NCBI RefSeq assembly: GCF_039233145.1
Contig: NZ_CP136419.1
Location: 1,214,001 to 1,278,000, forward strand
Source of the DNA: Moorella humiferrea
Lineage (GTDB): Bacteria; Bacillota; DSM-521; Neomoorellales; Neomoorellaceae
Direction: 5' to 3'
Length of the DNA: 64,000 nucleotides
Under the pieces are notes generated by a model. The model ran no database searches. It was not told the origin of the DNA and saw nothing but the letters and a program-made list of their open reading frames with translations. Shown here one piece after another: positions 1 through 64,000 of this stretch (the first letter of the stretch is position 1; every line of letters begins with the position of its first letter). A program made the position numbers and the translations under genes.

Positions 1-596
1 GAAAAGACTCCCTGACGCAAGCCTAGAAATTCTTTCGGAGCAAATAATAGGTAGAAAAAACCGGTAACCAGGGCGGCCCCTATTAAGGCCGTAACCAGCA
101 GACTGAGGATAAAACGATAAAAAGGCAACTTGAAGACGTAAAAACCGATATCCCTGTGAAACAGGGGATCCGCTAAACCAAAATTACCAGCCTTGAGGTA
201 TTGTTGAACGAGCAGCCATTTTCCTGCTGCCAGGGGACTGAAGAAAAATGCGCCGAAAAGGCTCACCGCAAGGTAAAAGATGATTAACCGCCGTCTGGTG
301 ATAAAGCGGTTAACGAGGTACTCTTTTAAGGTCCAGCTCTCACGGGAAGATACGGGTGTAAAATTTAAACTCCTGGTGCTAAAAAGCAGATTGAGGAAAA
401 AGAACAGAAAGAAAAAAGATATAACTGCCAAACGCACCCCTCCGTCGGATAATAGCCTGGTAATGAAGACATGACGGAGGCCGACTTCGCTAAAAAAGTA
501 CCAGTCTGCTATATAATGGGAACCCAGAAAGACGATGGTAAAACCTGCCAAAAAGATGCTTAAGAGGGCTATCCTTATGCGGTTTAAAATGGTCAT
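1..596 (-). CDS. UPF0182 family integral membrane protein (N-terminal part)
   Basis: The frame runs leftwards from an ATG at 594-596 and is still open at the window edge, so only the first 198 codons are present. AGGAGG lies just upstream of the start. The protein begins with a hydrophobic helix (residues about 5-28). More membrane segments follow, then the stretch NFGLADPLFHRDIGFYVF, which is typical of the large UPF0182 family (usually about 900 residues). The function of that family is not established. The gene follows ddl in the same direction but a terminator separates them. The family call is confident; no function is claimed. Confidence 0.85.
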   Translation of the reverse strand, partial: MTILNRIRIALLSIFLAGFTIVFLGSHYIADWYFFSEVGLRHVFITRLLSDGGVRLAVISFFFLFFFLNLLFSTRSLNFTPVSSRESWTLKEYLVNRFITRRRLIIFYLAVSLFGAFFFSPLAAGKWLLVQQYLKAGNFGLADPLFHRDIGFYVFKLPFYRFILSLLVTALIGAALVTGFFYLLFAPKEFLGLRQGVF

Positions 597-635
597 ATTA
601 AAAACCTCCTGAAAAGGGGGGGTAAAAAATACTTC

Positions 636-655
636 GCCACCGGGGTGGCTTTTTT
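636..655. terminator. hairpin with T-run between ddl and the UPF0182 gene
   Basis: GCCAC/GTGGC arms around CGGG are followed by six T on the plus strand. On the minus strand the hairpin lies just before the UPF0182 ribosome binding site. It could be a rightward terminator or a leader structure. Its role is uncertain. Confidence 0.4.
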
Positions 656-669
656 CCTTCTTTAATTAA

Positions 670-692
670 AGAAAAATCCCGGTAGAACCGGG
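670..692 (-). terminator. intrinsic terminator of ddl
   Basis: On the minus strand CCCGGT-TCT-ACCGGG is followed by ATTTTTC, 15 bases after the ddl stop. This is a compact intrinsic terminator shape. Confidence 0.75.
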
Positions 693-707
693 AGTGCCCT
701 TCCTTTT

Positions 708-1646
708 TTACGGTTCCAGGGCCAGGTCAACTATTTTTTGCACCAGGGCCTTAAAATCCATTCCGGCGGCACGGGCGGCATCGGGGACCAGACTGGTAGC
801 CGTCATACCGGGAACACTGTTTACTTCAATGACATGGGGGTCTCGACCGTTGGCCACAATCATATCTACTCGCGCGAAACCGCGGCAGCCGAAGAGTTTA
901 TAGGTTTGACGCGCAAGGGCGGCAGCCGTGGCCAATACAGTTTCCGGCAGCCTCGGCGGGATTATGTGTTCACTTAAACCGGGTGTATATTTGGCTGTAT
1001 AATCATAAAAGCCCGTCCGGGAAACGATTTCTATTAAAGGAAGGACTGTGGGGTTGTTGTTGCCTAAAACGGCTGCCGTTATTTCTGGTCCAGGGAGAAA
1101 AGCCTCGGCCATAAAGCAGGGATCATATTTTAAAGCAGCTTCAATGGCCGGCGTGAGTTCCTGTTTATCTTTGACAATAAAGGTCCCAATAGTAGATCCT
1201 TGCGTCGGCGCCTTTATGACCACCGGTAGTCCCAGGTCTTTTATAATCCCTTTTTCTATATCTCCTTTGCCGGCGGCATACTGTTCGGCGGTCCAGCTTA
1301 AAAAATCAGGTGTAGGTATACCGGCGTGTTTTAAAACGCGTTTGGTCATGATTTTATCCATAGTTATGGCACTGGCGAGGACACGACTGCCGGTATAAGG
1401 TATACCTAATATCTCCAGCATACCTTGGACGGAACCATCTTCACCTGGCTTGCCGTGAAGGGCGTTGAAGACGCAATGGGGCTTAAAAGACGTTAATTTC
1501 GCAATCACCTCCGCATCCAGGTCCAGTTTTATTACCTGGTGCCCCAGGACTGTCAGGGCTTCGGCCACGGCCTCACCGCTTTTTAAGGAAATTTCCCTTT
1601 CGGAAGAAGGGCCGCCCATTAAAACGGCTATTCTCATGCTTTGCAT
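708..1646 (-). CDS. ddl: D-alanine--D-alanine ligase
   Basis: The 312-residue protein has the usual size of Ddl. This cytoplasmic enzyme joins two D-alanines with ATP for peptidoglycan precursors. Visible signatures are MGGPSSEREISLKSG at the N-terminus (catalytic Glu in SERE), HGKPGEDGSVQG, the ATP-grasp stretch around KAPTQGSTIG, and EVNSVPGMTATS near the C-terminus (Mg-binding Asn/Glu). The ATG at 1646 follows AGGAGGAAC; a second ATG three codons later is equally well placed. The gene has its own terminator. Divergent tRNA-Trp lies upstream. Confidence 0.95.
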   Translation of the reverse strand: MQSMRIAVLMGGPSSEREISLKSGEAVAEALTVLGHQVIKLDLDAEVIAKLTSFKPHCVFNALHGKPGEDGSVQGMLEILGIPYTGSRVLASAITMDKIMTKRVLKHAGIPTPDFLSWTAEQYAAGKGDIEKGIIKDLGLPVVIKAPTQGSTIGTFIVKDKQELTPAIEAALKYDPCFMAEAFLPGPEITAAVLGNNNPTVLPLIEIVSRTGFYDYTAKYTPGLSEHIIPPRLPETVLATAAALARQTYKLFGCRGFARVDMIVANGRDPHVIEVNSVPGMTATSLVPDAARAAGMDFKALVQKIVDLALEP

Positions 1647-1741
1647 GTTCCTCCTTGAAAACTATTAGCTTTTAGCTGTATATTTTTATCTATATTCGTT
1701 TAATATAACAAGAAACCTTCCAAATGAAGAAAAACATATTC

Positions 1742-1770
1742 TTGACTGGTGGGTAAAATATAGATATAAT
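1742..1770 (+). promoter_or_regulatory. sigma-A promoter of tRNA-Trp
   Basis: TTGACT, a 17-base spacer and TATAAT end 12 bases before the tRNA 5' end. This is a near-consensus housekeeping promoter. Confidence 0.85.
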
Positions 1771-1782
1771 ATTAAATGCCAT

Positions 1783-1858
1783 AGGGGTGTAGCTCAATTG
1801 GTAGAGTAGCGGTCTCCAAAACCGTTGGTTGCGGGTTCGAGTCCTGCCACCCCTGCCA
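1783..1858 (+). tRNA. tRNA-Trp (CCA anticodon)
   Basis: The 76-base cloverleaf has acceptor arms AGGGGTG/CACCCCT with discriminator G and an encoded CCA end. The anticodon loop is CTCCAAA, giving anticodon CCA (Trp). The T-loop GTTCGAGTCC is canonical. It stands alone between its own promoter and terminator. Confidence 0.97.
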
Positions 1859-1868
1859 TGATATGATA

Positions 1869-1911
1869 TAATAAATGATGGCCTGAAAAGGCCATCATTT
1901 ATTATTACATT
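1869..1911 (+). terminator. terminator of tRNA-Trp
   Basis: Perfect 15-base arms (1869-1883 and 1890-1904) enclose TGAAAA, with a weak T/A-rich tail after the stem. The hairpin starts 11 bases beyond the tRNA. Confidence 0.75.
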
Positions 1912-1938
1912 TATAGAAGACCCGACACAAAATAATGT

Positions 1939-1965
1939 AAGCTCCCCTTGCGAGGGAGCTTTTTT
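1939..1965. terminator. hairpin terminator between tRNA-Trp and the EF-G-like gene
   Basis: AAGCTCCC/GGGAGCTT arms are followed by TTTTT rightwards. Leftwards the stem follows the EF-G-like stop by 7 bases and is trailed by a weaker ATTATTTTG tail. It probably acts in both directions. Confidence 0.7.
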
Positions 1966-1968
1966 GAT

Positions 1969-4020
1969 TTACTCTTCTTTTTCGCGTTCACGTTTGGCTT
2001 CCTGGATAATTTTTTCGGCGATATTGGCCGGGACTTCTTCGTAATGGGAAAAATCCATCTTAAAATGGCCGCGGCCCTGGGTTATAGATTTTAAGTTGAT
2101 AGCGTAGCGGTACATTTCGGCCAGGGGTACCTGGGCGCGGATAACCTGGTTTTTGCCTTTTGCTTCCATTCCCAGGATGCGTCCCCGGCGGCTATTTAAG
2201 TCGCCCATAATGTCGCCCATAAACTGTTCCGGTACGGTAATTTCAACGTTCATGATGGGTTCCAACAGGACGGGTTTGGCCTGTTCGACTGCTTTGCGGA
2301 AGGCTATGCCGGCGGCAATCTTAAAGGCCATTTCCGAAGAGTCTACGGTATGGTATGAACCGTCGGCCAGGTTAACCTTTATATTGGTAACCGGATAGCC
2401 GGCCAAAATACCTTCTTGCATGGCTTCCCTGATGCCTTTCTCCACAGCGGGAATGTATTGCCGTGGGACTGCACCACCGAAAATAGTTTCGGTGAACTCG
2501 AATTCCTTATCCGGCAGAGGCGACATATCGATGAAAACATGACCATATTGACCGTGTCCGCCTGTTTGTTTCTTATGCTTACCTTCTACCCTGGTGACGC
2601 TGGTACGGATGGTTTCCCTATAAGGTACTTTGGGAGTGCTCATTTCAACGTCGACACCAAATTTGCGCTGCAAGCGCTCCAGGGTAATATCCAAATGGGA
2701 TTCGCCCATACCGGTCAGTATAGTTTCCCTTGTTTCGTTGTTTTTACTCAGACGCAGGGTGGGGTCTTCTTCCAGAAGCCTCGCCAGAGCGTTACTGAGT
2801 TTATCTTCGTCGCCTTTACTTTTGGGACGAATGGCTACGGGAAGTGTCGGTTCGGGGAAGTCGATGCCTTCCAGTTTGACCGGATTGGCTTTGGTGGTAA
2901 GGGTATCACCAGTGGTGGTGAACTGCAATTTAGCTACGGCGCCGATATCACCGGGACGCAGTTCGCTTACCGTCGCCTGGTTTTTTCCTTGAAGGGTAAA
3001 AAGCTGGCCTATCTTTTCTTCGTTTTCTTTGTTGGCATTGTAAACGCTGGAGTCCGATTTAAGGATCCCACTATAGACCCTTAACATGCTCAGACGCCCG
3101 ACGTACGGATCGGCCAGAGTCTTAAATACAAGGACGGCCAGGTTTTCTTTTTCCAGCTCGGATGCTTCTTTCCCGGCTGCGTCGGTGGGAGAAGGTAGAT
3201 AATTTACGATATAGTCCAGCAGTGGTTTGACGCCCATATTTTTAAGGGCTGAACCACATAGAACGGGTATTACTTTGCCTTCGGCGATGGCTTGTTTTAA
3301 ACCGCGGCGTATTTCATCCGGTGTCAGTTCTTCACCATCGAGGTATTTCATAAGCAGTTCGTCGTCGCCCTCGGCGGCGGCTTCAACAATCGTTTCCCTT
3401 AAAGAAGCCACTTCATCTTTGTATTCATCTGGGACAGGGCCTACCTTCTCATTGCCGTTCCCGTCATAGGTATAGGCTTTCTGTTCGAGGATATCGATGA
3501 CGCCGCTGAAGGTTTCGGCCGCACCGATGGGCAGTTGGACAGGAACGATATGACCTTTGAAACGTTCCCGCATAGTTTCTACGGCTTTTTGGAAGTTGGC
3601 GTTTTCCCTGTCCATTTTGTTAACATAGGCCAGGCGCGGCAGCCGGCGTGTTTCCGCCTCTTCCCAAACAACTTCTGTTTGAACTTCCACTCCTGCTACG
3701 GCGCTAACAACTACAATCACACTATCGACTACTCTTAAGGCGCTTACGACATCGCCAAAAAAATCGCTATAACCCGGAGTATCAAGTATATTTATTTTAT
3801 TATCCTGCCACTCGGCAAAGGCCAGGGCGGTATTAATAGTCACTTTGCGTTTGATTTCTTCTGGATGGTAGTCGGTTACGGTGTTGCCATCGTCTACCCT
3901 GCCTAAGCGTTTGGTGGCCCCGGCGTTGTACAATAAAGCTTCCGTAAGGCTAGTTTTGCCCGCCCCACCGTGGGCTACGATGCCAACGTTACGAATGCTG
4001 CTACTGGGGTAAACTTTCAT
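1969..4020 (-). CDS. EF-G-like translational GTPase (paralogue)
   Basis: The 683-residue protein has the full five-domain EF-G layout. GTPase motifs are AHGGAGKT (about residues 16-23), DTPGYSDFF and NKMD. The P-loop reads HGGAGKT where housekeeping EF-G has HIDAGKT or HIDHGKT, which places it in the EF-G-like/EF-G2 subgroup rather than true fusA. There is no str-operon context: it stands alone, divergent from spoVB. The start follows GAGGAGGGC at the right distance. The role is inferred as ribosome-associated, with substrate and conditions unknown. Confidence 0.88.
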   Translation of the reverse strand: MKVYPSSSIRNVGIVAHGGAGKTSLTEALLYNAGATKRLGRVDDGNTVTDYHPEEIKRKVTINTALAFAEWQDNKINILDTPGYSDFFGDVVSALRVVDSVIVVVSAVAGVEVQTEVVWEEAETRRLPRLAYVNKMDRENANFQKAVETMRERFKGHIVPVQLPIGAAETFSGVIDILEQKAYTYDGNGNEKVGPVPDEYKDEVASLRETIVEAAAEGDDELLMKYLDGEELTPDEIRRGLKQAIAEGKVIPVLCGSALKNMGVKPLLDYIVNYLPSPTDAAGKEASELEKENLAVLVFKTLADPYVGRLSMLRVYSGILKSDSSVYNANKENEEKIGQLFTLQGKNQATVSELRPGDIGAVAKLQFTTTGDTLTTKANPVKLEGIDFPEPTLPVAIRPKSKGDEDKLSNALARLLEEDPTLRLSKNNETRETILTGMGESHLDITLERLQRKFGVDVEMSTPKVPYRETIRTSVTRVEGKHKKQTGGHGQYGHVFIDMSPLPDKEFEFTETIFGGAVPRQYIPAVEKGIREAMQEGILAGYPVTNIKVNLADGSYHTVDSSEMAFKIAAGIAFRKAVEQAKPVLLEPIMNVEITVPEQFMGDIMGDLNSRRGRILGMEAKGKNQVIRAQVPLAEMYRYAINLKSITQGRGHFKMDFSHYEEVPANIAEKIIQEAKREREKEE

Positions 4021-4064
4021 TAAATTAAGCCCTCCTCACCTTCTGCTGTTAACAAAAGCTTAAC

Positions 4065-4093
4065 ACTGTATATATTAGCTTTCCTTTTGTAAA
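4065..4093 (-). promoter_or_regulatory. candidate promoter of the EF-G-like gene
   Basis: TTTACA, 17 bases and TACAGT on the minus strand, about 45 bases before the start codon. The hexamers match consensus only moderately. Confidence 0.4.
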
Positions 4094-4203
4094 AATCCTC
4101 TTTTTCTATGCAAATATTTTTAGACCATGTCATTTCTACTTTTCCCCACATATGGTTCTTCTAAACATTTCCGGACGGGCATACATTTAGAAGGGGTGAA
4201 AGT

Positions 4204-5745
4204 ATGGGTGCCTCTATCTGGCAGGGCGCGGCTGTACTCATGCTTGCCAGTTTATTAAATCGAGGGTTTAGCTTTGCTTATCGTATCTTGGTGATACGTT
4301 TCGTCGGTGCTGAAGGGATGGGTCTTTATGAAATGGTTTTCCCTTTTTATAGTATGGTTTTAATGATTGCTACAGCCGGCGTGCCGGTGGCCCTGGCAAA
4401 GCTCGTGGCAGAAAGGGTGGCCCTCCAGGCCTGGGGGAAAGTTCGCAGCGTTTTTCGCCTTTCCTTATATTTTTTAAGTGCCAGCGGCTTATTAACAGCC
4501 TTGATTTTATATTCTATAACTTCCCTTCTCACCAGTACTTTTTTTGCCGACGGACGTGTTTTCCAAACTTTTATGGTAATGTTAACCGCCATTCCGGTCG
4601 TATGTATATGTTCGGCTTTTCGCGGGTATTTTCAAGGACTACAGCTTATGCAACCAGTAGCCCTAGCCCAGGTATGTGAACAAATTGTAAGGGTAGGCGC
4701 CGGTCTATTTTTTAGTATTCATTTCCTTCCCTACGGAGTGGCTATGTCGGCAGCGGGACTGGCGATGGGTATGGTTTTAGGAGAAGTTGTGGGTTTGGTT
4801 ATAAGCATTGTTATTTTCATTCAAGCCCGTCCTTACTTCGATATTGCTCCTTACCAGAAATCTCCATTAAAAGATGACATAATACCCCTTGCCCGCCTTT
4901 CCCTTCCGGTTATGCTGGCCAGGGCTGCCGGTGGAATTATGCTGACCCTGGAAGCCATGCTTATTCCTCGCCAGCTTCAGCGTTGGGGTGCAGGTGTGGC
5001 AGAAGCGACGTCAATTTACGGCCAGTATGCGGGTATAGCCCTTACTCTTATATATCTGCCGATGGTCATTACGGTGGCGGTGGGAATAGCCATGGTACCT
5101 GCCATTGCGGAAGCCCAGGCGGTCAGAGATTACGAACTGTTGGCTAAACGCTGTCGACAGGCGTTAAAGCTTACCGTCTTAAGCGGTTTGCCCTTTGCCT
5201 TATTTTTTTATCTGTTGGCCACGCCCCTCTGCGATCTTATTTTTTCCACTCCTGCAGCCGCAACCGCCTTGAGGGTTCTGGCATGGGGCAGTGTTTTCAT
5301 CTATTTGGAGCAAACGACCGTGGGCATCCTCAACGGACTGGGCGCCATGTCAACTATTTTGAAGAACACCATCATTGGCGGCTTTGTTGACATTTTGGGG
5401 ATTTATTTCTTAACCCCGATTTTGGGCATAGGCGGAGCGGCCCTCGGGGTAAATTTTGGCACGGCAACGACGGCAGTGTTGAATTTGCTAGCTTTGATCA
5501 GGGTTACACCTTTTCGTCTCGACTTTCGCTCTTTTGTTTACGGTCCTGTGGTGGCGTCCTGTGGTCTGGTTTTAGTTACCTCCATGGTTTGGGGAAAATT
5601 AACATATATATCGCCAGCCTGGCGTCTTATCCAGGCCATTGGCGGTGGAGGAACAGCTTATCTTTTAATTCTATTGAGCCTGGGAATAATTAAAACCCAT
5701 CATTTTTGTTTTTTACCCTGGATGGGCCATAAAGCCGGGAAATAG
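4204..5745 (+). CDS. spoVB: SpoVB-like polysaccharide/lipid flippase (MOP superfamily)
   Basis: The 513-residue protein is almost wholly hydrophobic with about 14 predicted membrane helices, the size and pattern of stage V sporulation protein B and the related MurJ/Wzx flippases. The N-terminus (RFVGAEGMGLYEMVFPFYSM) is typical of SpoVB, which helps spore cortex formation by moving lipid-linked precursors. The ATG follows AGGGGTGAAAGT. The last 46 bases overlap the end of surE on the other strand. A general oligosaccharide flippase role cannot be excluded, but the other sporulation genes nearby support the call. Confidence 0.8.
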   Translation: MGASIWQGAAVLMLASLLNRGFSFAYRILVIRFVGAEGMGLYEMVFPFYSMVLMIATAGVPVALAKLVAERVALQAWGKVRSVFRLSLYFLSASGLLTALILYSITSLLTSTFFADGRVFQTFMVMLTAIPVVCICSAFRGYFQGLQLMQPVALAQVCEQIVRVGAGLFFSIHFLPYGVAMSAAGLAMGMVLGEVVGLVISIVIFIQARPYFDIAPYQKSPLKDDIIPLARLSLPVMLARAAGGIMLTLEAMLIPRQLQRWGAGVAEATSIYGQYAGIALTLIYLPMVITVAVGIAMVPAIAEAQAVRDYELLAKRCRQALKLTVLSGLPFALFFYLLATPLCDLIFSTPAAATALRVLAWGSVFIYLEQTTVGILNGLGAMSTILKNTIIGGFVDILGIYFLTPILGIGGAALGVNFGTATTAVLNLLALIRVTPFRLDFRSFVYGPVVASCGLVLVTSMVWGKLTYISPAWRLIQAIGGGGTAYLLILLSLGIIKTHHFCFLPWMGHKAGK

Positions 5746-6494
5746 TCCTGCAATCCTTCGCGAAAAGCATGGTTGGTCAAATCTAACTGTAGAGGTGTTA
5801 TGGAGATATAACCGCGCCGAATGGCACCGATGTCCGTATCGGGACCGGCGTCGAGTTCTTCTTTTTCACCGGCCAACCAATAATAAGCCCTTCCCCTGGG
5901 ATCCTTACGGCTGCTTACGGTATTTATATAGCGCCGTTGACCTAGGCGGGTAACGGCGACGCCCTTTATTTCTTCTTGAGGTAAAGACGGGACGTTGATG
6001 TTTAACAAGGTGCCCTTGGGCAGTCCCCTTTTTAGTATTTCTCGAACTATTTTAACCGTAAAGTCGGCGGCAAAGGCGAAGTCAAAATCTTGTTCATCGT
6101 CGCCAGCTAAAGAAACGGCCAGGGAAGGCAGGCCGTTGATGCAACCTTCTATCGCTCCCGAGACGGTGCCTGAATATAAGACGTCGGTACCTAAGTTTTC
6201 TCCCCGGTTAATACCAGAGACGACCACCGCTGCCGGCTCGTCGAGGAGGGCGTCAAGGGCCAGCTTAACACAATCGGCCGGGGTGCCGTTAATTGCCAAA
6301 CATCTAGCAATTGGTCCGTCCATAGGCATTTCGGTAGCCCGTAAGGGTTTATGCATCGTTATACCATGACCTATGGCGCTGCGTTCTTTTTCGGGAGCGA
6401 CAACAACTACCTTGGCGATTGAGGCCAGGGCCGCCCCTAAAGCTTTGATACCGGCGGCATGGATGCCGTCGTCGTTAGTCACCAGGATTACCAA
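5700..6494 (-). CDS. surE: 5'/3'-nucleotidase SurE
   Basis: The 264-residue protein is a typical SurE, a metal-dependent survival nucleotidase acting on nucleoside monophosphates. Metal-site motifs are VTNDDG at the N-terminus, NGTPADCVKLAL and SGINRGENLGTDVLYSGTV. The start codon is TTG (6492-6494), placed 5 bases after GAGGTG, which itself lies at the end of the upstream small YpmA-like gene. The two are therefore probably translationally coupled. Its 3' end overlaps the end of spoVB by 46 bases. Confidence 0.93.
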   Translation of the reverse strand: MVILVTNDDGIHAAGIKALGAALASIAKVVVVAPEKERSAIGHGITMHKPLRATEMPMDGPIARCLAINGTPADCVKLALDALLDEPAAVVVSGINRGENLGTDVLYSGTVSGAIEGCINGLPSLAVSLAGDDEQDFDFAFAADFTVKIVREILKRGLPKGTLLNINVPSLPQEEIKGVAVTRLGQRRYINTVSSRKDPRGRAYYWLAGEKEELDAGPDTDIGAIRRGYISITPLQLDLTNHAFREGLQDYFPALWPIQGKKQK

Positions 6495-6496
6495 TT

Positions 6497-6652
6497 TTAC
6501 ACCTCGTAAATTGAAAGTGTCATAGTTTGTCCGTCGGTATTTTTGGATAGGCCGAACATAAGGTTATATTCCTTTAAGGTTTTATTTAATAAATCTACGA
6601 CTTTATATAGTTCATCATTACAACTGAAGCTTTTAGTGGCAAGGAGGCGCAT
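6497..6652 (-). CDS. YpmA-like small protein (DUF4264 type), 51 residues
   Basis: This small gene fits exactly between the TPR gene and surE. The product, starting MRLLATKSFSCNDELYKVV, contains LNKTLKEYNLMFGLS and ends in TLSIYEV. It closely resembles the short Bacillus YpmA family (LNRTLKRDNLMFGL in the copy I recall), whose function is unknown. The ATG at 6652 follows AGAAGGG by 9 bases; an ATG three codons upstream is too close to that site. Its stop overlaps the region that serves as the surE ribosome binding site. Confidence 0.78.
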   Translation of the reverse strand: MRLLATKSFSCNDELYKVVDLLNKTLKEYNLMFGLSKNTDGQTMTLSIYEV

Positions 6653-6657
6653 TGGAA

Positions 6658-7563
6658 TCATCCCTTCTTTTCCGTTTCCTGGTGTGAAATTAACCCCCAG
6701 GCCCGGTTGTAACAGGCTGCTGCTTTTTCCCCATCGCCCTTTTCCTCAAAAAGAAGGCCTAAAAGCTGCCACCCTTCTTTATGCCCAGGGTAATGGCGTA
6801 ATAATTCTTCTAATACCTCTTGTGCTTCTGTAAAACGACGCAGCTTAATCAAGCAAGAAGCGAAGTTTTGCCTGACCTGAAGGTCATCAGGTTTAATATC
6901 CAGTGCCCGGGCGTACAGTGATGCGGCCAGATAATGTTTACCGAGGTTTTCTAAAAAGAAGGCGGCATTATTGAGGACCGAAAAATCCTCTGGTAAAAGG
7001 CGTAGAGCCGTTTCCATACATTCAATTGCCTCCAACCAGCGGCGCCCTTGAGCCAGGGCCGCCGCCAGGTTGGCTATTATTTCCCCCTGGTTTGGTGCCA
7101 TTTCGAGGGCCTGGTGGTAAAATTTAATGGCCTCATCTACACGGTTGAGCTGAGCAAGGCAAACTCCTAGATTGTTGAGGAGTCCGACCTCTTTTACCCC
7201 CAGCTGGTGGGCCCGAAGGAAACAGCGATAGGAAGCCTCCCAACGCCTCAAGGACTGGTAGCATAGACCGGCATTGATTAAAATATCCACGTCCCTGGGA
7301 GCCAGTTTGAGGGCCCTTTGATAGCAGCTCAGGGCTTCATTGTTCTTCCCAATTTTAAAAAGGCAGTAACCTAGATTATTCCAAAGGACGGCGTGGCGTT
7401 TTTTCGAAGTAAGAACGGTTTGATAAAGTTGAGCTGCCTCTGCATAGCGCCCCTGTTCCATCAACCTCCACGCCTGGTATTCTAAGCTGGAAACCTTACG
7501 ACGAATGATGGAAAATGGCGGCTGCTTTTGACTATATGAAGGACTTTGGACAGGACTGGACAC
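6658..7563 (-). CDS. tetratricopeptide-repeat protein
   Basis: The 301-residue protein is built of about seven 34-residue TPR units from residue 28 on, for example AVLWNNLGYCLFKIGKNNEA and VGLLNNLGVCLAQLNRVDEA. It has no signal peptide or membrane helix. TPRs mediate protein-protein contacts; no partner can be read from the sequence. The GTG start at 7563 follows AAGGAG with 9-10 bases spacing, and the nearby upstream ATG is out of frame. It is followed at once by the YpmA-like gene and surE, suggesting one operon. Confidence 0.85.
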   Translation of the reverse strand: MSSPVQSPSYSQKQPPFSIIRRKVSSLEYQAWRLMEQGRYAEAAQLYQTVLTSKKRHAVLWNNLGYCLFKIGKNNEALSCYQRALKLAPRDVDILINAGLCYQSLRRWEASYRCFLRAHQLGVKEVGLLNNLGVCLAQLNRVDEAIKFYHQALEMAPNQGEIIANLAAALAQGRRWLEAIECMETALRLLPEDFSVLNNAAFFLENLGKHYLAASLYARALDIKPDDLQVRQNFASCLIKLRRFTEAQEVLEELLRHYPGHKEGWQLLGLLFEEKGDGEKAAACYNRAWGLISHQETEKKG

Positions 7564-7652
7564 GGCACATCGCTCCTTTTAAAATCCATCCTGTCCTTTA
7601 ATTTTCGTCCTTCGTATTACCAATTCCTTCCATATCAGTTAAAAATCGTACG

Positions 7653-8120
7653 TCAAATAGCGTCAACATCCGACCTTTTTAGTTTTTGGGCGGCGCAATC
7701 GCGACAATATCCGAAAAACTTTAATTGGTGATCGGTAATATGAAACCCCGTTTGTTGTGTTAGAAGTTTTTCCAGGGATTCCAGCAGATCGTCGTCAAAC
7801 TCCTGCACCCGGCCGCATTCCAAACAGATCATGTGGTGATGATAATGAGTTTCATGTTGGTCCAATTCATAGCGTGTTCTTCCGTCGCCAAAATTGATTT
7901 TTTGTAAAATGTCCAGTTCGGCAAGCAAATCCAGCGTGCGATATACGGTGGCCAGGCCGATCTCAGGGTAGCGTTCTTTGACTATATTATATACCTCTTC
8001 GGCGCTTAAATGCTCTGCGGCGTTTTCCAGGAACGCCTGAAGAATTACTTGGCGCTGGGGGGTGACTTTATAATCTAGCTGGTGGAGCTTTTGACAGATG
8101 GCGTTAAAGGTATTTTCCAT
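7653..8120 (-). CDS. fur: Fur-family metal-responsive repressor
   Basis: The 155-residue protein has the Fur winged helix (YKVTPQRQVILQAFLE, then LATVYRTLDLLAELDIL). The dimerisation and metal domain has HYHHHMICLECG and the C-terminal zinc pair CRDC. These residues support a Fur, Zur or PerR protein; the exact metal is not certain. Fur is favoured because Fur-type operators lie before feoAB in this window. The ATG follows AGGTG by 7 bases. It sits 19 bases after the upstream gene and may be cotranscribed with it. Confidence 0.88.
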   Translation of the reverse strand: MENTFNAICQKLHQLDYKVTPQRQVILQAFLENAAEHLSAEEVYNIVKERYPEIGLATVYRTLDLLAELDILQKINFGDGRTRYELDQHETHYHHHMICLECGRVQEFDDDLLESLEKLLTQQTGFHITDHQLKFFGYCRDCAAQKLKRSDVDAI

Positions 8121-8139
8121 TGTTTAACACCTGCATTTA

Positions 8140-9108
8140 TCAATCCCTGGTAATGATCAATGTTTCCATAAAGGCTCGGCCGGATGCTCTTTTTTCCGGA
8201 GCCGTGGCCGTCGTTAATTTGCCTTCGCCAATACATAGGATGGCGCTGCCGCCCATAACGGTGAGCCTCGGTGGGCCAACTGTCTTTGTTTTTTCAATAT
8301 CTAAACGGACAAGGGGCGTTATATCGGCTTCTAAAGAGAGTTCGGCGGGATAGGTCAGATTATCTTTTGTTGTTTGCTCCAGAACCTGTACTTCCAGATT
8401 ACCGGTCGAAGCCAAAACATCCTTATCGTGGGCACAATAGAAGGCCCTTACATGTTTGCCGCTGTATAGAAGATTGCCCCAGAAATCGGCCCATAAAAGG
8501 GTATAGGAGTCGCTGTAAAAACGACCCTTTAATGCCCCTCCCAGGGCCTGGGATAAGGGGAAATTATAACGCAGATATTCTCCCATGCCTTCGCCGTAAA
8601 AACTTTCTTCATGTTCCTTATGGACTATCTTGCCGCTGATGTTGGCTCGCGGTATCGGTACGGACCAGACAAGGTATTTGTCGCCCTTCTCACCGTAATT
8701 AATCCTGCCCTGGCCAGGTTGCCAGGGTGGGAGCAGCGGTTTATACACCAAATCTACGCGCAGTTCTTCTGAACGCCATTCCAGATAGAAATCATTGCCT
8801 GCCTGATAAATACGACTGCCGGCCATTTGTATATCCAGGTGGTCGGTGCTTGCTTTAATAGGAGCGGTATATTCCTGCACTATTACGTCTCTTCCAGGTC
8901 GGGCCACCATCAGGCGAGCTTTTCCCTCGTTATTACACACGCAGAAAGATACGTTGAGATAGCAGCCGTCGGGACTTCCGGCTTCCCAGAACCAGCATTC
9001 TTCTTCTCCTGTAGAAGCATGATAGGAATAGTCGGTCGGCGTTAGGGGTTTCGACGGCAGGACGTTAAATTCCGTATCCTGCCAGAAGGAAAAGGTACTT
9101 TCGCGCAC
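8140..9108 (-). CDS. protein of unknown function, possible CrtC/AttH-type beta-barrel
   Basis: The 322-residue soluble protein has no signal peptide. It is rich in alternating hydrophobic/polar stretches with many Trp and Tyr (ECWFWEAGSPDGCYLNVSF, TLLWADFWGNLLYSG). The pattern resembles the two-domain lipocalin-like fold of CrtC/AttH proteins, but I cannot see a decisive motif, so this is a weak guess. The GTG start at 9108 lies close after AAGGAGTGAAGGGGA. It sits between fur and the activase-like ATPase gene, all in one direction with short gaps. Confidence 0.5.
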   Translation of the reverse strand: MRESTFSFWQDTEFNVLPSKPLTPTDYSYHASTGEEECWFWEAGSPDGCYLNVSFCVCNNEGKARLMVARPGRDVIVQEYTAPIKASTDHLDIQMAGSRIYQAGNDFYLEWRSEELRVDLVYKPLLPPWQPGQGRINYGEKGDKYLVWSVPIPRANISGKIVHKEHEESFYGEGMGEYLRYNFPLSQALGGALKGRFYSDSYTLLWADFWGNLLYSGKHVRAFYCAHDKDVLASTGNLEVQVLEQTTKDNLTYPAELSLEADITPLVRLDIEKTKTVGPPRLTVMGGSAILCIGEGKLTTATAPEKRASGRAFMETLIITRD

Positions 9109-9125
9109 TCCCCTTCACTCCTTTC

Positions 9126-10088
9126 TCATTCACCGAGGGTATCCCATTTACCGCAGCGGCTGCCCCAGCGGGCAATTAAACTTCCTTCTTCTTCTATATT
9201 AACAATTTCACACAGGTTTGAACACCCCTGGCAAATAAAACTTGTGGCCCGGAATTCCTGGTCGGCTATCTCAAAACCTTTAAATTTTGTCTTACGATTA
9301 TTATTTATATAATCTCTGGCCAGGAGGGCTGCACCCAGGGCCCCCATTACGGCAAAGTGCTGGGGTACAATAATTTCTTGCCCCAGGGCTTTTTTAAATG
9401 CGGCACGAATGCCGGCATTGGCTGCTACTCCTCCTTGGAAGACTATAGGAGGGAGTATCTCCTTGCCCTTGGCTACGTTATTTAAGTAATTGCGGACAAG
9501 GGCTTCACAGAGGCCTCCTATGATATCTTCTATATTGTGTCCCATTTGTTGTTTATGAATCATATCGGATTCGGCAAAGACGGTACAGCGGCCGGCGATG
9601 CGAACGGGATGCCGCGCCTTTAAGGCCAGCTCGCCAAAGTTTTCGATAGGTATACCCAAGCGGGCCGCCTGCTGATCTAAAAACGACCCCGTTCCGGCGG
9701 CACAAACTGTGTTCATGGCGAAATCGGTAACTACACCCTCACGCAGGATGATAATCTTTGAATCTTGGCCGCCAATTTCCAGTATGGTCTGTACTCCCGG
9801 TATTTCCTGGCGGGCGGCGACGGCATGGGCCGTAATTTCGTTTTTTACTATATCAGCACCTACAATGGCGCCTGCCAGATAACGACCGCTGCCGGTAGCA
9901 CCTGCCCCGGCAATAGTTATGTTTTCCGGCAGATTTGCCTTTATCCGACGGAGGCCTTCACGTACTGCCTGGATGGGCTGGCCGTGGGTGCGTATATAAA
10001 GGCTGCTTAAAACTTCTCCTGTTGATGTAATAACCACAAGGTTGGTGCTAACGGAACCAACATCAATACCCAAATAACAGGGCTGCAT
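9126..10088 (-). CDS. BadF/BcrA-type ATPase, 2-hydroxyacyl-CoA dehydratase activator-like
   Basis: The product (320 residues) is an ASKHA ATPase. It has LGIDVGSVSTNLVV (phosphate-1), EIGGQDSKII, and FAMNTVCAAGTGSFLDQQA and GRCTVFAESDM with the cysteines that bridge a [4Fe-4S] cluster in such activators. GGVAANAGI (adenosine) follows. The C-terminal extension has CQGCSNLC and a further Cys (SRCGKW), unusual for the small activators and reminiscent of the large multi-domain ones. An ATG further upstream is possible, but ATG 10088 follows GGGAGG and gives the family N-terminus. It overlaps the upstream partner gene by 26 bases. Confidence 0.85.
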   Translation of the reverse strand: MQPCYLGIDVGSVSTNLVVITSTGEVLSSLYIRTHGQPIQAVREGLRRIKANLPENITIAGAGATGSGRYLAGAIVGADIVKNEITAHAVAARQEIPGVQTILEIGGQDSKIIILREGVVTDFAMNTVCAAGTGSFLDQQAARLGIPIENFGELALKARHPVRIAGRCTVFAESDMIHKQQMGHNIEDIIGGLCEALVRNYLNNVAKGKEILPPIVFQGGVAANAGIRAAFKKALGQEIIVPQHFAVMGALGAALLARDYINNNRKTKFKGFEIADQEFRATSFICQGCSNLCEIVNIEEEGSLIARWGSRCGKWDTLGE

Positions 10089-11175
10089 CTCTCTTGGCCT
10101 CCCTTTGTTCGCGACGCTGGCGCAAAAGATCAACGAAGGCCTCCAGCCTCGTTTCGACACCGGCGCGGCCGGTCTGTTCATCAATGGTTAGACTTAAAAC
10201 CGGTATTCCGAAATCACGGCTTACGCGTGGCAGGATACTCTTGGCAACAATTTCGGGTATGCAGGTGAAAGGTGCCACCTGTATTACGCCGTCAAAACCG
10301 TTTCGAGCGTAAAGGATGGTTTCGCCGACGCTATTTTGGCCGTGACCCCCGACGAACTGGTTCAAATATGGATGGGCAAGTTGCCGTACGTCCTGGGCAC
10401 CGTGGGATAAAACGTCGGTGGTTGTATACTGGGTCAAATATATGGAGCGGTGGGTTATGACCCCCATCTCACCCAGCGTTTTTTCTATATCGAGATTCAT
10501 AAAAGGCTCAAGGAGAACATAAATCTCACCCACGATCCCTATTTTTAAGGGGCGTCGTGTCCTGTCTTGGGGGATATTTTTTAAGAGGCTGATACATTCT
10601 TCCCGCGCGGCTGTTATTTCTTTCATGCTGCGGGCCTGTTCCACTAATTTCAGGCATTGATGAAAAAGACGAGTGGTTTCTCCTTTGTTTATTTCATAGG
10701 GACGGATAACGGTGGCTGTTTGCTCCAGCTCATCCAGGAGCTTTAACTTGGCCCAGGCACGACGAACGATATCAACAAAGGCCAACCAGGAAACCCCTGC
10801 CGTTTTAAGGACCCGTCTTAGCTTAAGAAAAAATGTCCAGATTCCGGTCAGGGGAGGATCGAAGATAAATATCTCAAAATCATACCCCAGATTGCGCAGG
10901 ATTTTTTCGTGCATCATGCCGTAAAGACCGGCGCGGCAGGGCCCCACTCCACCCGAGGTTATAATCATCTGGGCGCCCCGTTCCAGGACTTCCAGGTATG
11001 TTCCTAAAACCATTTTAAAGGGGATACAGGCGTATTCCGGGGCGTAGGTAACGCCACGGTCTAAGGTGGCACGGCTGGGATGGGGAGGTACGATGGCCTC
11101 AAAACCCATATCCTCCACCAGCTGTTGGAAACCGAGATAAGAATATCCCATATGGGCAAAGGACACCCTTTTCAC
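10063..11175 (-). CDS. activase-associated protein (DUF2229-like), subunit 1
   Basis: The 370-residue protein belongs with the acyl-CoA dehydratase activase-related proteins. Signatures are YAPEYACIPFKMVLG, TSGGVGPCRAGLYG, VAPFTCIPE and the C-terminal SLTIDEQTGRAGVETRLEAF, which recurs in the next gene. Conserved cysteines (about residues 50, 80 and 280) suggest an iron-sulfur cluster. GTG 11175 follows AGGAGGGGAAACGG and overlaps the previous stop (GTGA). With its paralogue and the ATPase it forms a three-gene unit. The substrate is unknown. Confidence 0.75.
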   Translation of the reverse strand: MKRVSFAHMGYSYLGFQQLVEDMGFEAIVPPHPSRATLDRGVTYAPEYACIPFKMVLGTYLEVLERGAQMIITSGGVGPCRAGLYGMMHEKILRNLGYDFEIFIFDPPLTGIWTFFLKLRRVLKTAGVSWLAFVDIVRRAWAKLKLLDELEQTATVIRPYEINKGETTRLFHQCLKLVEQARSMKEITAAREECISLLKNIPQDRTRRPLKIGIVGEIYVLLEPFMNLDIEKTLGEMGVITHRSIYLTQYTTTDVLSHGAQDVRQLAHPYLNQFVGGHGQNSVGETILYARNGFDGVIQVAPFTCIPEIVAKSILPRVSRDFGIPVLSLTIDEQTGRAGVETRLEAFVDLLRQRREQREAKRDAALLFGY

Positions 11176-12155
11176 CCGTTTCCCCTCCTTTGAAGGAGCA
11201 TATCGATAAAAGCTTCCAACCTGGTGGTTATACCGGCATCGCCCGTCTGTTCATCGATGCTTATGGACATGAAAGGTAGTCGCCCGTTACTTAACCTGCG
11301 GATGTCCATTTCCATAATTTTATCCACCATAGCATCAGGACCGCATCCGAAGGCAGTTATATGGATAATTCCATCAATATTTTGCTGTTGGAGGTAATGG
11401 TAAGATGCTCCGAGAACTAGATTGGAATAATGCCAGAAAAGGCGTTTGGGAATACGGCCGCTCAAGCGATATAGCCTAGAGGGGTTAACCATTTCCATAG
11501 TCCATACATTTACATCCATTTTCTTTAATTTACCAATCACATCCAGGCTGATGTATTGATCGTAAACCTGGTAAGGGTAGCCCAGGACAGCAAGGTTGAG
11601 TTTTCCCTCGCGTACCGTTCCTTCAACTGCTTCTCCCTTTAGTTTAGCCATGGCCTGAAGGGGCAGGTAACCGGCCAAGAGCAGCTTTTGATAGGCATTT
11701 TGGTGGTGCCTTGCTTCAAGATAGGCCGCCCAGGCCTGACGCAGACCGAAGCCCAGCAACTCAGCAAGGCCGCGGCAGATAGACCAAAAGCCTCCCATAC
11801 ACCGGCAGGCGTCGACTTTAAAATCGATAATAGGAGGCAGATTGGCAAGACTGGCGCGCACCATATCCGGTAGTCCCAAAAATTTGGGACAAAAGGTGGT
11901 ATATTTGTTGAGCCGAACCATACGTGGGATAAAAATGGCATCTACTTTATCCTTTAAGGTCAGAACGTGACCGTGAAAAAGTTTTATAGGGATACAGGCA
12001 TCGGCTACCGCTTCACGGGAGCCGTCATCCAAAATGGCCTTGGTGGTCGGTGGAGACTGGACAACTTCAATACCGAGGCGATTAAAAAAGGCCAGCCAAA
12101 AAGGAAAATGGCTGTAATAAAATAGAGCTGCCGGAAAACCGATATGTAACGCCAA
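11172..12155 (-). CDS. activase-associated protein (DUF2229-like), subunit 2
   Basis: The 327-residue paralogue of the downstream gene has DACIPIKLFHGHV, FCPKFLGLPDM, DACRCMGGFW, TAFGCGPDAMVDK and SISIDEQTGDAGITTRLEAF. Several cysteines lie where the family binds a cluster. The start is TTG at 12155, behind AGGAGGAGTAATC. As the first gene of the trio it sets the operon start; the divergent TIGR04086 gene shares the intergenic region. No catalytic assignment is possible from the sequence. Confidence 0.75.
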   Translation of the reverse strand: MALHIGFPAALFYYSHFPFWLAFFNRLGIEVVQSPPTTKAILDDGSREAVADACIPIKLFHGHVLTLKDKVDAIFIPRMVRLNKYTTFCPKFLGLPDMVRASLANLPPIIDFKVDACRCMGGFWSICRGLAELLGFGLRQAWAAYLEARHHQNAYQKLLLAGYLPLQAMAKLKGEAVEGTVREGKLNLAVLGYPYQVYDQYISLDVIGKLKKMDVNVWTMEMVNPSRLYRLSGRIPKRLFWHYSNLVLGASYHYLQQQNIDGIIHITAFGCGPDAMVDKIMEMDIRRLSNGRLPFMSISIDEQTGDAGITTRLEAFIDMLLQRRGNG

Positions 12156-12204
12156 GATTACTCCTCCTGTTTTACTATCCTACCTAGATTTCGACGTTCT
12201 TTAA

Positions 12205-12242
12205 AAAATACCTTCTAAACCAAAAGCAAGAGGAGGTATTTT
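12205..12242 (+). promoter_or_regulatory. leader hairpin covering the Shine-Dalgarno of the TIGR04086 gene
   Basis: Arms AAAATACCT (12205-12213) and AGGTATTTT (12234-12242) pair and include part of AGGAGG, the ribosome binding site for ATG 12246. It could limit translation or act as a weak terminator. Confidence 0.4.
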
Positions 12243-12285
12243 ATCATGGCAAACGGCATAGGGTTTAGGTGAGGCGAGAATAGCT

Positions 12286-12651
12286 TTGGGGGTGTTGGGT
12301 ATGTTGGTAGCTGTTTTGGTGGGTCTGCTCTATGCCACGCTATTGGGAATGGGTATGTCGGTAATTTTAGGTTTGGGCTTGTACTTTACTCCCCTTTCCG
12401 AAGGTTTACTGCCGTTGCTGGCAAGCATTATAGTGGCCCTGGCGGTCTTCTGCGGCGGCCTGCAGGCTGCCCGGAGCGCGGCCTCAAGGGGACTTGTCCA
12501 GGGTTTGGCGGTGGGTCTGCTGTTTTTTGCCGTTACCGTGGCCGTCGATTGGAACGGAACTCTCATGTCCCTGGACGCCGCCGGCCAGAAGCTCGGGCTC
12601 TGTCTTCTGGCCGGTGCTACCGGAGGAATTGCCGGGATAGCCACACGCTAG
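12286..12651 (+). CDS. TIGR04086-type membrane protein, start apparently frameshifted
   Basis: The 121-residue hydrophobic protein has four predicted helices and the layout of the TIGR04086/YrzE-like family of unknown function. The open frame begins at a TTG (12286) without a convincing ribosome binding site. A strong AGGAGG with ATG lies at 12246 but in another frame and meets TGA after eight codons. Removing one base in the GGGTTT run at 12261-12266 would join them, giving an N-terminus MANGIGLGEARIALG. Either the gene carries a one-base indel or the sequence has an error. Confidence 0.65.
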   Translation: MGVLGMLVAVLVGLLYATLLGMGMSVILGLGLYFTPLSEGLLPLLASIIVALAVFCGGLQAARSAASRGLVQGLAVGLLFFAVTVAVDWNGTLMSLDAAGQKLGLCLLAGATGGIAGIATR

Positions 12652-12720
12652 TATTAATGAACGACAGATATCAAGCTAACCTGTTGCAAAATCGTGTAAT
12701 CGGGCCATAGGCCTTCTTTT

Positions 12721-13191
12721 TTATTCTTCCTTCTGGATATCATGAATTTTCCATATACCTTTCTCATTTAAAATGGTAATTGTCTGGGGTATGGAAATAA
12801 CCTCCTTTCGGGAAGATACCAATTCGACATATCCCTTTACATGGGCAATTCCTTTTTTCCAATCTATTTCCTGTTCCTTAATCAAAAAGAAAACAAATTG
12901 TAGGGTAGGGTCCTGCTGTCGCCGTTGCCGCCATTCTTTTAATAAAAAATTATATTTTTCGCTGACGTTAAAGTCAGCTGTAACAACGGCGGCCAATTCT
13001 TCTTCCTTTCCTGCCGCCAGGGCGCGGTAAAAGGTATAAATGACGGCGAAGGGTTCCTGTCTTTCGTTGCTAACTGTCAGAGCAGTTTGGGCAGGAGGAC
13101 TGTTTATCCACTTTTCATTAAATAAAAACCACCACGAAGTAAGACCTATACCGAGAATTACCCCCCCTAAAAAATATTTTATGCTCCTCAT
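12721..13191 (-). CDS. membrane-anchored protein of unknown function
   Basis: The 156-residue product starts MRSIKYFLGGVILGIGL, a single N-terminal membrane anchor. An extracytoplasmic domain follows, whose shape (helix-rich first half, then strands ending TILNEKGIWKIHDI) resembles the NTF2-like fold of DUF4878-type proteins. That resemblance is an inference. ATG 13191 is chosen because GGTGG lies 8 bases before it; an ATG six codons upstream is less well placed. It follows spoVM across a terminator. Confidence 0.65.
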   Translation of the reverse strand: MRSIKYFLGGVILGIGLTSWWFLFNEKWINSPPAQTALTVSNERQEPFAVIYTFYRALAAGKEEELAAVVTADFNVSEKYNFLLKEWRQRRQQDPTLQFVFFLIKEQEIDWKKGIAHVKGYVELVSSRKEVISIPQTITILNEKGIWKIHDIQKEE

Positions 13192-13244
13192 TTTAAGTCC
13201 CACCCCCATGGTTAATTGTAATGGTGGGACCTGGCTTTTATGCT

Positions 13245-13272
13245 AAAAAAAGATGAGAGGTTACCCCCTCAT
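13245..13272 (-). terminator. terminator of spoVM
   Basis: On the minus strand ATGAGGGG-GTAA-CCTCTCAT is followed by CTTTTTTT. The first arm overlaps the spoVM stop codon. Confidence 0.75.
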
Positions 13273-13340
13273 TCCTGGTGTAATAGTTTCTTTAACAGCC
13301 TTTTTAAAAAAGCAGGTAAAGGAATAAAATAGACCCGCAT
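13269..13340 (-). CDS. spoVM: stage V sporulation protein M (23 residues)
   Basis: The frame encodes MRVYFIPLPAFLKRLLKKLL followed by HQE. It lines up with Bacillus SpoVM (MKFYTIKLPKFLGGIVRAML...), the amphipathic micro-protein that marks the convex forespore membrane and anchors SpoIVA. Pro-9 and the alternating Leu/Lys helix are kept. The ATG follows GAGGTGAAAAAC and a terminator begins at the stop codon, so it is a complete single gene. It lies 83 bases after dinG. No sigma-E promoter could be identified with confidence. Confidence 0.85.
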   Translation of the reverse strand: MRVYFIPLPAFLKRLLKKLLHQE

Positions 13341-13423
13341 GTTTTTCACCTCGCTCCGGCTGTTCTCCTTAAATATACTATTAAGACCCGGAGGGAAAAG
13401 TGCATGTTTATCGGGGAGCGAGG

Positions 13424-16192
13424 TTATTGAGCATTGAGCCATGATGTTAGTTTTTCGGGTAATTCGGCCGGAGTCACTACAGCAGTAGTAACCGGTGGTA
13501 AGGATTGAAGAAAGTGTCGTCCGTAGCGCTGGGAAAGAAGACGTTGATCAAGTACCAGCATAACCCCCCGATCTTTAGCCGTCCGGATTAGGCGACCGAA
13601 ACCCTGACGGAAGCGAATAATGGCCTGGGGAAGGCATAATGTGGTGAAGGGATTTTTGCCTTTGGAGGCCGCATTTTCCATGCGGGCGGCCAGTAAAGGT
13701 ATTCCAGGGGAAGGGAAGGGTAGCCTGGGAATAATGACGCATTTTAAGAGTTCTCCCGGCAGATCGATTCCCTCCCAGTATGTGTTCGCTCCCAAAAGAA
13801 CAGCCTTTGAAGTTTGCCGGAATTCTTCTAAAAGTTGGGCGCGGCCGCCGTCGATTCCTTGGGCGAGGATGCTGAAATCACTGCCCGACAGTGCTAAACT
13901 TAAGTGTTTATATAAATCTTGCAAGAAACGATGGGAGGTACATAAAATTAAAGTCCGCCCGTTAATTCCATGAAGACATGCCGCTATTACCGCGGTTATT
14001 GCTTCAGCATAAGCGCTATCGTTAAGTTGCCCGGGATTCGGCAGTCCTTTTACGGCACAGACCAGGGCCTGGGAAGTATAATCAAAAGGTGAAGCCACCT
14101 GGCATGTATCTATTTTCCTGTCGATTAAGTTATTTATTCCCACCTGTTCTTTATAAAAATCAAAATTATTGGCTACGGTTAGAGTGGCCGACGTCAGAAC
14201 TACGCTCTGTTTATGGGAAAAGAGCATATCTGCCAGTATGGTTCCTATTTCCAGAGGGGCCGAACGCAGTATGTATTGGTTTGTAGGTGTTTTTTCCAGC
14301 CAGCACGCAGCTTTTTCGGGTTCGGCGGTGAGAATGTCCCCTATATCGTGACAGTATTGGGCAAAAAGGTTTTTTAGATTGGCGGCACTCGCCGCCATTT
14401 CCTCGGCACCAAATGCCGAGAGCAATTCGCTCAAACGTTCTAGTCTCATGGTTAGGGCGTTTATGCTTTCCTCCAGCTGACCAAATATGCTTAATAAATT
14501 GTCCCAGGAAGGCGTTTCTTGCAACCGCGGAGTAAAGCGTAGCGTGCCATTATTGTTTTCCCATAGAGCGACGGAATTTAGATCAGCTAAGCATTCCCAA
14601 AACCTCTGCCATTCACCTTCTAATGCTGTCACGTTTTTTTCCAAATCATTGAGCAGAGATAATAAAAACGTCGTCTTGTCCTGTCTGTCCAAGCGGGCAG
14701 CGAGGGCTCGAATCCTACCTAAAAAGCTTATATTATTTCCATCGCCTAGATACCGAAGATAAAAATTGCCGGCAGCCTGGCTGACGGTAAGGCCCAGATG
14801 CTCGGCGGCGACTTCTTCCAAGTGGTGGGCTTCATCGATTATAAGATAAGGATAATCGGGTAGAATTTGGTTATTAAAACGGATATCGCTTAAAAGGAGA
14901 GAATGGTTTAATATTAAAATATCTGCAGTTTCAGCCTCTAAACGGGCACGGGTGACAAAGCAACCGTCGTAAAAAGGACAACTGTTACCGACACATGTAT
15001 CTTTATCGGCGGCAAGGGATTGTTTAAACACTTCCTCTTCGGGTTTGAGCTTCATTTCGCTCCAGTCTCCGGAAGTCGTAAACTCTAACCATCTCAATAC
15101 GCGGAGGATAAAATTCCGTTCTTCCCTTCCAGATGGAGGATTATTTTGGTAATCCCGGAGTTTACGAAGGCAGAGATAATTGTTGCGCCCTTTAACCAGG
15201 GTTGCTTTAAAAGAGAAGGGAAGCACTTCTTTTAAGAGGGGCAGGTCTTTGTGCCATAGCTGCTCCTGGAGGCTTATAGTATGGGTGGCAATGGCTACCT
15301 TTTTACCAGAGTGACAGGCCCAGTACACTGCAGGCATTAGATAGGCCAGGGTTTTACCGGTACCCGTTCCTGCTTCGATAATAAGGTACCGGTTTTCAGC
15401 AAAGGCGTTAACTACCGACCGGAGCATTTCGGCCTGCTGGGGACGGTATTCATAATTAGGAATTTTTTCGGCTAGGGGCCCGCCGGGAGCGAGGAAGGCA
15501 ACAATGTCTTCCGTCCCAAAATCTGGAACGGGTGATTTGGGCAAAGAGGCGGCCACAGCAAAGAGGCCTGCGGCCGCGGCTTCTTCATGGGCTACCGGTG
15601 TGGATTCTGCCATTAGGGCGGCTTGAAACCATTGTTTTAGTCCTTCTGGAGCCAACTGAACCATGCTGGTCAAGAGTTTTCTTTTCAAACCCAGGGTAGC
15701 CTTCCAGAGTACATCCAGCAGTTGGACGGTTGCTAGAACGTCTTCCATGGCGCGGTGGTGTTCATTTACAGCAAAGGCAAATTTTCGACTTAAGAATTCC
15801 AGCCTGTAGGAAGGGAGGCAGGGATAGAGGATACGGCTTAAAGTCAGCGTATCTAACAGGGGACGGTGCCAGGTCGAATTCCCAAAGGCTTTGTTCAAAA
15901 AAGCCAAATCGAACTGTCCGTTATGACCAGCAGGTATGGCATCGACCATAAGATCAAGTAAATGGGGAAGGACCTCGGTTAAGGATGGGGCGTGACGCAC
16001 CATAGCGTCATCAATGCCTGTTAATTTTTGAATATGGGGTGGTATAGACCGGCCGGGATTAATCAGGGTGTGCAATCTACCCGTGATTTGTCCTTTTTCC
16101 AGGCGTATGGCGGCAATCTCAATGATTTGATCGCAATTGGGATCTAAACCGGTCGTCTCTACATCGAGGACGACGTAGGTATGTGGTAGCAT
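13424..16192 (-). CDS. dinG: DinG-family helicase with N-terminal exonuclease domain
   Basis: The 922-residue protein has a DnaQ-like 3'-5' exonuclease domain (VVLDVETTGLDPNCDQIIEI, residues about 7-165) and an XPD/DinG superfamily 2 helicase. Walker A is EAGTGTGKTLAYL (about 275) and the DEAH box is IIDEAHHLEE. Four cysteines between them (NNYLC, then CVGNSCPFYDGC) match the [4Fe-4S] site of DinG/XPD. Motif VI is FRQGFGRLIRT. This is the exonuclease-helicase fusion usual in Firmicutes, thought to act on DNA repair intermediates. The C-terminus is complete. Confidence 0.93.
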   Translation of the reverse strand: MLPHTYVVLDVETTGLDPNCDQIIEIAAIRLEKGQITGRLHTLINPGRSIPPHIQKLTGIDDAMVRHAPSLTEVLPHLLDLMVDAIPAGHNGQFDLAFLNKAFGNSTWHRPLLDTLTLSRILYPCLPSYRLEFLSRKFAFAVNEHHRAMEDVLATVQLLDVLWKATLGLKRKLLTSMVQLAPEGLKQWFQAALMAESTPVAHEEAAAAGLFAVAASLPKSPVPDFGTEDIVAFLAPGGPLAEKIPNYEYRPQQAEMLRSVVNAFAENRYLIIEAGTGTGKTLAYLMPAVYWACHSGKKVAIATHTISLQEQLWHKDLPLLKEVLPFSFKATLVKGRNNYLCLRKLRDYQNNPPSGREERNFILRVLRWLEFTTSGDWSEMKLKPEEEVFKQSLAADKDTCVGNSCPFYDGCFVTRARLEAETADILILNHSLLLSDIRFNNQILPDYPYLIIDEAHHLEEVAAEHLGLTVSQAAGNFYLRYLGDGNNISFLGRIRALAARLDRQDKTTFLLSLLNDLEKNVTALEGEWQRFWECLADLNSVALWENNNGTLRFTPRLQETPSWDNLLSIFGQLEESINALTMRLERLSELLSAFGAEEMAASAANLKNLFAQYCHDIGDILTAEPEKAACWLEKTPTNQYILRSAPLEIGTILADMLFSHKQSVVLTSATLTVANNFDFYKEQVGINNLIDRKIDTCQVASPFDYTSQALVCAVKGLPNPGQLNDSAYAEAITAVIAACLHGINGRTLILCTSHRFLQDLYKHLSLALSGSDFSILAQGIDGGRAQLLEEFRQTSKAVLLGANTYWEGIDLPGELLKCVIIPRLPFPSPGIPLLAARMENAASKGKNPFTTLCLPQAIIRFRQGFGRLIRTAKDRGVMLVLDQRLLSQRYGRHFLQSLPPVTTAVVTPAELPEKLTSWLNAQ

Positions 16193-16211
16193 CGCGAGGC
16201 CCCCTTCTCAG

Positions 16212-16598
16212 TCAATGTCCCAGCCGCACCAAAGGCTGACCGCCGGTCACACTGCTGCCGGCCTGAACCATTATTTCATGAACCACTCCATCGAAGGGCG
16301 CTTGGATTTCGTTTTCCATTTTCATAGCTTCAATTATTAATAATACCTGTCCTTGAGATACCTTCTGACCGGGTTTTACCCATACATCGACTACCGTACC
16401 CGGCAGCGGTGCGGTTACAGTAAAGTCATTTTGGGGCATGTGGGGGCGCTGGTTAGGTATATCGTTATGGTAAATAAATGTCGATTTTTTGGACTGGTTT
16501 TTTATTACGGGCTGCAGGTAATCGAATCCCCTGCCCAATTCTTCAACTTCTACATTGAAAGTTTCTCCATTGACCGTCACCTGAAAATGGCGTTTCAT
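16212..16598 (-). CDS. mmdC: biotin carboxyl carrier protein of an acyl-CoA (de)carboxylase
   Basis: The 128-residue protein ends with a biotinyl domain: EAMKMENEI at about residue 92 holds the lysine that is biotinylated, flanked by PLPGTVVDVWVKPGQKV and GDSV-like turns. A linker precedes it. It overlaps the preceding small gene by 4 bases, and with the carboxyltransferase forms an operon like methylmalonyl-CoA decarboxylase or propionyl-CoA carboxylase. No biotin carboxylase or membrane beta subunit is adjacent, so the overall reaction is uncertain. Confidence 0.85.
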   Translation of the reverse strand: MKRHFQVTVNGETFNVEVEELGRGFDYLQPVIKNQSKKSTFIYHNDIPNQRPHMPQNDFTVTAPLPGTVVDVWVKPGQKVSQGQVLLIIEAMKMENEIQAPFDGVVHEIMVQAGSSVTGGQPLVRLGH

Positions 16599-16816
16599 CC
16601 CGCCCTTCGTCTCCTTTCGAAAACCGTTGCTTTACCCATCAGCTCCTGGCGTCCGGCCAGAACCCAGCGTTTATTGTTTTCCTTCAAGGGACGAATGGCT
16701 GTGATTTGCCAGCCGGTTTCTGTCTGCATATAAGCCGCCACCGCTGCAGTGATGGCGGCTATGACTTCCGGAGCGACAGCCCTGTCTAAAATTATCTGCT
16801 GGCAAAAAAGGGCCAC
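16595..16816 (-). CDS. small accessory subunit of the biotin-dependent carboxylase
   Basis: The 73-residue product has VIAAITAAVAAYM and a C-terminal WVLAGRQELM. This short pattern recurs in epsilon-like/MmdE-type subunits encoded beside acyl-CoA carboxyltransferases. GTG 16816 is chosen over GTG 16825 because AGGTG lies 6 bases before it. It lies 26 bases from the carboxyltransferase and overlaps the carrier protein gene by 4 bases. Its role, probably assembly or stabilisation of the complex, is inferred from position. Confidence 0.65.
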   Translation of the reverse strand: MALFCQQIILDRAVAPEVIAAITAAVAAYMQTETGWQITAIRPLKENNKRWVLAGRQELMGKATVFERRRRAG

Positions 16817-16842
16817 AGGTATCACCTGCCTTGACTTAAGAA

Positions 16843-18387
16843 TTAAACGGGGAAATTGCCATGTTTTTTAGCCGGCCGGGTTTCCCTTTTATTAAGCAAC
16901 GTCAATAAGACCTGAATTAAGTGTAGACGGGTATGGGCCGGATCGATAATCGCATCGACGAGACCCAAACCGGCGGCTACATATGGATTAGCGAATTTCT
17001 CGCGGTATTCCCATATCTTTTGCCGGCGTACTTCTTTGGGATCGGCGGCATTATTGATTTCTTCACGAAAAATGATATTGGCCGCCCCTTCCGGTCCCAT
17101 AACGGCAATTTCACCCGTCGGCCAGGCCACAACGTGGTCTGCACCAAGGGAACGGGAACACATGGCCAGATATGCACCGCCGTATGCCTTGCGAAGCACT
17201 ACCGTAATTTTAGGTACGACGGCTTCGGCGAAGGCATACAGGAGCTTGGCTCCATGGCGAATAATTCCCCCCTGTTCCTGCTCTACCCCCGGTAAATATC
17301 CCGGCGTGTCGACCAAGGTGAGGAGGGGAATGTTGAAGGCGTCACAGAAACGGACAAAGCGCGCCGCTTTGTCGGCGGCATTAATATCCAGACAGCCGGC
17401 CAGATGTCGAGGTTGATTGGCAACAATACCTATGGTATATCCCCCCAGACGGGCCAGGCCGATAACTATATTGGTCGCATATTGGGCCTGGATTTCCAGG
17501 AAAAGGCCATCGTCCACCACAGCATGGATAATTTCTTTAACGTCGTAGGGTTTGTTGGGATCCACCGGGACGAAATTGCGTAAATTGGGGCAAAGCCTTT
17601 CAGGGGAATCATTACCGGGTACATACGGCGGATCTTCCATGTTATTACTCGGAAGATAGCTCAGCAGGGTGCGAATTAAATGCAGACAATCTTCCTCAGT
17701 CAGGGTATAAAAATGGGCAACGCCACTTTGGGTCGTATGGGTAACGGCACCGCCCAGTTCTTCCGGTGTTACTTCTTCACCAGTTACTGCTTTAATAACC
17801 TGGGGTCCCGTAATAAACATTTGGGCCGTACGGTTGACCATGAAAATAAAATCCATTAGGCCCGGAGAGTAAACGGCACCGCCGGCACAAGGGCCCATAA
17901 TGGCAGCAATTTGGGGAATGACGCCAGAAGCAAAGGTATTGCGTTTAAAGATTTCCCCATAACCGTTAAGGGCGGCTACGCCTTCCTGGATGCGGGCGCC
18001 TCCGGAATCGTTCAAACCGATTATTGGTGTACCGGTTTTTAACGCCAGGTCTAATACTTTGCAAATTTTTGCAGCATGCATTTCTCCCAGGGAACCGCCC
18101 ATAACGGTGAAGTCCTGGGCATATACGTAAACTTGACGGCCGTTTATAGTTCCAGATCCGGTTACTACTCCTTCCCCGGGCAATTCAATGTTTTGCATGC
18201 CGAAATCTGTAGCCCGATGACGCACGAACTGATCCAATTCGAGAAAACTTCCTGGGTCGAGGAGCAGTTCTATTCTTTCTCTGGCCGTAAGTTTACCTGC
18301 TGCATGTTGCCTGGCGATGCGTTCTTCACCGCCGCCGGCAAGAATAACGGCGCGCCTGGCTTCCAGGTCAGCAAGCTTAGCCTTCAT
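16843..18387 (-). CDS. mmdA: acyl-CoA carboxyltransferase subunit (methylmalonyl/propionyl-CoA type)
   Basis: About 514 residues, the length of MmdA/PccB. It has both crotonase-like halves: GSLGEMHAAKI, NDSGGARIQEG and GPCAGGAVYSP (N-half CoA oxyanion glycines), and VDTPGYLPG, RKAYGGAYLAM and GPEGAANIIF (C-half, biotin side). Substrate specificity for methylmalonyl/propionyl-CoA rather than acetyl-CoA is inferred from overall resemblance. ATG 18387 follows GGGTG; a TTG four codons upstream also has a possible site. It leads the carboxylase operon. Confidence 0.88.
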   Translation of the reverse strand: MKAKLADLEARRAVILAGGGEERIARQHAAGKLTARERIELLLDPGSFLELDQFVRHRATDFGMQNIELPGEGVVTGSGTINGRQVYVYAQDFTVMGGSLGEMHAAKICKVLDLALKTGTPIIGLNDSGGARIQEGVAALNGYGEIFKRNTFASGVIPQIAAIMGPCAGGAVYSPGLMDFIFMVNRTAQMFITGPQVIKAVTGEEVTPEELGGAVTHTTQSGVAHFYTLTEEDCLHLIRTLLSYLPSNNMEDPPYVPGNDSPERLCPNLRNFVPVDPNKPYDVKEIIHAVVDDGLFLEIQAQYATNIVIGLARLGGYTIGIVANQPRHLAGCLDINAADKAARFVRFCDAFNIPLLTLVDTPGYLPGVEQEQGGIIRHGAKLLYAFAEAVVPKITVVLRKAYGGAYLAMCSRSLGADHVVAWPTGEIAVMGPEGAANIIFREEINNAADPKEVRRQKIWEYREKFANPYVAAGLGLVDAIIDPAHTRLHLIQVLLTLLNKRETRPAKKHGNFPV

Positions 18388-18493
18388 GTCTTCACCCAAT
18401 TAAAATATCCCCCTTATTTATTCCCTACCTCCTTATATTACCAGGTAATAAGGGTAGCTTGCAAGTCTAATATAGCGGGTGCATTTGCGATTT

Positions 18494-19498
18494 TTATTGA
18501 AAATGGTTGTACCCGCCGGGAGGCAGCGGCCTTCTTTCCCCATTAATGACAATAGTTATACCCTCTTCAGCGGGAACTACTTGGCCGATGGGGGTAACAG
18601 GGGTACCGCAGGCGTCTGCAATGGCCTTTTGTACGGCGGCCACTTTATCCGGTCGGCAGGTGAGGAGCAACTCGAAATCTTCCCCTCCGTAAAGGGCATA
18701 TTCCAGAGGGTCCTTCTGGTAAAGGGCCGCGAGTTCCCTGGTGGCCGCCGCGATGGGAATGGCGTCCGCCTCCAGTATAAAACCAACACCGGAGGCTTGG
18801 GCGACGGTATATACTTCAGCAACCAGCCCGTCGCTGATATCGTCCGCCGCCGTCAGCCCTTTAACCGGCAGCGCCGCGCGAATTTCAGTCACCCTGGGAG
18901 TAGGCTGAAAATGGCGTTTACGGGCGTAGGCTAAAGCTTCCGGCGGTACTGGTCGCGGTGTGAACAAAGCGTCTAGTGCGGCGGCCGCTCCCCCGAGATC
19001 TCCTGTAACCAGCAGGATATCCCCGGGCCGGGCGCCGTTGCGGTAAAGGCAGGCCTCTTCTTCTACCCTTCCAAGAATGGCCAAATTTATAACCATTGCC
19101 CGCGGCGAAGAAACGGTATCTCCGCCAATTATATTGACGCCGAAGCGACGACCGCATTCCCGCAGGCCTTCATAGAGCTCGTCCACAAATTCCACCTGTT
19201 GTTCCGGTCTTAAGGCCAGGGAAATAAGGGCCTGTTCTGGTATACCACCCATGGCGGCAATATCGCTTACATTTACCGCCATGGTTTTATATCCTATCTC
19301 CCAGGCCGTAGCGGTGGACAGGGTAAAATGAACGTCTTCTACCAGCATGTCTGTGGAAGCCAGGGTTAAATAGCCGTTTTCTCCTTTTAAAACCGCGGCA
19401 TCATCGCCTATTCCCATGACAACCTTGTCGGGAATAATTACACATCCCGCCTTCAATCGTTCAATAAGCCCAAACTCTCCTAAGGACTTTAGATTCAT
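18494..19498 (-). CDS. thiL: thiamine-monophosphate kinase
   Basis: The 334-residue protein is of ThiL length. It has the GEFGLIERL start, GIGDDAAVL (ATP/Mg site), STDMLVEDVHF, MAVNVSDIAAMGG, GGDTVSSP and ADDISDGLVAE, followed by YGGEDFELL. ThiL phosphorylates thiamine monophosphate to the diphosphate cofactor. It sits upstream of the carboxylase genes with a 94-base gap holding an imperfect inverted repeat, so cotranscription is uncertain. Confidence 0.95.
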   Translation of the reverse strand: MNLKSLGEFGLIERLKAGCVIIPDKVVMGIGDDAAVLKGENGYLTLASTDMLVEDVHFTLSTATAWEIGYKTMAVNVSDIAAMGGIPEQALISLALRPEQQVEFVDELYEGLRECGRRFGVNIIGGDTVSSPRAMVINLAILGRVEEEACLYRNGARPGDILLVTGDLGGAAAALDALFTPRPVPPEALAYARKRHFQPTPRVTEIRAALPVKGLTAADDISDGLVAEVYTVAQASGVGFILEADAIPIAAATRELAALYQKDPLEYALYGGEDFELLLTCRPDKVAAVQKAIADACGTPVTPIGQVVPAEEGITIVINGERRPLPPGGYNHFQ

Positions 19499-19534
19499 AA
19501 CTTTTTATTCTCCCTCTATCTTCCCTTATTTTGG

Positions 19535-20170
19535 CTAACTATATATTGCCATAGGAGCAGTAGAGGCGCAAGCCTGTTGGTGAAATTCGGGATGGGGTTC
19601 ATTATTCTCTTTGGTAAGTGTCTTTGGTGTCGAAAGAAGTTGCTGTAAGAAACCTAAAATTTCCCCCAGGCGCTCTACGATGAAATTATCTTCCGGTGCC
19701 AGTTCATAGGCACTCCAATAATTGGCGACGGCCATGGAGAAACGACCATGGTATTCATTAATTACTCCCAGGGCTAAATGGGCCTCCAGATCCCTGGGAT
19801 TGTTTCTTGCACGGCAGTGATATAAAAAGTAATTTTTGTTATCTTCGAGATAATCTTGGTGGAATAAAACACTCCCTATTATTATAGCCCGCCGTTTACT
19901 GTTATTGTCCTCTATTTCCAGGGGACAGCAACAAGTAAAATGTATGTCTTCAACTTTTAATTTTCTTCGTAGAGAACGACAAAGGGCGCAACGGCCGTCA
20001 TAGCCCCGCCCCAGAATAGTCATTACATGGCCCTCCACTTTAATAGTGGCTAAGGTAGGGATATTTCCACGTAGCATTTCCAGTTGGAGGGTTATTGTTT
20101 TTAATTCACCTGCATGCCGAAGATGAAAGTTAATCTGACAGGATTGTAACTTATCGCTATTTTGCACCAT
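19535..20170 (-). CDS. protein of unknown function with cysteine cluster and TPR-like tail
   Basis: The 211-residue product from ATG 20170, just after GAGGAG, has a cysteine-rich middle (GRCALCRSL, then FTCCCPLE) that could bind a metal. The helical C-terminal part (LEAHLALGVINEYHGRFSMA) resembles a TPR pair. An upstream extension of the frame is open but lacks a ribosome binding site. No family is recognised. The gene precedes thiL and follows the quinate-dehydrogenase-like gene. Confidence 0.6.
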   Translation of the reverse strand: MVQNSDKLQSCQINFHLRHAGELKTITLQLEMLRGNIPTLATIKVEGHVMTILGRGYDGRCALCRSLRRKLKVEDIHFTCCCPLEIEDNNSKRRAIIIGSVLFHQDYLEDNKNYFLYHCRARNNPRDLEAHLALGVINEYHGRFSMAVANYWSAYELAPEDNFIVERLGEILGFLQQLLSTPKTLTKENNEPHPEFHQQACASTAPMAIYS

Positions 20171-20234
20171 TCTCCTCTCCCCCGTTCTATACATTCTATA
20201 TGCGGGGTCGGAAGAGAAAAGAATACCTTTGTAT

Positions 20235-21107
20235 TTATTCCTGTAGCAAGTGAAGGGTGGGCAACCATCCAAAGTCACCGGCCAAGACGGCGAACTGCTC
20301 TGGTACAGACCCTAGTGCTGTCATTACAGCTTCCATGGCATTGGCCGCCGGGCTGAAACCTGCGAAAATGGGTGTCGTAGTGATAAGCGAAAAAACTCCA
20401 ACACGGCGGAGTAACTGCCGTTCGGAGGGAGTAGTGCCGCTGGTGACGACGACCTTACCTTCAAGGGAATTGGGTAGATTATGGCGGATAAAATGCCAAT
20501 CACCGGCAATTATTTTAGCCCTGGTGAAAAGATGATTGAAACGCAGGTAGGATTTTTGTTGGCCGTTGCCATGGGGGTAAAGGTAAGCGAGGGGAAGATG
20601 GGCAAGTAAAGGCATGGTTAAATGACCTAATAACCTGAAGCAAGACAAAGAAAAACCAAGGGGTAACTTTAAACCGAAGGCGGCATCTCCAGCGATGACT
20701 TTAAAGCCTTTAAACTGCAGTGCTTGAGCCAGCCAGTAACGATCTAAGACGGAAACTACCAGTGCCGTGCTGCCAAAAGGCAAAAAATCTAGTAATCTTA
20801 CGGCCAACGGTTCTATCCACTGTTTCCAGCCAGAGCCGTCAACGAGGGGCGTTTTTTTTACCTGGCGGTATAAATATTGGCCTTCCGGACATGGATAACG
20901 GCGGGAACCCAATTGATAAAAAAAATTGGCTCCCCCTAAACCCAGGGCATCCACCCGGCCATCAAGTTCCCGAAGAAAGCGTGCGGCAGTATCAATACAG
21001 CCATTACAACCGCGTCGTTCGAGCAGTATTGTTTCCCGGCCGCAATTCAATTTCAACTGATAGTTTCTTTTAGCGCTTCCTAAACTAACGCTGACTACGT
21101 GTTTTAT
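20235..21107 (-). CDS. quinate 5-dehydrogenase-like family protein, probable AUA start
   Basis: The stretch LLERRGCNGCID, FLRELDGRVDALGLGGANF matches a Firmicutes family often named quinate 5-dehydrogenase; that activity is, to my knowledge, not shown. Homologues begin MKHVVSVS-GS, and exactly this follows an ATA codon here (21105-21107: then KHVVSVSLGSAKR). A GGCAGGGGAG site lies 11 bases upstream. A TTG at 21056 is the first ordinary start but has no ribosome binding site and removes the conserved N-terminus. ATA is therefore proposed as initiator, giving 290 residues. Confidence 0.6.
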   Translation of the reverse strand: MKHVVSVSLGSAKRNYQLKLNCGRETILLERRGCNGCIDTAARFLRELDGRVDALGLGGANFFYQLGSRRYPCPEGQYLYRQVKKTPLVDGSGWKQWIEPLAVRLLDFLPFGSTALVVSVLDRYWLAQALQFKGFKVIAGDAAFGLKLPLGFSLSCFRLLGHLTMPLLAHLPLAYLYPHGNGQQKSYLRFNHLFTRAKIIAGDWHFIRHNLPNSLEGKVVVTSGTTPSERQLLRRVGVFSLITTTPIFAGFSPAANAMEAVMTALGSVPEQFAVLAGDFGWLPTLHLLQE

Positions 21108-21109
21108 GG

Positions 21110-21727
21110 TTAATTCGACTCCCCTGCCTGTTTTTGCAAGCGCCTGACAAGATATTCGGCAAGTACGGCATAATCTTCGGTTGCCATAAGCTCTGTGGCG
21201 GAGATATCGAAAAGTATAGTTCCCCCAGGTGGGATTTCTTCATCTCCGGCCCACACGACAAGTCTGACCGGTAGTTTGGGAAAAGGGTAGAGTTCAACAG
21301 TGGCCGTACCGTGATTTATAGGTATTCCTCCCAGGGAGATGCCGGCTTTAACAAGCAGTGCTGGATTTTGTCCAAAACTACGGATAAGGGGAAAGACAGC
21401 CCGCCCATAAAAGGGTTGCTGATAAAGAGGACCGCCGGGTAACTCTTTGAAGGAAATCCATTCCCCTTTTAGAGAGATCTCCGGTCCTAAAAGATAATGA
21501 AGGATTAAAACATTTAAACGCGGTTCAACGGAAGTATTATTTTTATACGTAACAGCACCATCCGGGTGATAAATGTAAAAAGAATCATTTAACGAAGGTA
21601 GCAACAATGCCTTTTTCTTTTCTTCCCAGACAGCTCCTTTAGAAAAAGCTATTTTTTCAGGAGCGACCATCGCCCATTTCTTCTGCGCTAGATTTAGGGT
21701 AACTTCAAGGTTATAAGGAAGGGACAT
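21110..21727 (-). CDS. DUF3786 family protein
   Basis: The 205-residue product has the hallmark order of DUF3786: VLILHYLLGPE, GEWISFKELPGG, FPLIRSFGQ, LGGIPINHGTATVELYPFPK, WAGDEEIPPGGTILFD and TEDYAVLAEYL. DUF3786 proteins occur mainly in anaerobes with corrinoid/acetyl-CoA metabolism; the function is unknown. ATG 21727 follows GGGGTG; the longer frame upstream runs through the terminator of the small gene before it and is rejected. It overlaps the next gene's proposed leader by a few bases. Confidence 0.82.
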   Translation of the reverse strand: MSLPYNLEVTLNLAQKKWAMVAPEKIAFSKGAVWEEKKKALLLPSLNDSFYIYHPDGAVTYKNNTSVEPRLNVLILHYLLGPEISLKGEWISFKELPGGPLYQQPFYGRAVFPLIRSFGQNPALLVKAGISLGGIPINHGTATVELYPFPKLPVRLVVWAGDEEIPPGGTILFDISATELMATEDYAVLAEYLVRRLQKQAGESN

Positions 21728-21757
21728 TTTCCTGCACCCCTTCGCCCTTAACGTAAT

Positions 21758-21779
21758 AAAAAAGCCGGTTGCTACCGGC
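21758..21779 (-). terminator. terminator of the 42-residue gene
   Basis: On the minus strand GCCGGT-AGCA-ACCGGC is followed by TTTTTT, 8 bases beyond the stop at 21787. Confidence 0.8.
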
Positions 21780-21786
21780 CGGTTGG

Positions 21787-21915
21787 CTAATGTAACGGAA
21801 TAACGATAAAATTGTGCTTTTCTTTTTCTAAAGACAAGACAGTTTCTAGTTCTTCTGCACTCACGAAACGATAATCTACCTCTTCCCCGCTGATCCAGGT
21901 GAGCAAATAATCCAT
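21787..21915 (-). CDS. small ORF, 42 residues, unknown function
   Basis: The product MDYLLTWISGEEVDYRFVSA... is acidic, ends IVIPLH, and resembles no family I know. GAGGGGG lies 7 bases before the ATG. A clean intrinsic terminator follows at once and the DUF3786 gene starts just past it, which argues for an independent short transcript. It could also be a leader peptide for the DUF3786 operon. Coding status needs support. Confidence 0.5.
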   Translation of the reverse strand: MDYLLTWISGEEVDYRFVSAEELETVLSLEKEKHNFIVIPLH

Positions 21916-22010
21916 ACCCCCGCCCCCTCGGGTATTTTGTATACATCATTCTAAATTCAGGATAACACTTCAACGAGGAAAATGCAAGGGGTTATTTATG
22001 CAATTTAAGA

Positions 22011-22043
22011 TAAAAGGTACCCTTCATATTTTAAAGGGTACCT
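22011..22043 (-). terminator. terminator of the tRNA-Arg/tRNA-Lys transcript
   Basis: Perfect 10-base arms AGGTACCCTT/AAGGGTACCT are followed by TTTTATC on the minus strand, 8 bases after tRNA-Lys. Confidence 0.85.
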
Positions 22044-22050
22044 CAACACA

Positions 22051-22126
<76 letters not shown>

Positions 22127-22131
22127 AAATA

Positions 22132-22208
22132 TGGCGCGCCCGGCAGGATTCGAACCTGCGGCCTCCGGACTCGGATTCCGTTACTCTATCCACCTGAGCT
22201 ACGGGCGC
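22132..22208 (-). tRNA. tRNA-Arg (CCG anticodon)
   Basis: Acceptor GCGCCCG/CGGGCGC with discriminator G and encoded CCA, 77 bases. The anticodon loop ATCCGAG gives anticodon CCG (Arg). The T-arm GGTTCGAATCC is canonical. Confidence 0.95.
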
Positions 22209-22226
22209 TCAACAACTGCAAGTGAT

Positions 22227-22255
22227 ATTATAGTATAGATTGCCGTGAAAGTCAA
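22227..22255 (-). promoter_or_regulatory. promoter of tRNA-Arg/tRNA-Lys
   Basis: TTGACT, 17 bases, TATAAT on the minus strand, with -10 ending 18 bases before tRNA-Arg. Confidence 0.85.
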
Positions 22256-22329
22256 TAAGTACATTATCTCAGGTTGAAATATAACCGCAATGACACCGGC
22301 CTCCTGGCGGCGTACCTTTAATCTGGCTT

Positions 22330-23124
22330 TTAAATTTTGTTATTCTGCACCGGTGGTTTTAGCTGGTGGTTGGGCGTAAAGTAATAGCGGTAGGCCAGCA
22401 GGGTGGCGGTAATGGTAGTCAGGGCCGTGGCGGCGGCCACCATATAGGTGACGACCACCTGATACCTGACGGCTGCCGCCGGGCTGGCCCCGGCAATGAT
22501 CTGGCCACTCATCATTCCCGGCAACTGGACGATGCCCACCGTCATCATGGTACTGATGGTCGGTAACATGGCCGCCCGCAGGGCCGAACGCAGGTATGGC
22601 AGGACCGCCAGGTAAGCAGTCGCCCCCAGGGACAGGGCCGCCTCGATTTCCCCCCGGTGGGCCTTGATTTCCCCCGTCAGGCGGTTGATGGCCAGAGCGG
22701 CACCGATCATGGCGTTGCCCACAATCATCCCGGCGATAGGGATAATATACTGGGGCTGATACCATGGTTTTACCTTTAAAACAATGCCGATGACAATGGC
22801 CAGGGTTACAATCCCGCCCAGAGCGATGGCCAGGAGCATAATGAAAAATAAGCCCGGCCAGCGCTCCTGTTGCCGACGGTAGGCGTTGGCGGCAGCCACC
22901 AGTAACATGATACCTAAGGCCAGTATCACCAGGTACCAGCGGTTAAGGTTAAAGATCACCTGCAAAAGGTAACCGACGGCCGTGAGCTGGACAAAAGTCC
23001 TCAGGGTACCGATAAATAGATCCCCGTGGAGGTCCAGACGCTGCCACAAGGAAACGGCCAGGGTGATTCCTACAAGGATCAGGGCTAGGAGGAGATCGCC
23101 GTAGCCGATATTGATATACTGCAT
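22330..23124 (-). CDS. fetB: FetB/YbbM-type ABC transporter permease
   Basis: The 264-residue membrane protein belongs to the UPF0014 family. It has about seven helices and the signature IPIAGMIVGNAMIGAALAIN followed by EIEAALSLGATAYLAVLPYLRSA, GIVQLPGMMSGQIIAG. In E. coli FetAB (YbbLM) has been linked to iron export. It lies 2 bases after fetA. The G+C-rich composition by eye differs from the tRNA side. Substrate here is open because the operon is controlled by a SAM riboswitch. Confidence 0.88.
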   Translation of the reverse strand: MQYINIGYGDLLLALILVGITLAVSLWQRLDLHGDLFIGTLRTFVQLTAVGYLLQVIFNLNRWYLVILALGIMLLVAAANAYRRQQERWPGLFFIMLLAIALGGIVTLAIVIGIVLKVKPWYQPQYIIPIAGMIVGNAMIGAALAINRLTGEIKAHRGEIEAALSLGATAYLAVLPYLRSALRAAMLPTISTMMTVGIVQLPGMMSGQIIAGASPAAAVRYQVVVTYMVAAATALTTITATLLAYRYYFTPNHQLKPPVQNNKI

Positions 23125-23126
23125 CC

Positions 23127-23882
23127 TTATCCCTCCAACTGCCCGGACAGGAAAAGCCTGCTGCGGGGGTCTTGCGGGGCAGTAAAAAACTGCTGGGCCG
23201 GAGCTGCCTCGACTACTTCGCCGTGATGGAGAAAAAGGACTTCGTCGGCAACCTGGCGAGCCTGGTCCAGAAGGTGGGTAACGAAGATGATGGTCAGTCC
23301 CAGGCGAGTTTTTAGATCGGCCATCAGGTGCAGAATGTTGGCCGCCGCTGTGGGGTCGAGGGCCGACGTCGGCTCGTCAAGAAGCAAAACCTCCGGTTCG
23401 TTGGCGAGGGTCCGGGCCAGGGAAACCCGCTGCTGCTGGCCGATGGAAAGACTGTCGGCCCGGCGGTTCAGGAATTCTGTTCCCAGGCCCACCATCTGGA
23501 TTAATTCCTCGGCCCTGGCCCGGGACAGCGAGATGCCCCGCAGGCGAGGACCGTAGCTGATGTTCTCCAGCACCGTGCCGGGAAAGAGTGTGGGCAGCTG
23601 CCAGACCATTCCCACCCGCCGGCGCAGGGTAAATATATTGAGGCTCTTTAAGTCCTGGCCATCCAGGGTAATACGGCCGGCAGCCGGATCCTCCAAGCGG
23701 TTTAGAAGCCTGAGCAGGCTGGATTTACCGGAACCGGAGGGCCCGAGAACAGCGGTGATTTTCCCTTTAAGAAAGGATGTAGTTATCCTGTGCAGGATAA
23801 TGACAGTCGTTACGTCCCCGGCGGTATTACGGCCGGGACGCTTCAGGGTTACCTCATTTAGCTCAAATTTTGCTTCCCCCAT
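23127..23882 (-). CDS. fetA: FetA/YbbL-type ABC transporter ATP-binding protein
   Basis: The 251-residue ATPase has Walker A LGPSGSGKSSLLRLLNR, signature LSIGQQQRVSLARTLA, Walker B VLLLDEPTSALDP and switch His VTHLLDQ. ATG 23882 follows AAGGGAGTATAT, giving MGEAKFEL. A 15-codon upstream extension has no ribosome binding site. Its leader carries a SAM-I riboswitch, terminator and a Fur-like palindrome. It forms a two-gene operon with fetB. Confidence 0.88.
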   Translation of the reverse strand: MGEAKFELNEVTLKRPGRNTAGDVTTVIILHRITTSFLKGKITAVLGPSGSGKSSLLRLLNRLEDPAAGRITLDGQDLKSLNIFTLRRRVGMVWQLPTLFPGTVLENISYGPRLRGISLSRARAEELIQMVGLGTEFLNRRADSLSIGQQQRVSLARTLANEPEVLLLDEPTSALDPTAAANILHLMADLKTRLGLTIIFVTHLLDQARQVADEVLFLHHGEVVEAAPAQQFFTAPQDPRSRLFLSGQLEG

Positions 23883-23937
23883 ATATACTCCCTTCCCTGG
23901 GGACCGCTCCCCCTTAGTCCCGGGCAAAAATTATCCC

Positions 23938-23952
23938 CGATAATAATTATAT
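23938..23952 (-). promoter_or_regulatory. Fur-box-like palindrome before fetA
   Basis: The minus strand reads ATATAATTATTATCG, matching 12 of 14 specified positions of the 7-1-7 Fur box TGATAAT-N-ATTATCA. It lies between the riboswitch terminator and the fetA start, about 56 bases before the ATG. A chance A/T-rich match is possible. Confidence 0.4.
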
Positions 23953-23980
23953 TTGGTGATATCCGCCTCACCAGGCGTAA

Positions 23981-24013
23981 AATAAAAACCCCTTCCCGGA
24001 TTAAGAAGAGGTT
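23981..24013 (-). terminator. riboswitch expression-platform terminator
   Basis: AACCTCTTC/GAAGGGGTT arms (one T-G pair) are followed by TTTTATTTT on the minus strand. CTTATCC just upstream can pair with the 3' GATAAG strand of aptamer helix P1, giving a plausible antiterminator switch. Confidence 0.8.
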
Positions 24014-24026
24014 GGATAAGGGCCAA

Positions 24027-24126
24027 CTTATCTTCCCAGATGTTTCCTGCAGCACCTGGCACCTTCCGGTTAAATGCCGGGGTTGCCGGGTTTCATCGGG
24101 GCACTCCCTCCACCTCGCGCGATAAG
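24027..24126 (-). promoter_or_regulatory. SAM-I (S-box) riboswitch aptamer
   Basis: The minus strand has the S-box order: CTTATC (P1 5'), GAGGTGGAGGGA, CCGATGAAACCCGGCAACC, then AAGGTGCCAGGTGCTGCAG and a closing GATAAG (P1 3'). P1 arms are complementary, and the P2/P3 core bases match the consensus almost exactly. It is followed by a transcription terminator, so SAM binding should switch the downstream FetAB-type transporter off. The ordinary targets of S-boxes are methionine, cysteine and SAM genes. Confidence 0.95.
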
Positions 24127-24158
24127 CCATGGGACGTTTGGCGGTTTATCTAATTAAA

Positions 24159-24188
24159 TTAATACCACTTCCTGAACGGTGGCGTCAA
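24159..24188 (-). promoter_or_regulatory. promoter of the riboswitch-fetAB transcript
   Basis: TTGACG, 18 bases, TATTAA on the minus strand, about 33 bases before the aptamer. Confidence 0.65.
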
Positions 24189-24409
24189 GATATCTTCGGC
24201 GCGAGCCATCTCTCCATCTCACGCTGAAAGTGCCGGGAGACCTGCCCGCCTTAATAAGCTGCAGGGTAGACGTTAGCGTCAAGCATGTGGTACTATCGCA
24301 GGATGAAAATGGCGGTATAAATACTTTACTATGGAGCGGTTTGAGCCAGCTCAGAAGATATTTTCGATCGCTAAGTTCCAGCCTCCGGGCCCCCTCTTTA
24401 TGCCTAGCG
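24189..24409. other. intergenic stretch without recognised gene
   Basis: These 221 bases separate the fetAB promoter from the end of the ABC permease gene. A plus-strand open frame crosses it but has no ribosome binding site and no recognisable product. No clear terminator for the permease gene was found. A second TTGACG (near 24,274 on the minus strand) has no convincing -10 partner. Confidence 0.5.
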
Positions 24410-25222
24410 TTACAGTTCCACCCGGCGGTTGTAAAAGAGCACTGTAGTGATAAAAAGTAGAATGGTTACCAGCAGCAGGGCCGCCGTTCCAGCGTAGATA
24501 GATATCTCACCGGGACTGGCAGAGATACTCAGGGAGTGAAAGTTAAGGGGCAGGCGGATATTGATAGCCGGCCAGGGCAGGTAATTCAAAACTTTTGCCA
24601 GCCAGGTGGCCAGCTTGCCTGACACGTACATACCAGCCAAGAAAAAGGCTCCAGCTAACCATCCGGAGAATTTCCGCACCGACTGGCCCAGAAGGCTGCC
24701 CAGGAAGGCGAGAAGGACAACGTTGGCCAGTTCAAGTATCCCGTTTACGGTGATTATCGCCAGGATAAGGCGGTATTGCCGGATAAGTTGCCAGATCTCA
24801 TTATTTATCATCACAAAATATGCGTCTAATACTGTCGCCTTAAATAAAGCACCTGTGGCCAGGAGGGCTGCCAGGCTTAAAAGAATAAACTGGGTGAGTA
24901 CTGCCAGGAGCTTGGCCAGGACAACCTGTTGCCCGTTCACCGGCAGGGATAACAGCAGGTAAACGGTATTGTTCTTCCACTCATCCCCCCAGATTTTGAA
25001 GGACTCTATAAGGGGCAAAAATCCAGTTATAACAAGCATCATTAAACTGAAAACCAGATGGGTGCCTGGAGGCCAAGTCGCCGTGCCGGCTTTGTAATAC
25101 AGGAAAAGATTCCAGAGCAGGATAAGCCCCAGCACCACCATACTTTCCAGGCGCAAATCCCGCAGTTCCTTGCGGTAAAGGCGGCCCAGCTTCTGCCAGC
25201 CACTGATATTAGTCGTTGCCAT
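24410..25222 (-). CDS. ABC-2 type transporter permease
   Basis: The 270-residue protein has six predicted membrane helices and starts with a cytoplasmic LYRKELRDLRLE stretch, as ABC-2 permeases partnered with GntR-regulated ATPases do. WGDEWKNNTVYLLLSLPVNG resembles YtrC/ABC-2 members. Its start overlaps the ATPase gene by 14 bases. It is the last gene of a GntR-ATPase-permease operon; the likely function is export or membrane-stress response, substrate unknown. Confidence 0.82.
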   Translation of the reverse strand: MATTNISGWQKLGRLYRKELRDLRLESMVVLGLILLWNLFLYYKAGTATWPPGTHLVFSLMMLVITGFLPLIESFKIWGDEWKNNTVYLLLSLPVNGQQVVLAKLLAVLTQFILLSLAALLATGALFKATVLDAYFVMINNEIWQLIRQYRLILAIITVNGILELANVVLLAFLGSLLGQSVRKFSGWLAGAFFLAGMYVSGKLATWLAKVLNYLPWPAINIRLPLNFHSLSISASPGEISIYAGTAALLLVTILLFITTVLFYNRRVEL

Positions 25223-25910
25223 GGCGGAAAACCTCCTTCATAATGGCCGCCAGGGACCGGCCTTCCAGCTGGCGCAAATTCTCGGCCGTACCGGCCAGCT
25301 TAACGCGCCCCCGGTCAATAAAGACTACATCCTCCACCAACCCTTCAACCTCCTGGATCTCGTGGGTGGAAAGGATGATGGTCTGCTCGCCGGTACTGTA
25401 GTCCTTGACGATGGTGCGGATGATTGCATCACGGGTCAAAATATCGATGCCCGAGAGAGGTTCATCCAGCAGGACGTACCTGGCCCGCCGGGAAAAGGTC
25501 AGGAGCAATTTCACCTTGGCCCGCATCCCCTTGGAAATTTTACTGATCATCATCGATGGTTCCAGTTGCAGGAAAGATAACAGGTCCTGGTATTTGGCCC
25601 CGTCCCAGTCCTCATAGAAACCGGCAAAGAAGCTGACGGCGTCATTGATAGTCATCCAGGGGTACAGGTAATCGATTTCCGGCAGGTAGGCTATCATGCT
25701 TTTAGTGGTCATACCCGGCGCCTCCCCGTCAATGAGGACCCGGCCGGCGTCCGGGCGGGTGAGGCCGGCTATCATCTTCAGGCAGGTCGATTTGCCGGCG
25801 CCGTTAGGCCCGAAGAGACCGGTGATCTTGCCGCCGGCAATCTCCAAGGTAAATTCATCCAGGGCCCGGGTGGAGCCGAAGGTTTTAGTTACCCGTTCAA
25901 ATACAATCAT
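25209..25910 (-). CDS. ABC transporter ATP-binding protein (YtrB-like)
   Basis: The 233-residue ATPase has Walker A LFGPNGAGKSTCLKMIAG, signature ISKGMRAKVKLLLTFS (a KGM variant of LSGGQ as found in YtrB-type ATPases), Walker B YVLLDEPLSGID and ILSTHEIQEVE. It overlaps the GntR regulator by 4 bases (ATGA) and the permease by 14. Confidence 0.9.
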   Translation of the reverse strand: MIVFERVTKTFGSTRALDEFTLEIAGGKITGLFGPNGAGKSTCLKMIAGLTRPDAGRVLIDGEAPGMTTKSMIAYLPEIDYLYPWMTINDAVSFFAGFYEDWDGAKYQDLLSFLQLEPSMMISKISKGMRAKVKLLLTFSRRARYVLLDEPLSGIDILTRDAIIRTIVKDYSTGEQTIILSTHEIQEVEGLVEDVVFIDRGRVKLAGTAENLRQLEGRSLAAIMKEVFRHGND

Positions 25911-26281
25911 CTTTTACCCTCCTCTTCCTGTTCCAACGCCTGGTGCACCAGACTGAGAATCTCCCTGGCGTTTAAACCCAGGGAGCGCATTTCGACGATA
26001 AAGCGGTTGAGGATGCCACCGGCCAGTTCGGCCTTGATCTCCGGCAGCAGCCCGGGCCGGTTGGATATAAATGTTCCCTGGCCGCGGAGGGTTTCCAAGA
26101 GGCCCATGGTCTCCATCTCCCTGTAGGCCCGCTGGACGGTGTTGGGATTGACCTGCAGTTCCGCGGCCATTTCCCGCTGGGAGGGGAGCTTCTGGCCTGG
26201 CTGGAGTTCGCCCCGGGCTAATTGTTTCTTGATAGATTCAATAATCTGCAGGTAAATGGGACGGGAATTATCAAATTGCAT
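25907..26281 (-). CDS. GntR-family repressor (YtrA subfamily)
   Basis: The 124-residue protein has an N-terminal winged helix: IYLQIIESIKKQLARGELQPGQ, LPSQREMAAELQVNPNTVQRAY and TLRGQGTFIS. The short C-terminal dimerisation helix pair is typical of YtrA regulators of ABC exporters. ATG 26281 is preferred, inside GTGAGGAGGCCG; an upstream GTG (26293) would add four residues. It heads its operon, and an inverted repeat overlaps the transcription start, so autoregulation is likely. Confidence 0.88.
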   Translation of the reverse strand: MQFDNSRPIYLQIIESIKKQLARGELQPGQKLPSQREMAAELQVNPNTVQRAYREMETMGLLETLRGQGTFISNRPGLLPEIKAELAGGILNRFIVEMRSLGLNAREILSLVHQALEQEEEGKR

Positions 26282-26313
26282 CGGCCTCCTCACCTTTCAA
26301 TGTAGATAGAAAA

Positions 26314-26337
26314 AGTGCATTAATACATTAGTGCACT
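26314..26337 (-). promoter_or_regulatory. operator for the GntR regulator
   Basis: AGTGCA and TGCACT arms 12 bases apart, with an AGTGCACT palindrome as the right arm. It lies directly after the -10 element, where repressor binding would block initiation. Confidence 0.6.
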
Positions 26338-26340
26338 ATT

Positions 26341-26369
26341 ATTCTAACCCAGATCGGGAAAGGTGTCAA
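26341..26369 (-). promoter_or_regulatory. promoter of the GntR-ABC operon
   Basis: TTGACA, 17 bases, TAGAAT on the minus strand. Confidence 0.85.
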
Positions 26370-26391
26370 GGTTAAATAACTCCGAAAGGAC

Positions 26392-26433
26392 AAAAAAAAT
26401 AACCCCTCCGTGGAAGTATTCTAGAAGGGGTAA
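26392..26433 (-). terminator. terminator of the methyltransferase gene
   Basis: Arms around ACCCCTTC/GGAGGGGT (one mismatch further out) precede a run of eight T on the minus strand, 28 bases after the stop. Confidence 0.7.
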
Positions 26434-26460
26434 TACTTTGATGATCACTGCCTGTCCTCT

Positions 26461-27153
26461 TTAGTCTTTATAACTCACCGCCACAATAAACCCTCCATCG
26501 GTACGGCCTTCTTTAGCGGCGGCAGCTTCAATAGCCAGGGCCTCTTCTACTTTTGTGCCATCAAAGTCGGGACCGAAGAAGAGAACGGCTTTACCCTTAA
26601 CGTTTTTACCGGGCATGGCAGCCAGGAGTTCAGGCAGGGTATAAAATTTTGCATACCGGAAGAGGCTGTCTGGCTCCCGGGCGGCCCGGGCTTCATAATG
26701 GCGGCTCCAGAGGCTGTTACCGCCGATGAGGCCGATGACCATCCTTCCCCCGGGCTTTAGCACGCGGTAACCCTCCGCCAGGGCGGCCTTTAAATCCGGC
26801 GCAAATTCCAGGGCCGTAACCGAAACTATCTTATCAAAGGTGTTATCGGCAAAGGGTAGATTCATAGCATCGGCATGGAGAAATTCGATTTCCAGCCCGG
26901 CTGCAGCGGCCTTGCGCCGCGCCGTGGCCAGCATGGGTTCGGAAATGTCTATACCGGTTACCTTTACCCCCAGCCGTGCCAGTTCTAAAGAAAAGTTCCC
27001 GGTACCACAACCCACATCGAGAATATGTTCACCAGCATGGGGTTCTAAATAAGCATATACAGGCTCTTTTTCCACGCGGTCCACCAGGGCTCCCAGGGGA
27101 CGCTTGTACCAGTCGTCATAATCATTGGCTTTATGATCAAAAATTTCCGTCAT
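26461..27153 (-). CDS. class I SAM-dependent methyltransferase
   Basis: The 230-residue protein has the UbiE/Methyltransf_11 pattern: ILDVGCGTGNFSLELA (motif I, SAM glycine loop), VTGIDISEPMLATA (motif II acid), DAMNLPFADNTFDKIVS and VLKPGGRMVIG. No substrate domain can be named. It is monocistronic with its own terminator. Confidence 0.88.
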   Translation of the reverse strand: MTEIFDHKANDYDDWYKRPLGALVDRVEKEPVYAYLEPHAGEHILDVGCGTGNFSLELARLGVKVTGIDISEPMLATARRKAAAAGLEIEFLHADAMNLPFADNTFDKIVSVTALEFAPDLKAALAEGYRVLKPGGRMVIGLIGGNSLWSRHYEARAAREPDSLFRYAKFYTLPELLAAMPGKNVKGKAVLFFGPDFDGTKVEEALAIEAAAAKEGRTDGGFIVAVSYKD

Positions 27154-27229
27154 GACCGTCTCCCCTTTCCTTATTTATTTTATGGTATACCGTATTCGTC
27201 ATTAAAGGCTATTTTCCTTTTGGGTTCAT

Positions 27230-27250
27230 AAAAAAAGACCCTTGCGGGTC
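27230..27250 (-). terminator. terminator of the 108-residue gene
   Basis: GACCC-GCAA-GGGTC followed by seven T on the minus strand, 16 bases after the stop. Confidence 0.85.
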
Positions 27251-27265
27251 CTTACAGAGCTGGCA

Positions 27266-27592
27266 TTAAGCCGGTTCTTGAGTAACAATAACTTGATCGG
27301 CTTCTAGTTGAACTTGGTATTGGCCTTTTTGGAAACCACGTTCCAGCAGCCACTGGGTCAGGTGTTTGCCTCCTATTTCCCCGATTTTACCATGGGCGGC
27401 GAGCCTTAATTTTAAATTAGACGGGTCCTCGCTCTTCTTTAAGATTAACTTCTTACCATCAACGCCAATCATAATGTATTGACTGCCGCGCAAATGCTGG
27501 AATGCCGCACCGCGAAGACGTATACCGTTACTGGAAACGCTTAAGTCACCTTTGGCATTACGGTTAAATCGACGGGCACGATAAATTTCCAC
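27266..27592 (-). CDS. small protein of unknown function, 108 residues
   Basis: The basic soluble product (MEIYRARRFNRNAKGDLSV...) looks like a small beta-rich domain with RGSQYIMIGVDGKKLILKK. No family is recognised. The GTG start at 27592 is 12 bases from AGGAGG, a long spacing, and a 9-base inverted repeat (27597-27605 with 27624-27632) folds the interval. It has its own terminator and looks monocistronic. Confidence 0.65.
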   Translation of the reverse strand: MEIYRARRFNRNAKGDLSVSSNGIRLRGAAFQHLRGSQYIMIGVDGKKLILKKSEDPSNLKLRLAAHGKIGEIGGKHLTQWLLERGFQKGQYQVQLEADQVIVTQEPA

Positions 27593-27688
27593 TAAACATC
27601 AAACCCTCCTGTAGAGAATTTTAGGTTTGATGTTAGTATTACCCAATTTAGCTTATAAAATACCACTCCGCTAAACTCTAATTTTAGT

Positions 27689-28471
27689 TTATCGATGTTG
27701 ATATCCTAAATGCCGGCCGATTTGGAGGGCAACTTGAACAACAGCAGTTGCCAGTTTACCTGCCATCATATCCGGAGGCATCCGGTTGGCCGGGCCTGCA
27801 ACACTTACCGCTGCTATCACCCTATTTTCATGGTTAAATACAGGTGCGGCAACGCAACGAACCCCTTCCTCCCTTTCACCATGATCCAGGGCAAAACCCT
27901 GGCGACGAATTTGCTGTAACTCTTCTCGTAAATGTACAGGGTCGATTATGGTTGTGGCCGTATAAGGATAAAGGGGAACTTCATTAAGAAATATATTCAA
28001 TTGTTTTTCACTTAAATAGGCCAGGAGGACTTTTCCGGCACCGGTACAATATGCGGGTGCACGTGTGCCGGGCCGGGCCAGCATCTTTATGATATTACTG
28101 GACTCGACCTGATCGATATAGACGACTTCATACTTATCCAGGATTGCCAAGTTTGCTGTTTCATTAAAATCATCTACCAGCTGATGTAGTGCCGGCCTGG
28201 CTATGGCCCGGATGTCCAGGCTGTAAAGGGCGCGGTTGCCAATCTCAAAGGCCCGGATTCCCAAGCGGTAACGGCCCTGGTAAGGTTCCTGCTCAACCAG
28301 ACCATGGGCCGCAAGGGCATTTAACAACCTGTGGACAGTACTTATATTCAGCCGGAGTTCTGCACTGATGGCCGAAAGCATCATGGGGGAGCCTTCCCGG
28401 GCCAGGGTTTCCAAGATGGCTAAGGCACGGTCAACGGCCTGGACGCCCTTTGTTTTATTAACCTTGGTCAC
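27689..28471 (-). CDS. IclR-family transcriptional regulator (1)
   Basis: The 260-residue protein has the IclR winged helix (AVDRALAILETLAREG, LNISTVHRLLNALAAHGLVEQ) and the effector domain (GAGKVLLAYL, HGEREEGVRCVAAPVF, AAVSVAGPANRMP). GTG 28471 lies behind GGGGGTG. It is downstream of the glutamate-synthase-like gene by 57 bases and is similar throughout to the second IclR gene at 30399-31202, suggesting a duplication flanking their shared target. Confidence 0.9.
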   Translation of the reverse strand: MTKVNKTKGVQAVDRALAILETLAREGSPMMLSAISAELRLNISTVHRLLNALAAHGLVEQEPYQGRYRLGIRAFEIGNRALYSLDIRAIARPALHQLVDDFNETANLAILDKYEVVYIDQVESSNIIKMLARPGTRAPAYCTGAGKVLLAYLSEKQLNIFLNEVPLYPYTATTIIDPVHLREELQQIRRQGFALDHGEREEGVRCVAAPVFNHENRVIAAVSVAGPANRMPPDMMAGKLATAVVQVALQIGRHLGYQHR

Positions 28472-28528
28472 CGGTCCGCACCCCCCAATTTAAAGTTCGA
28501 TCTCCGCTTAAATCTCTAATTAAAGTAG

Positions 28529-30169
28529 TTAACTTAGCAAGATTTTCCGGGCAAATTCGTCCTGGATATCGGTAATAAAGGGAATACCGGTTTCAGCCTC
28601 GGTTTCGCGGTTGGCGGAAGCAATATCATTCCTGCTGATTTGGTTCAGGGAGAATTTGCGGGCTCCTGCCATTAATTGTTGCAATCCTGCCGCCAGTTTA
28701 TCGGCAAAGGTCCAGAAAGCAATGGCACCGTAAGGTATATTTTTCATCTCTTCGGCGCCGACTTTCTTCTGAACGTCATAGTAACCGGCAAAGATCTCTT
28801 CGGCTTTAGTGCCTATTTCGGCTACAGTTTTGGGTAGGCTATCCCAATTGCCGTTGACTTTGGCGCGTCTCTCAGGATGGAGTACGCCTTCAATGTTGGA
28901 CCCGACAAAACCGGGAATCATCAAAGCACGACCCATACATACAAGTTTGACGTAGGGGGCCCCTAGAGCCAGTGCTTTGAAGATGTGGTCTTCCCTTGCC
29001 AAACCGCCGGCAAAGGCCATATCTACAACTTTATAACCCCTTGCGGCTAAAAGGCTGGCATATTCATAGGCTTTGGCATGAAGGAGAATGGACGGCACGC
29101 CCCAAGTTTCCATCATGTTCCACGGGCTCATGCCGGTACCGCCACCCGAGCCGTCTACGGTAAGCAAATCAAGTTTCGCATCCGTGGCGAGTTTGATGGC
29201 CATAGCAAGGGCTTCCATACCGTAGGAACCGGTCTTCAAAGTAATCCGCTTGTAGCCCAAACCACGGAGGTACTCAATGGCTTTCATAAAGTTTTCTCTG
29301 ATCTGTTCATAGCTGTTGAGGTCAGTATAACCCAGGCGGCTGTGGCGGGCAAATGATTTGAGGGCTCCGCTCTTAAAGGCTTCTTGTACTTCAGGAATGG
29401 TTGGATCGGGATCGACTACATAGCCCCTGTTTTTTAAGAAAATGGCATAGTCGAGATCGGTAACCTGAATTTCACCGCCAATATCCTTGGCGCCTTGACC
29501 CCACTTCAGCTCCAGGATAACTTTATCGCCGTACTTCTCGATGACATATTCGGCAACGCCGTTGCGGGTGTCTTCTACGTTCATCTGAACAATGATGGCA
29601 CCATACCCATCATAATATTTCAAATAGGTCTGGATACGCCGATCCAATTCAGGTGCTTTAATAATCCTGCCATTTTCAATAACGGCTTCCTTATCAATAC
29701 CAACTACATTTTCGCCAACAACGATGGGTATGCCTACCAAGGCAGCGCCAATAGAGAAGGAGTCCCAGTATTTGGCGGCGATAAACGTTGAACCCAGGGC
29801 TCCCGTCATAATTGGAACCCTGACTTTGGTTTTCACTTCACTTCCAAATTCAGTTTCCAAGTTTACATTGGGGAAAATACAATCGTCGGCACTGTTGGAG
29901 AGGCCATTTGTTAGCCCGGAGGCGCCGTAGTTGTATCCCATAATCCTTAAGGAGTTGTAAGATATACCAATATGGGTGGTGTTCGAGCTTCCGGCTGTAA
30001 CGACACCGAAATCCCGGGGATAGAGGAGCTTACGCCCGACAATACTCGACATCCAGGTTTCGCATTTTCCTTGGCAATCGGCCCGGCATAATGTACATAA
30101 ACCGGATTCTGCTGGATTACCGCGATTGACGGTTCCGAGAACATCATTCTGTTTGGGCCACTGAATCAT
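28529..30169 (-). CDS. FMN-binding glutamate synthase-like protein (GltB alpha-domain family)
   Basis: The 546-residue protein carries the FMN/glutamate synthase barrel: VPIMTGALGSTFIAA, LELKWGQGAKDIGGEIQ, DGSGGGTGMSP and GLAREDHIFKALALGA. It lacks an amidotransferase domain. An N-terminal cysteine set (CTLCRADCQGKCETW) could hold an Fe-S cluster. Such stand-alone homologues have uncertain activity and need not make glutamate. The promoter at 30263-30291 is bracketed by two GAAAG-N3-CTTTC palindromes. Regulation by the neighbouring IclR proteins is inferred. Confidence 0.85.
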   Translation of the reverse strand: MIQWPKQNDVLGTVNRGNPAESGLCTLCRADCQGKCETWMSSIVGRKLLYPRDFGVVTAGSSNTTHIGISYNSLRIMGYNYGASGLTNGLSNSADDCIFPNVNLETEFGSEVKTKVRVPIMTGALGSTFIAAKYWDSFSIGAALVGIPIVVGENVVGIDKEAVIENGRIIKAPELDRRIQTYLKYYDGYGAIIVQMNVEDTRNGVAEYVIEKYGDKVILELKWGQGAKDIGGEIQVTDLDYAIFLKNRGYVVDPDPTIPEVQEAFKSGALKSFARHSRLGYTDLNSYEQIRENFMKAIEYLRGLGYKRITLKTGSYGMEALAMAIKLATDAKLDLLTVDGSGGGTGMSPWNMMETWGVPSILLHAKAYEYASLLAARGYKVVDMAFAGGLAREDHIFKALALGAPYVKLVCMGRALMIPGFVGSNIEGVLHPERRAKVNGNWDSLPKTVAEIGTKAEEIFAGYYDVQKKVGAEEMKNIPYGAIAFWTFADKLAAGLQQLMAGARKFSLNQISRNDIASANRETEAETGIPFITDIQDEFARKILLS

Positions 30170-30233
30170 TATTTTTGTCCCCCACTTTCAATTGATTTTG
30201 CTTCCACCGTTCTGATGCTAAGTATCATACGGT

Positions 30234-30246
30234 GAAAGTCGCTTTC
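30234..30246. promoter_or_regulatory. candidate IclR operator, downstream copy
   Basis: GAAAG-TCG-CTTTC palindrome lying about 17 bases past the -10 element of the GltB-like gene. It shares arms with the site at 30293-30305. Confidence 0.5.
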
Positions 30247-30262
30247 GCAGCCTCCGGAATTA

Positions 30263-30291
30263 ATTTTAGTAGGGGAAATTATGCTTGTCAA
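30263..30291 (-). promoter_or_regulatory. promoter of the GltB-like gene
   Basis: TTGACA, 17 bases, TAAAAT on the minus strand. Confidence 0.85.
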
Positions 30292-30292
30292 C

Positions 30293-30305
30293 GAAAGGTT
30301 CTTTC
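30293..30305. promoter_or_regulatory. candidate IclR operator, upstream copy
   Basis: GAAAG-GTT-CTTTC palindrome directly upstream of the -35 element of the GltB-like gene. Confidence 0.5.
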
Positions 30306-30398
30306 ACTATATGAAAAAAAGAAGTACTCTGGATTCTGTATACATTAATAACTATAAGCTAAAATATATTTAATCCATGAAACCGAATTTCATTATAT

Positions 30399-31202
30399 TT
30401 AATCATTACCCATATACCCCAACCGTTTAGACATTTCCCGAGCGACACTAAGAACAATGTCTACCAGCTCGTTATTTAAATAATAGTTCGTAATCCTTGT
30501 ATCAGGTCCGGAGACACTGATGGCGGCTACCACTTTACCCTCATGGTTACGGATAGGCGCAGCAACACAGCGGACATTTTCATCCCTTTCCCCCAGATCA
30601 ATAGCATAACCCTGGCGCCGGATACGCTGTAGTTCCTTTTTCAGGATAGCCACATCAGTAATTGTTTCACTTGTATATTGTTCTAATTGGACACCGTTAA
30701 AGAGTTTATCAAGCTCTTCGTCACTTAAAGAACTAAGAAGCATTTTGCCAGAACCGGTGGCATGGGCCGGTCCCCGGCTACCGACCCTGGCAAACATACG
30801 AACAATTACAATATTGTTTGATTCAACTTGGTCGATATAAACGACATCCCTGCCGTCGAGGATGGCCAGATTGGCTGTTTCATTACAGCGCCTTACCAGT
30901 TCTTCCAGGAAGGGGCGTCCAATGGTTTGCAGGTCTTGGGCATAAAGGGCTGTTTTCCCCATGGCAAAGAGTTTTAAGCCCAGTTTATAACGGCTTGTTT
31001 CAGGCTCTTGCTCAATATAACCCTTGACGATAAGGGTGCTCAGCAAACGGTGGACAGTACTAATGTTTAATTGGACTTTATCTGCTAAGTCGCTGATGGC
31101 CATAGGTACACCGGCTTCGGCCAGGGCATCCATAATGGCCAAAGCCCTTTCTACCGCCTGGACGGTCTTGCTTTCTTCACTATTGTTTTTTTCTCTGGCC
31201 AT
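30399..31202 (-). CDS. IclR-family transcriptional regulator (2)
   Basis: The 267-residue paralogue of the regulator at 27689 has TVQAVERALAIMDALAEAG, LNISTVHRLLSTLIVKGYIEQ, GSGKMLLSSL and RDENVRCVAAPIRNHEG. ATG 31202 follows AAAGGAGATATTTACT. A perfect 7-3-7 inverted repeat (31268-31284) sits at its own transcription start and resembles the palindromes before the GltB-like gene, so self-repression and control of that gene are plausible. The effector is unknown. Confidence 0.9.
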   Translation of the reverse strand: MAREKNNSEESKTVQAVERALAIMDALAEAGVPMAISDLADKVQLNISTVHRLLSTLIVKGYIEQEPETSRYKLGLKLFAMGKTALYAQDLQTIGRPFLEELVRRCNETANLAILDGRDVVYIDQVESNNIVIVRMFARVGSRGPAHATGSGKMLLSSLSDEELDKLFNGVQLEQYTSETITDVAILKKELQRIRRQGYAIDLGERDENVRCVAAPIRNHEGKVVAAISVSGPDTRITNYYLNNELVDIVLSVAREMSKRLGYMGND

Positions 31203-31267
31203 AGTAAATATCTCCTTTAAAGGGTATATAAGGTTAATATGGGAAATTCTAAAACCTTTTTTAAATG

Positions 31268-31284
31268 ATGAAAAAGATTTTCAT
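31268..31284. promoter_or_regulatory. candidate autoregulatory IclR operator
   Basis: ATGAAAA-AGA-TTTTCAT, a perfect palindrome just after the -10 of the IclR (2) promoter. It shares GAAA-N5-TTTC with the two sites before the GltB-like gene. Confidence 0.55.
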
Positions 31285-31293
31285 TATGTTTTA

Positions 31294-31323
31294 ATTTTAG
31301 TTCGCTTCAGGGAGACATGTCAA
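31294..31323 (-). promoter_or_regulatory. promoter of IclR regulator (2)
   Basis: TTGACA, 18 bases, TAAAAT on the minus strand. Confidence 0.75.
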
Positions 31324-31330
31324 GGGAAAA

Positions 31331-31353
31331 ATAAAAACCCGCTACGGCGGGTT
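31331..31353 (-). terminator. terminator of the zinc-finger protein gene
   Basis: AACCCGC-CGTA-GCGGGTT followed by TTTATTTTT; the stem begins in the stop codon at 31352-31354. Confidence 0.85.
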
Positions 31354-31549
31354 ATTTGCGGTGGACGAGGTCGCAATTAATCATACCCTCGTAACATTCG
31401 TTACAGAGAAATTGCCCGCATGTAGGGCAAATGCGCATGTCCGGGGGATTTATTTCCAAACAGTCATAGCAATAGGCTGTATCACAATGGTGGCAGATAA
31501 TACCTTCAACATCTTTGGCTTTACAGCGGTCACAAACTGGTATCTTCAT
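31352..31549 (-). CDS. small zinc-finger protein, 65 residues
   Basis: The protein has four CxxC/CxxH-type pairs: CDRCKAKD, CHHCDTAYCYDC and CPTCGQFLCNEC, a RING/B-box-like spacing able to bind two zinc ions. No DNA- or protein-binding role can be assigned. It starts behind a GGAGG site and has its own terminator. It lies between IclR (2) and pduL. Confidence 0.75.
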   Translation of the reverse strand: MKIPVCDRCKAKDVEGIICHHCDTAYCYDCLEINPPDMRICPTCGQFLCNECYEGMINCDLVHRK

Positions 31550-31632
31550 ATTTGACCGAACCTCCTCAATTTATTATTACGCTATGTTCCTGCTGAGTTC
31601 CTGCTGGTGGAAATAATAGGCGGTAAAAATAA

Positions 31633-31660
31633 AAATAAAAAAGCTCCTCTTAAGGAGCTT
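31633..31660 (-). terminator. terminator of pduL
   Basis: AAGCTCCT-TAAG-AGGAGCTT followed by TTTTATTTTT on the minus strand. Confidence 0.88.
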
Positions 31661-31682
31661 GATGGTTAATCTTTTTAAACTA

Positions 31683-32297
31683 CTAACCTACCATACTAAG
31701 GGCCCTTTCCCCGGCGGGGTCTAGCACCTGAACAATATCCTCGTTGTTCAGCAGGCAGGCGTTAGCCTCATCAGTATCTACATGAAACTCCAAGCGATAA
31801 TTGGGATGAACCCGGACAAGGACATTTTGGAAGATGAGTCCCCTTTCTCCTCCTACCTGCACATTTACCCTATCCTTATCCTTCAAACCGTAACGTCTCG
31901 CCTCATTGGTGGGCATGTGAATATGACGGAGGGCGATGATAACGCCCTGCGTCAGGGTTACTACTCCCGCCGGTCCGATAAGGACGCATCCTGGGGAATT
32001 ATGATGGTCGCCAGAATCGCGTACTGGTGGATTGACCCCCAGTTTAAAAGAATCGGTTCGCGATAGTTCTACCTGACTATATGAACGTAAGGGACCGATT
32101 ATGCGTACCTTTTCTAATACGCCTTTGGGACCAACTATGGTCACCGTTTCTTTTGCGGCAAATTCGCCGGGCTGTACTAAATCCCTTATTTTGGTAAGTT
32201 CCTGTCCCGGTCCGAATAGTATTTGAAAATGTTCTTTTGTAAGATGCACATGCCGCCCGGATACTCCAACCGGCACTTCGAGAAGGACTTTTGACAT
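31683..32297 (-). CDS. pduL: PduL-type phosphate acyltransferase (phosphotransacetylase)
   Basis: The 204-residue protein has the two PduL beta-barrel repeats with metal-binding histidines in SGRHVHL, DSGDHHNSPG and ALRHIHMPTNEA, plus HVDTDEANACLL. PduL swaps CoA and phosphate on acetyl- or propionyl groups. Moorella uses PduL enzymes instead of classical Pta to make acetyl-phosphate from acetyl-CoA, so this links the acs pathway in the window to ATP formation. No microcompartment genes are adjacent and no encapsulation peptide is evident. Its promoter carries four phased repeats. Confidence 0.93.
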   Translation of the reverse strand: MSKVLLEVPVGVSGRHVHLTKEHFQILFGPGQELTKIRDLVQPGEFAAKETVTIVGPKGVLEKVRIIGPLRSYSQVELSRTDSFKLGVNPPVRDSGDHHNSPGCVLIGPAGVVTLTQGVIIALRHIHMPTNEARRYGLKDKDRVNVQVGGERGLIFQNVLVRVHPNYRLEFHVDTDEANACLLNNEDIVQVLDPAGERALSMVG

Positions 32298-32337
32298 TTT
32301 AACTCATCCCCCTTATTTTTCCCGGGCGTTTGAATAT

Positions 32338-32388
32338 ACCGTTCGGAACCGTTTTTCTACCGTTCAACCTCATTATAGAACCGTTCGG
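32338..32388. repeat. phased ACCGTT(C) direct repeats at the pduL promoter
   Basis: ACCGTT units begin at 32338, 32348, 32359 and 32380, spaced 10, 11 and 21 bases, i.e. whole helical turns. The first and last are extended to ACCGTTCGG. One copy lies in the -35/-10 spacer and three are downstream of -10. This looks like an operator array for a cooperative regulator. Confidence 0.65.
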
Positions 32389-32400
32389 CGAAAAAAACAA
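32372..32400 (-). promoter_or_regulatory. promoter of pduL
   Basis: TTGTTT, 17 bases, TATAAT on the minus strand, about 75 bases before the pduL start. Confidence 0.7.
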
Positions 32401-32430
32401 GGGGGATGGTTAATATTCACAATTTTAAAT

Positions 32431-32589
32431 TTAACTTGCCCCTTTTTTGAACGACAAATCCTTTAAAAGACATCGTGTACAGTTACCCTGGCAACTGCCT
32501 ATTAAAAGGTCGCGACAACGCGGACAGCGAACCTGAGGAGAATTTTTTACCAGATAGCCGCAGCGGGGACATTTCTGAGTACAGGCCAT
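32431..32589 (-). CDS. small zinc-ribbon protein, 52 residues
   Basis: The product MACTQKCPRCGYLVKNSP... has CPRCGY, CPRCRD and C-x3-C-x2-C near the end (SCQGNCTRC), enough for one or two metal sites. AGGAGGTAGAAGACC precedes the ATG. It begins 23 bases after feoB in the same direction, so it is probably the third gene of the feo operon, in the place of FeoC-like accessory proteins. No homology to FeoC is claimed. Confidence 0.72.
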   Translation of the reverse strand: MACTQKCPRCGYLVKNSPQVRCPRCRDLLIGSCQGNCTRCLLKDLSFKKGAS

Positions 32590-32612
32590 GGTCTTCTACC
32601 TCCTGAGCCAAG

Positions 32613-34457
32613 TTAGATTAGGAGTTGGGATATTAGCCCTCCTATTAAAAATGCCAGGATGAGAATCGTCGGCCAGATGATAATCCCTTCACGCCAGCCC
32701 CGTTCTTTAAATATCATTAACGCCGACGCTATACAGGGGACAAATATTGTAATAGTTACCAGGGCCACCACTGACTGGGCGGGCGTTAAAGCAAGACTAT
32801 ATAATCCAGCGGCTCCAAAATCCCGACGCACAAATCCCATAATGAACGCAGTGGCCGTTTCTTTAGGCAGTTGTAGCCAGTTGACCGTAACTGGAGAGAG
32901 CCAATTTTGCAGCGTTTCCAAAAGGCCGGTAACCTGCAAGGTGCCGATTAAAAGGGCACCGACCGCAAATAAAGGTGTGGCTTCCTGGATAAAGTTTTTG
33001 GTGCGTGTAGCCGTTTTTTTCAAAACGTTGATCGGTCGTGGGAACCTTAATGGCGGAATGTCAATTAGGAGATCGCTGGGTTTCCCCGGTAAGATCCAGT
33101 TTAAAATGGTTCCTGTAAGAACGAAAATGACGGCTATTAAAAAGACGTATAAAAATGTATATCCCGGACCCAGACGGCTCAACATGCTGGTAATTACCGC
33201 CAGTTGAGCCGAACAGGGTATGGTCATGGCCAGCAGAAATGTGGCAATGCGCCGTTCCCGCGGCGTCCCCAGCAAGCGCGTGGTAATTGTTGCCGCAGTT
33301 ACACAACCAAACCCCAGGATGATCGGAATAATACCGCGGCCGTTTAATCCCAGCCTCATAAGCATCCGGTCTACAAGCACGGCTATCCTCGGCAGGTAGC
33401 CGGAGTCTTCCAGGGCTGAAAGACTTAAATAAAAACCTAGAACAAGGGGGAGAAGCAACCCTAATATATAGGTTACGGTCATGGTGAGAAGGCCGAATTC
33501 ACCTATTAAAAGGGTTCCCGGTATAGATGAGGCCGGAATTATCGAGCCGATTAAAGTACGAATAAAGGGTTCGTAGTAACCCTGCATGATGCCTTCTTCT
33601 GTAATACTCACTACCGTTTGCGCCACAAATACTCCGATAAATTCATAAAGTATTCCCAGGGTTAAAATTAACAAGGGGATACCCGTCAGAGGATGCATCA
33701 TCCAGCGACTGAGGCTGGTTTTCCAGGAAGCACCGGATGGATTTTCCTGGACAACGGCCGCTACTATGGCATCAACCCTGCGCCGCCGGGCGAGATAAAT
33801 TTCTTCCTGCCTGTCCAAAGGTTTCATCCGACAACGTGCGGCGATAAAGGGGTCGCCTTCCAGGATAAGAAGTGCCTCCGCGCGGGTGCGAGTCTTTTTT
33901 TCCACTAAGGGCAACATCTCCTGCAGTTCGGGAAGGGCGTTGCCTATTCGGGCTCGGGCGACTGCCTTTTTGACTTCTTCCAAACCAACGTTTTTTATAG
34001 CAACGGTAGGTATGACGGGAACTCCCAGGAGTTCCTCCATTTTTTTGACGTCGATTTTAATACCCTGCCGCTTTGCTTCGTCTATCATATTCAAAGCGAG
34101 GACCATGGGAATGCCCATATCGATTATTTGCTGGGTAAGGAAAAGGTCGCGTTCCAGGTGGACGGCATCGACGACATTTATGACGACATCGGCTTCCATG
34201 ATGACGTCCCTTGCCACCTTTTCTTCCTCATTAAAAGAGGAAACGCCGTAAACGCCGGGTGTGTCCAAAACGACATCATTCCCCACCCGTGCGTGGGAAA
34301 TTTCCAAGGTGGTGCCAGGGAAATTGGATACATCAACATAGAGACCGGTAAAAGCGTTGAAAAAGACTGATTTGCCTACGTTAGGATTGCCGGCCAGAAC
34401 AATCTTGCGCACACCCGGAGGGATATTTAGCTGTTGGTTAAGGTCGTGGCAGGCCAT
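32613..34457 (-). CDS. feoB: ferrous iron transporter FeoB
   Basis: The 614-residue protein has a cytosolic GTPase domain (GNPNVGKSVFF, NFPGTT, DTPGVYG, NMIDEAK), a helical GDI-like spacer, and two gate regions (GFGCVTAA and the repeated GIPLLIL/VALVTI helices) in a polytopic C-terminal part. FeoB moves Fe2+ into the cell. It is somewhat shorter than E. coli FeoB, as is usual in clostridia. Its ATG follows AAGGAGG and overlaps feoA by 20 bases. Fur boxes lie upstream of feoA. Confidence 0.95.
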   Translation of the reverse strand: MACHDLNQQLNIPPGVRKIVLAGNPNVGKSVFFNAFTGLYVDVSNFPGTTLEISHARVGNDVVLDTPGVYGVSSFNEEEKVARDVIMEADVVINVVDAVHLERDLFLTQQIIDMGIPMVLALNMIDEAKRQGIKIDVKKMEELLGVPVIPTVAIKNVGLEEVKKAVARARIGNALPELQEMLPLVEKKTRTRAEALLILEGDPFIAARCRMKPLDRQEEIYLARRRRVDAIVAAVVQENPSGASWKTSLSRWMMHPLTGIPLLILTLGILYEFIGVFVAQTVVSITEEGIMQGYYEPFIRTLIGSIIPASSIPGTLLIGEFGLLTMTVTYILGLLLPLVLGFYLSLSALEDSGYLPRIAVLVDRMLMRLGLNGRGIIPIILGFGCVTAATITTRLLGTPRERRIATFLLAMTIPCSAQLAVITSMLSRLGPGYTFLYVFLIAVIFVLTGTILNWILPGKPSDLLIDIPPLRFPRPINVLKKTATRTKNFIQEATPLFAVGALLIGTLQVTGLLETLQNWLSPVTVNWLQLPKETATAFIMGFVRRDFGAAGLYSLALTPAQSVVALVTITIFVPCIASALMIFKERGWREGIIIWPTILILAFLIGGLISQLLI

Positions 34458-34716
34458 AGAAATGCCTCCTTACCGGAGATTTGAGGGAAGACGGGCTGGC
34501 TATAGGTTCGACGGCTATTTTTCGCGCTAAACCCCGGCCGATGGCTATTTCCTGGCGGTTTTTGGTTACGATAATGGGACCGCCGGGGATAATGGCGGTG
34601 CAGGTAACTTGTTCCCCTTCACTGATACCGAAACGAATGGCCTGGGCGCGTATGTCACGGTTCGGTAATAAGAGGATGCGAAAACGTTGTCCTTCTCTAG
34701 CTTCAGCAAGAGTCAT
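34438..34716 (-). CDS. feoA: FeoA iron-transport accessory protein
   Basis: The 92-residue protein has the SH3-like FeoA fold pattern: TLAEAREGQRFRIL, RAQAIRFGISEGEQVTCTAI, GPIIVTKNRQEIAIGRGLA. ATG 34716 follows GGGAGGGAGAGACC. The longer upstream frame would read through the promoter and is rejected. It is translationally coupled to feoB. Confidence 0.9.
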   Translation of the reverse strand: MTLAEAREGQRFRILLLPNRDIRAQAIRFGISEGEQVTCTAIIPGGPIIVTKNRQEIAIGRGLARKIAVEPIASPSSLKSPVRRHFYGLPRP

Positions 34717-34741
34717 GGTCTCTCCCTCCCCTTTAACAATG

Positions 34742-34769
34742 TTTATATTTAAATGATAAAGATTATCAA
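34742..34769 (-). promoter_or_regulatory. second candidate feo promoter
   Basis: TTGATA, 16 bases, TATAAA on the minus strand, overlapping Fur box 2. Confidence 0.45.
34754..34768. promoter_or_regulatory. Fur box 2 (feoAB)
   Basis: TGATAAA-G-ATTATCA matches the 7-1-7 Fur box except one base. It lies downstream of the main -10 element. Confidence 0.75.
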
Positions 34770-34783
34770 TGAGGCCTATCAAT

Positions 34784-34812
34784 ATATTAAACTAAATGAG
34801 AATCAGTGTCAA
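34784..34812 (-). promoter_or_regulatory. main promoter of feoAB
   Basis: TTGACA, 17 bases, TAATAT on the minus strand; Fur box 1 covers the -35 and spacer. Confidence 0.75.
34797..34811. promoter_or_regulatory. Fur box 1 (feoAB)
   Basis: TGAGAAT-C-AGTGTCA is an imperfect 7-1-7 Fur box overlapping the -35 element. Confidence 0.6.
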
Positions 34813-34832
34813 TAGAATCGCAAAAAAAGAGC

Positions 34833-35645
34833 TCACCTTTTAGTGAGGCCTTCGCGGCTGATAACACAGCGTATATCTTCAGCTACGGGTAGGTGATAAG
34901 ATTGGCAAAGTTGCACAATCCTGGATGTTGTCCGTTCGCCAAGATATTCTTCCAGCGCTTTTAGATCTAGATTACTCGTAATTATCGTGGGCAGCTCATT
35001 GATTAAACGATAATTAATCAGGGAATAAATCTTGTTACAGGTCCACTCTGTGTAGTTGTGAGCTCCCAGATCGTCAAGGATTAATATGGCTACCTTACGT
35101 GCGGTATCGATAAGTTCCAACTCTGTCTGGGTGTCTTCCTGCGGTCGGCGGTCATAGGTGGCGCGAACCGCATCTAGAAAATCGGGAACGACAATGAAGA
35201 GCACCTCACGGCCGGCGGCAGTTAAAGCATTGGCAATGGCGGCCGCCAGGAAGGTTTTACCGCTTCCTACGGGACCGAAAATAAAAAGGCCGCGCCCATG
35301 GTTTTCTCGACGATAGGTGGCGATAAAGCGGCGGGCCGCTTCCAAACAGCGGCGTGCGCTTTCGTAATAAGTTAATCCGGTAAGTTCGTCGTTTATAGTC
35401 CGCGAGTAATACTTTAGATCAAAGTTCTGCAATGTATATTTAGTTAATTGGGGTGCCAAATTGGCGGCCCGCAGGCGGTTTTGCCAGGCCTTTTGTTGCA
35501 TGCAGCGACAACGATAGGCACGGCCGTCGCGGATAACCAGTCCTCTATCCTGGCAAATGGGGCAGTGGTATGCAGGCGTTTCTCTTTTTTCTCCCTGTGG
35601 CCTATCTTTAACGATTTCCGATAAAGAAATATGTATTCTCTCCAT
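34833..35645 (-). CDS. DnaC/DnaI-type helicase loader ATPase
   Basis: The 270-residue AAA+ protein has an N-terminal zinc motif (CPICQDRG...CRCM), Walker A FGPVGSGKTFLAAAIANAL, Walker B VAILILDDLGAHNYTEWT and sensor IITSNLDLKALEEYL. This is the layout of DnaI-like loaders of the replicative helicase. It follows the DnaD-like gene by 29 bases, matching the dnaD/dnaB-dnaI pairing of Firmicutes primosomes. Confidence 0.85.
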   Translation of the reverse strand: MERIHISLSEIVKDRPQGEKRETPAYHCPICQDRGLVIRDGRAYRCRCMQQKAWQNRLRAANLAPQLTKYTLQNFDLKYYSRTINDELTGLTYYESARRCLEAARRFIATYRRENHGRGLFIFGPVGSGKTFLAAAIANALTAAGREVLFIVVPDFLDAVRATYDRRPQEDTQTELELIDTARKVAILILDDLGAHNYTEWTCNKIYSLINYRLINELPTIITSNLDLKALEEYLGERTTSRIVQLCQSYHLPVAEDIRCVISREGLTKR

Positions 35646-35674
35646 ACTCCTTAACTAATAAACCTCCTTAAGAG

Positions 35675-36418
35675 TTATGGAGTAAGCCGGTATAAATCAC
35701 GATATTTATCTTGCCTGTTTGTCTGCTGGGAGGACGCACGAGGAGCACGATTTTTTTTCCCTTTTATTTTCTCGTCGTAGGCTAAAGCTTCGGCAAGGGT
35801 GCGGATGTTATGGCGGCGCCAGTCTTTTAAAATAGAATCGATGTAGCGAAAATTTACGATGCCGCGTAACACGGCCCGCCGTAGGGCTTCTTGCAATAAT
35901 TCAACAGGTATATTGTCTTCCAGACACCATGATTTAAGCTGTTCGCTTTCCAGGGGCGACAGGGGGCGGCCGAATTCTTTTTCAAAATTTTGGTATAATT
36001 CCCCCAGGCGGGTATTTGCTTCATTGAGTGGTTTTTGGACTTCTGCGAATGTTTTGTAGTCTTCCGTCGCTACTTGAATTAATTTTGTCCAGAGGGGTGT
36101 AAAAGAGAAAACATTTTGCCAACGCCCCAGGGAAGGATGAAAATACGGTTCTACTAACAAGAGCTTTTTTTCAATTAAAGAGGCAATTAAATTCTTTATT
36201 TCTTCTATATTGTAATTCATGTACTGGCTGATTTTTTCAGCCGTTGGGAAACGCTCGTTTTCTATCTGACGCCAATGTAGAAGATGAATTAAAACCATCA
36301 TCTCTGCCTCAGTAAGGCCCAGGCGATGGTAATATTTGATTAACAGGTCGGGAACTGCAACGACTCCGGCTTCTAAAAAAGAAACTGCCAGCATCTGAGC
36401 GCCGTCGTTATTTACCAT
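35675..36418 (-). CDS. DnaD/DnaB-type primosomal protein
   Basis: The 247-residue protein has an N-terminal winged helix (RLGLTEAEMMVLIHLLHWRQ) and a C-terminal DnaD domain (EKEFGRPLSPLESEQLKSW and VNFRYIDSILKDW). The latter is the ssDNA-binding DDBH2 signature (YIDSILKDW, usually YIDxILxxW). ATG 36418 follows GGGGAGGAGAAAT; thirteen codons of open frame upstream lack such a site. It pairs with the helicase loader downstream. Confidence 0.85.
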   Translation of the reverse strand: MVNNDGAQMLAVSFLEAGVVAVPDLLIKYYHRLGLTEAEMMVLIHLLHWRQIENERFPTAEKISQYMNYNIEEIKNLIASLIEKKLLLVEPYFHPSLGRWQNVFSFTPLWTKLIQVATEDYKTFAEVQKPLNEANTRLGELYQNFEKEFGRPLSPLESEQLKSWCLEDNIPVELLQEALRRAVLRGIVNFRYIDSILKDWRRHNIRTLAEALAYDEKIKGKKNRAPRASSQQTNRQDKYRDLYRLTP

Positions 36419-36510
36419 ATTTCTCCTCCCCTTGGTAACGCCTTGCGTATCTTTCATTATACCATTCTACCTGGTCACCCGTAAAATTTAATTAGAATTT
36501 GTTTAAGACG

Positions 36511-36538
36511 TTGCCCTCAATAATTTTTGGATTATAAT
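36511..36538 (+). promoter_or_regulatory. promoter of the P-loop ATPase gene
   Basis: TTGCCC, 16 bases, TATAAT, 29 bases before the start codon. Confidence 0.65.
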
Positions 36539-36567
36539 TATCTTAGTTAAAGTGGAGGTAAAATACT

Positions 36568-37473
36568 GTGGAAGTTGTGGCCCTTATCGGTCCTAGCGGA
36601 AGCGGGAAAAGTCATCGTGCCCTGGCAGTGGCCAGAGATTATGGAGCCGAAGCGATAATTGACGACGGCCTACTAATTCAGGGAAGCCGTATTTTAGCAG
36701 GGGTTTCGGCTAAAGAACAGCCGACCCGAGTAGGAGCTATTCGCACGGCTATCTTCAGCGATCCCGAACATGCCCGCGAAGTAAAAGAAAAATTGGCGGC
36801 AATTACTCCCCGGCGCGTGTTAATCCTTAGTACGTCCCGGGAAATGGCGGAACGAATTACCAGACGACTGGAATTACCACCCCCTTCTATATGGGTGGAT
36901 ATTACCGATGTGGCTACGCCAAAGGAGATAGCCCGCGCCCTGAAGATTCGCAACCAGCTGGGAAAACATGTTATACCTGCACCAACAATGGAAGTCAAAC
37001 CGCGTTTCAAGGGAACCTTTATCGAGCCTTTAAAAACTATTTTGCGTCGCCGCAAAGCACCTCCCGGTAAAAAGAAAAATTTGTGGGTAGAACAGACGAC
37101 GGTAAGGCCGACCTTCAATGCCCTGGGGCATTTCTATATCGCTCCCAATGCCGTGGCACAACTTGCCGCCTACATGGCCACCGCCGCCGGTCTGCAGGAC
37201 CCCCGCGTTCAGGTAGAAAACCGAGAGGGGAAACTGGTGTTAAATTTAGAAGTAAACGCTCCCTATGGCGTTTATTGGCCCCCACTTTTACAAACAGCCC
37301 AAAAACGGATAAAGGCTGCCATAACAAATATGACGGCCCTGGAAATCGAGGCCGTCAATATTACGGTGCGGGGAATTAAATTTGATGGTTTAAAAGGGCC
37401 GCAATTTGTTGCAGTTTCCGCTGAACACCCCCATAATCATGATTGGCAAAACCGGCGTCCACCATTGCTTTGA
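36568..37473 (+). CDS. P-loop ATPase with C-terminal Asp23/Gls24-like domain
   Basis: The 301-residue protein has Walker A LIGPSGSGKSHRALA at the N-terminus and DDGLLIQG, then a basic linker (RRRKAPPGKKKNLW). The C-terminal half (LNLEVNAPYGVYWPPLLQTAQ) looks like an Asp23-type alpha/beta domain. GTG 36568 follows GGAGG. The function is unknown. Its last 98 bases overlap the end of the beta-CASP nuclease gene on the other strand, and both reading frames look genuine. Confidence 0.75.
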   Translation: MEVVALIGPSGSGKSHRALAVARDYGAEAIIDDGLLIQGSRILAGVSAKEQPTRVGAIRTAIFSDPEHAREVKEKLAAITPRRVLILSTSREMAERITRRLELPPPSIWVDITDVATPKEIARALKIRNQLGKHVIPAPTMEVKPRFKGTFIEPLKTILRRRKAPPGKKKNLWVEQTTVRPTFNALGHFYIAPNAVAQLAAYMATAAGLQDPRVQVENREGKLVLNLEVNAPYGVYWPPLLQTAQKRIKAAITNMTALEIEAVNITVRGIKFDGLKGPQFVAVSAEHPHNHDWQNRRPPLL

Positions 37474-38971
37474 GCTGTACTAGAATGCGCTGGTAGACGG
37501 CTTCGGCTTCGACAGCTGCGGCAACCTGAGCGGCCGGAGCTTCGGGCAGAACCGACGATAAGGTTGCTTTTGCCGGTAGAAGTCTGGCTGTGGCCAGCCA
37601 TTGGGGGGCTTCTGCAGGCACACCCAGCTCGGCGGTTACCAGGGCGGCGAAGTCTCTGGCCGCCTCTTCTTCACCGTGGGTTACAAAAACCTTTTTGGGT
37701 GGACTGCCGCAAGACTTAAGCCATTTTAACAAACCATCCCGGTCGGCGTGGGCGGAGAAGCCATCTAGGCTGATTATATCAGCCCGTACGGCAATTTCTT
37801 CACCATGGATACGCACCCTTTTCTCCCCTTCAAGTAGACGGCGGCCGAGGGTGCCGGCGGCCTGATATCCCACTAAAAGAACCGTGCATTCTGGTCTCCA
37901 GAGGTTGTGTTTCAAGTGGTGTTTAATACGCCCGGCGTCGCACATGCCGCTGGCGGCGATTATGATGGCTCCTCCTTTAATTTTATTGATGGCCATGGAT
38001 TCTTCGGCCGTACGACTTATTTTCAATCCCGGCAGGAAGAGGGGACAGGCGCCGTCTTTACTTAACTCTTTAGTTTCAGCATCAAAATATTCTTGATGGC
38101 GGCAGAAAATGTCGGTAGCCGCTGCTGCCAGGGGGCTGTCGAGGTATATATTATCGACGTTAATGGCCTTCTGGTTAAGAAGAATATTTAAGTAATAGAG
38201 GAGGTCCTGGGTACGTTCGACGGCAAAGGCGGGAATAACCAGGTTGCCTCCTTTTTTCATGGTTTTGTTTATTATTTCTTTGAGAAGTTCAATTTTATCA
38301 CCCTGGGTATTATGACGGCGATTGCCATAGGTGGATTCCATTATCAAGTAATCGGTGCTTTCAATAGGTGTCGGATCTTTAACGATGGGCTGACCGGGAT
38401 TTCCCAGATCACCTGAAAAGGTGATCTTGATTTCTTCCGCTCCATCTTTGACCCAAAGTTCTGCTATGGCCGACCCCAGGATATGCCCGGCGTCCTGGAA
38501 ACGCAGGCGAAAGCCTGGTAGAATTTCCTTTTCGTTTTGATAGTCCAGGGATTGAAAAAACTGCAGGCATTCCGCTGCTTGAGCGGCAGTATAAATAGGC
38601 GTCAACAGGGGAAGACCGGCGCGAGAATTTTTTCTGTTCTTGCGTTCTACTTCCATTTCCTGGATATGGCCGCTATCAGGCAACAGGGCGGCGGCTAGTT
38701 CGATGGTGGCGGGGGTGGCAAAAACCGGTCCTTTAAAGCCCCCCAGATAGAGTTTAGGGATTAAACCGCAGTGGTCGATATGGGCATGGGTAAGAACTAA
38801 GGCGTCTATAGTGGCAGGATTAAAGGGAAACGGCCCGTAATTGCGTTCTTTAATTGCTTTAGAACCCTGGAAGAGACCGCGGTCGATGAGGATACGGTAA
38901 TGTCCGTTATCAAGAAGGTAACAGGACCCTGTTACCGTGCCGGCAGCCCCGTAAAAGTGCAGATTAATCAT
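37376..38971 (-). CDS. metallo-beta-lactamase/beta-CASP RNA-processing nuclease
   Basis: The 531-residue protein has GAAGTVTGSCYLL, LTHAHIDHCGLIPKL (zinc motif 2, THxHxDH), DAGHILGSA (motif 3) and FSGDLG (motif 4). The beta-CASP part has IIAASGMCDAGRIKHHL, ending with SLDGFSAHADR and VTHGEEEAA (RMMBL). This is the CPSF73/TTHA0252-like family of RNA nucleases. A C-terminal extension of about 90 residues is not recognised, and part of it is encoded opposite the ATPase gene's tail. Confidence 0.9.
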   Translation of the reverse strand: MINLHFYGAAGTVTGSCYLLDNGHYRILIDRGLFQGSKAIKERNYGPFPFNPATIDALVLTHAHIDHCGLIPKLYLGGFKGPVFATPATIELAAALLPDSGHIQEMEVERKNRKNSRAGLPLLTPIYTAAQAAECLQFFQSLDYQNEKEILPGFRLRFQDAGHILGSAIAELWVKDGAEEIKITFSGDLGNPGQPIVKDPTPIESTDYLIMESTYGNRRHNTQGDKIELLKEIINKTMKKGGNLVIPAFAVERTQDLLYYLNILLNQKAINVDNIYLDSPLAAAATDIFCRHQEYFDAETKELSKDGACPLFLPGLKISRTAEESMAINKIKGGAIIIAASGMCDAGRIKHHLKHNLWRPECTVLLVGYQAAGTLGRRLLEGEKRVRIHGEEIAVRADIISLDGFSAHADRDGLLKWLKSCGSPPKKVFVTHGEEEAARDFAALVTAELGVPAEAPQWLATARLLPAKATLSSVLPEAPAAQVAAAVEAEAVYQRILVQLKAMVDAGFANHDYGGVQRKLQQIAALLNHQI

Positions 38972-39010
38972 TTTTCCTCTCCCTGCATTATTTTTTTTAG
39001 AAGCCGGTTA

Positions 39011-40225
39011 TCATGCGTGGGCAACGGCCCGGTCTTTAAAGGCCAGACGACGGGCTACGAACCGTTCCATTCTGTTCATGGCCTCCGTTAATTCGGCGAG
39101 GGAAGTGGCATAGGAACAACGGATAAAACCTTCTCCTCCATTGCCGAAGGCCGTACCGGGGACGACGGCCACCTTTTCTTCTTTAAGAAGTGCTTCAGCG
39201 AATTCCGTCGAGGTCATCCCCGTAACCTTAATTGAAGGAAATACGTAAAAGGCACCCCTGGGTTCGAAACATTCCAGGCCCATTTCGCGCAAACGGCTGA
39301 CAACCAGACGGCGGCGGCGGTCATACTCGGCCACCATTCGCTCCACATCCTGGCGACCGTTACGCAGGGCTTCTAACGCGGCCATTTGCCCCATTACCGG
39401 TGCGCATAGAATGGTATATTGATGGATTTTAACCATGGCGGCTAAGAAATCGGGATGGGCGGCAATGTATCCCACCCGCCAGCCTGTCATGGCGAAGGCC
39501 TTGGAAAAACCGCTGACGAGAATGGTTCGTTCCTGCATACCGGGAATGGCGGCAAAGGAACGGGGCGGGCCGTCATAGCGGAGCTCGGCGTAAATTTCAT
39601 CGCTGATGACCAGCAGATTATACTTCTTTACTAAAGCGGCGATGGCTTCCATTTCACAATCCTTCAGGACGGCGCCAGTAGGATTGTTAGGAAAGCATAA
39701 AATAAGAATTTTGGTGCGCGGAGTTATATATTTTTCCAGCAGTGACGCCGTAAGTTGAAATTCATCTTTCATAGTGGTGGGCACCGTTACAGGTATACCG
39801 CCGGCCATATGGGTGATGGGTTTATAGGATACATAACATGGTTCTGGGATTAATACTTCATCGCCGGGGCTGATCAGTGCCCTTAGCGCCAGGTCGACGG
39901 CTTCGCTGGCACCTATGGTGACCATTATTTGCTTTTGAGGGTCGTAATTCAAAGCGAAACGTTCTTCAAGATAATCGGCAATGGCCCGGCGCAGTTCAGG
40001 TAACCCGTAATTGGAAGTATACATGGTATAACCGCGCTCGAGGGAGCGGACGCAGGCCTCGCGAATATGCCAGGGGGTGACAAAATCGGGTTCTCCAACG
40101 CCCAGGGAAATGACCCCGGGGGTATTGGCTACCAAATCAAAAAAGCGCCGAATACCTGATGGCGGTAAATTTTTTACTACGGGGTTAATATAACGCTGGG
40201 CGTCAAAACCGCATGTAATGGTCAT
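39011..40225 (-). CDS. class I/II pyridoxal-phosphate aminotransferase
   Basis: The 404-residue protein is an AspC/PatA-like fold-type I enzyme: VISLGVGEPDFVTPWHI, YTSNYGLPELRRAIADYLEE, NNPTGAVLKDCEM, SDEIYAEL, and VSGFSKAFAMTGWRVGY holding the PLP lysine. The substrate cannot be read off directly. The T-box in front has a probable alanine specifier, favouring an alanine-related transaminase. It overlaps the Lrp regulator by 4 bases. Confidence 0.9.
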   Translation of the reverse strand: MTITCGFDAQRYINPVVKNLPPSGIRRFFDLVANTPGVISLGVGEPDFVTPWHIREACVRSLERGYTMYTSNYGLPELRRAIADYLEERFALNYDPQKQIMVTIGASEAVDLALRALISPGDEVLIPEPCYVSYKPITHMAGGIPVTVPTTMKDEFQLTASLLEKYITPRTKILILCFPNNPTGAVLKDCEMEAIAALVKKYNLLVISDEIYAELRYDGPPRSFAAIPGMQERTILVSGFSKAFAMTGWRVGYIAAHPDFLAAMVKIHQYTILCAPVMGQMAALEALRNGRQDVERMVAEYDRRRRLVVSRLREMGLECFEPRGAFYVFPSIKVTGMTSTEFAEALLKEEKVAVVPGTAFGNGGEGFIRCSYATSLAELTEAMNRMERFVARRLAFKDRAVAHA

Positions 40226-40704
40226 AGTTGCACCACCTGCCTGCGATCGGCTTCTTGATCTTCAAAAATTACCCCGTCCTGTTTGTATCTTTTAAGGATG
40301 AAGTGGGTAACAGTACTCTGGACGTGCTCCAGGGTGGCGAGTTTCTGCGATACAAAAGTAGCAACTTCTTTAAGGTTTTTTCCCTGGACTAACACGGAAA
40401 GATCGTAGCTGCCGGACATAAGGAAGACGGATTTTACTTCCGGATAACGGTAAATCCGGGCGGCAATCTCATCAAACCCTACGTCCTGCTGGGGTGTCAC
40501 CTTTACATCTATTAAAGCGGCTACTTCTTCTGCCCCTGCCTTTTCCCAGTTGATCAAAGTATGGTAACGTAAAATGATTTTTTCCTGCTCCATGGCAGCA
40601 ATTTCTTTTGCCACCTGATCTACCGGCAGGGCTAACATGACCGCGATTTCTTTAGCAGTTAGTTTACCGTTGAATTCCAGAAGCTCGAGTATTTTTTGGC
40701 GCAT
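40222..40704 (-). CDS. Lrp/AsnC-family regulator
   Basis: The 160-residue protein has an N-terminal helix-turn-helix (KILELLEFNGKLTAKEIAVML, VDQVAKEIAAMEQEKII) and an AsnC/RAM effector domain (VKSVFLMSGSYDLSVLVQG, VQSTVTHFILKRY). The ATG follows GGAGGTTGAACA. It is the first gene of a T-box-controlled operon with the aminotransferase and probably senses an amino acid. Confidence 0.9.
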   Translation of the reverse strand: MRQKILELLEFNGKLTAKEIAVMLALPVDQVAKEIAAMEQEKIILRYHTLINWEKAGAEEVAALIDVKVTPQQDVGFDEIAARIYRYPEVKSVFLMSGSYDLSVLVQGKNLKEVATFVSQKLATLEHVQSTVTHFILKRYKQDGVIFEDQEADRRQVVQL

Positions 40705-40721
40705 TGTTCAACCTCCGTTAA

Positions 40722-40761
40722 TATTAAAACCTCCCGTCCCCTTAAAGGGACGGGAGGTTTT
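40722..40761 (-). terminator. T-box leader terminator
   Basis: Perfect 15-base arms AAAACCTCCCGTCCC/GGGACGGGAGGTTTT, then TTTTAATATT, ending 17 bases before the Lrp gene. Confidence 0.9.
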
Positions 40762-41002
40762 ATCCCGCGGTACCACCCTTTTTGGTCGTACGACCCAGCT
40801 CTATAGCGTCACAAATATGACGACGCCCTGGCCTTTAACGGGGCCATCACCGGCCTGCCTTAAGGAAATTACCCTTTACGGCGGCGGCTCAGGGGTGGCT
40901 TTCGGCAGGGCTGCTACCGGGCTCACACCGTCCCCGATTCGCTTTTTGAGCAGGAGCCTGCCTACTTCTTCCCTTTCATTGCCTTTTAACTTCAACAATT
41001 TT
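40762..41002 (-). promoter_or_regulatory. T-box riboswitch, probable alanine specifier
   Basis: The T-box core AGGGTGGTACCGCG is at 40766-40779 on the minus strand, followed by the terminator. Upstream, GGG-AAGAAGTA-GGCAGG pairs with CCTGCC-GAAAGCCA-CCC. This is a stem I specifier bulge with the AGTA/GAA motif, in which GCC (Ala) followed by A is the most likely specifier. Reading AGC (Ser) one base over is less likely. Uncharged tRNA-Ala would turn on the Lrp-aminotransferase operon. Confidence 0.88.
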
Positions 41003-41008
41003 AATGTT

Positions 41009-41038
41009 ATTGTAGCACCCGTCCGACCGTAGTGTCAA
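41009..41038 (-). promoter_or_regulatory. promoter of the T-box operon
   Basis: TTGACA, 18 bases, TACAAT on the minus strand. Confidence 0.8.
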
Positions 41039-41044
41039 TAAAAA

Positions 41045-41803
41045 TTAAGTCGTTTGGCGCCAGTATGCCTCCCGTCGCAGGCGCCGGGCCAAATATATTG
41101 GATTAGCCAGTTCATCGGGGGCAACCTTACGAATGCTTATTCCCTGCCGGCGACAGTAAAAATCGTGACGCCAGTCGTACCTGGTGCCGACCAGTTCAAA
41201 CCCCAATTGCAGGCGTGGCAGAAAAAAGTCAATTTTCCCTCCCCTAGTTTCATAGTCGGCAATAATTTCTTCATCGGGATATGCTTGAAGGAGGGCCAGA
41301 CGCAGGGCTTCCCTGGCTTGACAGGTAAACTCATGGGGAGCGGGCTCTGGCTGAGGAACTGAAGGCGTTGAAGTATCATCCGGCGTTGATGTATCATCCG
41401 TAGCGTTCTCGGAAAAGCTGTCAGGTTCCGGTATGGCCGCCTTTTCTTCAACAGGTGGTGGGTCATTTTCTAGCTGCTTATTTTCATGACGTTTTTTTAA
41501 GTAGCGGGAAACGCCTTCCCCGATTATATAGTGAATATCCCCGGGGAAATTGCCGAAGCTCTGGAGGATACGACGTTCGGGCAAACGCTGGGCCACGAGC
41601 TGCTCCAATAGGGCTTGAAGATGTTCTTCTTTCCCTTCCAAGATTTCCAGAAGCAGATCACCCAGTTCCTCAACCATATTGACGCCCCGTGCCAAATCCC
41701 GGGCACGGGCGGTTTCATCTTCATTGTTTACGGAGATTGCATGTTGAATCAAGGCGTCTATACGTTGAAGAATCTCATTTTCTAACCGCTCATTGCGCAA
41801 CAT
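41045..41803 (-). CDS. protein of unknown function with degenerate Vsr/DUF559-like nuclease domain
   Basis: The 252-residue product has an N-terminal helical part, an acidic Pro/Thr/Asp-rich linker with a six-residue tandem repeat (DDTSTP twice), and a C-terminal domain. The latter (GGKIDFFLPRLQLGFELVG, FYCRRQGISIRKV) follows the IDF-x-LP...EvdG...D...G pattern of Vsr/DUF559 endonuclease folds. The usual D/K-type catalytic position after Glu reads LVG, so it may be inactive. ATG 41803 follows GGGAGG. This fold call is my inference. Confidence 0.55.
   Translation of the reverse strand: MLRNERLENEILQRIDALIQHAISVNNEDETARARDLARGVNMVEELGDLLLEILEGKEEHLQALLEQLVAQRLPERRILQSFGNFPGDIHYIIGEGVSRYLKKRHENKQLENDPPPVEEKAAIPEPDSFSENATDDTSTPDDTSTPSVPQPEPAPHEFTCQAREALRLALLQAYPDEEIIADYETRGGKIDFFLPRLQLGFELVGTRYDWRHDFYCRRQGISIRKVAPDELANPIYLARRLRREAYWRQTT
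41364..41399. repeat. tandem 18-base repeat inside the gene at 41045
   Basis: Units 41364-41381 and 41382-41399 are identical but for one base and keep frame, encoding a repeated acidic Thr/Pro linker. Confidence 0.85.
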
Positions 41804-41872
41804 CTCCACCTCCCGGCACCTTTTCTCCCATCAATATATGCTCTAAACCATCTGAAAAGAACGGCATGGGCG

Positions 41873-41897
41873 AAAAAACCCCGGGATAAACCCGGGG
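41873..41897 (-). terminator. terminator of the acs-hdr-met cluster
   Basis: CCCCGGG-TTTAT-CCCGGGG followed by TTTTTT on the minus strand, 8 bases after metF. It ends the whole leftward block. Confidence 0.93.
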
Positions 41898-41905
41898 GAG
41901 CCGAT

Positions 41906-42829
41906 TTAATCCACTTTGGGGCGGGGGTAGAGGCCGGCTTCCTTGACGATGGTGGGGATGATATCTTCCCACATGACGGCCATGATGTGCACGCCGGCTA
42001 CACCTTCAATGTTTCTTAGGTGTTTTATCTGTTCAACGCATATCGCCACCCCTTCGGCTTTGGGGTCGGCGGCTTTCTCCATGCGGTTGACGATTTCCTC
42101 GGGAACGATCATCCCGGCCACTGACTGCTGCATATACCGGGCGGCTTTGGCGGATTTTAAGGGCATGACGCCGGCGATGATGTAGGCCCTTTTGTGAAGC
42201 CCCCTTTCCCTGACCATGGCCATGAACTTCTCGAAACGCTCCATGTCGAAGATGCATTGGGTCTGGATGAAGTCGGCCCCGGCGTTGATTTTCTTTTCCA
42301 GCCGTAAGACCCGAAACTCAAAGGGATCGGCAAAGGGGTTGGCAGCGGCGCCTATGAAGAAGCGGGGCTCATTACCTTTCAGCTCTTCCCCGCAGGCGAA
42401 CTTTTTCTCGTCCCGGAGGTCCTTGACGATTTTGATGAGCTGGATGGAATCTATGTCATGGACGTTTTTGGCCGTCGGGTGGTTGCCAAAGCTTTGGTGG
42501 TCGCCCGAGAGGCAGAGGACGTTGCGCATACCCAAACTGTAGGCGCCCAGAAGGTCGCTCTGCAGGGCGATCCTGTTGCGGTCCCGGACCGTCATCTGGA
42601 TGATGGGTTCGCCCCCGCTTGCAAGGACGTGGACGCCGGCGGCGATGCTGGAAAGGCGCACGATGGCCGTCTGGTTGTCCGTCAAATTCATGGCATCCAC
42701 GTAGTCTTTAAGGAGGGCGGCATGTTTTTTTATTCCTTCGGGGTTGGCGTGTTTCGGCGGCCCTATTTCCCCGCTCACCACGAAATGCCCCTGGGAAAGG
42801 AGTCTTTCCAGTTTGCTTTCCGTCTTCAT
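41906..42829 (-). CDS. metF: methylenetetrahydrofolate reductase, flavoprotein subunit MetF
   Basis: The 307-residue TIM-barrel protein reduces methylene-THF to methyl-THF in the methyl branch. Signatures are GEIGPPKHANPEGI (catalytic Glu region), NVLCLSGDH and GADFIQTQCIFD. ATG 42829 overlaps the metV stop (ATGA); the upstream extension lies inside metV and is rejected. It pairs with the zinc/Fe-S subunit MetV. In Moorella the pair joins HdrABC-MvhD, as the gene order here implies. Confidence 0.93.
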   Translation of the reverse strand: MKTESKLERLLSQGHFVVSGEIGPPKHANPEGIKKHAALLKDYVDAMNLTDNQTAIVRLSSIAAGVHVLASGGEPIIQMTVRDRNRIALQSDLLGAYSLGMRNVLCLSGDHQSFGNHPTAKNVHDIDSIQLIKIVKDLRDEKKFACGEELKGNEPRFFIGAAANPFADPFEFRVLRLEKKINAGADFIQTQCIFDMERFEKFMAMVRERGLHKRAYIIAGVMPLKSAKAARYMQQSVAGMIVPEEIVNRMEKAADPKAEGVAICVEQIKHLRNIEGVAGVHIMAVMWEDIIPTIVKEAGLYPRPKVD

Positions 42830-43497
42830 GCCAGCCTCACATCCTCTCGTACCACTTTGCGGGGACCGCCGTCCCGGGATTTGGACCAATCCTTGGGCGG
42901 CTGGATTTCCAGGAGGAGGTCGAGTTTACCGAGGGTCTTCAACCGGTCGTAGATGAGCTGCCAGGCGCAGGGGGTTTCCGGGTTGACCTCGCATTTGCCG
43001 TTCTGGGAGCCGCCACAGGGGCCGTTGAGAATGCTTTTGGAGCAGCGGATAACGGGGCAGATCCCCCCGGTTTTATGGAGGATGCACTCGCCGCAGAGGC
43101 CGCAGCGTTCTTCCCAGACGCCGTGCTCGATAGTTGCGCCGGCGAACTTGGTGTTTAAGGCCGGCACTACCCATTTAGGGTAGCGTTCGGCCAAAAACTG
43201 GACGCCGACGCCGCAGGCCAAAGAGACGATGGCGTCGATGTCGTCGGTTACATATTTAGCCAGCATGTCGACGTACTCCGGGTCGCACTGGCGGGTCAGG
43301 GTGACTTCCACCGTTTCCAGGGGATTGCCTTCCTTTTTCCTTAACATCCGCAAAGCAGCGGCTAGAATCCCCGTTTCCTTTTCGCCGCCGGCCAGGCACA
43401 CGGTCACGCAGCCGCCGCAGCCGACCACCAGTATTTTTTGCGCATCATTGATTAACCCTGCCACTTCGGCCAGGGGTTTAGCCTCGGCGATAATCAT
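42826..43497 (-). CDS. metV: methylenetetrahydrofolate reductase, Fe-S subunit MetV
   Basis: The 223-residue protein has GCGGCVTVCLAGG near the N-terminus and a C-terminal cysteine cluster (RCGLCGECILHKTGGICPV, then RCSKSILNGPCGGSQNGKC) for [4Fe-4S] clusters. MetV passes electrons to the MetF flavin. It overlaps mvhD and metF by 4 bases each, typical of a translationally coupled complex. Confidence 0.93.
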   Translation of the reverse strand: MIIAEAKPLAEVAGLINDAQKILVVGCGGCVTVCLAGGEKETGILAAALRMLRKKEGNPLETVEVTLTRQCDPEYVDMLAKYVTDDIDAIVSLACGVGVQFLAERYPKWVVPALNTKFAGATIEHGVWEERCGLCGECILHKTGGICPVIRCSKSILNGPCGGSQNGKCEVNPETPCAWQLIYDRLKTLGKLDLLLEIQPPKDWSKSRDGGPRKVVREDVRLA

Positions 43498-43973
43498 TCC
43501 CCTTCACCTGCTTTCGTCGAATTTCCTTTATGGCCTTCGCCTTCTTTTGGGGGAGGAGGATAGTTTTTGTTCAACGGGCTAGGGCCGAGTTTCTTAATCC
43601 GTTCGGTGAACTCCTGGGCGATTTCCGCAAAGCGCGGGCCCATGGCCGCCGAGAGGTTGTACATCTCCAGGCGTTCGCCGCCGATGCCGATCTCGTCCAG
43701 GATTTTTTTGGCTTGCTTAACCCGGCGCTTGGCCCGGTAATTACCTTTCAAGAAATGGCAGTCGCCCTCCATGCAGCCCAGGACGTAGACACCGTCAGCG
43801 CCCTTTTCAAAGGCCTCCAGCAGTACCCGCACGTCGGTCTTCCCGGAGCAGGGCATTTCAATCACGCGGATATTGGCCGGGTACTGCAGCCGTAAAGACC
43901 CGGCCAGGTCGGCGGCCGAGTAGGCGCAGTAGTAGCAGCAGAAGGCGACGATTTTCGGCTCAAAATCCTGCAA
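43494..43973 (-). CDS. mvhD: MvhD-like [2Fe-2S] electron-transfer subunit
   Basis: The 159-residue protein matches the MvhD/delta-subunit family: FCCYYCAYSAADLAG, MPCSGKTDVRVLLEAFEKGADGV and GCMEGDCHFLKGNYRAKRR. It links HdrA to partner oxidoreductases. The start is TTG at 43973 behind GGAGGTGTAACCT, just after hdrA. About 25 C-terminal residues are Pro/Lys-rich and probably disordered. Confidence 0.92.
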   Translation of the reverse strand: MQDFEPKIVAFCCYYCAYSAADLAGSLRLQYPANIRVIEMPCSGKTDVRVLLEAFEKGADGVYVLGCMEGDCHFLKGNYRAKRRVKQAKKILDEIGIGGERLEMYNLSAAMGPRFAEIAQEFTERIKKLGPSPLNKNYPPPPKEGEGHKGNSTKAGEGE

Positions 43974-43976
43974 AGG

Positions 43977-46900
43977 TTACACCTCCCCGAAGAGGCCGGC
44001 CACCTTGGCCAGCAGCTGGTCGTCTTTGTAGAACTGGAGCTGGATGGCCTTGGCCGGGCATTCGCCGGCGCAGGTGCCGCAGCCCATGCACTGGACGGCG
44101 TCGATTTCGGCCACGCTACGCTCGTTGATGCGCGGTACACTGTAGGGGCAGACCCGGACGCAGGTCAGGCAGGCCGCGCATTTGTTTTCCTCGACCACGG
44201 CCACCACGCCGCCCACCATGAGGTTCTCCCGGCTTAAAATGGTGCAGGCCCGGGCCGCCGCCCCTTGGGCCTGGGCTATGGCCTCGGCGGCAAACTTGGG
44301 GGCATGGCCGGCCCCGCAGAGGAATATGCCGGCCGAAGGAAAGTCTATGGGCGCAAGCTTGGCGTGGGTCTCGACATAGAACTTATCTTCGTTAAGGGGC
44401 AGCTTCAACATGGTGGCCAGTTGTTCTATACCTTGAGGCGCTACGGCACCCGTGGCTAAAACCAGCTGGTCGGGCCAGAGGACCAGGTCTTTGCCGGAAT
44501 CGGGATCGGTGATGAGCACTTCCAGAAGGCCGATATCCCGGCGCCGTACCTCGGGGGGCTTTTCCGGGTCGTAGTGGATAAAGATGACGCCTTCTTCCCT
44601 GGCCCGGCGGTAGTAATCTTCCATGAAGGCATAGGTGCGGATGTCCCGGTAAAGGACGTAAACCGCCGTTTCCGGGCTCCTTTCTTTTATGGCCAGGGCG
44701 TTTTTAATGGTCTGGGCGCAGCAGGTGCGGCTGCAGTAGGGTCGCTCTTCATCCCGGGAGCCCACGCACTGGATGAAGACCACCTGTTTGTTTTTGTGTG
44801 CCTCCCACTTGCCGGCGGCAAGGCTTTGTTCCAGTTGGGTGTTGGTTAGCACCCGTTCGTCCTGGCCGTAGAGGTAGGATGTGGTTGTTACCTCCCGGCT
44901 GCCGGTGGCGACAATCACCACGCCGTGTTCCAGTTTCAGGGTGCGGCGAACATGTTCTTTGCCCGGTTCTGCTACTGAGATGGTGGTGGTAAAATGCCCC
45001 TGGTGGCCGCCGAAGTCTTCTATCTTGGCGTTGGTGAACACGGTGATGCGCTTATTTTCCCGGACCCGGGCGATGAGGTCTTTTAACAGGGCCTGGAGGT
45101 CGTCGCCTTCTAGTGTTTTCCTTAAATTGCGCACCTGACCTCCCAGCTCATCTTCCCGTTCGACGATGATGGCCTCATACCCCTGGTCGGCGATATTTAA
45201 TGCCGCCGTGAGCCCTGATATGCCGCCGCCGATGATTAAGGCCTTCTGGACGACGGGCACGGGCTTAAGGTGCAGGGCTTCGTGGCGCTTGACCTTGGCC
45301 ACGGCCATGCGTACCAAATCGATGGCTTTTTCTGTGGCCTTGTCCGGTTCGTTGCGGTGCACCCAGGAACACTGGTCGCGGATGTTGGCCATTTCAAAGT
45401 AAAAGGGGTTTAAGCCGGCCTCCTTCAAGGCTTCCCGGAAAAGGGGCTGGTGGGTGCGGATGGTGCAGGAGGCCACTACCACCCGGTTTAAGTTGTATTC
45501 GTGGATGGCTTCTTTTATCTTGTTCAAGGTGTCCTGGGAGCAGGTGTAGAGGTTGTCCTCGGCATGGACGACGCCGGGAAGTTTGGCCGCAGCTTCGACT
45601 ACCGCTTTGACGTCGACGACCCCGGCGATGTTGATGCCGCAGTGGCAGATGAAAACCCCCACCCGCGGTTCTGCGTGACTTACGTCTTTTTCCGGCGGGT
45701 ACTCTTTGGGTTTAACCAGGGTGTTGCGCCCGGAAGATATTGCGGCCCCGGCCAGGGCGGCGGCGGCGCTGGCGTTGACCACCGTCTCCGGTATGTCCCG
45801 GGGGCCTTGAAATACCCCGGCCACATATACGCCCGGCCGGGTGGTCGCCGCCGGCTCCATTGGCAGGGTCCGGGCAAAGCCGTAAGGGTTAAGCTCAATG
45901 CCGGCGGCGGCCGCCAGTTTTTCCGCCCCGGCCGGGGGCTTCACCCCTACCGCCAGGACGACCATGTCGAATTCTTCCCGGTTTATCCGGCCGTCGGCGT
46001 AGTACTGGATGGTGAGGTTTTTGGTCTTCGGGTCTTCTTCCACCCGGGAGATCATGGCCCGCACGAAACGTACCCCGGCGGCTCTGGCCCCTTCGACGTA
46101 ACGGTCGAAGTTCTTGCCGTAGGCGCGGATGTCGAGGTAAAAGATGGTCGGCTCGATATTGGCGTCGTGCTCTTTGGCGATAAGGGCTTCTTTGGTGGAA
46201 TACATGCAGCAGATGGCCGAACAGTAGGGGCTGCCTTCCCCATCAATGTCCCGGGAGCCGACGCACTGGATGAAGGCCACCTTTTTCGGCGGTCTGCCGT
46301 CGGACGGCCGCAGTACATGGCTTTCCGTGGGACCGGTGGCGCTAAGGAGGCGCTCAAATTCTAAACTCGTGACTACATTGGCGTAGTAGCCGTAACCGTA
46401 CTCCCCGGCTAAAGCGGCATCAAACAGCTCGTACCCCGGGGCCAGGACCACGGAGCCGACCTGGAGTTTGATGACCTTCTCTTCCTGCCAGTGCTCGATG
46501 GCCTTTTTCTTACAGGCGGTTTCGCACTGGAGGCATTCGGAACAGATGCCGCAGTTTAAGCACCTTTTGGCTTCTTCTATGGCTTCCTCCGGGGTAAAGC
46601 CCTGGTAGACTTCGCGGAAATCCCGTATACGTTCGGAGGCCGTGGCCATGGCCTGTTTTTGGCGCCTGCCGGGGAAGGGCACGACATTGGGCGGCGGGTC
46701 CAGCCTGGGTTGTTTTTCTTTCTTACGGCCGGCGGCCAGGTCTTTTCCTTCCAGGTAGCGTTTTACGCTTTCGGCGGCTTCGTGGCCGCCGGCTACGGCT
46801 TCGACCACCGAGGCGGGACCGCTCACTACATCCCCGCAGGCGAAAATGCCAGGTATAGCTGTGGCCAGGGTTACGGGATCGGCGGCGATTAGCCCCCGGC

Positions 46901-48440
46901 TGGTAGTTATGCTACCGTCTTCTTTTAAGAAAGAAAGATCGGCGGCTTGGCCGATGGCTAAGATTACGGTGTCGGCGGCTAGAACCGTGGTGACTTCCGG
47001 GTTATACTGGGGATTGAAACGGCCTTGTTCGTCGAAGACCCGGGTGCACGCCATGAGCTCTACACTGGTGACCCGGCCGTCTTTCCCCAGGAAGCGTTTG
47101 GGTCCTAAGGAGGGATGGATGATGACGCCTTCTTCCAGGGCTTCTTCGACTTCCCAGGGGTGGGCGGGCATCTCTTCCCTCTTTTCCAGGCAGGCCAGGT
47201 GGACTTCTGCGGCCCCCAGGCGCCTGGCCGTGCGGGCGACGTCTATGGCTACGTTGCCGCCGCCGATAACTACCACCCTTTTGCCTACTTTAGGCCTGCC
47301 GCCCAGGGCCGTTTCCCGTAAGAATGATACGCCGGGTAGTATCCCTCCTAAATCGGCTCCGGCGATATTTAACATGCGGCTCTTTTGCAATCCGGTGGCG
47401 ATGATGACGGCGTCGTATTCTTTTTTTAGTTCGGCCAGGGTGATGTCTTGGCCGACAGTGATGTTGCCGATAAATTTTACCCCCAGGGCGAGGATGCGTT
47501 CCGTTTCCCGCTCTACTACCTCCAGGGGCAGGCGGTACCGGGGTATGCCGGCCCGCAGCATGCCGCCGGGTTTGTCCAGGACGTCGTAGATGGTGACCTG
47601 AAATCCTTCCAGGGCCAGGTCCTGGGCGGCGGTAAGACCCGCAGGACCGGCGCCGATAATGGCTACCTTTTCTTCTTTGGCGGGTATATCCGCTTTTTGT
47701 TGTTTTTCGCGGGCGGCTTCTTCTTCCCAGCCGTAGTCGTAGGCCGCCCTCTTCAATGTGGCTATGGCGATGGGGTCGTCGTACTGCCCCCGGTTGCATT
47801 CAGTCTCACAGGGGTGGTGGCAGATGCGGCCGCAGATCCCGGCAAAGGGCATGCGCCGGTGGATGACTTCTAATGCTTCGGCGAATTTCCCCTGGGAGAT
47901 CAGGGCTACGTACCCTTGAGCGTTGGTCCCCGCCGGGCAGGCGCTGCGGCAGGGCGGAGTGCCCCTCTTGGTGATGAGGTATTTATTGGGCACCGCCTGG
48001 GGAAACATTTTGTGGATGGCTTTCCTGCTGCCCATATTCTGGTTGTATTCGTTGGGGACTGTTACCGGGCAGACCTGTTCGCAGTCGCCGCAGGCCGTGC
48101 ATTCTTCGCTATTGACGTAGCGGGGGCTTTGGCGCACATAGGCAGTGAAGTTGCCTTTTTCTCCTTCTATTTTTTCTATACTGGCCAGGGTGTGCAGGCG
48201 GATGTTGGGATGGGTAAGGGTGTCCGTCATGCGGGGTCCCAGAAGACACATGGCGCATTCGTTGGTGGGAAAGGTCTTGTCCAGCTGGGCCATGCGCCCG
48301 CCTAAAGATGAGCTTTCAGTCACCAAGTGTACCAGGTAGCCGGCATTGGCTAGATCAAGGGCTGCTTGCATCCCGGCTATGCCGCCGCCTGCTACCAGTA
48401 CCGCCCCTGTGGCTTTTTCTTTGTCCTGCTGTGCTTGCAT
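43977..48440 (-). CDS. hdrA: HdrA-type electron-bifurcation protein, triple-flavin fusion
   Basis: The 1487-residue protein has three flavin units. (a) Residues 1-160: HdrA FAD fold (VAGGGIAGMQAALDLA), NECAMC and ferredoxin CTACGDCEQVCP near 113. (b) About 180-570: a GltD/NfnB-like insert with CRSACP...ICGRICHHPCETEC, FAD site IIGAGPAGLTAAQDLA near 262 and NAD(P) site VIGGGNVAIDVARTARR near 393. (c) HdrA resumes (CLNCGICSECLQCETAC, FIQCVGSRD). (d) From about 930 there is a whole second HdrA: GVFICHCGINIAGVVDV, GGGISGLTAAL and two C-terminal ferredoxins (CAACLTCVRVCP; CMGCGTCAGECP). NAD(P)H entry through (b) is inferred. Confidence 0.93.
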   Translation of the reverse strand: MQAQQDKEKATGAVLVAGGGIAGMQAALDLANAGYLVHLVTESSSLGGRMAQLDKTFPTNECAMCLLGPRMTDTLTHPNIRLHTLASIEKIEGEKGNFTAYVRQSPRYVNSEECTACGDCEQVCPVTVPNEYNQNMGSRKAIHKMFPQAVPNKYLITKRGTPPCRSACPAGTNAQGYVALISQGKFAEALEVIHRRMPFAGICGRICHHPCETECNRGQYDDPIAIATLKRAAYDYGWEEEAAREKQQKADIPAKEEKVAIIGAGPAGLTAAQDLALEGFQVTIYDVLDKPGGMLRAGIPRYRLPLEVVERETERILALGVKFIGNITVGQDITLAELKKEYDAVIIATGLQKSRMLNIAGADLGGILPGVSFLRETALGGRPKVGKRVVVIGGGNVAIDVARTARRLGAAEVHLACLEKREEMPAHPWEVEEALEEGVIIHPSLGPKRFLGKDGRVTSVELMACTRVFDEQGRFNPQYNPEVTTVLAADTVILAIGQAADLSFLKEDGSITTSRGLIAADPVTLATAIPGIFACGDVVSGPASVVEAVAGGHEAAESVKRYLEGKDLAAGRKKEKQPRLDPPPNVVPFPGRRQKQAMATASERIRDFREVYQGFTPEEAIEEAKRCLNCGICSECLQCETACKKKAIEHWQEEKVIKLQVGSVVLAPGYELFDAALAGEYGYGYYANVVTSLEFERLLSATGPTESHVLRPSDGRPPKKVAFIQCVGSRDIDGEGSPYCSAICCMYSTKEALIAKEHDANIEPTIFYLDIRAYGKNFDRYVEGARAAGVRFVRAMISRVEEDPKTKNLTIQYYADGRINREEFDMVVLAVGVKPPAGAEKLAAAAGIELNPYGFARTLPMEPAATTRPGVYVAGVFQGPRDIPETVVNASAAAALAGAAISSGRNTLVKPKEYPPEKDVSHAEPRVGVFICHCGINIAGVVDVKAVVEAAAKLPGVVHAEDNLYTCSQDTLNKIKEAIHEYNLNRVVVASCTIRTHQPLFREALKEAGLNPFYFEMANIRDQCSWVHRNEPDKATEKAIDLVRMAVAKVKRHEALHLKPVPVVQKALIIGGGISGLTAALNIADQGYEAIIVEREDELGGQVRNLRKTLEGDDLQALLKDLIARVRENKRITVFTNAKIEDFGGHQGHFTTTISVAEPGKEHVRRTLKLEHGVVIVATGSREVTTTSYLYGQDERVLTNTQLEQSLAAGKWEAHKNKQVVFIQCVGSRDEERPYCSRTCCAQTIKNALAIKERSPETAVYVLYRDIRTYAFMEDYYRRAREEGVIFIHYDPEKPPEVRRRDIGLLEVLITDPDSGKDLVLWPDQLVLATGAVAPQGIEQLATMLKLPLNEDKFYVETHAKLAPIDFPSAGIFLCGAGHAPKFAAEAIAQAQGAAARACTILSRENLMVGGVVAVVEENKCAACLTCVRVCPYSVPRINERSVAEIDAVQCMGCGTCAGECPAKAIQLQFYKDDQLLAKVAGLFGEV

Positions 48441-48473
48441 TTTTGCGTCTCACCTTCCTTTCTCCTGGGAAGC

Positions 48474-49337
48474 TCATGCTAACCCATACTGCCGCAAAAG
48501 GGGAAAGGGGTCGATTAGGTGTTTTTTTAGCCAGGGGGTTGGGTCCAGCCCCAGGCTTAGACCGAGGATCTCTGTTATGAAAAAGACAGGCAGCGGTTCT
48601 TCATCCTTTGTTTGGCGGCTTTCCAGGTTGGTGTGGCATAAGGGGCAGGCGGTGACTATGGCCTTCGCTCCGGCATACCGTGCGGCTTCTACTATTTTCC
48701 CTACCAGTTCTTCTACCAGTTTTGGCTGGGGTATGGAGAGGCTGGCGCCGCAGCATTCGTTTTTATGGCTCCAGCTCACCGCTGTCGCCCCGCATAAGGT
48801 TAACAGCCGGTCCATCAGTCGGGGCTGTTCGGGATTGGCTTCAAAGCTGGCTACCTTCGGTGGCCGGGTTAAAAGGCAGCCGTAATATGACGCCAGGGGA
48901 ATTCCTCCTAATTTTTTAGTGACCTTCCTTTCCAGGGCGGTAAAAACGCCGGGTTCGGCCAGTACCTCGATTACATGCCGTACTTTGATTGTGCCCCGGT
49001 ACTCTCGCCCCATGATTTCTTTGGCCCTTTGCCCCAGTTCTTTTGCTTCCCGGCTTGCTGTCGCCATAAAGTTTTGGGTGGTCCTTAGGGTGTTGTAACA
49101 GGCGGCGCAGGGTACCAACAGGTCGTTGCCGGCGGCTTCGGCCAGTATCAGGTTGTACAGGGGTAGAGCATGGCTTAAATTACTGTCTAGGGAGTGGCCC
49201 GAGGTGGCCCCGCAGCAGCTCCAGTCGTTTAGCTCTTCTAGCTCTACCTCCAGGGCTTTAAAGACGCCTTCGGTGGAGGCGGAATATTCGGCCGAGGTGG
49301 CGTGCAGGGAACAACCAGGGTAATATGATAGTTTCAT
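48474..49337 (-). CDS. hdrB: heterodisulfide reductase subunit B-like protein
   Basis: The 287-residue protein has the two CCG domains: LNDWSCCGATSGHSL...CAACYNTL and HKNECCGASLSIP...ACPLCHTNLE, which bind noncubane [4Fe-4S] clusters. ATG 49337 follows AGGAGG and overlaps the hdrC stop by 4 bases; the upstream extension is inside hdrC. Since acetogens lack the methanogen heterodisulfide, its natural substrate in this complex is unknown. Confidence 0.92.
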   Translation of the reverse strand: MKLSYYPGCSLHATSAEYSASTEGVFKALEVELEELNDWSCCGATSGHSLDSNLSHALPLYNLILAEAAGNDLLVPCAACYNTLRTTQNFMATASREAKELGQRAKEIMGREYRGTIKVRHVIEVLAEPGVFTALERKVTKKLGGIPLASYYGCLLTRPPKVASFEANPEQPRLMDRLLTLCGATAVSWSHKNECCGASLSIPQPKLVEELVGKIVEAARYAGAKAIVTACPLCHTNLESRQTKDEEPLPVFFITEILGLSLGLDPTPWLKKHLIDPFPLLRQYGLA

Positions 49338-49888
49338 CTTCGCTCCTCCTTGGACCCTTCCCACATGGCCCGGAAGCGGCCTTTGTTTTTTATTCCTCCG
49401 CTAAATATGGGCAGCTTCCCCCGGCGCAGCATCTTAAAGCCCAGGGGGGCGTCCTGGAGGTAGGTCCTTGTCTTTAGCTTGTACGCTGCCAGCATCCCCA
49501 GTTCATGCACCCGTCCCCTGCTTTTTACCGATGCCAGAAAGGCCTGGTGGAAGGCGGCTACTTCCGGCAGGGCCGGTACTGCCCCTCTGGCCAGGGCCCG
49601 TTGTTTTAAGGCATCGTTGATGGCGGCGATATCGATGCCGTTGGGACAGCGGGATACGCATGTCCGGCAGGCGGCGCATTGCCAGATGGTTTTGCTTTTT
49701 ATGAGTTCTTCTTCCAATCCGAGCTGCACATAGCGGACCACTTGATGGGGCATGAGGTCCATGGCCATGGCCACCGGACACCCCGCTGTGCATTTGTGGC
49801 ACTGGTAGCAGCGGTTAACAATCTGCCCGCTCCCTGCGGCTACTTCCGCCGCCAGCTCCTGAGACGGGATGGTTTGCTGCCCGGCCAT
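49334..49888 (-). CDS. hdrC: heterodisulfide reductase subunit C-like protein
   Basis: The 184-residue ferredoxin-like protein has CYQCHKCTAGCPV and CAACRTCVSRCPNGIDI, two [4Fe-4S] sites typical of HdrC. It carries electrons between HdrA and HdrB. It is the first gene after the terminator-like hairpin that separates the acs genes from the hdr-met genes. The start follows GGAGGAAGGGGG. Confidence 0.92.
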   Translation of the reverse strand: MAGQQTIPSQELAAEVAAGSGQIVNRCYQCHKCTAGCPVAMAMDLMPHQVVRYVQLGLEEELIKSKTIWQCAACRTCVSRCPNGIDIAAINDALKQRALARGAVPALPEVAAFHQAFLASVKSRGRVHELGMLAAYKLKTRTYLQDAPLGFKMLRRGKLPIFSGGIKNKGRFRAMWEGSKEERR

Positions 49889-49912
49889 CCCCCTTCCTCC
49901 TTTCTCTTGCCG

Positions 49913-49947
49913 AAAAAGAGAGGTACTGCCTTTCGCCGGTACCTCTC
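49913..49947 (-). terminator. terminator-like hairpin between acsE and hdrC
   Basis: GAGAGGTAC/GTACCTCTC arms followed by TTTTT on the minus strand, about 50 bases after acsE. It should lower read-through into hdrCBA-mvhD-metVF or be an RNA processing point. Confidence 0.75.
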
Positions 49948-49998
49948 CTATTTAATTTCATTTTAAAGTAATGAGGTTCGACGTCCTCGGTAAAAGTC

Positions 49999-50805
<807 letters not shown>

Positions 50806-51774
50806 TTAGTAATTATTAGCGACCATGAGCTGGTCGATGGTTTCCTTTACTTTGGCTACAGCTTCCGGGTGCCGCATAAGGAGGATATGGGCCCCGGCCT
50901 GCAGCAGAGCCGTAGCCGTAACGGCTTCCCAGAGTATACCCCGTTCCACTTCTTTACCCCAGCCCGGATATTCCTCGACGGAAGCCACCGCTTCCTTGGC
51001 ACGCCAGGCCTCGCTTCCCACTGTACAGATGACGGGCATAGACAGCATTTTATCACCCTGAAGGGCTCCCAGGCGAATGCGTTCCATAATCGAATAGGCG
51101 TATTCAATGCCGTAGCCAAGGCCGCCAATGGAGGGATCGATAACGATGCGATCCAGGCTCAAATTCATTTCGTTGATGAGGATGTTGAGTTGTTTGCAAA
51201 TATTTATATCCAGGGGCGAACGGGCGATGATGCTGTGCTTGTGCACCATACAGGCCGCCGTCAGGGACTTATAATTGTCCTGCTCGGCATTACCCAGGAG
51301 CAAGTTTTCTCCTGCCGCCGCTTCGGCCACGGCTTCTAAAACGTCGTGGTCCTTTTCGACGTCCCCACAGCCGACAACTATCAGAGGCACCCCGACTGCC
51401 TGAAGAACTTCTTTGACGGTGGCCACACACTGTTCTACGCTGTGGTTGGCTCCCTCGGGATCGGCACCGTCGAGCTTTAAATAAATTAAGTCGGCACCGT
51501 AGGCTTCTACACATTTTTGCGCCCAGCGGCCGGGCTCATTTATTACATCTTTGAAAGGTTCCTTTAAAACCTCCGGCCAGTCGGGAACGATATCCTGGAC
51601 TTCCATAGCAATGACGGGACGGCTCACTTCCCCTTCGAAGTGATGGAAAGGCAGGGCGGCGTCGCCGCCGACGGTTATGGTGTGACTTCTGGTGCCTCCT
51701 TGTTCTTTAGTGGCTCCCAGCACAACTTTTTGAACCGTTGCCCGGTTACGCTCACGTAAAATCTGAACGGCCAT
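50806..51774 (-). CDS. acsD: corrinoid/iron-sulfur protein small subunit
   Basis: The 322-residue TIM-barrel protein matches AcsD length and motifs ([49 protein letters not shown]). With AcsC it forms the cobalamin methyl carrier of the pathway. ATG 51774 follows AAAGGAG; a longer frame upstream lacks support. It lies between acsF and acsE. Confidence 0.95.
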
Positions 51775-51800
51775 AAAAAGCGCTCCTTTCATTAATAATG

Positions 51801-52550
51801 TTAAATAAGACATTTATTAAGGATAGAAGTAACTGCCTGGACGATGGGCGAATCCGATGGAAGCTCAAATAATGGTCGCCCATGGGCATCAAAGGTAACT
51901 ACTTGTTCGTCATAGGGTACAAAACCGGCCACGGGTAAACCTGTTCGCTCTATTTCTTCTTTTAGGGGACCGGGGTCACCGGTAATTTTGGTTACCACAA
52001 GATACATTTTCGGGATGCCCAGTTGCAATTCTTGCACCAGCTCCCGCACCCTACCGGCCGAGCGGATTCCCCTGACTGAGGCATCGCTAATTACGAAGAG
52101 AAACCCTACGTCTTGGATTATCCGACGGCTGATGTGCTCCAGACCCGCCTCGCTATCAATGATCATATAGTCATAGTTGGCGCTTAAGGTTTCCAGATGT
52201 TTGCGCAAAAGGTCGTTTGGGTAACAGTAACATCCGGGACCCTGGGGACGACCCATGGTCAACAGGTCAAATCCCTTTGTTTCCACCAGGGCTTGGGCCA
52301 GCTGGTACTGGATAAACATGTCCTTGCTCATGCCCTGTGGTACGGTTCGCGGGTTTTTAGTGGCGTCGAGGATGTCGGCGATGACTCTTTCAACCGTCAC
52401 GCCCAGGGCTTCATTTAAATTGGCGTTGGGATCGGCGTCGACGGCCAAAATACTGCCGCGGCGGTTTTCAATCAAATAGCGTATCATCAGGGCGGCGAAG
52501 GTGGTTTTTCCGGTACCCCCTTTACCGGCGACGGCTATGCGGATGGCCAT
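51801..52550 (-). CDS. acsF: CooC-type nickel-insertion ATPase AcsF
   Basis: The 249-residue MinD-like ATPase has the deviant Walker [48 protein letters not shown] (CxC metal motif) and [13 protein letters not shown]. Members such as AcsF/CooC help load nickel into ACS or CODH. Its ATG directly follows the orf7 stop. It is one of two such ATPases in the cluster; the other is upstream of acsA. Confidence 0.93.
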
Positions 52551-54458
52551 CTATAGCTCCCCCCTTTCCGGAATTGTTTGTTCCGTTACAGAGGGGAAGA
52601 GCTCCAGCTGCGTATGGGGCAGGAACAGGGCCGAAACAAATTCTTCCATAAATAAATTACCTACAGATAACTCTATATAAGTCATTTTTCTGGCCAGTTC
52701 CAGGGCATCCAACCATGCCTGCCTGGAAAGGAGGACCAGCTCGGCGCCTTTCAAAGAAGTGTTGCCGGCAAAAACGTATTTTTCCGCAGGCAGATCGGGT
52801 AGAAGTCCGATTTCAACGGCGTTAGGAATGCTCAAGTAGTTGCCGAAACCGCCAGCAATAATAATTTTATCGATGGCATCCAGTTCGAGGGAAACGGTTT
52901 TAAGCAGACTTTGGATACCAGCGAAAACGGCTCCCTTGGAGCGTATTAGGTTTTTAATATCGGCTGATGTGATTACTATATCTTTGCCGTGGCTGCTTTC
53001 CGCTCCCCAGGCCAGAACAAATTCGTACCCTTCATCGGTAGACCTCAATCTTGGGGTAACTGCCTCCTGGAAATTGCCCGTCCGGTCGATTAGGCCGGCA
53101 CGCCTCAGTTTCGCCAGGCAGTCGATGAGCCCGCTGCCGCAGAGACCTGCCGGTCGGCAGCCGCCGATTATGTCCAGTTCTACTTCAAAGGTTTGGGGAT
53201 CGATGTTGACACCTTCGATTGCTCCCTCCATGGCCCGCATACCGCAGGTTATCCCGCTTCCTTCAAAGGCAGGTCCCGCCGAGCAGGCGCAGGAAATGAG
53301 CCAATCCTTATTCCCCAGAACCATTTCTCCGTTGGTACCGATATCGATAAAGAGCGTCAAATTTTCTTCCATAGCAAGGCGGGTAAAGAGGACGCCAGCA
53401 ACGATATCACCACCGACATAACTGGCTACGCTGGGAAAGACATAAACGGGAGCCAGGGGATTAATGGGCAGACCGATTTCTCCGGCAGTAAGGTCCGGCC
53501 ATTCGTTGGCAGCCGGTATATAGGGTTGGAGGCGTATATACTTAGGATTTACCCCGAGGAGCAAATGGCTCATGATGGTATTGCCGGCGACAGCCGCCAC
53601 CGTAACTTCTGCCGGTGCGATCCCATACTTGTTTAATAAAGAACTCGTTATTTCACTTATTGTAGTAAGGGCAGCTTGACGGAGCTCTTCCAAACCGCCG
53701 GGCTGGCCGGTGGCGTGGATAACGCGCGATATAACGTCATCACCGTATATCGCCTGGCGATTATAGTTGCCGTTTCTACCTATCCGCCGGCCGTTTAATA
53801 GATCGAGGAGGGAAACGACTATCGTAGTAGTTCCCAAATCAACGGCCAGGCCGAAACATCTACCTGTTCCGGCGGGGCTTACCTTTAAAAGCCGACCGTC
53901 TGCCCTGGCTAAAGTGACATCAACATGCCACCCGGCCTGGCGCAGTATCTCCGGCAGGTCCTGCAAGAATTTTAAACTTGCCCTCCCCTCTACCCCTTTT
54001 TCCTTGCGGAGGGTCATTAACAGGCGGTTGAGGTCGCTGTTGTTTTCCTCCAGGGTTGGTTCTTTAAGGTGCAGGGTTGCTATTTCACAGTGGGGATCCA
54101 GGGAATAGGAAGCCGGTAAATCAGCCAACCCGTCCTGCAGCCGCCCTTTGTCCTGGAGGAGCACCTGATGTTTACCGAGTAAAGAAATTGGCGGGACTTC
54201 AACGATAACGTCGCCCTCGATAATCGTCTGACAGGCCAGGAAATAACCTTCTTCCCGTGCTTCTGCCGAAAGATGTCCGCCTTTAAAGTGAATCTGTCCT
54301 TCCTTAACCTTGATAAGGCAACGTCCACAGGTTCCGGCACCGCCGCAAGTGCTTTTTATGGGTATGCCGGCTTTTTGGGCCGCCTCCAGGACGTTAGTTC
54401 CTTTGTCTACCTGCACGGCGATGTTGTCTGGCATAAAAGTAACGGTATACTGATTCAC
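52551..54458 (-). CDS. reductive activator of the corrinoid protein (RACo, Orf7)
   Basis: The 635-residue protein has an N-terminal [2Fe-2S] ferredoxin (STCGGAGTCGRCLIKV, later LACQ) and a large DUF4445/ASKHA ATPase part (AVDLGTTTIVVSLLDL, FIDIGTNGEMVLG, CGSGLIDCLAKL, IIAGGFGNYLS). Such proteins use ATP to re-reduce inactive Co(II) in the corrinoid protein. GTG 54458 follows GGGAAGAAGCCA. Its position inside the acs operon agrees. Confidence 0.93.
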   Translation of the reverse strand: MNQYTVTFMPDNIAVQVDKGTNVLEAAQKAGIPIKSTCGGAGTCGRCLIKVKEGQIHFKGGHLSAEAREEGYFLACQTIIEGDVIVEVPPISLLGKHQVLLQDKGRLQDGLADLPASYSLDPHCEIATLHLKEPTLEENNSDLNRLLMTLRKEKGVEGRASLKFLQDLPEILRQAGWHVDVTLARADGRLLKVSPAGTGRCFGLAVDLGTTTIVVSLLDLLNGRRIGRNGNYNRQAIYGDDVISRVIHATGQPGGLEELRQAALTTISEITSSLLNKYGIAPAEVTVAAVAGNTIMSHLLLGVNPKYIRLQPYIPAANEWPDLTAGEIGLPINPLAPVYVFPSVASYVGGDIVAGVLFTRLAMEENLTLFIDIGTNGEMVLGNKDWLISCACSAGPAFEGSGITCGMRAMEGAIEGVNIDPQTFEVELDIIGGCRPAGLCGSGLIDCLAKLRRAGLIDRTGNFQEAVTPRLRSTDEGYEFVLAWGAESSHGKDIVITSADIKNLIRSKGAVFAGIQSLLKTVSLELDAIDKIIIAGGFGNYLSIPNAVEIGLLPDLPAEKYVFAGNTSLKGAELVLLSRQAWLDALELARKMTYIELSVGNLFMEEFVSALFLPHTQLELFPSVTEQTIPERGEL

Positions 54459-54496
54459 TGGCTTCTTCCCTTTCCTTTTGTTATTACTTAATGCTT

Positions 54497-55837
54497 TTAG
54501 GAGGCAAGGTGGGCCCGGGCAAAGGCTATAATCCCGCTCGCTTCCCGAGGACCGACTAATACCTCCCAACCCGTCAGATCTTCCAGCTTGCCCTTGAGGA
54601 CGGCTACAGCTCCGGGGATAATAATGCGCCGATGTTTAACCTTATTTTCCAACCCGACCTTTTTCATGACGGAGGCGATTTTCTCTGCTTCAAACTTGCC
54701 GTCAGCGTAGGCTGTTAATACGGACAGGCCGTCGGTATCTACCGACAGCAGGTAGCTGGGTATTTTTGTGCTTTCGATTTCCCCTGCTACGGAGTAATAG
54801 GTTAGCGAGAAGTTGGTAGTCACATAAACGGGAGAATTTTCATTGACGGCTCCGATTTCATTGAGCTTTTCTTCAACCCGGATAGGCACCTGCGGATCGG
54901 TATAGAGGTTCTGGCGCCAGGAAAGGAGGGGCAGCAGGTGCTCTTTGGCTGCAGTCCGTAAAACTATGAGGCTCGCATACTTACAGATATAATTTGTAGC
55001 CTGGAGGATTTCCGCCAGGGGATCGCCTGCCGTCGTTAGGGCAATAATGGGATAACCGAAGGAACGGAAACGTTTTTTAATGGCCAGGCGTCGGATTTGG
55101 GTAAAATCGGCTATGGCGCGGGATGTTTCCCTGGCCCCCGGATCGAGGATCAGTTGTTTGTGACCCAGGGCTACGATTTTATCAACCAGTCCGGCCAACT
55201 CTTCCAGGCCGTTGCCATATACCGCCAGGGGACAATTGAAATCTTTGGCCAGGCTTACCATGGCCTCATAATTGTCTAAATTTGCGGCGTATAACAACGG
55301 CCTGCGGTCGGCGACTTCCATCAGGGCTGGCTTCATTGTTTCCGCATCGTCGGCCATAAGGATGATATTTAACTGGGTGGCGCCCGCCACACGGTTAACG
55401 GCAGTTTTAAAGGCGGCCGCATCGGCGGCTTCGTGGCGGACGGCAATGGCCTGGATGGTATAATGCTGTCCCACACGATCGAACTGAAGTTCATTGATGG
55501 CGGAAACTTTGGCTAATAATTCTTCCTCGCTTAGATTATCGCTTACCTGGACGGCGATGGCCGTTTCATGGTAAAAACGCTTATCATGGCGGAATAATTC
55601 AGTTTCATCCCCCATTTCTACCGCCGACGCACCGCTTCCCAAAATTACCTTGGCTATGGGTGGAGCGGCAGCGGCATTAAGGGCCTCGCGGGCGGCATCA
55701 GAAACGTAAGGGCAAGAGTCAAGACTGGCTTTGCCTGCTGCCAGATTCATGGCAAAGGCCAGGCAGGTCGGCGTACCGCATTCACCACAATTTTTTTTAG
55801 GCAGCTGCTTATAAATTTCCAATCCCGTTAAAGCCAT
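54497..55837 (-). CDS. acsC: corrinoid/iron-sulfur protein large subunit
   Basis: The 446-residue protein starts with the [4Fe-4S] domain (LPKKNCGECGTPTCLAFAMN, later CPYV), then a TIM barrel and a C-terminal corrinoid-binding domain ending GWEVLVGPREASGIIAF. It carries the methyl group to ACS. A 90-base gap with a strong hairpin separates it from acsB. Confidence 0.96.
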   Translation of the reverse strand: MALTGLEIYKQLPKKNCGECGTPTCLAFAMNLAAGKASLDSCPYVSDAAREALNAAAAPPIAKVILGSGASAVEMGDETELFRHDKRFYHETAIAVQVSDNLSEEELLAKVSAINELQFDRVGQHYTIQAIAVRHEAADAAAFKTAVNRVAGATQLNIILMADDAETMKPALMEVADRRPLLYAANLDNYEAMVSLAKDFNCPLAVYGNGLEELAGLVDKIVALGHKQLILDPGARETSRAIADFTQIRRLAIKKRFRSFGYPIIALTTAGDPLAEILQATNYICKYASLIVLRTAAKEHLLPLLSWRQNLYTDPQVPIRVEEKLNEIGAVNENSPVYVTTNFSLTYYSVAGEIESTKIPSYLLSVDTDGLSVLTAYADGKFEAEKIASVMKKVGLENKVKHRRIIIPGAVAVLKGKLEDLTGWEVLVGPREASGIIAFARAHLAS

Positions 55838-55876
55838 AACTGCTAACTCCCTTCCTTAAACAAAATAATTATTCCG

Positions 55877-55915
55877 GGCCGGGCATATGAGACGGGGGAA
55901 GGCATATACCCGGCC
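55877..55915. other. intercistronic hairpin between acsB and acsC
   Basis: Thirteen-base arms GGCCGGGTATATG/CATATGCCCGGCC on the minus strand (one wobble) around a 13-base loop, without a clean T-run. It may protect the acsAB RNA end or tune the ratio of ACS to corrinoid protein. Confidence 0.65.
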
Positions 55916-55927
55916 TATTTAACAGAG

Positions 55928-58117
55928 TTAGATAATAGGCTCCATACTCAAAGCGGGATGGCCTACCTCTTCCAGGTAAGGCAGTATTTCATCAACGGTG
56001 GTACCGATGGTTTCATCGGCGATTTTATCGATGAAATCTTCGCCCAGCCCTTCTTCAATACTGCGCTGGATAAAGTCCTCACGGAGGAAATCCTTTAAAG
56101 CCTTGGGCATCCACACAATACGGGCAATGCCCCCGTCGGCCTTGATGAATTTTTTACTGATAATATAGGTGCGGCCGATTCCCATGAAGCCCGGGGTTTG
56201 AACACCGCCGCCTATCATCCCGGCCAGGGTGGAGAACGTCATGCCGGACGGTGTCATCCCGGTGTGATCTCGGGTGGTAATCATAATGCCGTTGCACTCC
56301 GGCACCACGGCCATAATGGCCTCAAAGCAACCGCAGGAGGTCATGGGATTCTCCATGAGGGTATACAGACAAACCTGTTCCAGGGTGCGGTTGGAAGCCG
56401 TGTAAAGGTAGTCGTTGACGCTCTTCCAAATACCCTTAATTGGATCTATCTCTCCCTCCTTGGGTATTGGTTGATTGGGCCCGGCGTGGTTGATTTCATA
56501 AGAAGCTTTAGCGTCCAGCCAGCTGACGGCGCCGCATAACCCCACCCTCTCCGGGGTAACAATACAGACATGATTGGGGGCGAAGGATTGGCACAGGACG
56601 CAGGAATAGAATGTATCTACCGCTTCGTCCGTCAGGCCGCGCATGCGGTCGTCACGCTCTTTGTATTTTTCCAGGGCCAGGGCCAGGTATTCCTTTACTT
56701 TTGTTTCTTCAGTAAAAATGGTCACCTGCACCCGGTCGACGATGGCTGGAAATTCTTCTTTCATTTTGGCTACCAGGATTTCCCCATAATGCTTGAAACG
56801 GAACCCTTTGGCCACGGCATCTTTACTTACCCGCAGCCAGTTGATGTTGCGCTGGCCGGTGTGCCAAAGACCTTCGCCGTAGTTGATGAAATCGTGGATC
56901 CGCCGCTCCAAGACACCTTCAAAGTCGGTTTGCATTTTACGACCGTATATATCCACCAGGATTCCCAGGGGTAAAACACTGCCTTCCGGTACTTGGTCGA
57001 TGTCTGGTCCGATGAGTTCAATTTTACCGTCGGTAATTTCTCCTTCAGGAACAGTACGTACCAATTCAAAGGCCGGGCTGCGGTTACCCCCCATCTCTAC
57101 ATACATATCGCCCTTGCGGATACTCTCACCCTCAAAGGCCGGGCCGAAGTTGATGGGCAAATCGAGTTTAATCTTGGTGAGCTTAATTCCCCTGGTCTCC
57201 ATGGCGATCTGTACTATTTTATCATAGTCTTCGACACTGAAGAACCAATCGGGGATCTGCTTGTCTTCTGGCAAAGGCTGGTCGGTAATTACCGGGAAGC
57301 CGGTGAAAATGGCGCCGAAGGCCGCCGCCGTTTTTACCATATCGTGCTCGCCCAAATAAAGGACGAAGGCACGAATGCGGCGCCTCTGATAGTCACGCTG
57401 CTCATCGCGCAGGCCCGGCGTCACTCCGCCGAACATCATTCCGGCCCGCAGGGCGTAATTGGCGGCATGGACTATTTGGGTGAAATTGCCTAGGGGATAG
57501 GCTATATAATCAACCCCCAACTTGACGTTTTCTTCCAGCAACTGTTCTACAGCTTCATCGCAGATGAATAGCATGAAACCCATGCCCATAAGATCCTTGA
57601 CGATCTTCGCCAGGGCTTTCGAATCCCTGGCACGTCCCATTATAATGGCCTCACCGGGGATGGTCCAGTCCACCATTTTAATGCCGTAACGACGGACAAC
57701 GGGATCGCCGATAAAGCCGGTCCACGGCTCCGGGAGTAATGGTTCTTCCGGTTTATACTTTAAATAACGCAGTGCTTCGATGATTTCCGCCGCATACCAG
57801 GTGGCTTCTCCGGCCAAACGGGCATTTTCGAAATTAAGCACCGGGCTGATTTGGGCTCGTTTGCGATTGAGGATGGGCGGCAGGTCGCCCAGTTTCCGGA
57901 CTTCTTCTCCGCTGTAGCAGCGGATAACGGGCAAAAAATAAGCTGTATCGGGATATCCGACGGGATGGTCGGGACCATAGGTGCGGATTGCCTGATTTAA
58001 AAGGATCTCGGCATAGCTGGTAGCGGTGATGGCTCCATGATAAACTTCACGGAAAAGGGCAACGGGTTCTTTGCCCGCGGGTATGGCACCTTCAAAGATT
58101 TTATCAAAATCGCTCAT
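55928..58117 (-). CDS. acsB: acetyl-CoA synthase (CODH/ACS alpha subunit)
   Basis: The 729-residue protein is full-length ACS. The A-cluster cysteines are visible: CVLCQSFAPNHVC, RVGLCGAVSWLD and NPMTSCGCFEA (binding the [4Fe-4S] and the two nickels). It joins CO, methyl and CoA to acetyl-CoA. The ATG follows GAGGCTCAGACCG. It is 15 bases after acsA. Confidence 0.98.
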   Translation of the reverse strand: MSDFDKIFEGAIPAGKEPVALFREVYHGAITATSYAEILLNQAIRTYGPDHPVGYPDTAYFLPVIRCYSGEEVRKLGDLPPILNRKRAQISPVLNFENARLAGEATWYAAEIIEALRYLKYKPEEPLLPEPWTGFIGDPVVRRYGIKMVDWTIPGEAIIMGRARDSKALAKIVKDLMGMGFMLFICDEAVEQLLEENVKLGVDYIAYPLGNFTQIVHAANYALRAGMMFGGVTPGLRDEQRDYQRRRIRAFVLYLGEHDMVKTAAAFGAIFTGFPVITDQPLPEDKQIPDWFFSVEDYDKIVQIAMETRGIKLTKIKLDLPINFGPAFEGESIRKGDMYVEMGGNRSPAFELVRTVPEGEITDGKIELIGPDIDQVPEGSVLPLGILVDIYGRKMQTDFEGVLERRIHDFINYGEGLWHTGQRNINWLRVSKDAVAKGFRFKHYGEILVAKMKEEFPAIVDRVQVTIFTEETKVKEYLALALEKYKERDDRMRGLTDEAVDTFYSCVLCQSFAPNHVCIVTPERVGLCGAVSWLDAKASYEINHAGPNQPIPKEGEIDPIKGIWKSVNDYLYTASNRTLEQVCLYTLMENPMTSCGCFEAIMAVVPECNGIMITTRDHTGMTPSGMTFSTLAGMIGGGVQTPGFMGIGRTYIISKKFIKADGGIARIVWMPKALKDFLREDFIQRSIEEGLGEDFIDKIADETIGTTVDEILPYLEEVGHPALSMEPII

Positions 58118-58132
58118 CGGTCTGAGCCTCCT

Positions 58133-60157
58133 TTAATAACCCTGGCAGAGTTTTGTATCATAACGTTCGGCAACATTTTTGTGTACGCCAAGTTTCCAGG
58201 TACGGTACTCCAGGGCATCGAGGATCTTCCTGGCCGCCACATATGGGTCCATTTCAAAGATAAAGTAACCACCGTAAACGTCGCTGGCAATTTGCGTCAG
58301 TATGCTGTAAATGAGATCGCTTCCTTCTACCGGGGGCATGTTGCCCACATGGGTAGGTACGCCCAGGGCTACCCACCAGGTGCCGATGGCTACCGCCTTA
58401 CCGCTCATTGCTTCCGGCGCCGAGGCAACAAAGGGGACCTTCGGCGTATCAACGCCCAAATCGTCGGCCATGGCCATTAAGAGATCGCCGGCCCGGGAAT
58501 TATCTACGCATGACCCCATATGGAAGACTGGCGGTAGTCCCCTTTCAATATTGGCCGCTTTGCTCAGACGGTTCAAGAAAGACTTAAGGCCGTCACCGCA
58601 ATAAGTTTCGACATTGGCCGGATCCATTAGACCGGCTTTGGCCGCTCCCTGGGCCGAACATCCGGTGGCGATTACAAACACGTTATTCTTTAACAGTTCT
58701 TTTATGACAATTAGGTGCGAGTTATCCTGGAAGCCTTTCAGGTTGTTACAACCGCATATAAGGGCCACTCCGGCCAGCTCACCGTCAAGGATGGCCTTGT
58801 TGAGGACACGGATCGGATTTTCGGCGTCCTGGGTGGCTAAAAGCTGTTTTAGGGCCTCCAGGCTCCAACCGGCAACCACCTTATTTTTAATCTGGGGGAT
58901 AAAGACGGGACGGTTACTTTCCTTGCGTTCTTTAAAAGCTTCAATGGCCATGCGAATGGCAGTCCGGGCATTATCCATTGCCGTGGCCGTCTGGTAGTCG
59001 AGGTGATAGGCGCCGGGAATCTTGGCGTTATCGGCTGTTGTGATAATCCGCGTATGATAACATTCTGCTACGGCACTGATGGAGGGCATAATACACTGGA
59101 CGTCTACGCACATGGCGTCAATGGCACCGGTACAGATGGCCAGTTCCTGGGAGGCAAAGGAGGTGACCAGAGGTATACCCTGGCGCATTAAAACCTCGTT
59201 ACCGGTGCAGCAAATGCCTACCAGGTTGATTCCTTTGGCCCCGGCGGCCCTGGCTTCTTCCTCCATTTCCCTGGCCGCCTGGACGATGATTTCGCTGAGC
59301 AAAGGATTATGTCCGTGCAGGACAAAGTTTACCTGATCCGGGTCCAGTACACCCATATTGGCTTCGCTTACGACCGGTTGGGGGGTACCGAAAAGGATAT
59401 CGGAAAAATCGGTGGCAATATGTTCGCCGGTATAATCGGCCAGGGCCACGCGAATGGCGCTGAATATCAGGTTAACGGGATCGTTGTCCATACCCATATG
59501 GGCCTGGTTGACCAGTTCGGAGATAGAAGCATGTATACCATAGGGGACAACGTTATGGGTACGGAATTTTTCCCGACGGCCCTCGGTGATGGTAGTCATC
59601 AGCCATGTAGCTTCGCCTTCGCCTTTTAGGCGCCGGAAATCTTCCAGAGCTTTTTCGCCGAGTTCTTCGGCAAGCTCCATAACGCCTTTGCCTTCCACTT
59701 CAAGCCCTACGCGCCGGCAGACTTCCTTAAGTTTTTCTTCGTCTTTAACCGAATAATCCTTGGTCTTTCCCCTGGCCATCTCTACTAAAGCGTGGGCAAT
59801 GTGATTACCGTGTTCACTGTGAGCCGCGGCACCGGTAAGAAGCATTAAACCTACGTTGCGGGCTACGATGGTCCACACGGAGGCGCCGCAGATGCCGCGA
59901 CTGCCAGGCCCATCGCTGGCTTTTATACGACAGGGCCCCGCCATACAAAACCGGCAGCAAACACCTTCGTACCCTATTTTGCACTGGGGCTGCTGGGCGA
60001 CAAAGCGATCAAAGGCGGTAATCACCTTGTCTTCTCTGCTTTTAGCCAGCATCTCCAGGGCGGCCGGATCGACGGTGCGCTCCCTGCTTTTGGGTTCCAT
60101 GACCCGCGGGGCCCCAGAAGGCCTGGATGTATGGGTTAAATCGCGAAACCGGGGCAT
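58133..60157 (-). CDS. acsA: carbon monoxide dehydrogenase (CODH/ACS beta subunit)
   Basis: The 674-residue Ni-Fe-S enzyme has the N-terminal B/D-cluster cysteines (QCKIGYEGVCCRFCMAGPC), HSEHGNHIAHAL and NEVLMRQGIPL. C-cluster ligands lie in GCNNLKGFQDN, ATGCSAQGAAKAG and FHMGSCVDNSRA. It reduces CO2 to CO for ACS. It lies 5 bases after cooC. Confidence 0.98.
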   Translation of the reverse strand: MPRFRDLTHTSRPSGAPRVMEPKSRERTVDPAALEMLAKSREDKVITAFDRFVAQQPQCKIGYEGVCCRFCMAGPCRIKASDGPGSRGICGASVWTIVARNVGLMLLTGAAAHSEHGNHIAHALVEMARGKTKDYSVKDEEKLKEVCRRVGLEVEGKGVMELAEELGEKALEDFRRLKGEGEATWLMTTITEGRREKFRTHNVVPYGIHASISELVNQAHMGMDNDPVNLIFSAIRVALADYTGEHIATDFSDILFGTPQPVVSEANMGVLDPDQVNFVLHGHNPLLSEIIVQAAREMEEEARAAGAKGINLVGICCTGNEVLMRQGIPLVTSFASQELAICTGAIDAMCVDVQCIMPSISAVAECYHTRIITTADNAKIPGAYHLDYQTATAMDNARTAIRMAIEAFKERKESNRPVFIPQIKNKVVAGWSLEALKQLLATQDAENPIRVLNKAILDGELAGVALICGCNNLKGFQDNSHLIVIKELLKNNVFVIATGCSAQGAAKAGLMDPANVETYCGDGLKSFLNRLSKAANIERGLPPVFHMGSCVDNSRAGDLLMAMADDLGVDTPKVPFVASAPEAMSGKAVAIGTWWVALGVPTHVGNMPPVEGSDLIYSILTQIASDVYGGYFIFEMDPYVAARKILDALEYRTWKLGVHKNVAERYDTKLCQGY

Positions 60158-60162
60158 AAAAC

Positions 60163-60981
60163 TTACCTCCTTGGCATATAGTTCTCGTTAAATTGCACGG
60201 GGGAACTCCGGTTCTCCCCTTTATGCCCAGGTGACATCAGGCTTAACAACTCAACGGCCAGATCGTCAATATTTGACGGAATAAGGGGTTCTTCGTTTAT
60301 GCCGATTGCCCGGTCTAAAATTTCAGATTGAAAAGGAATTAAGGCAACAACATCCTCCGGAGGAAGATGTTCAAGGATAAACTCTTCATCCCTGGGACGG
60401 CGTATTTTGTTGCCGACAAATTTTATCCGTTTTATTCCGAGTTCGCCTGCCAATTTTTGAACGACCCGTGCTGTCTGGATGCTTACTAAAGTCGGTTCAG
60501 TTATAATTAACATGATATCTACGCCGCGCGCCGTACCTCTGGTTAAGTGCTCGATGCCCGCACCCATGTCGAGAACTACCATTTCTTTACGTTTGAGGAT
60601 TAGGGAGTTTATCATGGCATTCAAGACGGCATTTTCGCGGCAGTAACAGGTAGAACCACCGGGTTTAATGGCTCCCATTTTCAAAAAAAGGATATTTCCC
60701 CTTTTAATGGTATATTCGTCCATAAAACCATCAACATCAGGATTTAAGGAAAAAAAGGCGCCATCACCGCCGGTACGTGCGGCTATCAATTCCCGCATGT
60801 CGACGACGGGTTTAAGGAGACCCAAACTTTCTTCCGGGAGGCCCAGGACCATACCCAGACTGGTGTCGGGGTCGGCATCGACGGCGTAAACCACGTAACC
60901 TTCCCTGGCGAAAAAATTTATTAAAGCGGCGGCTATGGTTGTCTTTCCGACACCGCCCTTCCCGGAAATTGCTAATTTCAT
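60163..60981 (-). CDS. cooC: CooC-type nickel-insertion ATPase
   Basis: The 272-residue ATPase has LAISGKGGVGKTTIAAALI (deviant Walker A with the signature Lys), VDADPDTSLGMVLG, GGSTCYCRENAVLN (CxC) and LDMGAGIEHLTRG. It matures CODH by nickel delivery. It is the first gene of the cluster, 5 bases before acsA, behind a leader of about 270 bases. Confidence 0.95.
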   Translation of the reverse strand: MKLAISGKGGVGKTTIAAALINFFAREGYVVYAVDADPDTSLGMVLGLPEESLGLLKPVVDMRELIAARTGGDGAFFSLNPDVDGFMDEYTIKRGNILFLKMGAIKPGGSTCYCRENAVLNAMINSLILKRKEMVVLDMGAGIEHLTRGTARGVDIMLIITEPTLVSIQTARVVQKLAGELGIKRIKFVGNKIRRPRDEEFILEHLPPEDVVALIPFQSEILDRAIGINEEPLIPSNIDDLAVELLSLMSPGHKGENRSSPVQFNENYMPRR

Positions 60982-61262
60982 TTATGCATCCCTCGATTCA
61001 TAAAAATGAACATACATTTTTCCGACTACATTAGTGAAGTTCTACACAAAGTTTATTTTTCCTGCTAAAGTTTTTCCTTGTTAAGGTTTAAATTTTGTAC
61101 TAAAAACCTGCAACAACGGCAAATCGTTAAAAATTTTACCATTCAACCCTTTGTTTTGTCCGTTTAACCAGTATTATAAACTATTTGACGTAAAAATGGA
61201 ATAATTTTTGTTAATTATGAATGTGCTCACAATACGATACCCTCTTTTCTAGTTTTTGATAA

Positions 61263-61291
61263 ATCTTAACGGCAAGCAGGAAGGGTGTCAA
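61263..61291 (-). promoter_or_regulatory. main promoter of the cooC-acs cluster
   Basis: TTGACA, 17 bases, TAAGAT on the minus strand. The leader (about 60982-61257) is long and A/T-rich. It holds a second TATAAT (61173-61178, poor -35) and a TGTGAGCACA palindrome (61222-61231) but no riboswitch I recognise. Confidence 0.7.
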
Positions 61292-61359
61292 TAATCACGG
61301 CTATTAAAAAGTTTTTGTGGATCGATAATAAAAATTTATACATGCAATGTTTTATAAGG

Positions 61360-61380
61360 AAAAAGCTCCGGTAAGGAGCT
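61360..61380 (-). terminator. terminator of the rubredoxin-like gene
   Basis: AGCTCC-TTACC-GGAGCT followed by TTTT on the minus strand; the stem begins at the stop codon. Confidence 0.8.
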
Positions 61381-61499
61381 TAAGGGGTAGAGGTATCTTT
61401 TTTGGTGAAGGAATCCTTAGCGCCACATTCAGGGCATTTACGGGGCTTACAGCGAGCGTCCTTTTCATAACCACATTGACTGCACTGCCAGACTGCCAC
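61380..61499 (-). CDS. RCKP-type rubredoxin-like protein, 39 residues
   Basis: The product starts MAVWQCSQCGYEKDARCKP and ends CPECGAKDSFTKKDTSTP. Two CxxC pairs and the RCKP motif match the rubredoxin-like mini-proteins common in anaerobes, which bind one iron or zinc. GTG 61499 follows AAAGGCGG, a sigma-A promoter is upstream, and a terminator sits at the stop. It directly precedes the acs cluster promoter, in the same direction. Confidence 0.83.
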   Translation of the reverse strand: MAVWQCSQCGYEKDARCKPRKCPECGAKDSFTKKDTSTP

Positions 61500-61536
61500 A
61501 ATGGTACCGCCTTTCTAATAAAAGTTATTATTTATA

Positions 61537-61565
61537 AGTATACCTAGCCATAAATATATTATCAA
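61537..61565 (-). promoter_or_regulatory. promoter of the rubredoxin-like gene
   Basis: TTGATA, 17 bases, TATACT on the minus strand. Confidence 0.7.
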
Positions 61566-61666
61566 GCCGTAATTACTTAAAATTGTTTTATATTGACCTA
61601 ATATAACCGGGCGTGAAATAATATTCTTATCTTATCCATACCTGCACCTCCAAGGGAGATGATGTT

Positions 61667-63094
61667 ATGCCTTTAGATAATCCTGCCCTTTCTACCCCCC
61701 ATCCCCGCCGATGGTTAATTCTCTTTGCCGTAATGAGTGCCGGTATAATGGGTCCCATAGATGGGAGTGTAGTAAATGTCGCCTTACCTACTATTAGCAA
61801 GATTTTCAATGTGGATTTAAACACGGTAGGTTGGGTATCCATGGCCTACCTTTTGGTTTTAGGAAGCTTAATCTTGACCTATGGACGCCTTGGCGATATG
61901 TATGGCTTTCGCCGGATACTTTTATGGGGAATCATAATATTTACCGTCGCCTCCGGTATTTGCGCTTTGGCCCCCAACATCTGGGTGCTTATCTTCTTTA
62001 GGGCCATTCAGGCAGTAGGTGCCGGTATGTTTATGGCTATGGGTCCAGCCATAGTAACATCGGTTTTTCCGGCCAATGAGCGTGGACGTGCTTTGGGTAC
62101 AAATGGTATGATTGTTGCCACAGGTCTGGCCTTGGGTCCGACCCTCGGCGGTTTGCTTATTACTGTGGCCGGATGGCAGGCCATTTTCATGATAAATATA
62201 CCCATCGGCCTCTTCAGCTATATCTTGTGCCGTCAAGTAGTACCGGAGGTAGAAAAACTTAAACCGCAACGTTTTGATTTAATGGGTGCCGTTTTGGCCT
62301 TTATTTCCTTGAGCGCTTTTTTACTGGCAGGTAGTTATGGTGAAGAATGGGGTTGGACTTCCCCGTTAACCATTATTTTGGGAATTATATTTCTCGTAGG
62401 CATTTGGGCCTTTATCCGCTGGGAACGACGGGTAGAGCAGCCTATGTTGGATTTAAGTCTATTTCGTAACAAGGTTTTTACAGCCGCTAACTTTGCAGCC
62501 CTAATGAACTTTATGTCCCAGTATGCAGTCATTTTCTTAATCCCCTTTTTCCTGCAGCAAATATTAAATTATTCTCCGGGAAAGGCCGGTTTAATTCTTA
62601 CCGCGTCTCCCCTGGTGACGTTATTAGTGGCCCCTATCAGCGGAGCCCTATCGGACCTAGTGGGGACCCGCAGGCTGGCCTTTTTGGGACAGGCTACCGT
62701 AAGTGCCACCCTCTTTTTGATGTCAAGATTGCAGGTTACTTCCCAGGCCTTTGATATCGTTTGGCGCTTATGCCTTTTTGGTTTAGGGACAGGAATCTTT
62801 CAGTCACCTAATAACAGCGCGGTCATGGGTAGCGTTCCCCGTAGTCGTCTCGGTATAGGTTCCGGTGTTTTGGCAACTGTCCGCAACGTGGGCATGGTTT
62901 TGGGGATAGCTGTTAGCAGCGGTGTTTTTACCTGGCAGCGGCAGGCTAAATTGGCGATTCTCGGCCCGGCCGGAAACACCCAGGCTTTTATGGCGGGATT
63001 AAAAGCCTCCTTTATAGTAGGAGCCTGCCTGGCCGCTGCCGGGGCCTTCGCCTCCCTTGTAAGGGGTGATAATTTGCTGTCAAAGGTGAATTAA
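61667..63094 (+). CDS. MFS multidrug exporter (DHA2/EmrB-QacA type, 14 helices)
   Basis: The 475-residue protein has the DHA2 layout. It has GPIDGSVVNVALPTI in helix 1, LVLGSLILTYGRLGDMYGFRR (motif A), FRAIQAVGAGMFMAMGPAIV and LGPTLGGLLI (motif C). About 14 membrane segments are predicted. It probably exports drugs or organic anions by proton antiport. The ATG follows AAGGGAG. It stands alone on the plus strand, followed by two tRNA genes. Confidence 0.88.
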   Translation: MPLDNPALSTPHPRRWLILFAVMSAGIMGPIDGSVVNVALPTISKIFNVDLNTVGWVSMAYLLVLGSLILTYGRLGDMYGFRRILLWGIIIFTVASGICALAPNIWVLIFFRAIQAVGAGMFMAMGPAIVTSVFPANERGRALGTNGMIVATGLALGPTLGGLLITVAGWQAIFMINIPIGLFSYILCRQVVPEVEKLKPQRFDLMGAVLAFISLSAFLLAGSYGEEWGWTSPLTIILGIIFLVGIWAFIRWERRVEQPMLDLSLFRNKVFTAANFAALMNFMSQYAVIFLIPFFLQQILNYSPGKAGLILTASPLVTLLVAPISGALSDLVGTRRLAFLGQATVSATLFLMSRLQVTSQAFDIVWRLCLFGLGTGIFQSPNNSAVMGSVPRSRLGIGSGVLATVRNVGMVLGIAVSSGVFTWQRQAKLAILGPAGNTQAFMAGLKASFIVGACLAAAGAFASLVRGDNLLSKVN

Positions 63095-63098
63095 AGTA

Positions 63099-63127
63099 TT
63101 GCCTGTAGGTAACCTACATGTTAAAAT
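63099..63127 (+). promoter_or_regulatory. promoter of tRNA-Pro/tRNA-Thr
   Basis: TTGCCT, 17 bases, TAAAAT. The spacer holds the 13-base palindrome GTAGGT-A-ACCTAC (63105-63117). Confidence 0.7.
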
Positions 63128-63139
63128 ATTTGTTGCATA

Positions 63140-63217
63140 CGGGATGTAGCTCAGTTTGGCTAGAGCACCTGCTTTGGGAGCAGGGGGTCGCAGGTTCAAA
63201 TCCTGTCATCCCGACCA
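63140..63217 (+). tRNA. tRNA-Pro (TGG anticodon)
   Basis: Acceptor CGGGATG/CATCCCG with discriminator A and encoded CCA. Anticodon stem CCTGC/GCAGG with loop TTTGGGA gives anticodon TGG (Pro). The T-loop GGTTCAAATCC is canonical. Confidence 0.96.
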
Positions 63218-63225
63218 TAAACTTT

Positions 63226-63301
<76 letters not shown>

Positions 63302-63314
63302 TTAATAATATTAA

Positions 63315-63343
63315 GGCCTCCCCTTAAAGCTAAAGGGGAGGCC
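63315..63343. terminator. bidirectional hairpin between tRNA-Thr and the ABC ATPase gene
   Basis: Eleven-base arms GGCCTCCCCTT/AAGGGGAGGCC around 7 bases, with only loose A/T-rich tails on both sides. It lies 13 bases past the tRNA and 4 bases past the ATPase stop. Confidence 0.7.
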
Positions 63344-63347
63344 CCAT

Positions 63348-64000
63348 TTATTCTACGGGTACCATATTGGCTGCCTTGAGGCTTTCTTCCCGGATTTGAT
63401 CGAGGATACGGGTTTTCAGTTCGAGAAAAACCCTGGTATTTTTCATTTCCGGAGTTCGGGGACGAGCAAGGGGGATGGGTATTTGGGCTTTAAGGCGGCC
63501 AGGACGAGCGGTCATGATATATACAGTATCCCCTAAAAAAATAGCTTCTTCCACGTCGTGGGTTACGAAAAGGATGGTCTTCCTGCTTTCCTCCCAAACC
63601 TTTAAAAGCAGCTCCTGCATAACCAGGCGCGTTTGGGCATCAAGGGCTCCGAAGGGCTCATCCATAAGGAGAATGTCCGGATCGTTGGCCAGGGCCCGGG
63701 CGATAGCCACACGCTGTTTCATACCGCCGGAAAGGTTTTTGGGATATGCATCGGCAAAGGGCGTGAGACCGATAATTTCCAGATAATGATCAACGATTTC
63801 CCGGCGGCGGGCTTCCGCCATCCCCTTCAGGGTAAGGCCGAACTCAATATTCTGGCGTACCGTCAGCCAGGGGAAGAGGGTATAGCTCTGGAAAACCATA
63901 CCCCGGTCTGCCCCCGGCCCTTGAATTAAACGTCCGTCTTTATACACCTGCCCGCTAGTGGCTTCGGCAAGTCCGGCTATTATCCGCAACAAAGTGGATT
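63348..64000 (-). CDS. ABC transporter ATP-binding protein, nitrate/sulfonate/taurine type (partial)
   Basis: The frame is open at the window edge. It begins inside Walker A (STLLRIIAGL), so the first 30-40 residues are missing. It has QSYTLFPWLTVRQNIEFGL (Q-loop), LSGGMKQRVAIARAL, DILLMDEPFGALDAQTR and FVTHDVEEAIFLGD. Motif choice (FPWLTV, GMKQR) fits the SsuB/TauB/NrtD group. The permease and binding protein should lie beyond the window. Confidence 0.9.
   Translation of the reverse strand, partial: STLLRIIAGLAEATSGQVYKDGRLIQGPGADRGMVFQSYTLFPWLTVRQNIEFGLTLKGMAEARRREIVDHYLEIIGLTPFADAYPKNLSGGMKQRVAIARALANDPDILLMDEPFGALDAQTRLVMQELLLKVWEESRKTILFVTHDVEEAIFLGDTVYIMTARPGRLKAQIPIPLARPRTPEMKNTRVFLELKTRILDQIREESLKAANMVPVE

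Follow-up and report, generated by a model that had tools for sequence, protein, structure and literature searches.

The hdrA gene and its operon

The window, a 64,000-nucleotide stretch of the Moorella humiferrea genome, carries hdrA on the minus strand at 43977–48440. Its product, defined from the reading frame and profile matches, is a double HdrA with a GltD/NfnB-type insert (1487 aa plus stop). The uninterrupted 1487-residue frame described in the first-pass annotation was recovered, but on the minus strand; the plus strand of 43977–48440 contained many stops. Genes for HdrC with two CxxCxxCxxxC motifs (49334–49888), HdrB with both CCG motifs complete (48474–49364), MvhD/FlpD (43494–43973), MetV (DUF5981; 42826–43497) and MetF (MTHFR; 41906–42889) were assigned by profile matches, with motif support for HdrC and HdrB, and all shared the minus strand with hdrA. 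Further upstream, genes read by eye from their translations as a CODH/ACS cluster (AcsE, CooC, RACo, AcsB, and others).

With hdrA encoded beside hdrB, hdrC, mvhD, metV, and metF, the protein is the HdrA subunit of the Moorella MetFV-HdrABC-MvhD (type IV) methylene-tetrahydrofolate reductase, an identity that was already suspected and is supported by the operon order and by the M. thermoacetica ortholog. That ortholog, from strain DSM 21394, occupies a collinear 1489-codon frame in the same operon order and was 83% identical over residues 1–1487, differing by substitutions only, although the strain used for purification of the complex may differ. A full-length open frame was found in all 10 other Moorella genomes searched, the closest full-length matches of the protein being 81–87% in ten same-genus genomes, with collinear orthologs in the named species M. 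thermoacetica, M. stamsii, M. mulderi, and M. sulfitireducens. These orthologs rule out a chance or misread frame. The protein is thus already known, and its unusual build is real but largely published; what is new is the residue pattern of the two HdrA copies, the permutation of the insert, and the exchange of the NAD(P)H cassette.

Profile searches (Pfam, NCBIfam) recognised FAD and NAD folds along with ferredoxin motifs and a Fer4_20/GltD unit. The HdrA2 model matched at 974 bits, far beyond chance, and the methanogen HdrA equivalog cutoffs were missed (NF041778, 719.7 vs 1400; NF041891, 683.5 vs 1300; NF040770, 974 vs 1100). Phmmer against solved structures returned HdrA matches in four pieces (query 15–152, 631–885, 917–1096, and 1348–1484). 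Membership in QmoA/QmoB, considered because Planctomycetota (L028, L035) have separate copy 1-like and copy 2-MvhD-like genes, was rejected, as no Qmo model scored and the likeness is one of analogy only.

The M. humiferrea genome, in a further difference from M. thermoacetica, has a second near-identical copy of the operon. The 8.1-kb hdrCBA-mvhD-metVF block (41864–49957) recurs at C1:1934829–1942921 of the same genome with 99.8% identity over 8,095 alignment columns and intact frames, and the other Moorella genomes searched had one full-length hdrA. The second copy adjoins a paralogous insert-free double-HdrA gene (1095-codon frame) and an HdrC-like gene (L039/L040, L003; C1:1942965–1948657).

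Two complementary HdrA halves

The phmmer alignments let us reconstruct most of 5ODC HdrA, which we then compared by alignment with the two halves of the protein and with unfused relatives. Copy 1 is split by the insert. Its first part (residues 12–160; 47961–48407, minus strand) holds the GGGIAG FAD motif, T41 where the ribose Glu is expected, a CxxC loop with C65 equivalent to Cys197, and C114–C124, where the inserted ferredoxin has its first 4Fe-4S motif. The second ferredoxin motif (C627–C643) and the remainder of copy 1, with E696, K750, and GPRDIP, follow at residues 627–905 (45726–46562, minus strand), and the cluster cysteines of the TrxR domain are 726/740/744/745. Copy 2 comprises an N-terminal domain with Cys 932, 934, 967, and 992 (residues 922–1062; 45255–45677), an FAD domain with E1094 and K1246, located by alignment and model (residues 1063–1405; 44226–45254), and a C-terminal two-cluster ferredoxin (residues 1410–1487; 43980–44213; profile matches and alignment), all on the minus strand.

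In the alignment each half has what the other lacks, as in a pseudo-dimer made of one chain. Copy 1 retains the Rossmann fold and the Cys197 loop together with the inserted ferredoxin and the cluster cysteines of the TrxR domain, and is without the N-terminal CHCG domain and the C-terminal ferredoxin. Copy 2 likewise has the TrxR-domain cysteines, in addition to an FAD fold, the N-terminal domain (GVFICHCG), and the C-terminal ferredoxin, and is without the Cys197 loop (FPTNDCSIC) and the inserted ferredoxin. Across 43 fused orthologs, C65 was invariant in copy 1 (43/43), as were the N-domain cysteines in copy 2 (43/43), and the loop was missing from copy 2; judged from these alignments, copy 2 is the half that has lost the predicted loop ligating the inter-subunit cluster. 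The domain order of the first-pass annotation (HdrA, ferredoxin, GltD, HdrA, second HdrA) therefore stands, as does a second HdrA with GVFICHCG and a two-cluster ferredoxin, but the alignment rules out a complete second HdrA. The structure model of copy 2 (pLDDT 85.5) had HdrA chains as its best matches (TM 0.84).

This is the fused, complementary arrangement described by Chadwick et al. 2022 (PMC9012536), who reported the Moorella HdrA explicitly as such and presented it as a pseudo-heterodimer, not two bifurcases. ANME HdrA3/HdrA4 share the two halves with complementary N-domain/Cys197 loss; their published order has the N-domain half first, whereas in Moorella the Cys197 half comes first, and Chadwick et al. 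2022 describe an NfnB insert for HdrAs other than these. Methanogen HdrA (5odc, 8rvu) has the same FAD fold, N5 Lys, and TrxR-domain cluster cysteines, but one full HdrA per chain, in a homodimer without insert.

A single-copy HdrA elsewhere in the M. humiferrea genome (L008:1438–3480; C1, about 0.815 Mb) has one in-frame TGA precisely at the Cys197 position (DCSAU), which suggests selenocysteine as an inter-subunit cluster ligand. PDB chain 9sfi has an X at the same place.

A permuted NfnB-type insert

The insert (residues 161–626; 46563–47960, minus strand) interrupts copy 1 inside its ferredoxin and was defined by profiles and alignment as a permuted GltD/NfnB unit with a GAGPAG FAD motif, R303, a GGGNVA NAD motif, and L418–E419. 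The PRK12771 model (NF009410) covered residues 136–662 at 557.7 bits, above its cutoff of 516, with a further score of 519.8. In NfnB an RCxxC segment lies at the N terminus (4ylf residues 12–42, ending RCLQC), whereas its aligned counterpart in the insert lies at the C terminus. The insert is thus a circularly permuted NfnB, like the solved chains 8oh5 and 9bov, which also have a C-terminal RCxxC. Its RCLNC motif merges directly into the second Cys motif of the HdrA ferredoxin; C627, 630, 633, 636, 639, and 643 were each conserved in 43/43 fused orthologs, and the NADH flavin would accordingly be wired into the copy 1 ferredoxin. A model of copy 1 plus insert (pLDDT 79.7, pTM 0.58) matched Nfn-ABC/StnABC and HdrA chains, with the region of the first ferredoxin motif (residues 108–159) poorly predicted. 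Together, the two models support the predicted folds of copy 2 and of copy 1 with its insert.

NfnB Arg187, which sits at N5 of the bifurcating FAD of NfnB (PMC6405883), corresponds to R303, conserved in 42/43. In NfnB, two arginines are said to bind the phosphate of NADP; they align to L418–E419, an NADH-type pair, so the insert has the N5 Arg hallmark of NfnB and lacks its two NADP-binding arginines. This supports the insert as a putative NADH-type entry site, in line with the NADH diaphorase activity reported for M. thermoacetica HdrA (PMC5861303, PMC8578096), and narrows the NAD(P)H entry of the first-pass annotation to NADH at the level of sequence. PRK12771/NfnB/StnABC GltD modules (NF009410; 4ylf, 5jca, 8oh5, 9bov) share the fold, FAD motif, and N5 Arg; the Moorella unit differs in being nested in HdrA and in its NADH-type L418 and E419. 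ANME-1 HdrA9–11 are by description similar, with an NfnB-like insertion of about 500 aa in the HdrA ferredoxin, to which the Moorella protein adds a second HdrA half.

Relatives and cassette exchange

In a sample of 398 genomes from the phylum, 74 had a match at E ≤ 1e-200. Inserted (about 1490 aa) and uninserted (about 1015 aa) double HdrAs were both common, often in one genome, and their partners varied: metFV; hdrBC with a second double HdrA and without metFV (L073–L075); or mvhD with a long HdrC (L071, L089). In Planctomycetota (L028, L035), three neighbouring genes (copy 1-like, copy 2-MvhD-like, and HdrC-GltD-like) form an unfused counterpart, and in a Bathyarchaeon (L033) GltD and an uninserted double HdrA are separate genes. 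A 1325-codon double HdrA (L067) has a partial GltD insert without the NAD-binding part, a possible case of cassette decay.

On the tree, presence of the insert could not be explained with fewer than five changes. Two loci (L070, L072) have the chassis of the Thr clade defined below with inserts from the other insert lineage and an NADPH-type RR pair, which indicates exchange of the NAD(P)H cassette at one and the same position. Forcing the Thr-clade inserts together cost 167 log-likelihood units (p-AU 1e-6), for a group picked after a quick tree had been seen. Third-position GC of the M. humiferrea insert was within the range of its flanks, ruling out insert composition as a mark of recent transfer.

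Flavin-site residues

We compared the flavin sites of both copies in the 43 fused orthologs. As the neighbouring flavin Glu of HdrA we took Glu356. Lys409 of 5ODC is the N5-contacting lysine of the HdrA flavin (PMC6405883), and its equivalent in copy 1, K750, was invariant (43/43), as were E696 (43/43) and the GPxDIP aspartate D882 (43/43). In copy 2, the N5 lysine was variable (K1246 in 35/43, with S/N/Q/R in the other 8/43), and the DIP motif was absent in addition to the Cys197 loop. A comparison of these residues in both copies, as the first-pass annotation had advised, thus upheld the pattern of an HdrA-type bifurcase for copy 1 and weakened it for copy 2.

On the adenosine side the copies were reversed. 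Where beta-2 ends and an acidic residue is expected, copy 1 had Thr in 27/43 and Glu/Asp in 16/43, with E/D at the next position in 25/27 of the Thr clade; the corresponding residue of copy 2 (E1094) was Glu in 43/43. The Glu-to-Thr replacement in copy 1 is one change on the tree of the HdrA part, on a branch with SH-aLRT 100. At Thr-clade loci with flanks read, hdrA was always beside metFV and mvhD, but metFV was also near three Glu-type loci (L076, L081, L088) and so is not exclusive to the clade. As to loss of FAD contacts, a concern raised at the outset, both copies keep their GxGxxG motifs, and the ribose Glu of copy 1 has become Thr. These comparisons point to bifurcation-type flavin surroundings conserved only in copy 1 and to the strongest adenosine-side FAD signature in copy 2. 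They favour copy 1 as the only HdrA half that would be a methanogen-type bifurcation site and do not support bifurcation at both HdrA flavins. With Thr at the ribose-Glu position in 27/27 of the clade, the flavin of copy 1 may be weak or absent, in which case the proposed bifurcation site would vanish.

Electron flow and competing interpretations

In the 2014 abstract, recombinant HdrA reportedly carries two FAD and the native complex about one. The purified counterpart of this protein is HdrA of the M. thermoacetica MetFV-HdrABC-MvhD complex (Mock et al. 2014, as relayed in PMC5861303 and PMC9012536), and a review (PMC5861303) states that HdrA of the purified complex harbours two FAD. Of the three FAD sites originally predicted, the three FAD-type folds are present in the sequence, but three FAD in the protein are at odds with the two reported for M. 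thermoacetica.

From this anatomy we infer the electron paths, the pseudo-dimer folding, and any bifurcation as follows. NADH would reduce the FAD in the permuted NfnB-type insert by hydride transfer, and single electrons would exit through the 4Fe-4S clusters of the insert, which share the copy 1 ferredoxin domain, into the HdrA core. The two halves would fold as an internal pseudo-dimer, with one cluster bound jointly by C65 of copy 1 and the copy 2 N-domain, and copy 1 would retain bifurcation-type flavin surroundings (Lys750, Glu696). The C-terminal ferredoxin of copy 2 would dock MvhD, then MetV/MetF. HdrB keeps both CCG motifs and is therefore a plausible site for a substrate, the third electron partner. 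We give a probability of about 0.55 to this overall reading, that of an NADH-fed insert and a pseudo-dimeric HdrA core with a bifurcation-type flavin in copy 1 and with copy 2 docking MvhD. Its extension to an NfnB-type flavin (R303) and an HdrA-type flavin (K750) working in series, with an exchangeable cofactor cassette and a second acceptor reduced or oxidised at HdrB, seems to us distinctly improbable.

Several other readings bear on the same residues. Copy 1 could be a flavin-free scaffold in the Thr clade, the two measured FADs being those of the insert and copy 2; the single, well-supported Glu-to-Thr event and the invariant copy 2 Glu fit this, but the other FAD motifs and K750, E696, and D882 of copy 1 are kept and an acidic residue nearly always adjoins the Thr, so we regard it as doubtful. 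The bifurcating flavin could instead be that of the insert, as in NfnB, with the HdrA halves as mere wiring. R303 and both permuted cluster motifs are kept and the nearest solved relatives are bifurcating Nfn-ABC/StnABC chains, yet NfnB bifurcates to the NfnA 2Fe-2S cluster and the operon encodes no NfnA partner, free GltD relatives are not known to bifurcate, and Lys750 of copy 1 is invariant too; we consider this unlikely. Filling of all three FAD sites with both HdrA flavins bifurcating, the double bifurcation or confurcation module that the first-pass annotation suggested, is very improbable. It would accord with the intact GxGxxG motifs, with the predicted HdrA fold of copy 2, and with Lys and Glu at the flavin positions of both copies of the M. 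humiferrea protein, but is opposed by the two FAD per HdrA, by the loss of the ribose Glu from copy 1 in Moorella's clade, and by copy 2 itself, in which the Lys is replaced in 8/43 and the cluster loop and DIP motif are gone.

The complex could also function with no bifurcation, as a plain NADH-to-MetFV and/or quinone linker. Ferredoxin reduction was tested with the M. thermoacetica complex and not seen, and bifurcation was not demonstrated; in T. phaeum, the combined NADH/ferredoxin reaction was not seen and a linker to the quinone pool was proposed. Against this, the invariant bifurcation-type residues of copy 1 and the kept HdrB CCG motifs suggest a third partner, and a 2026 paper makes the case for confurcation with menaquinol; we find a plain linker fairly unlikely.

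DsrC was considered as an obligate third partner. It was present in 9/11 Moorella genomes, but one genome with the complex (G006, 100% complete) had no dsrC match, and the DsrC of M. humiferrea itself lies in an apparent dissimilatory sulfite reductase cluster, so DsrC is not obligate. That cluster (L090; C1:1708001–1726000) reads by eye as dsrAB and dsrMK with two dsrC-like genes, the longer of which has both C-terminal cysteines.

Implications for Moorella-type acetogens

The complex produces the acetate methyl group from CO2, and the hdrA product is its electron-distributing protein. At stake is energy conservation at the methylene-THF step of Moorella-type acetogens. Our comparison narrows this question to single residues: the occupancy of each of the three predicted flavin sites, and the flavin at which the N5 Lys or Arg is required. 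Judging from the exchanged cassettes, NADH and NADPH input appear to have been swapped in evolution on the same HdrA chassis, which provides natural pairs for comparison.
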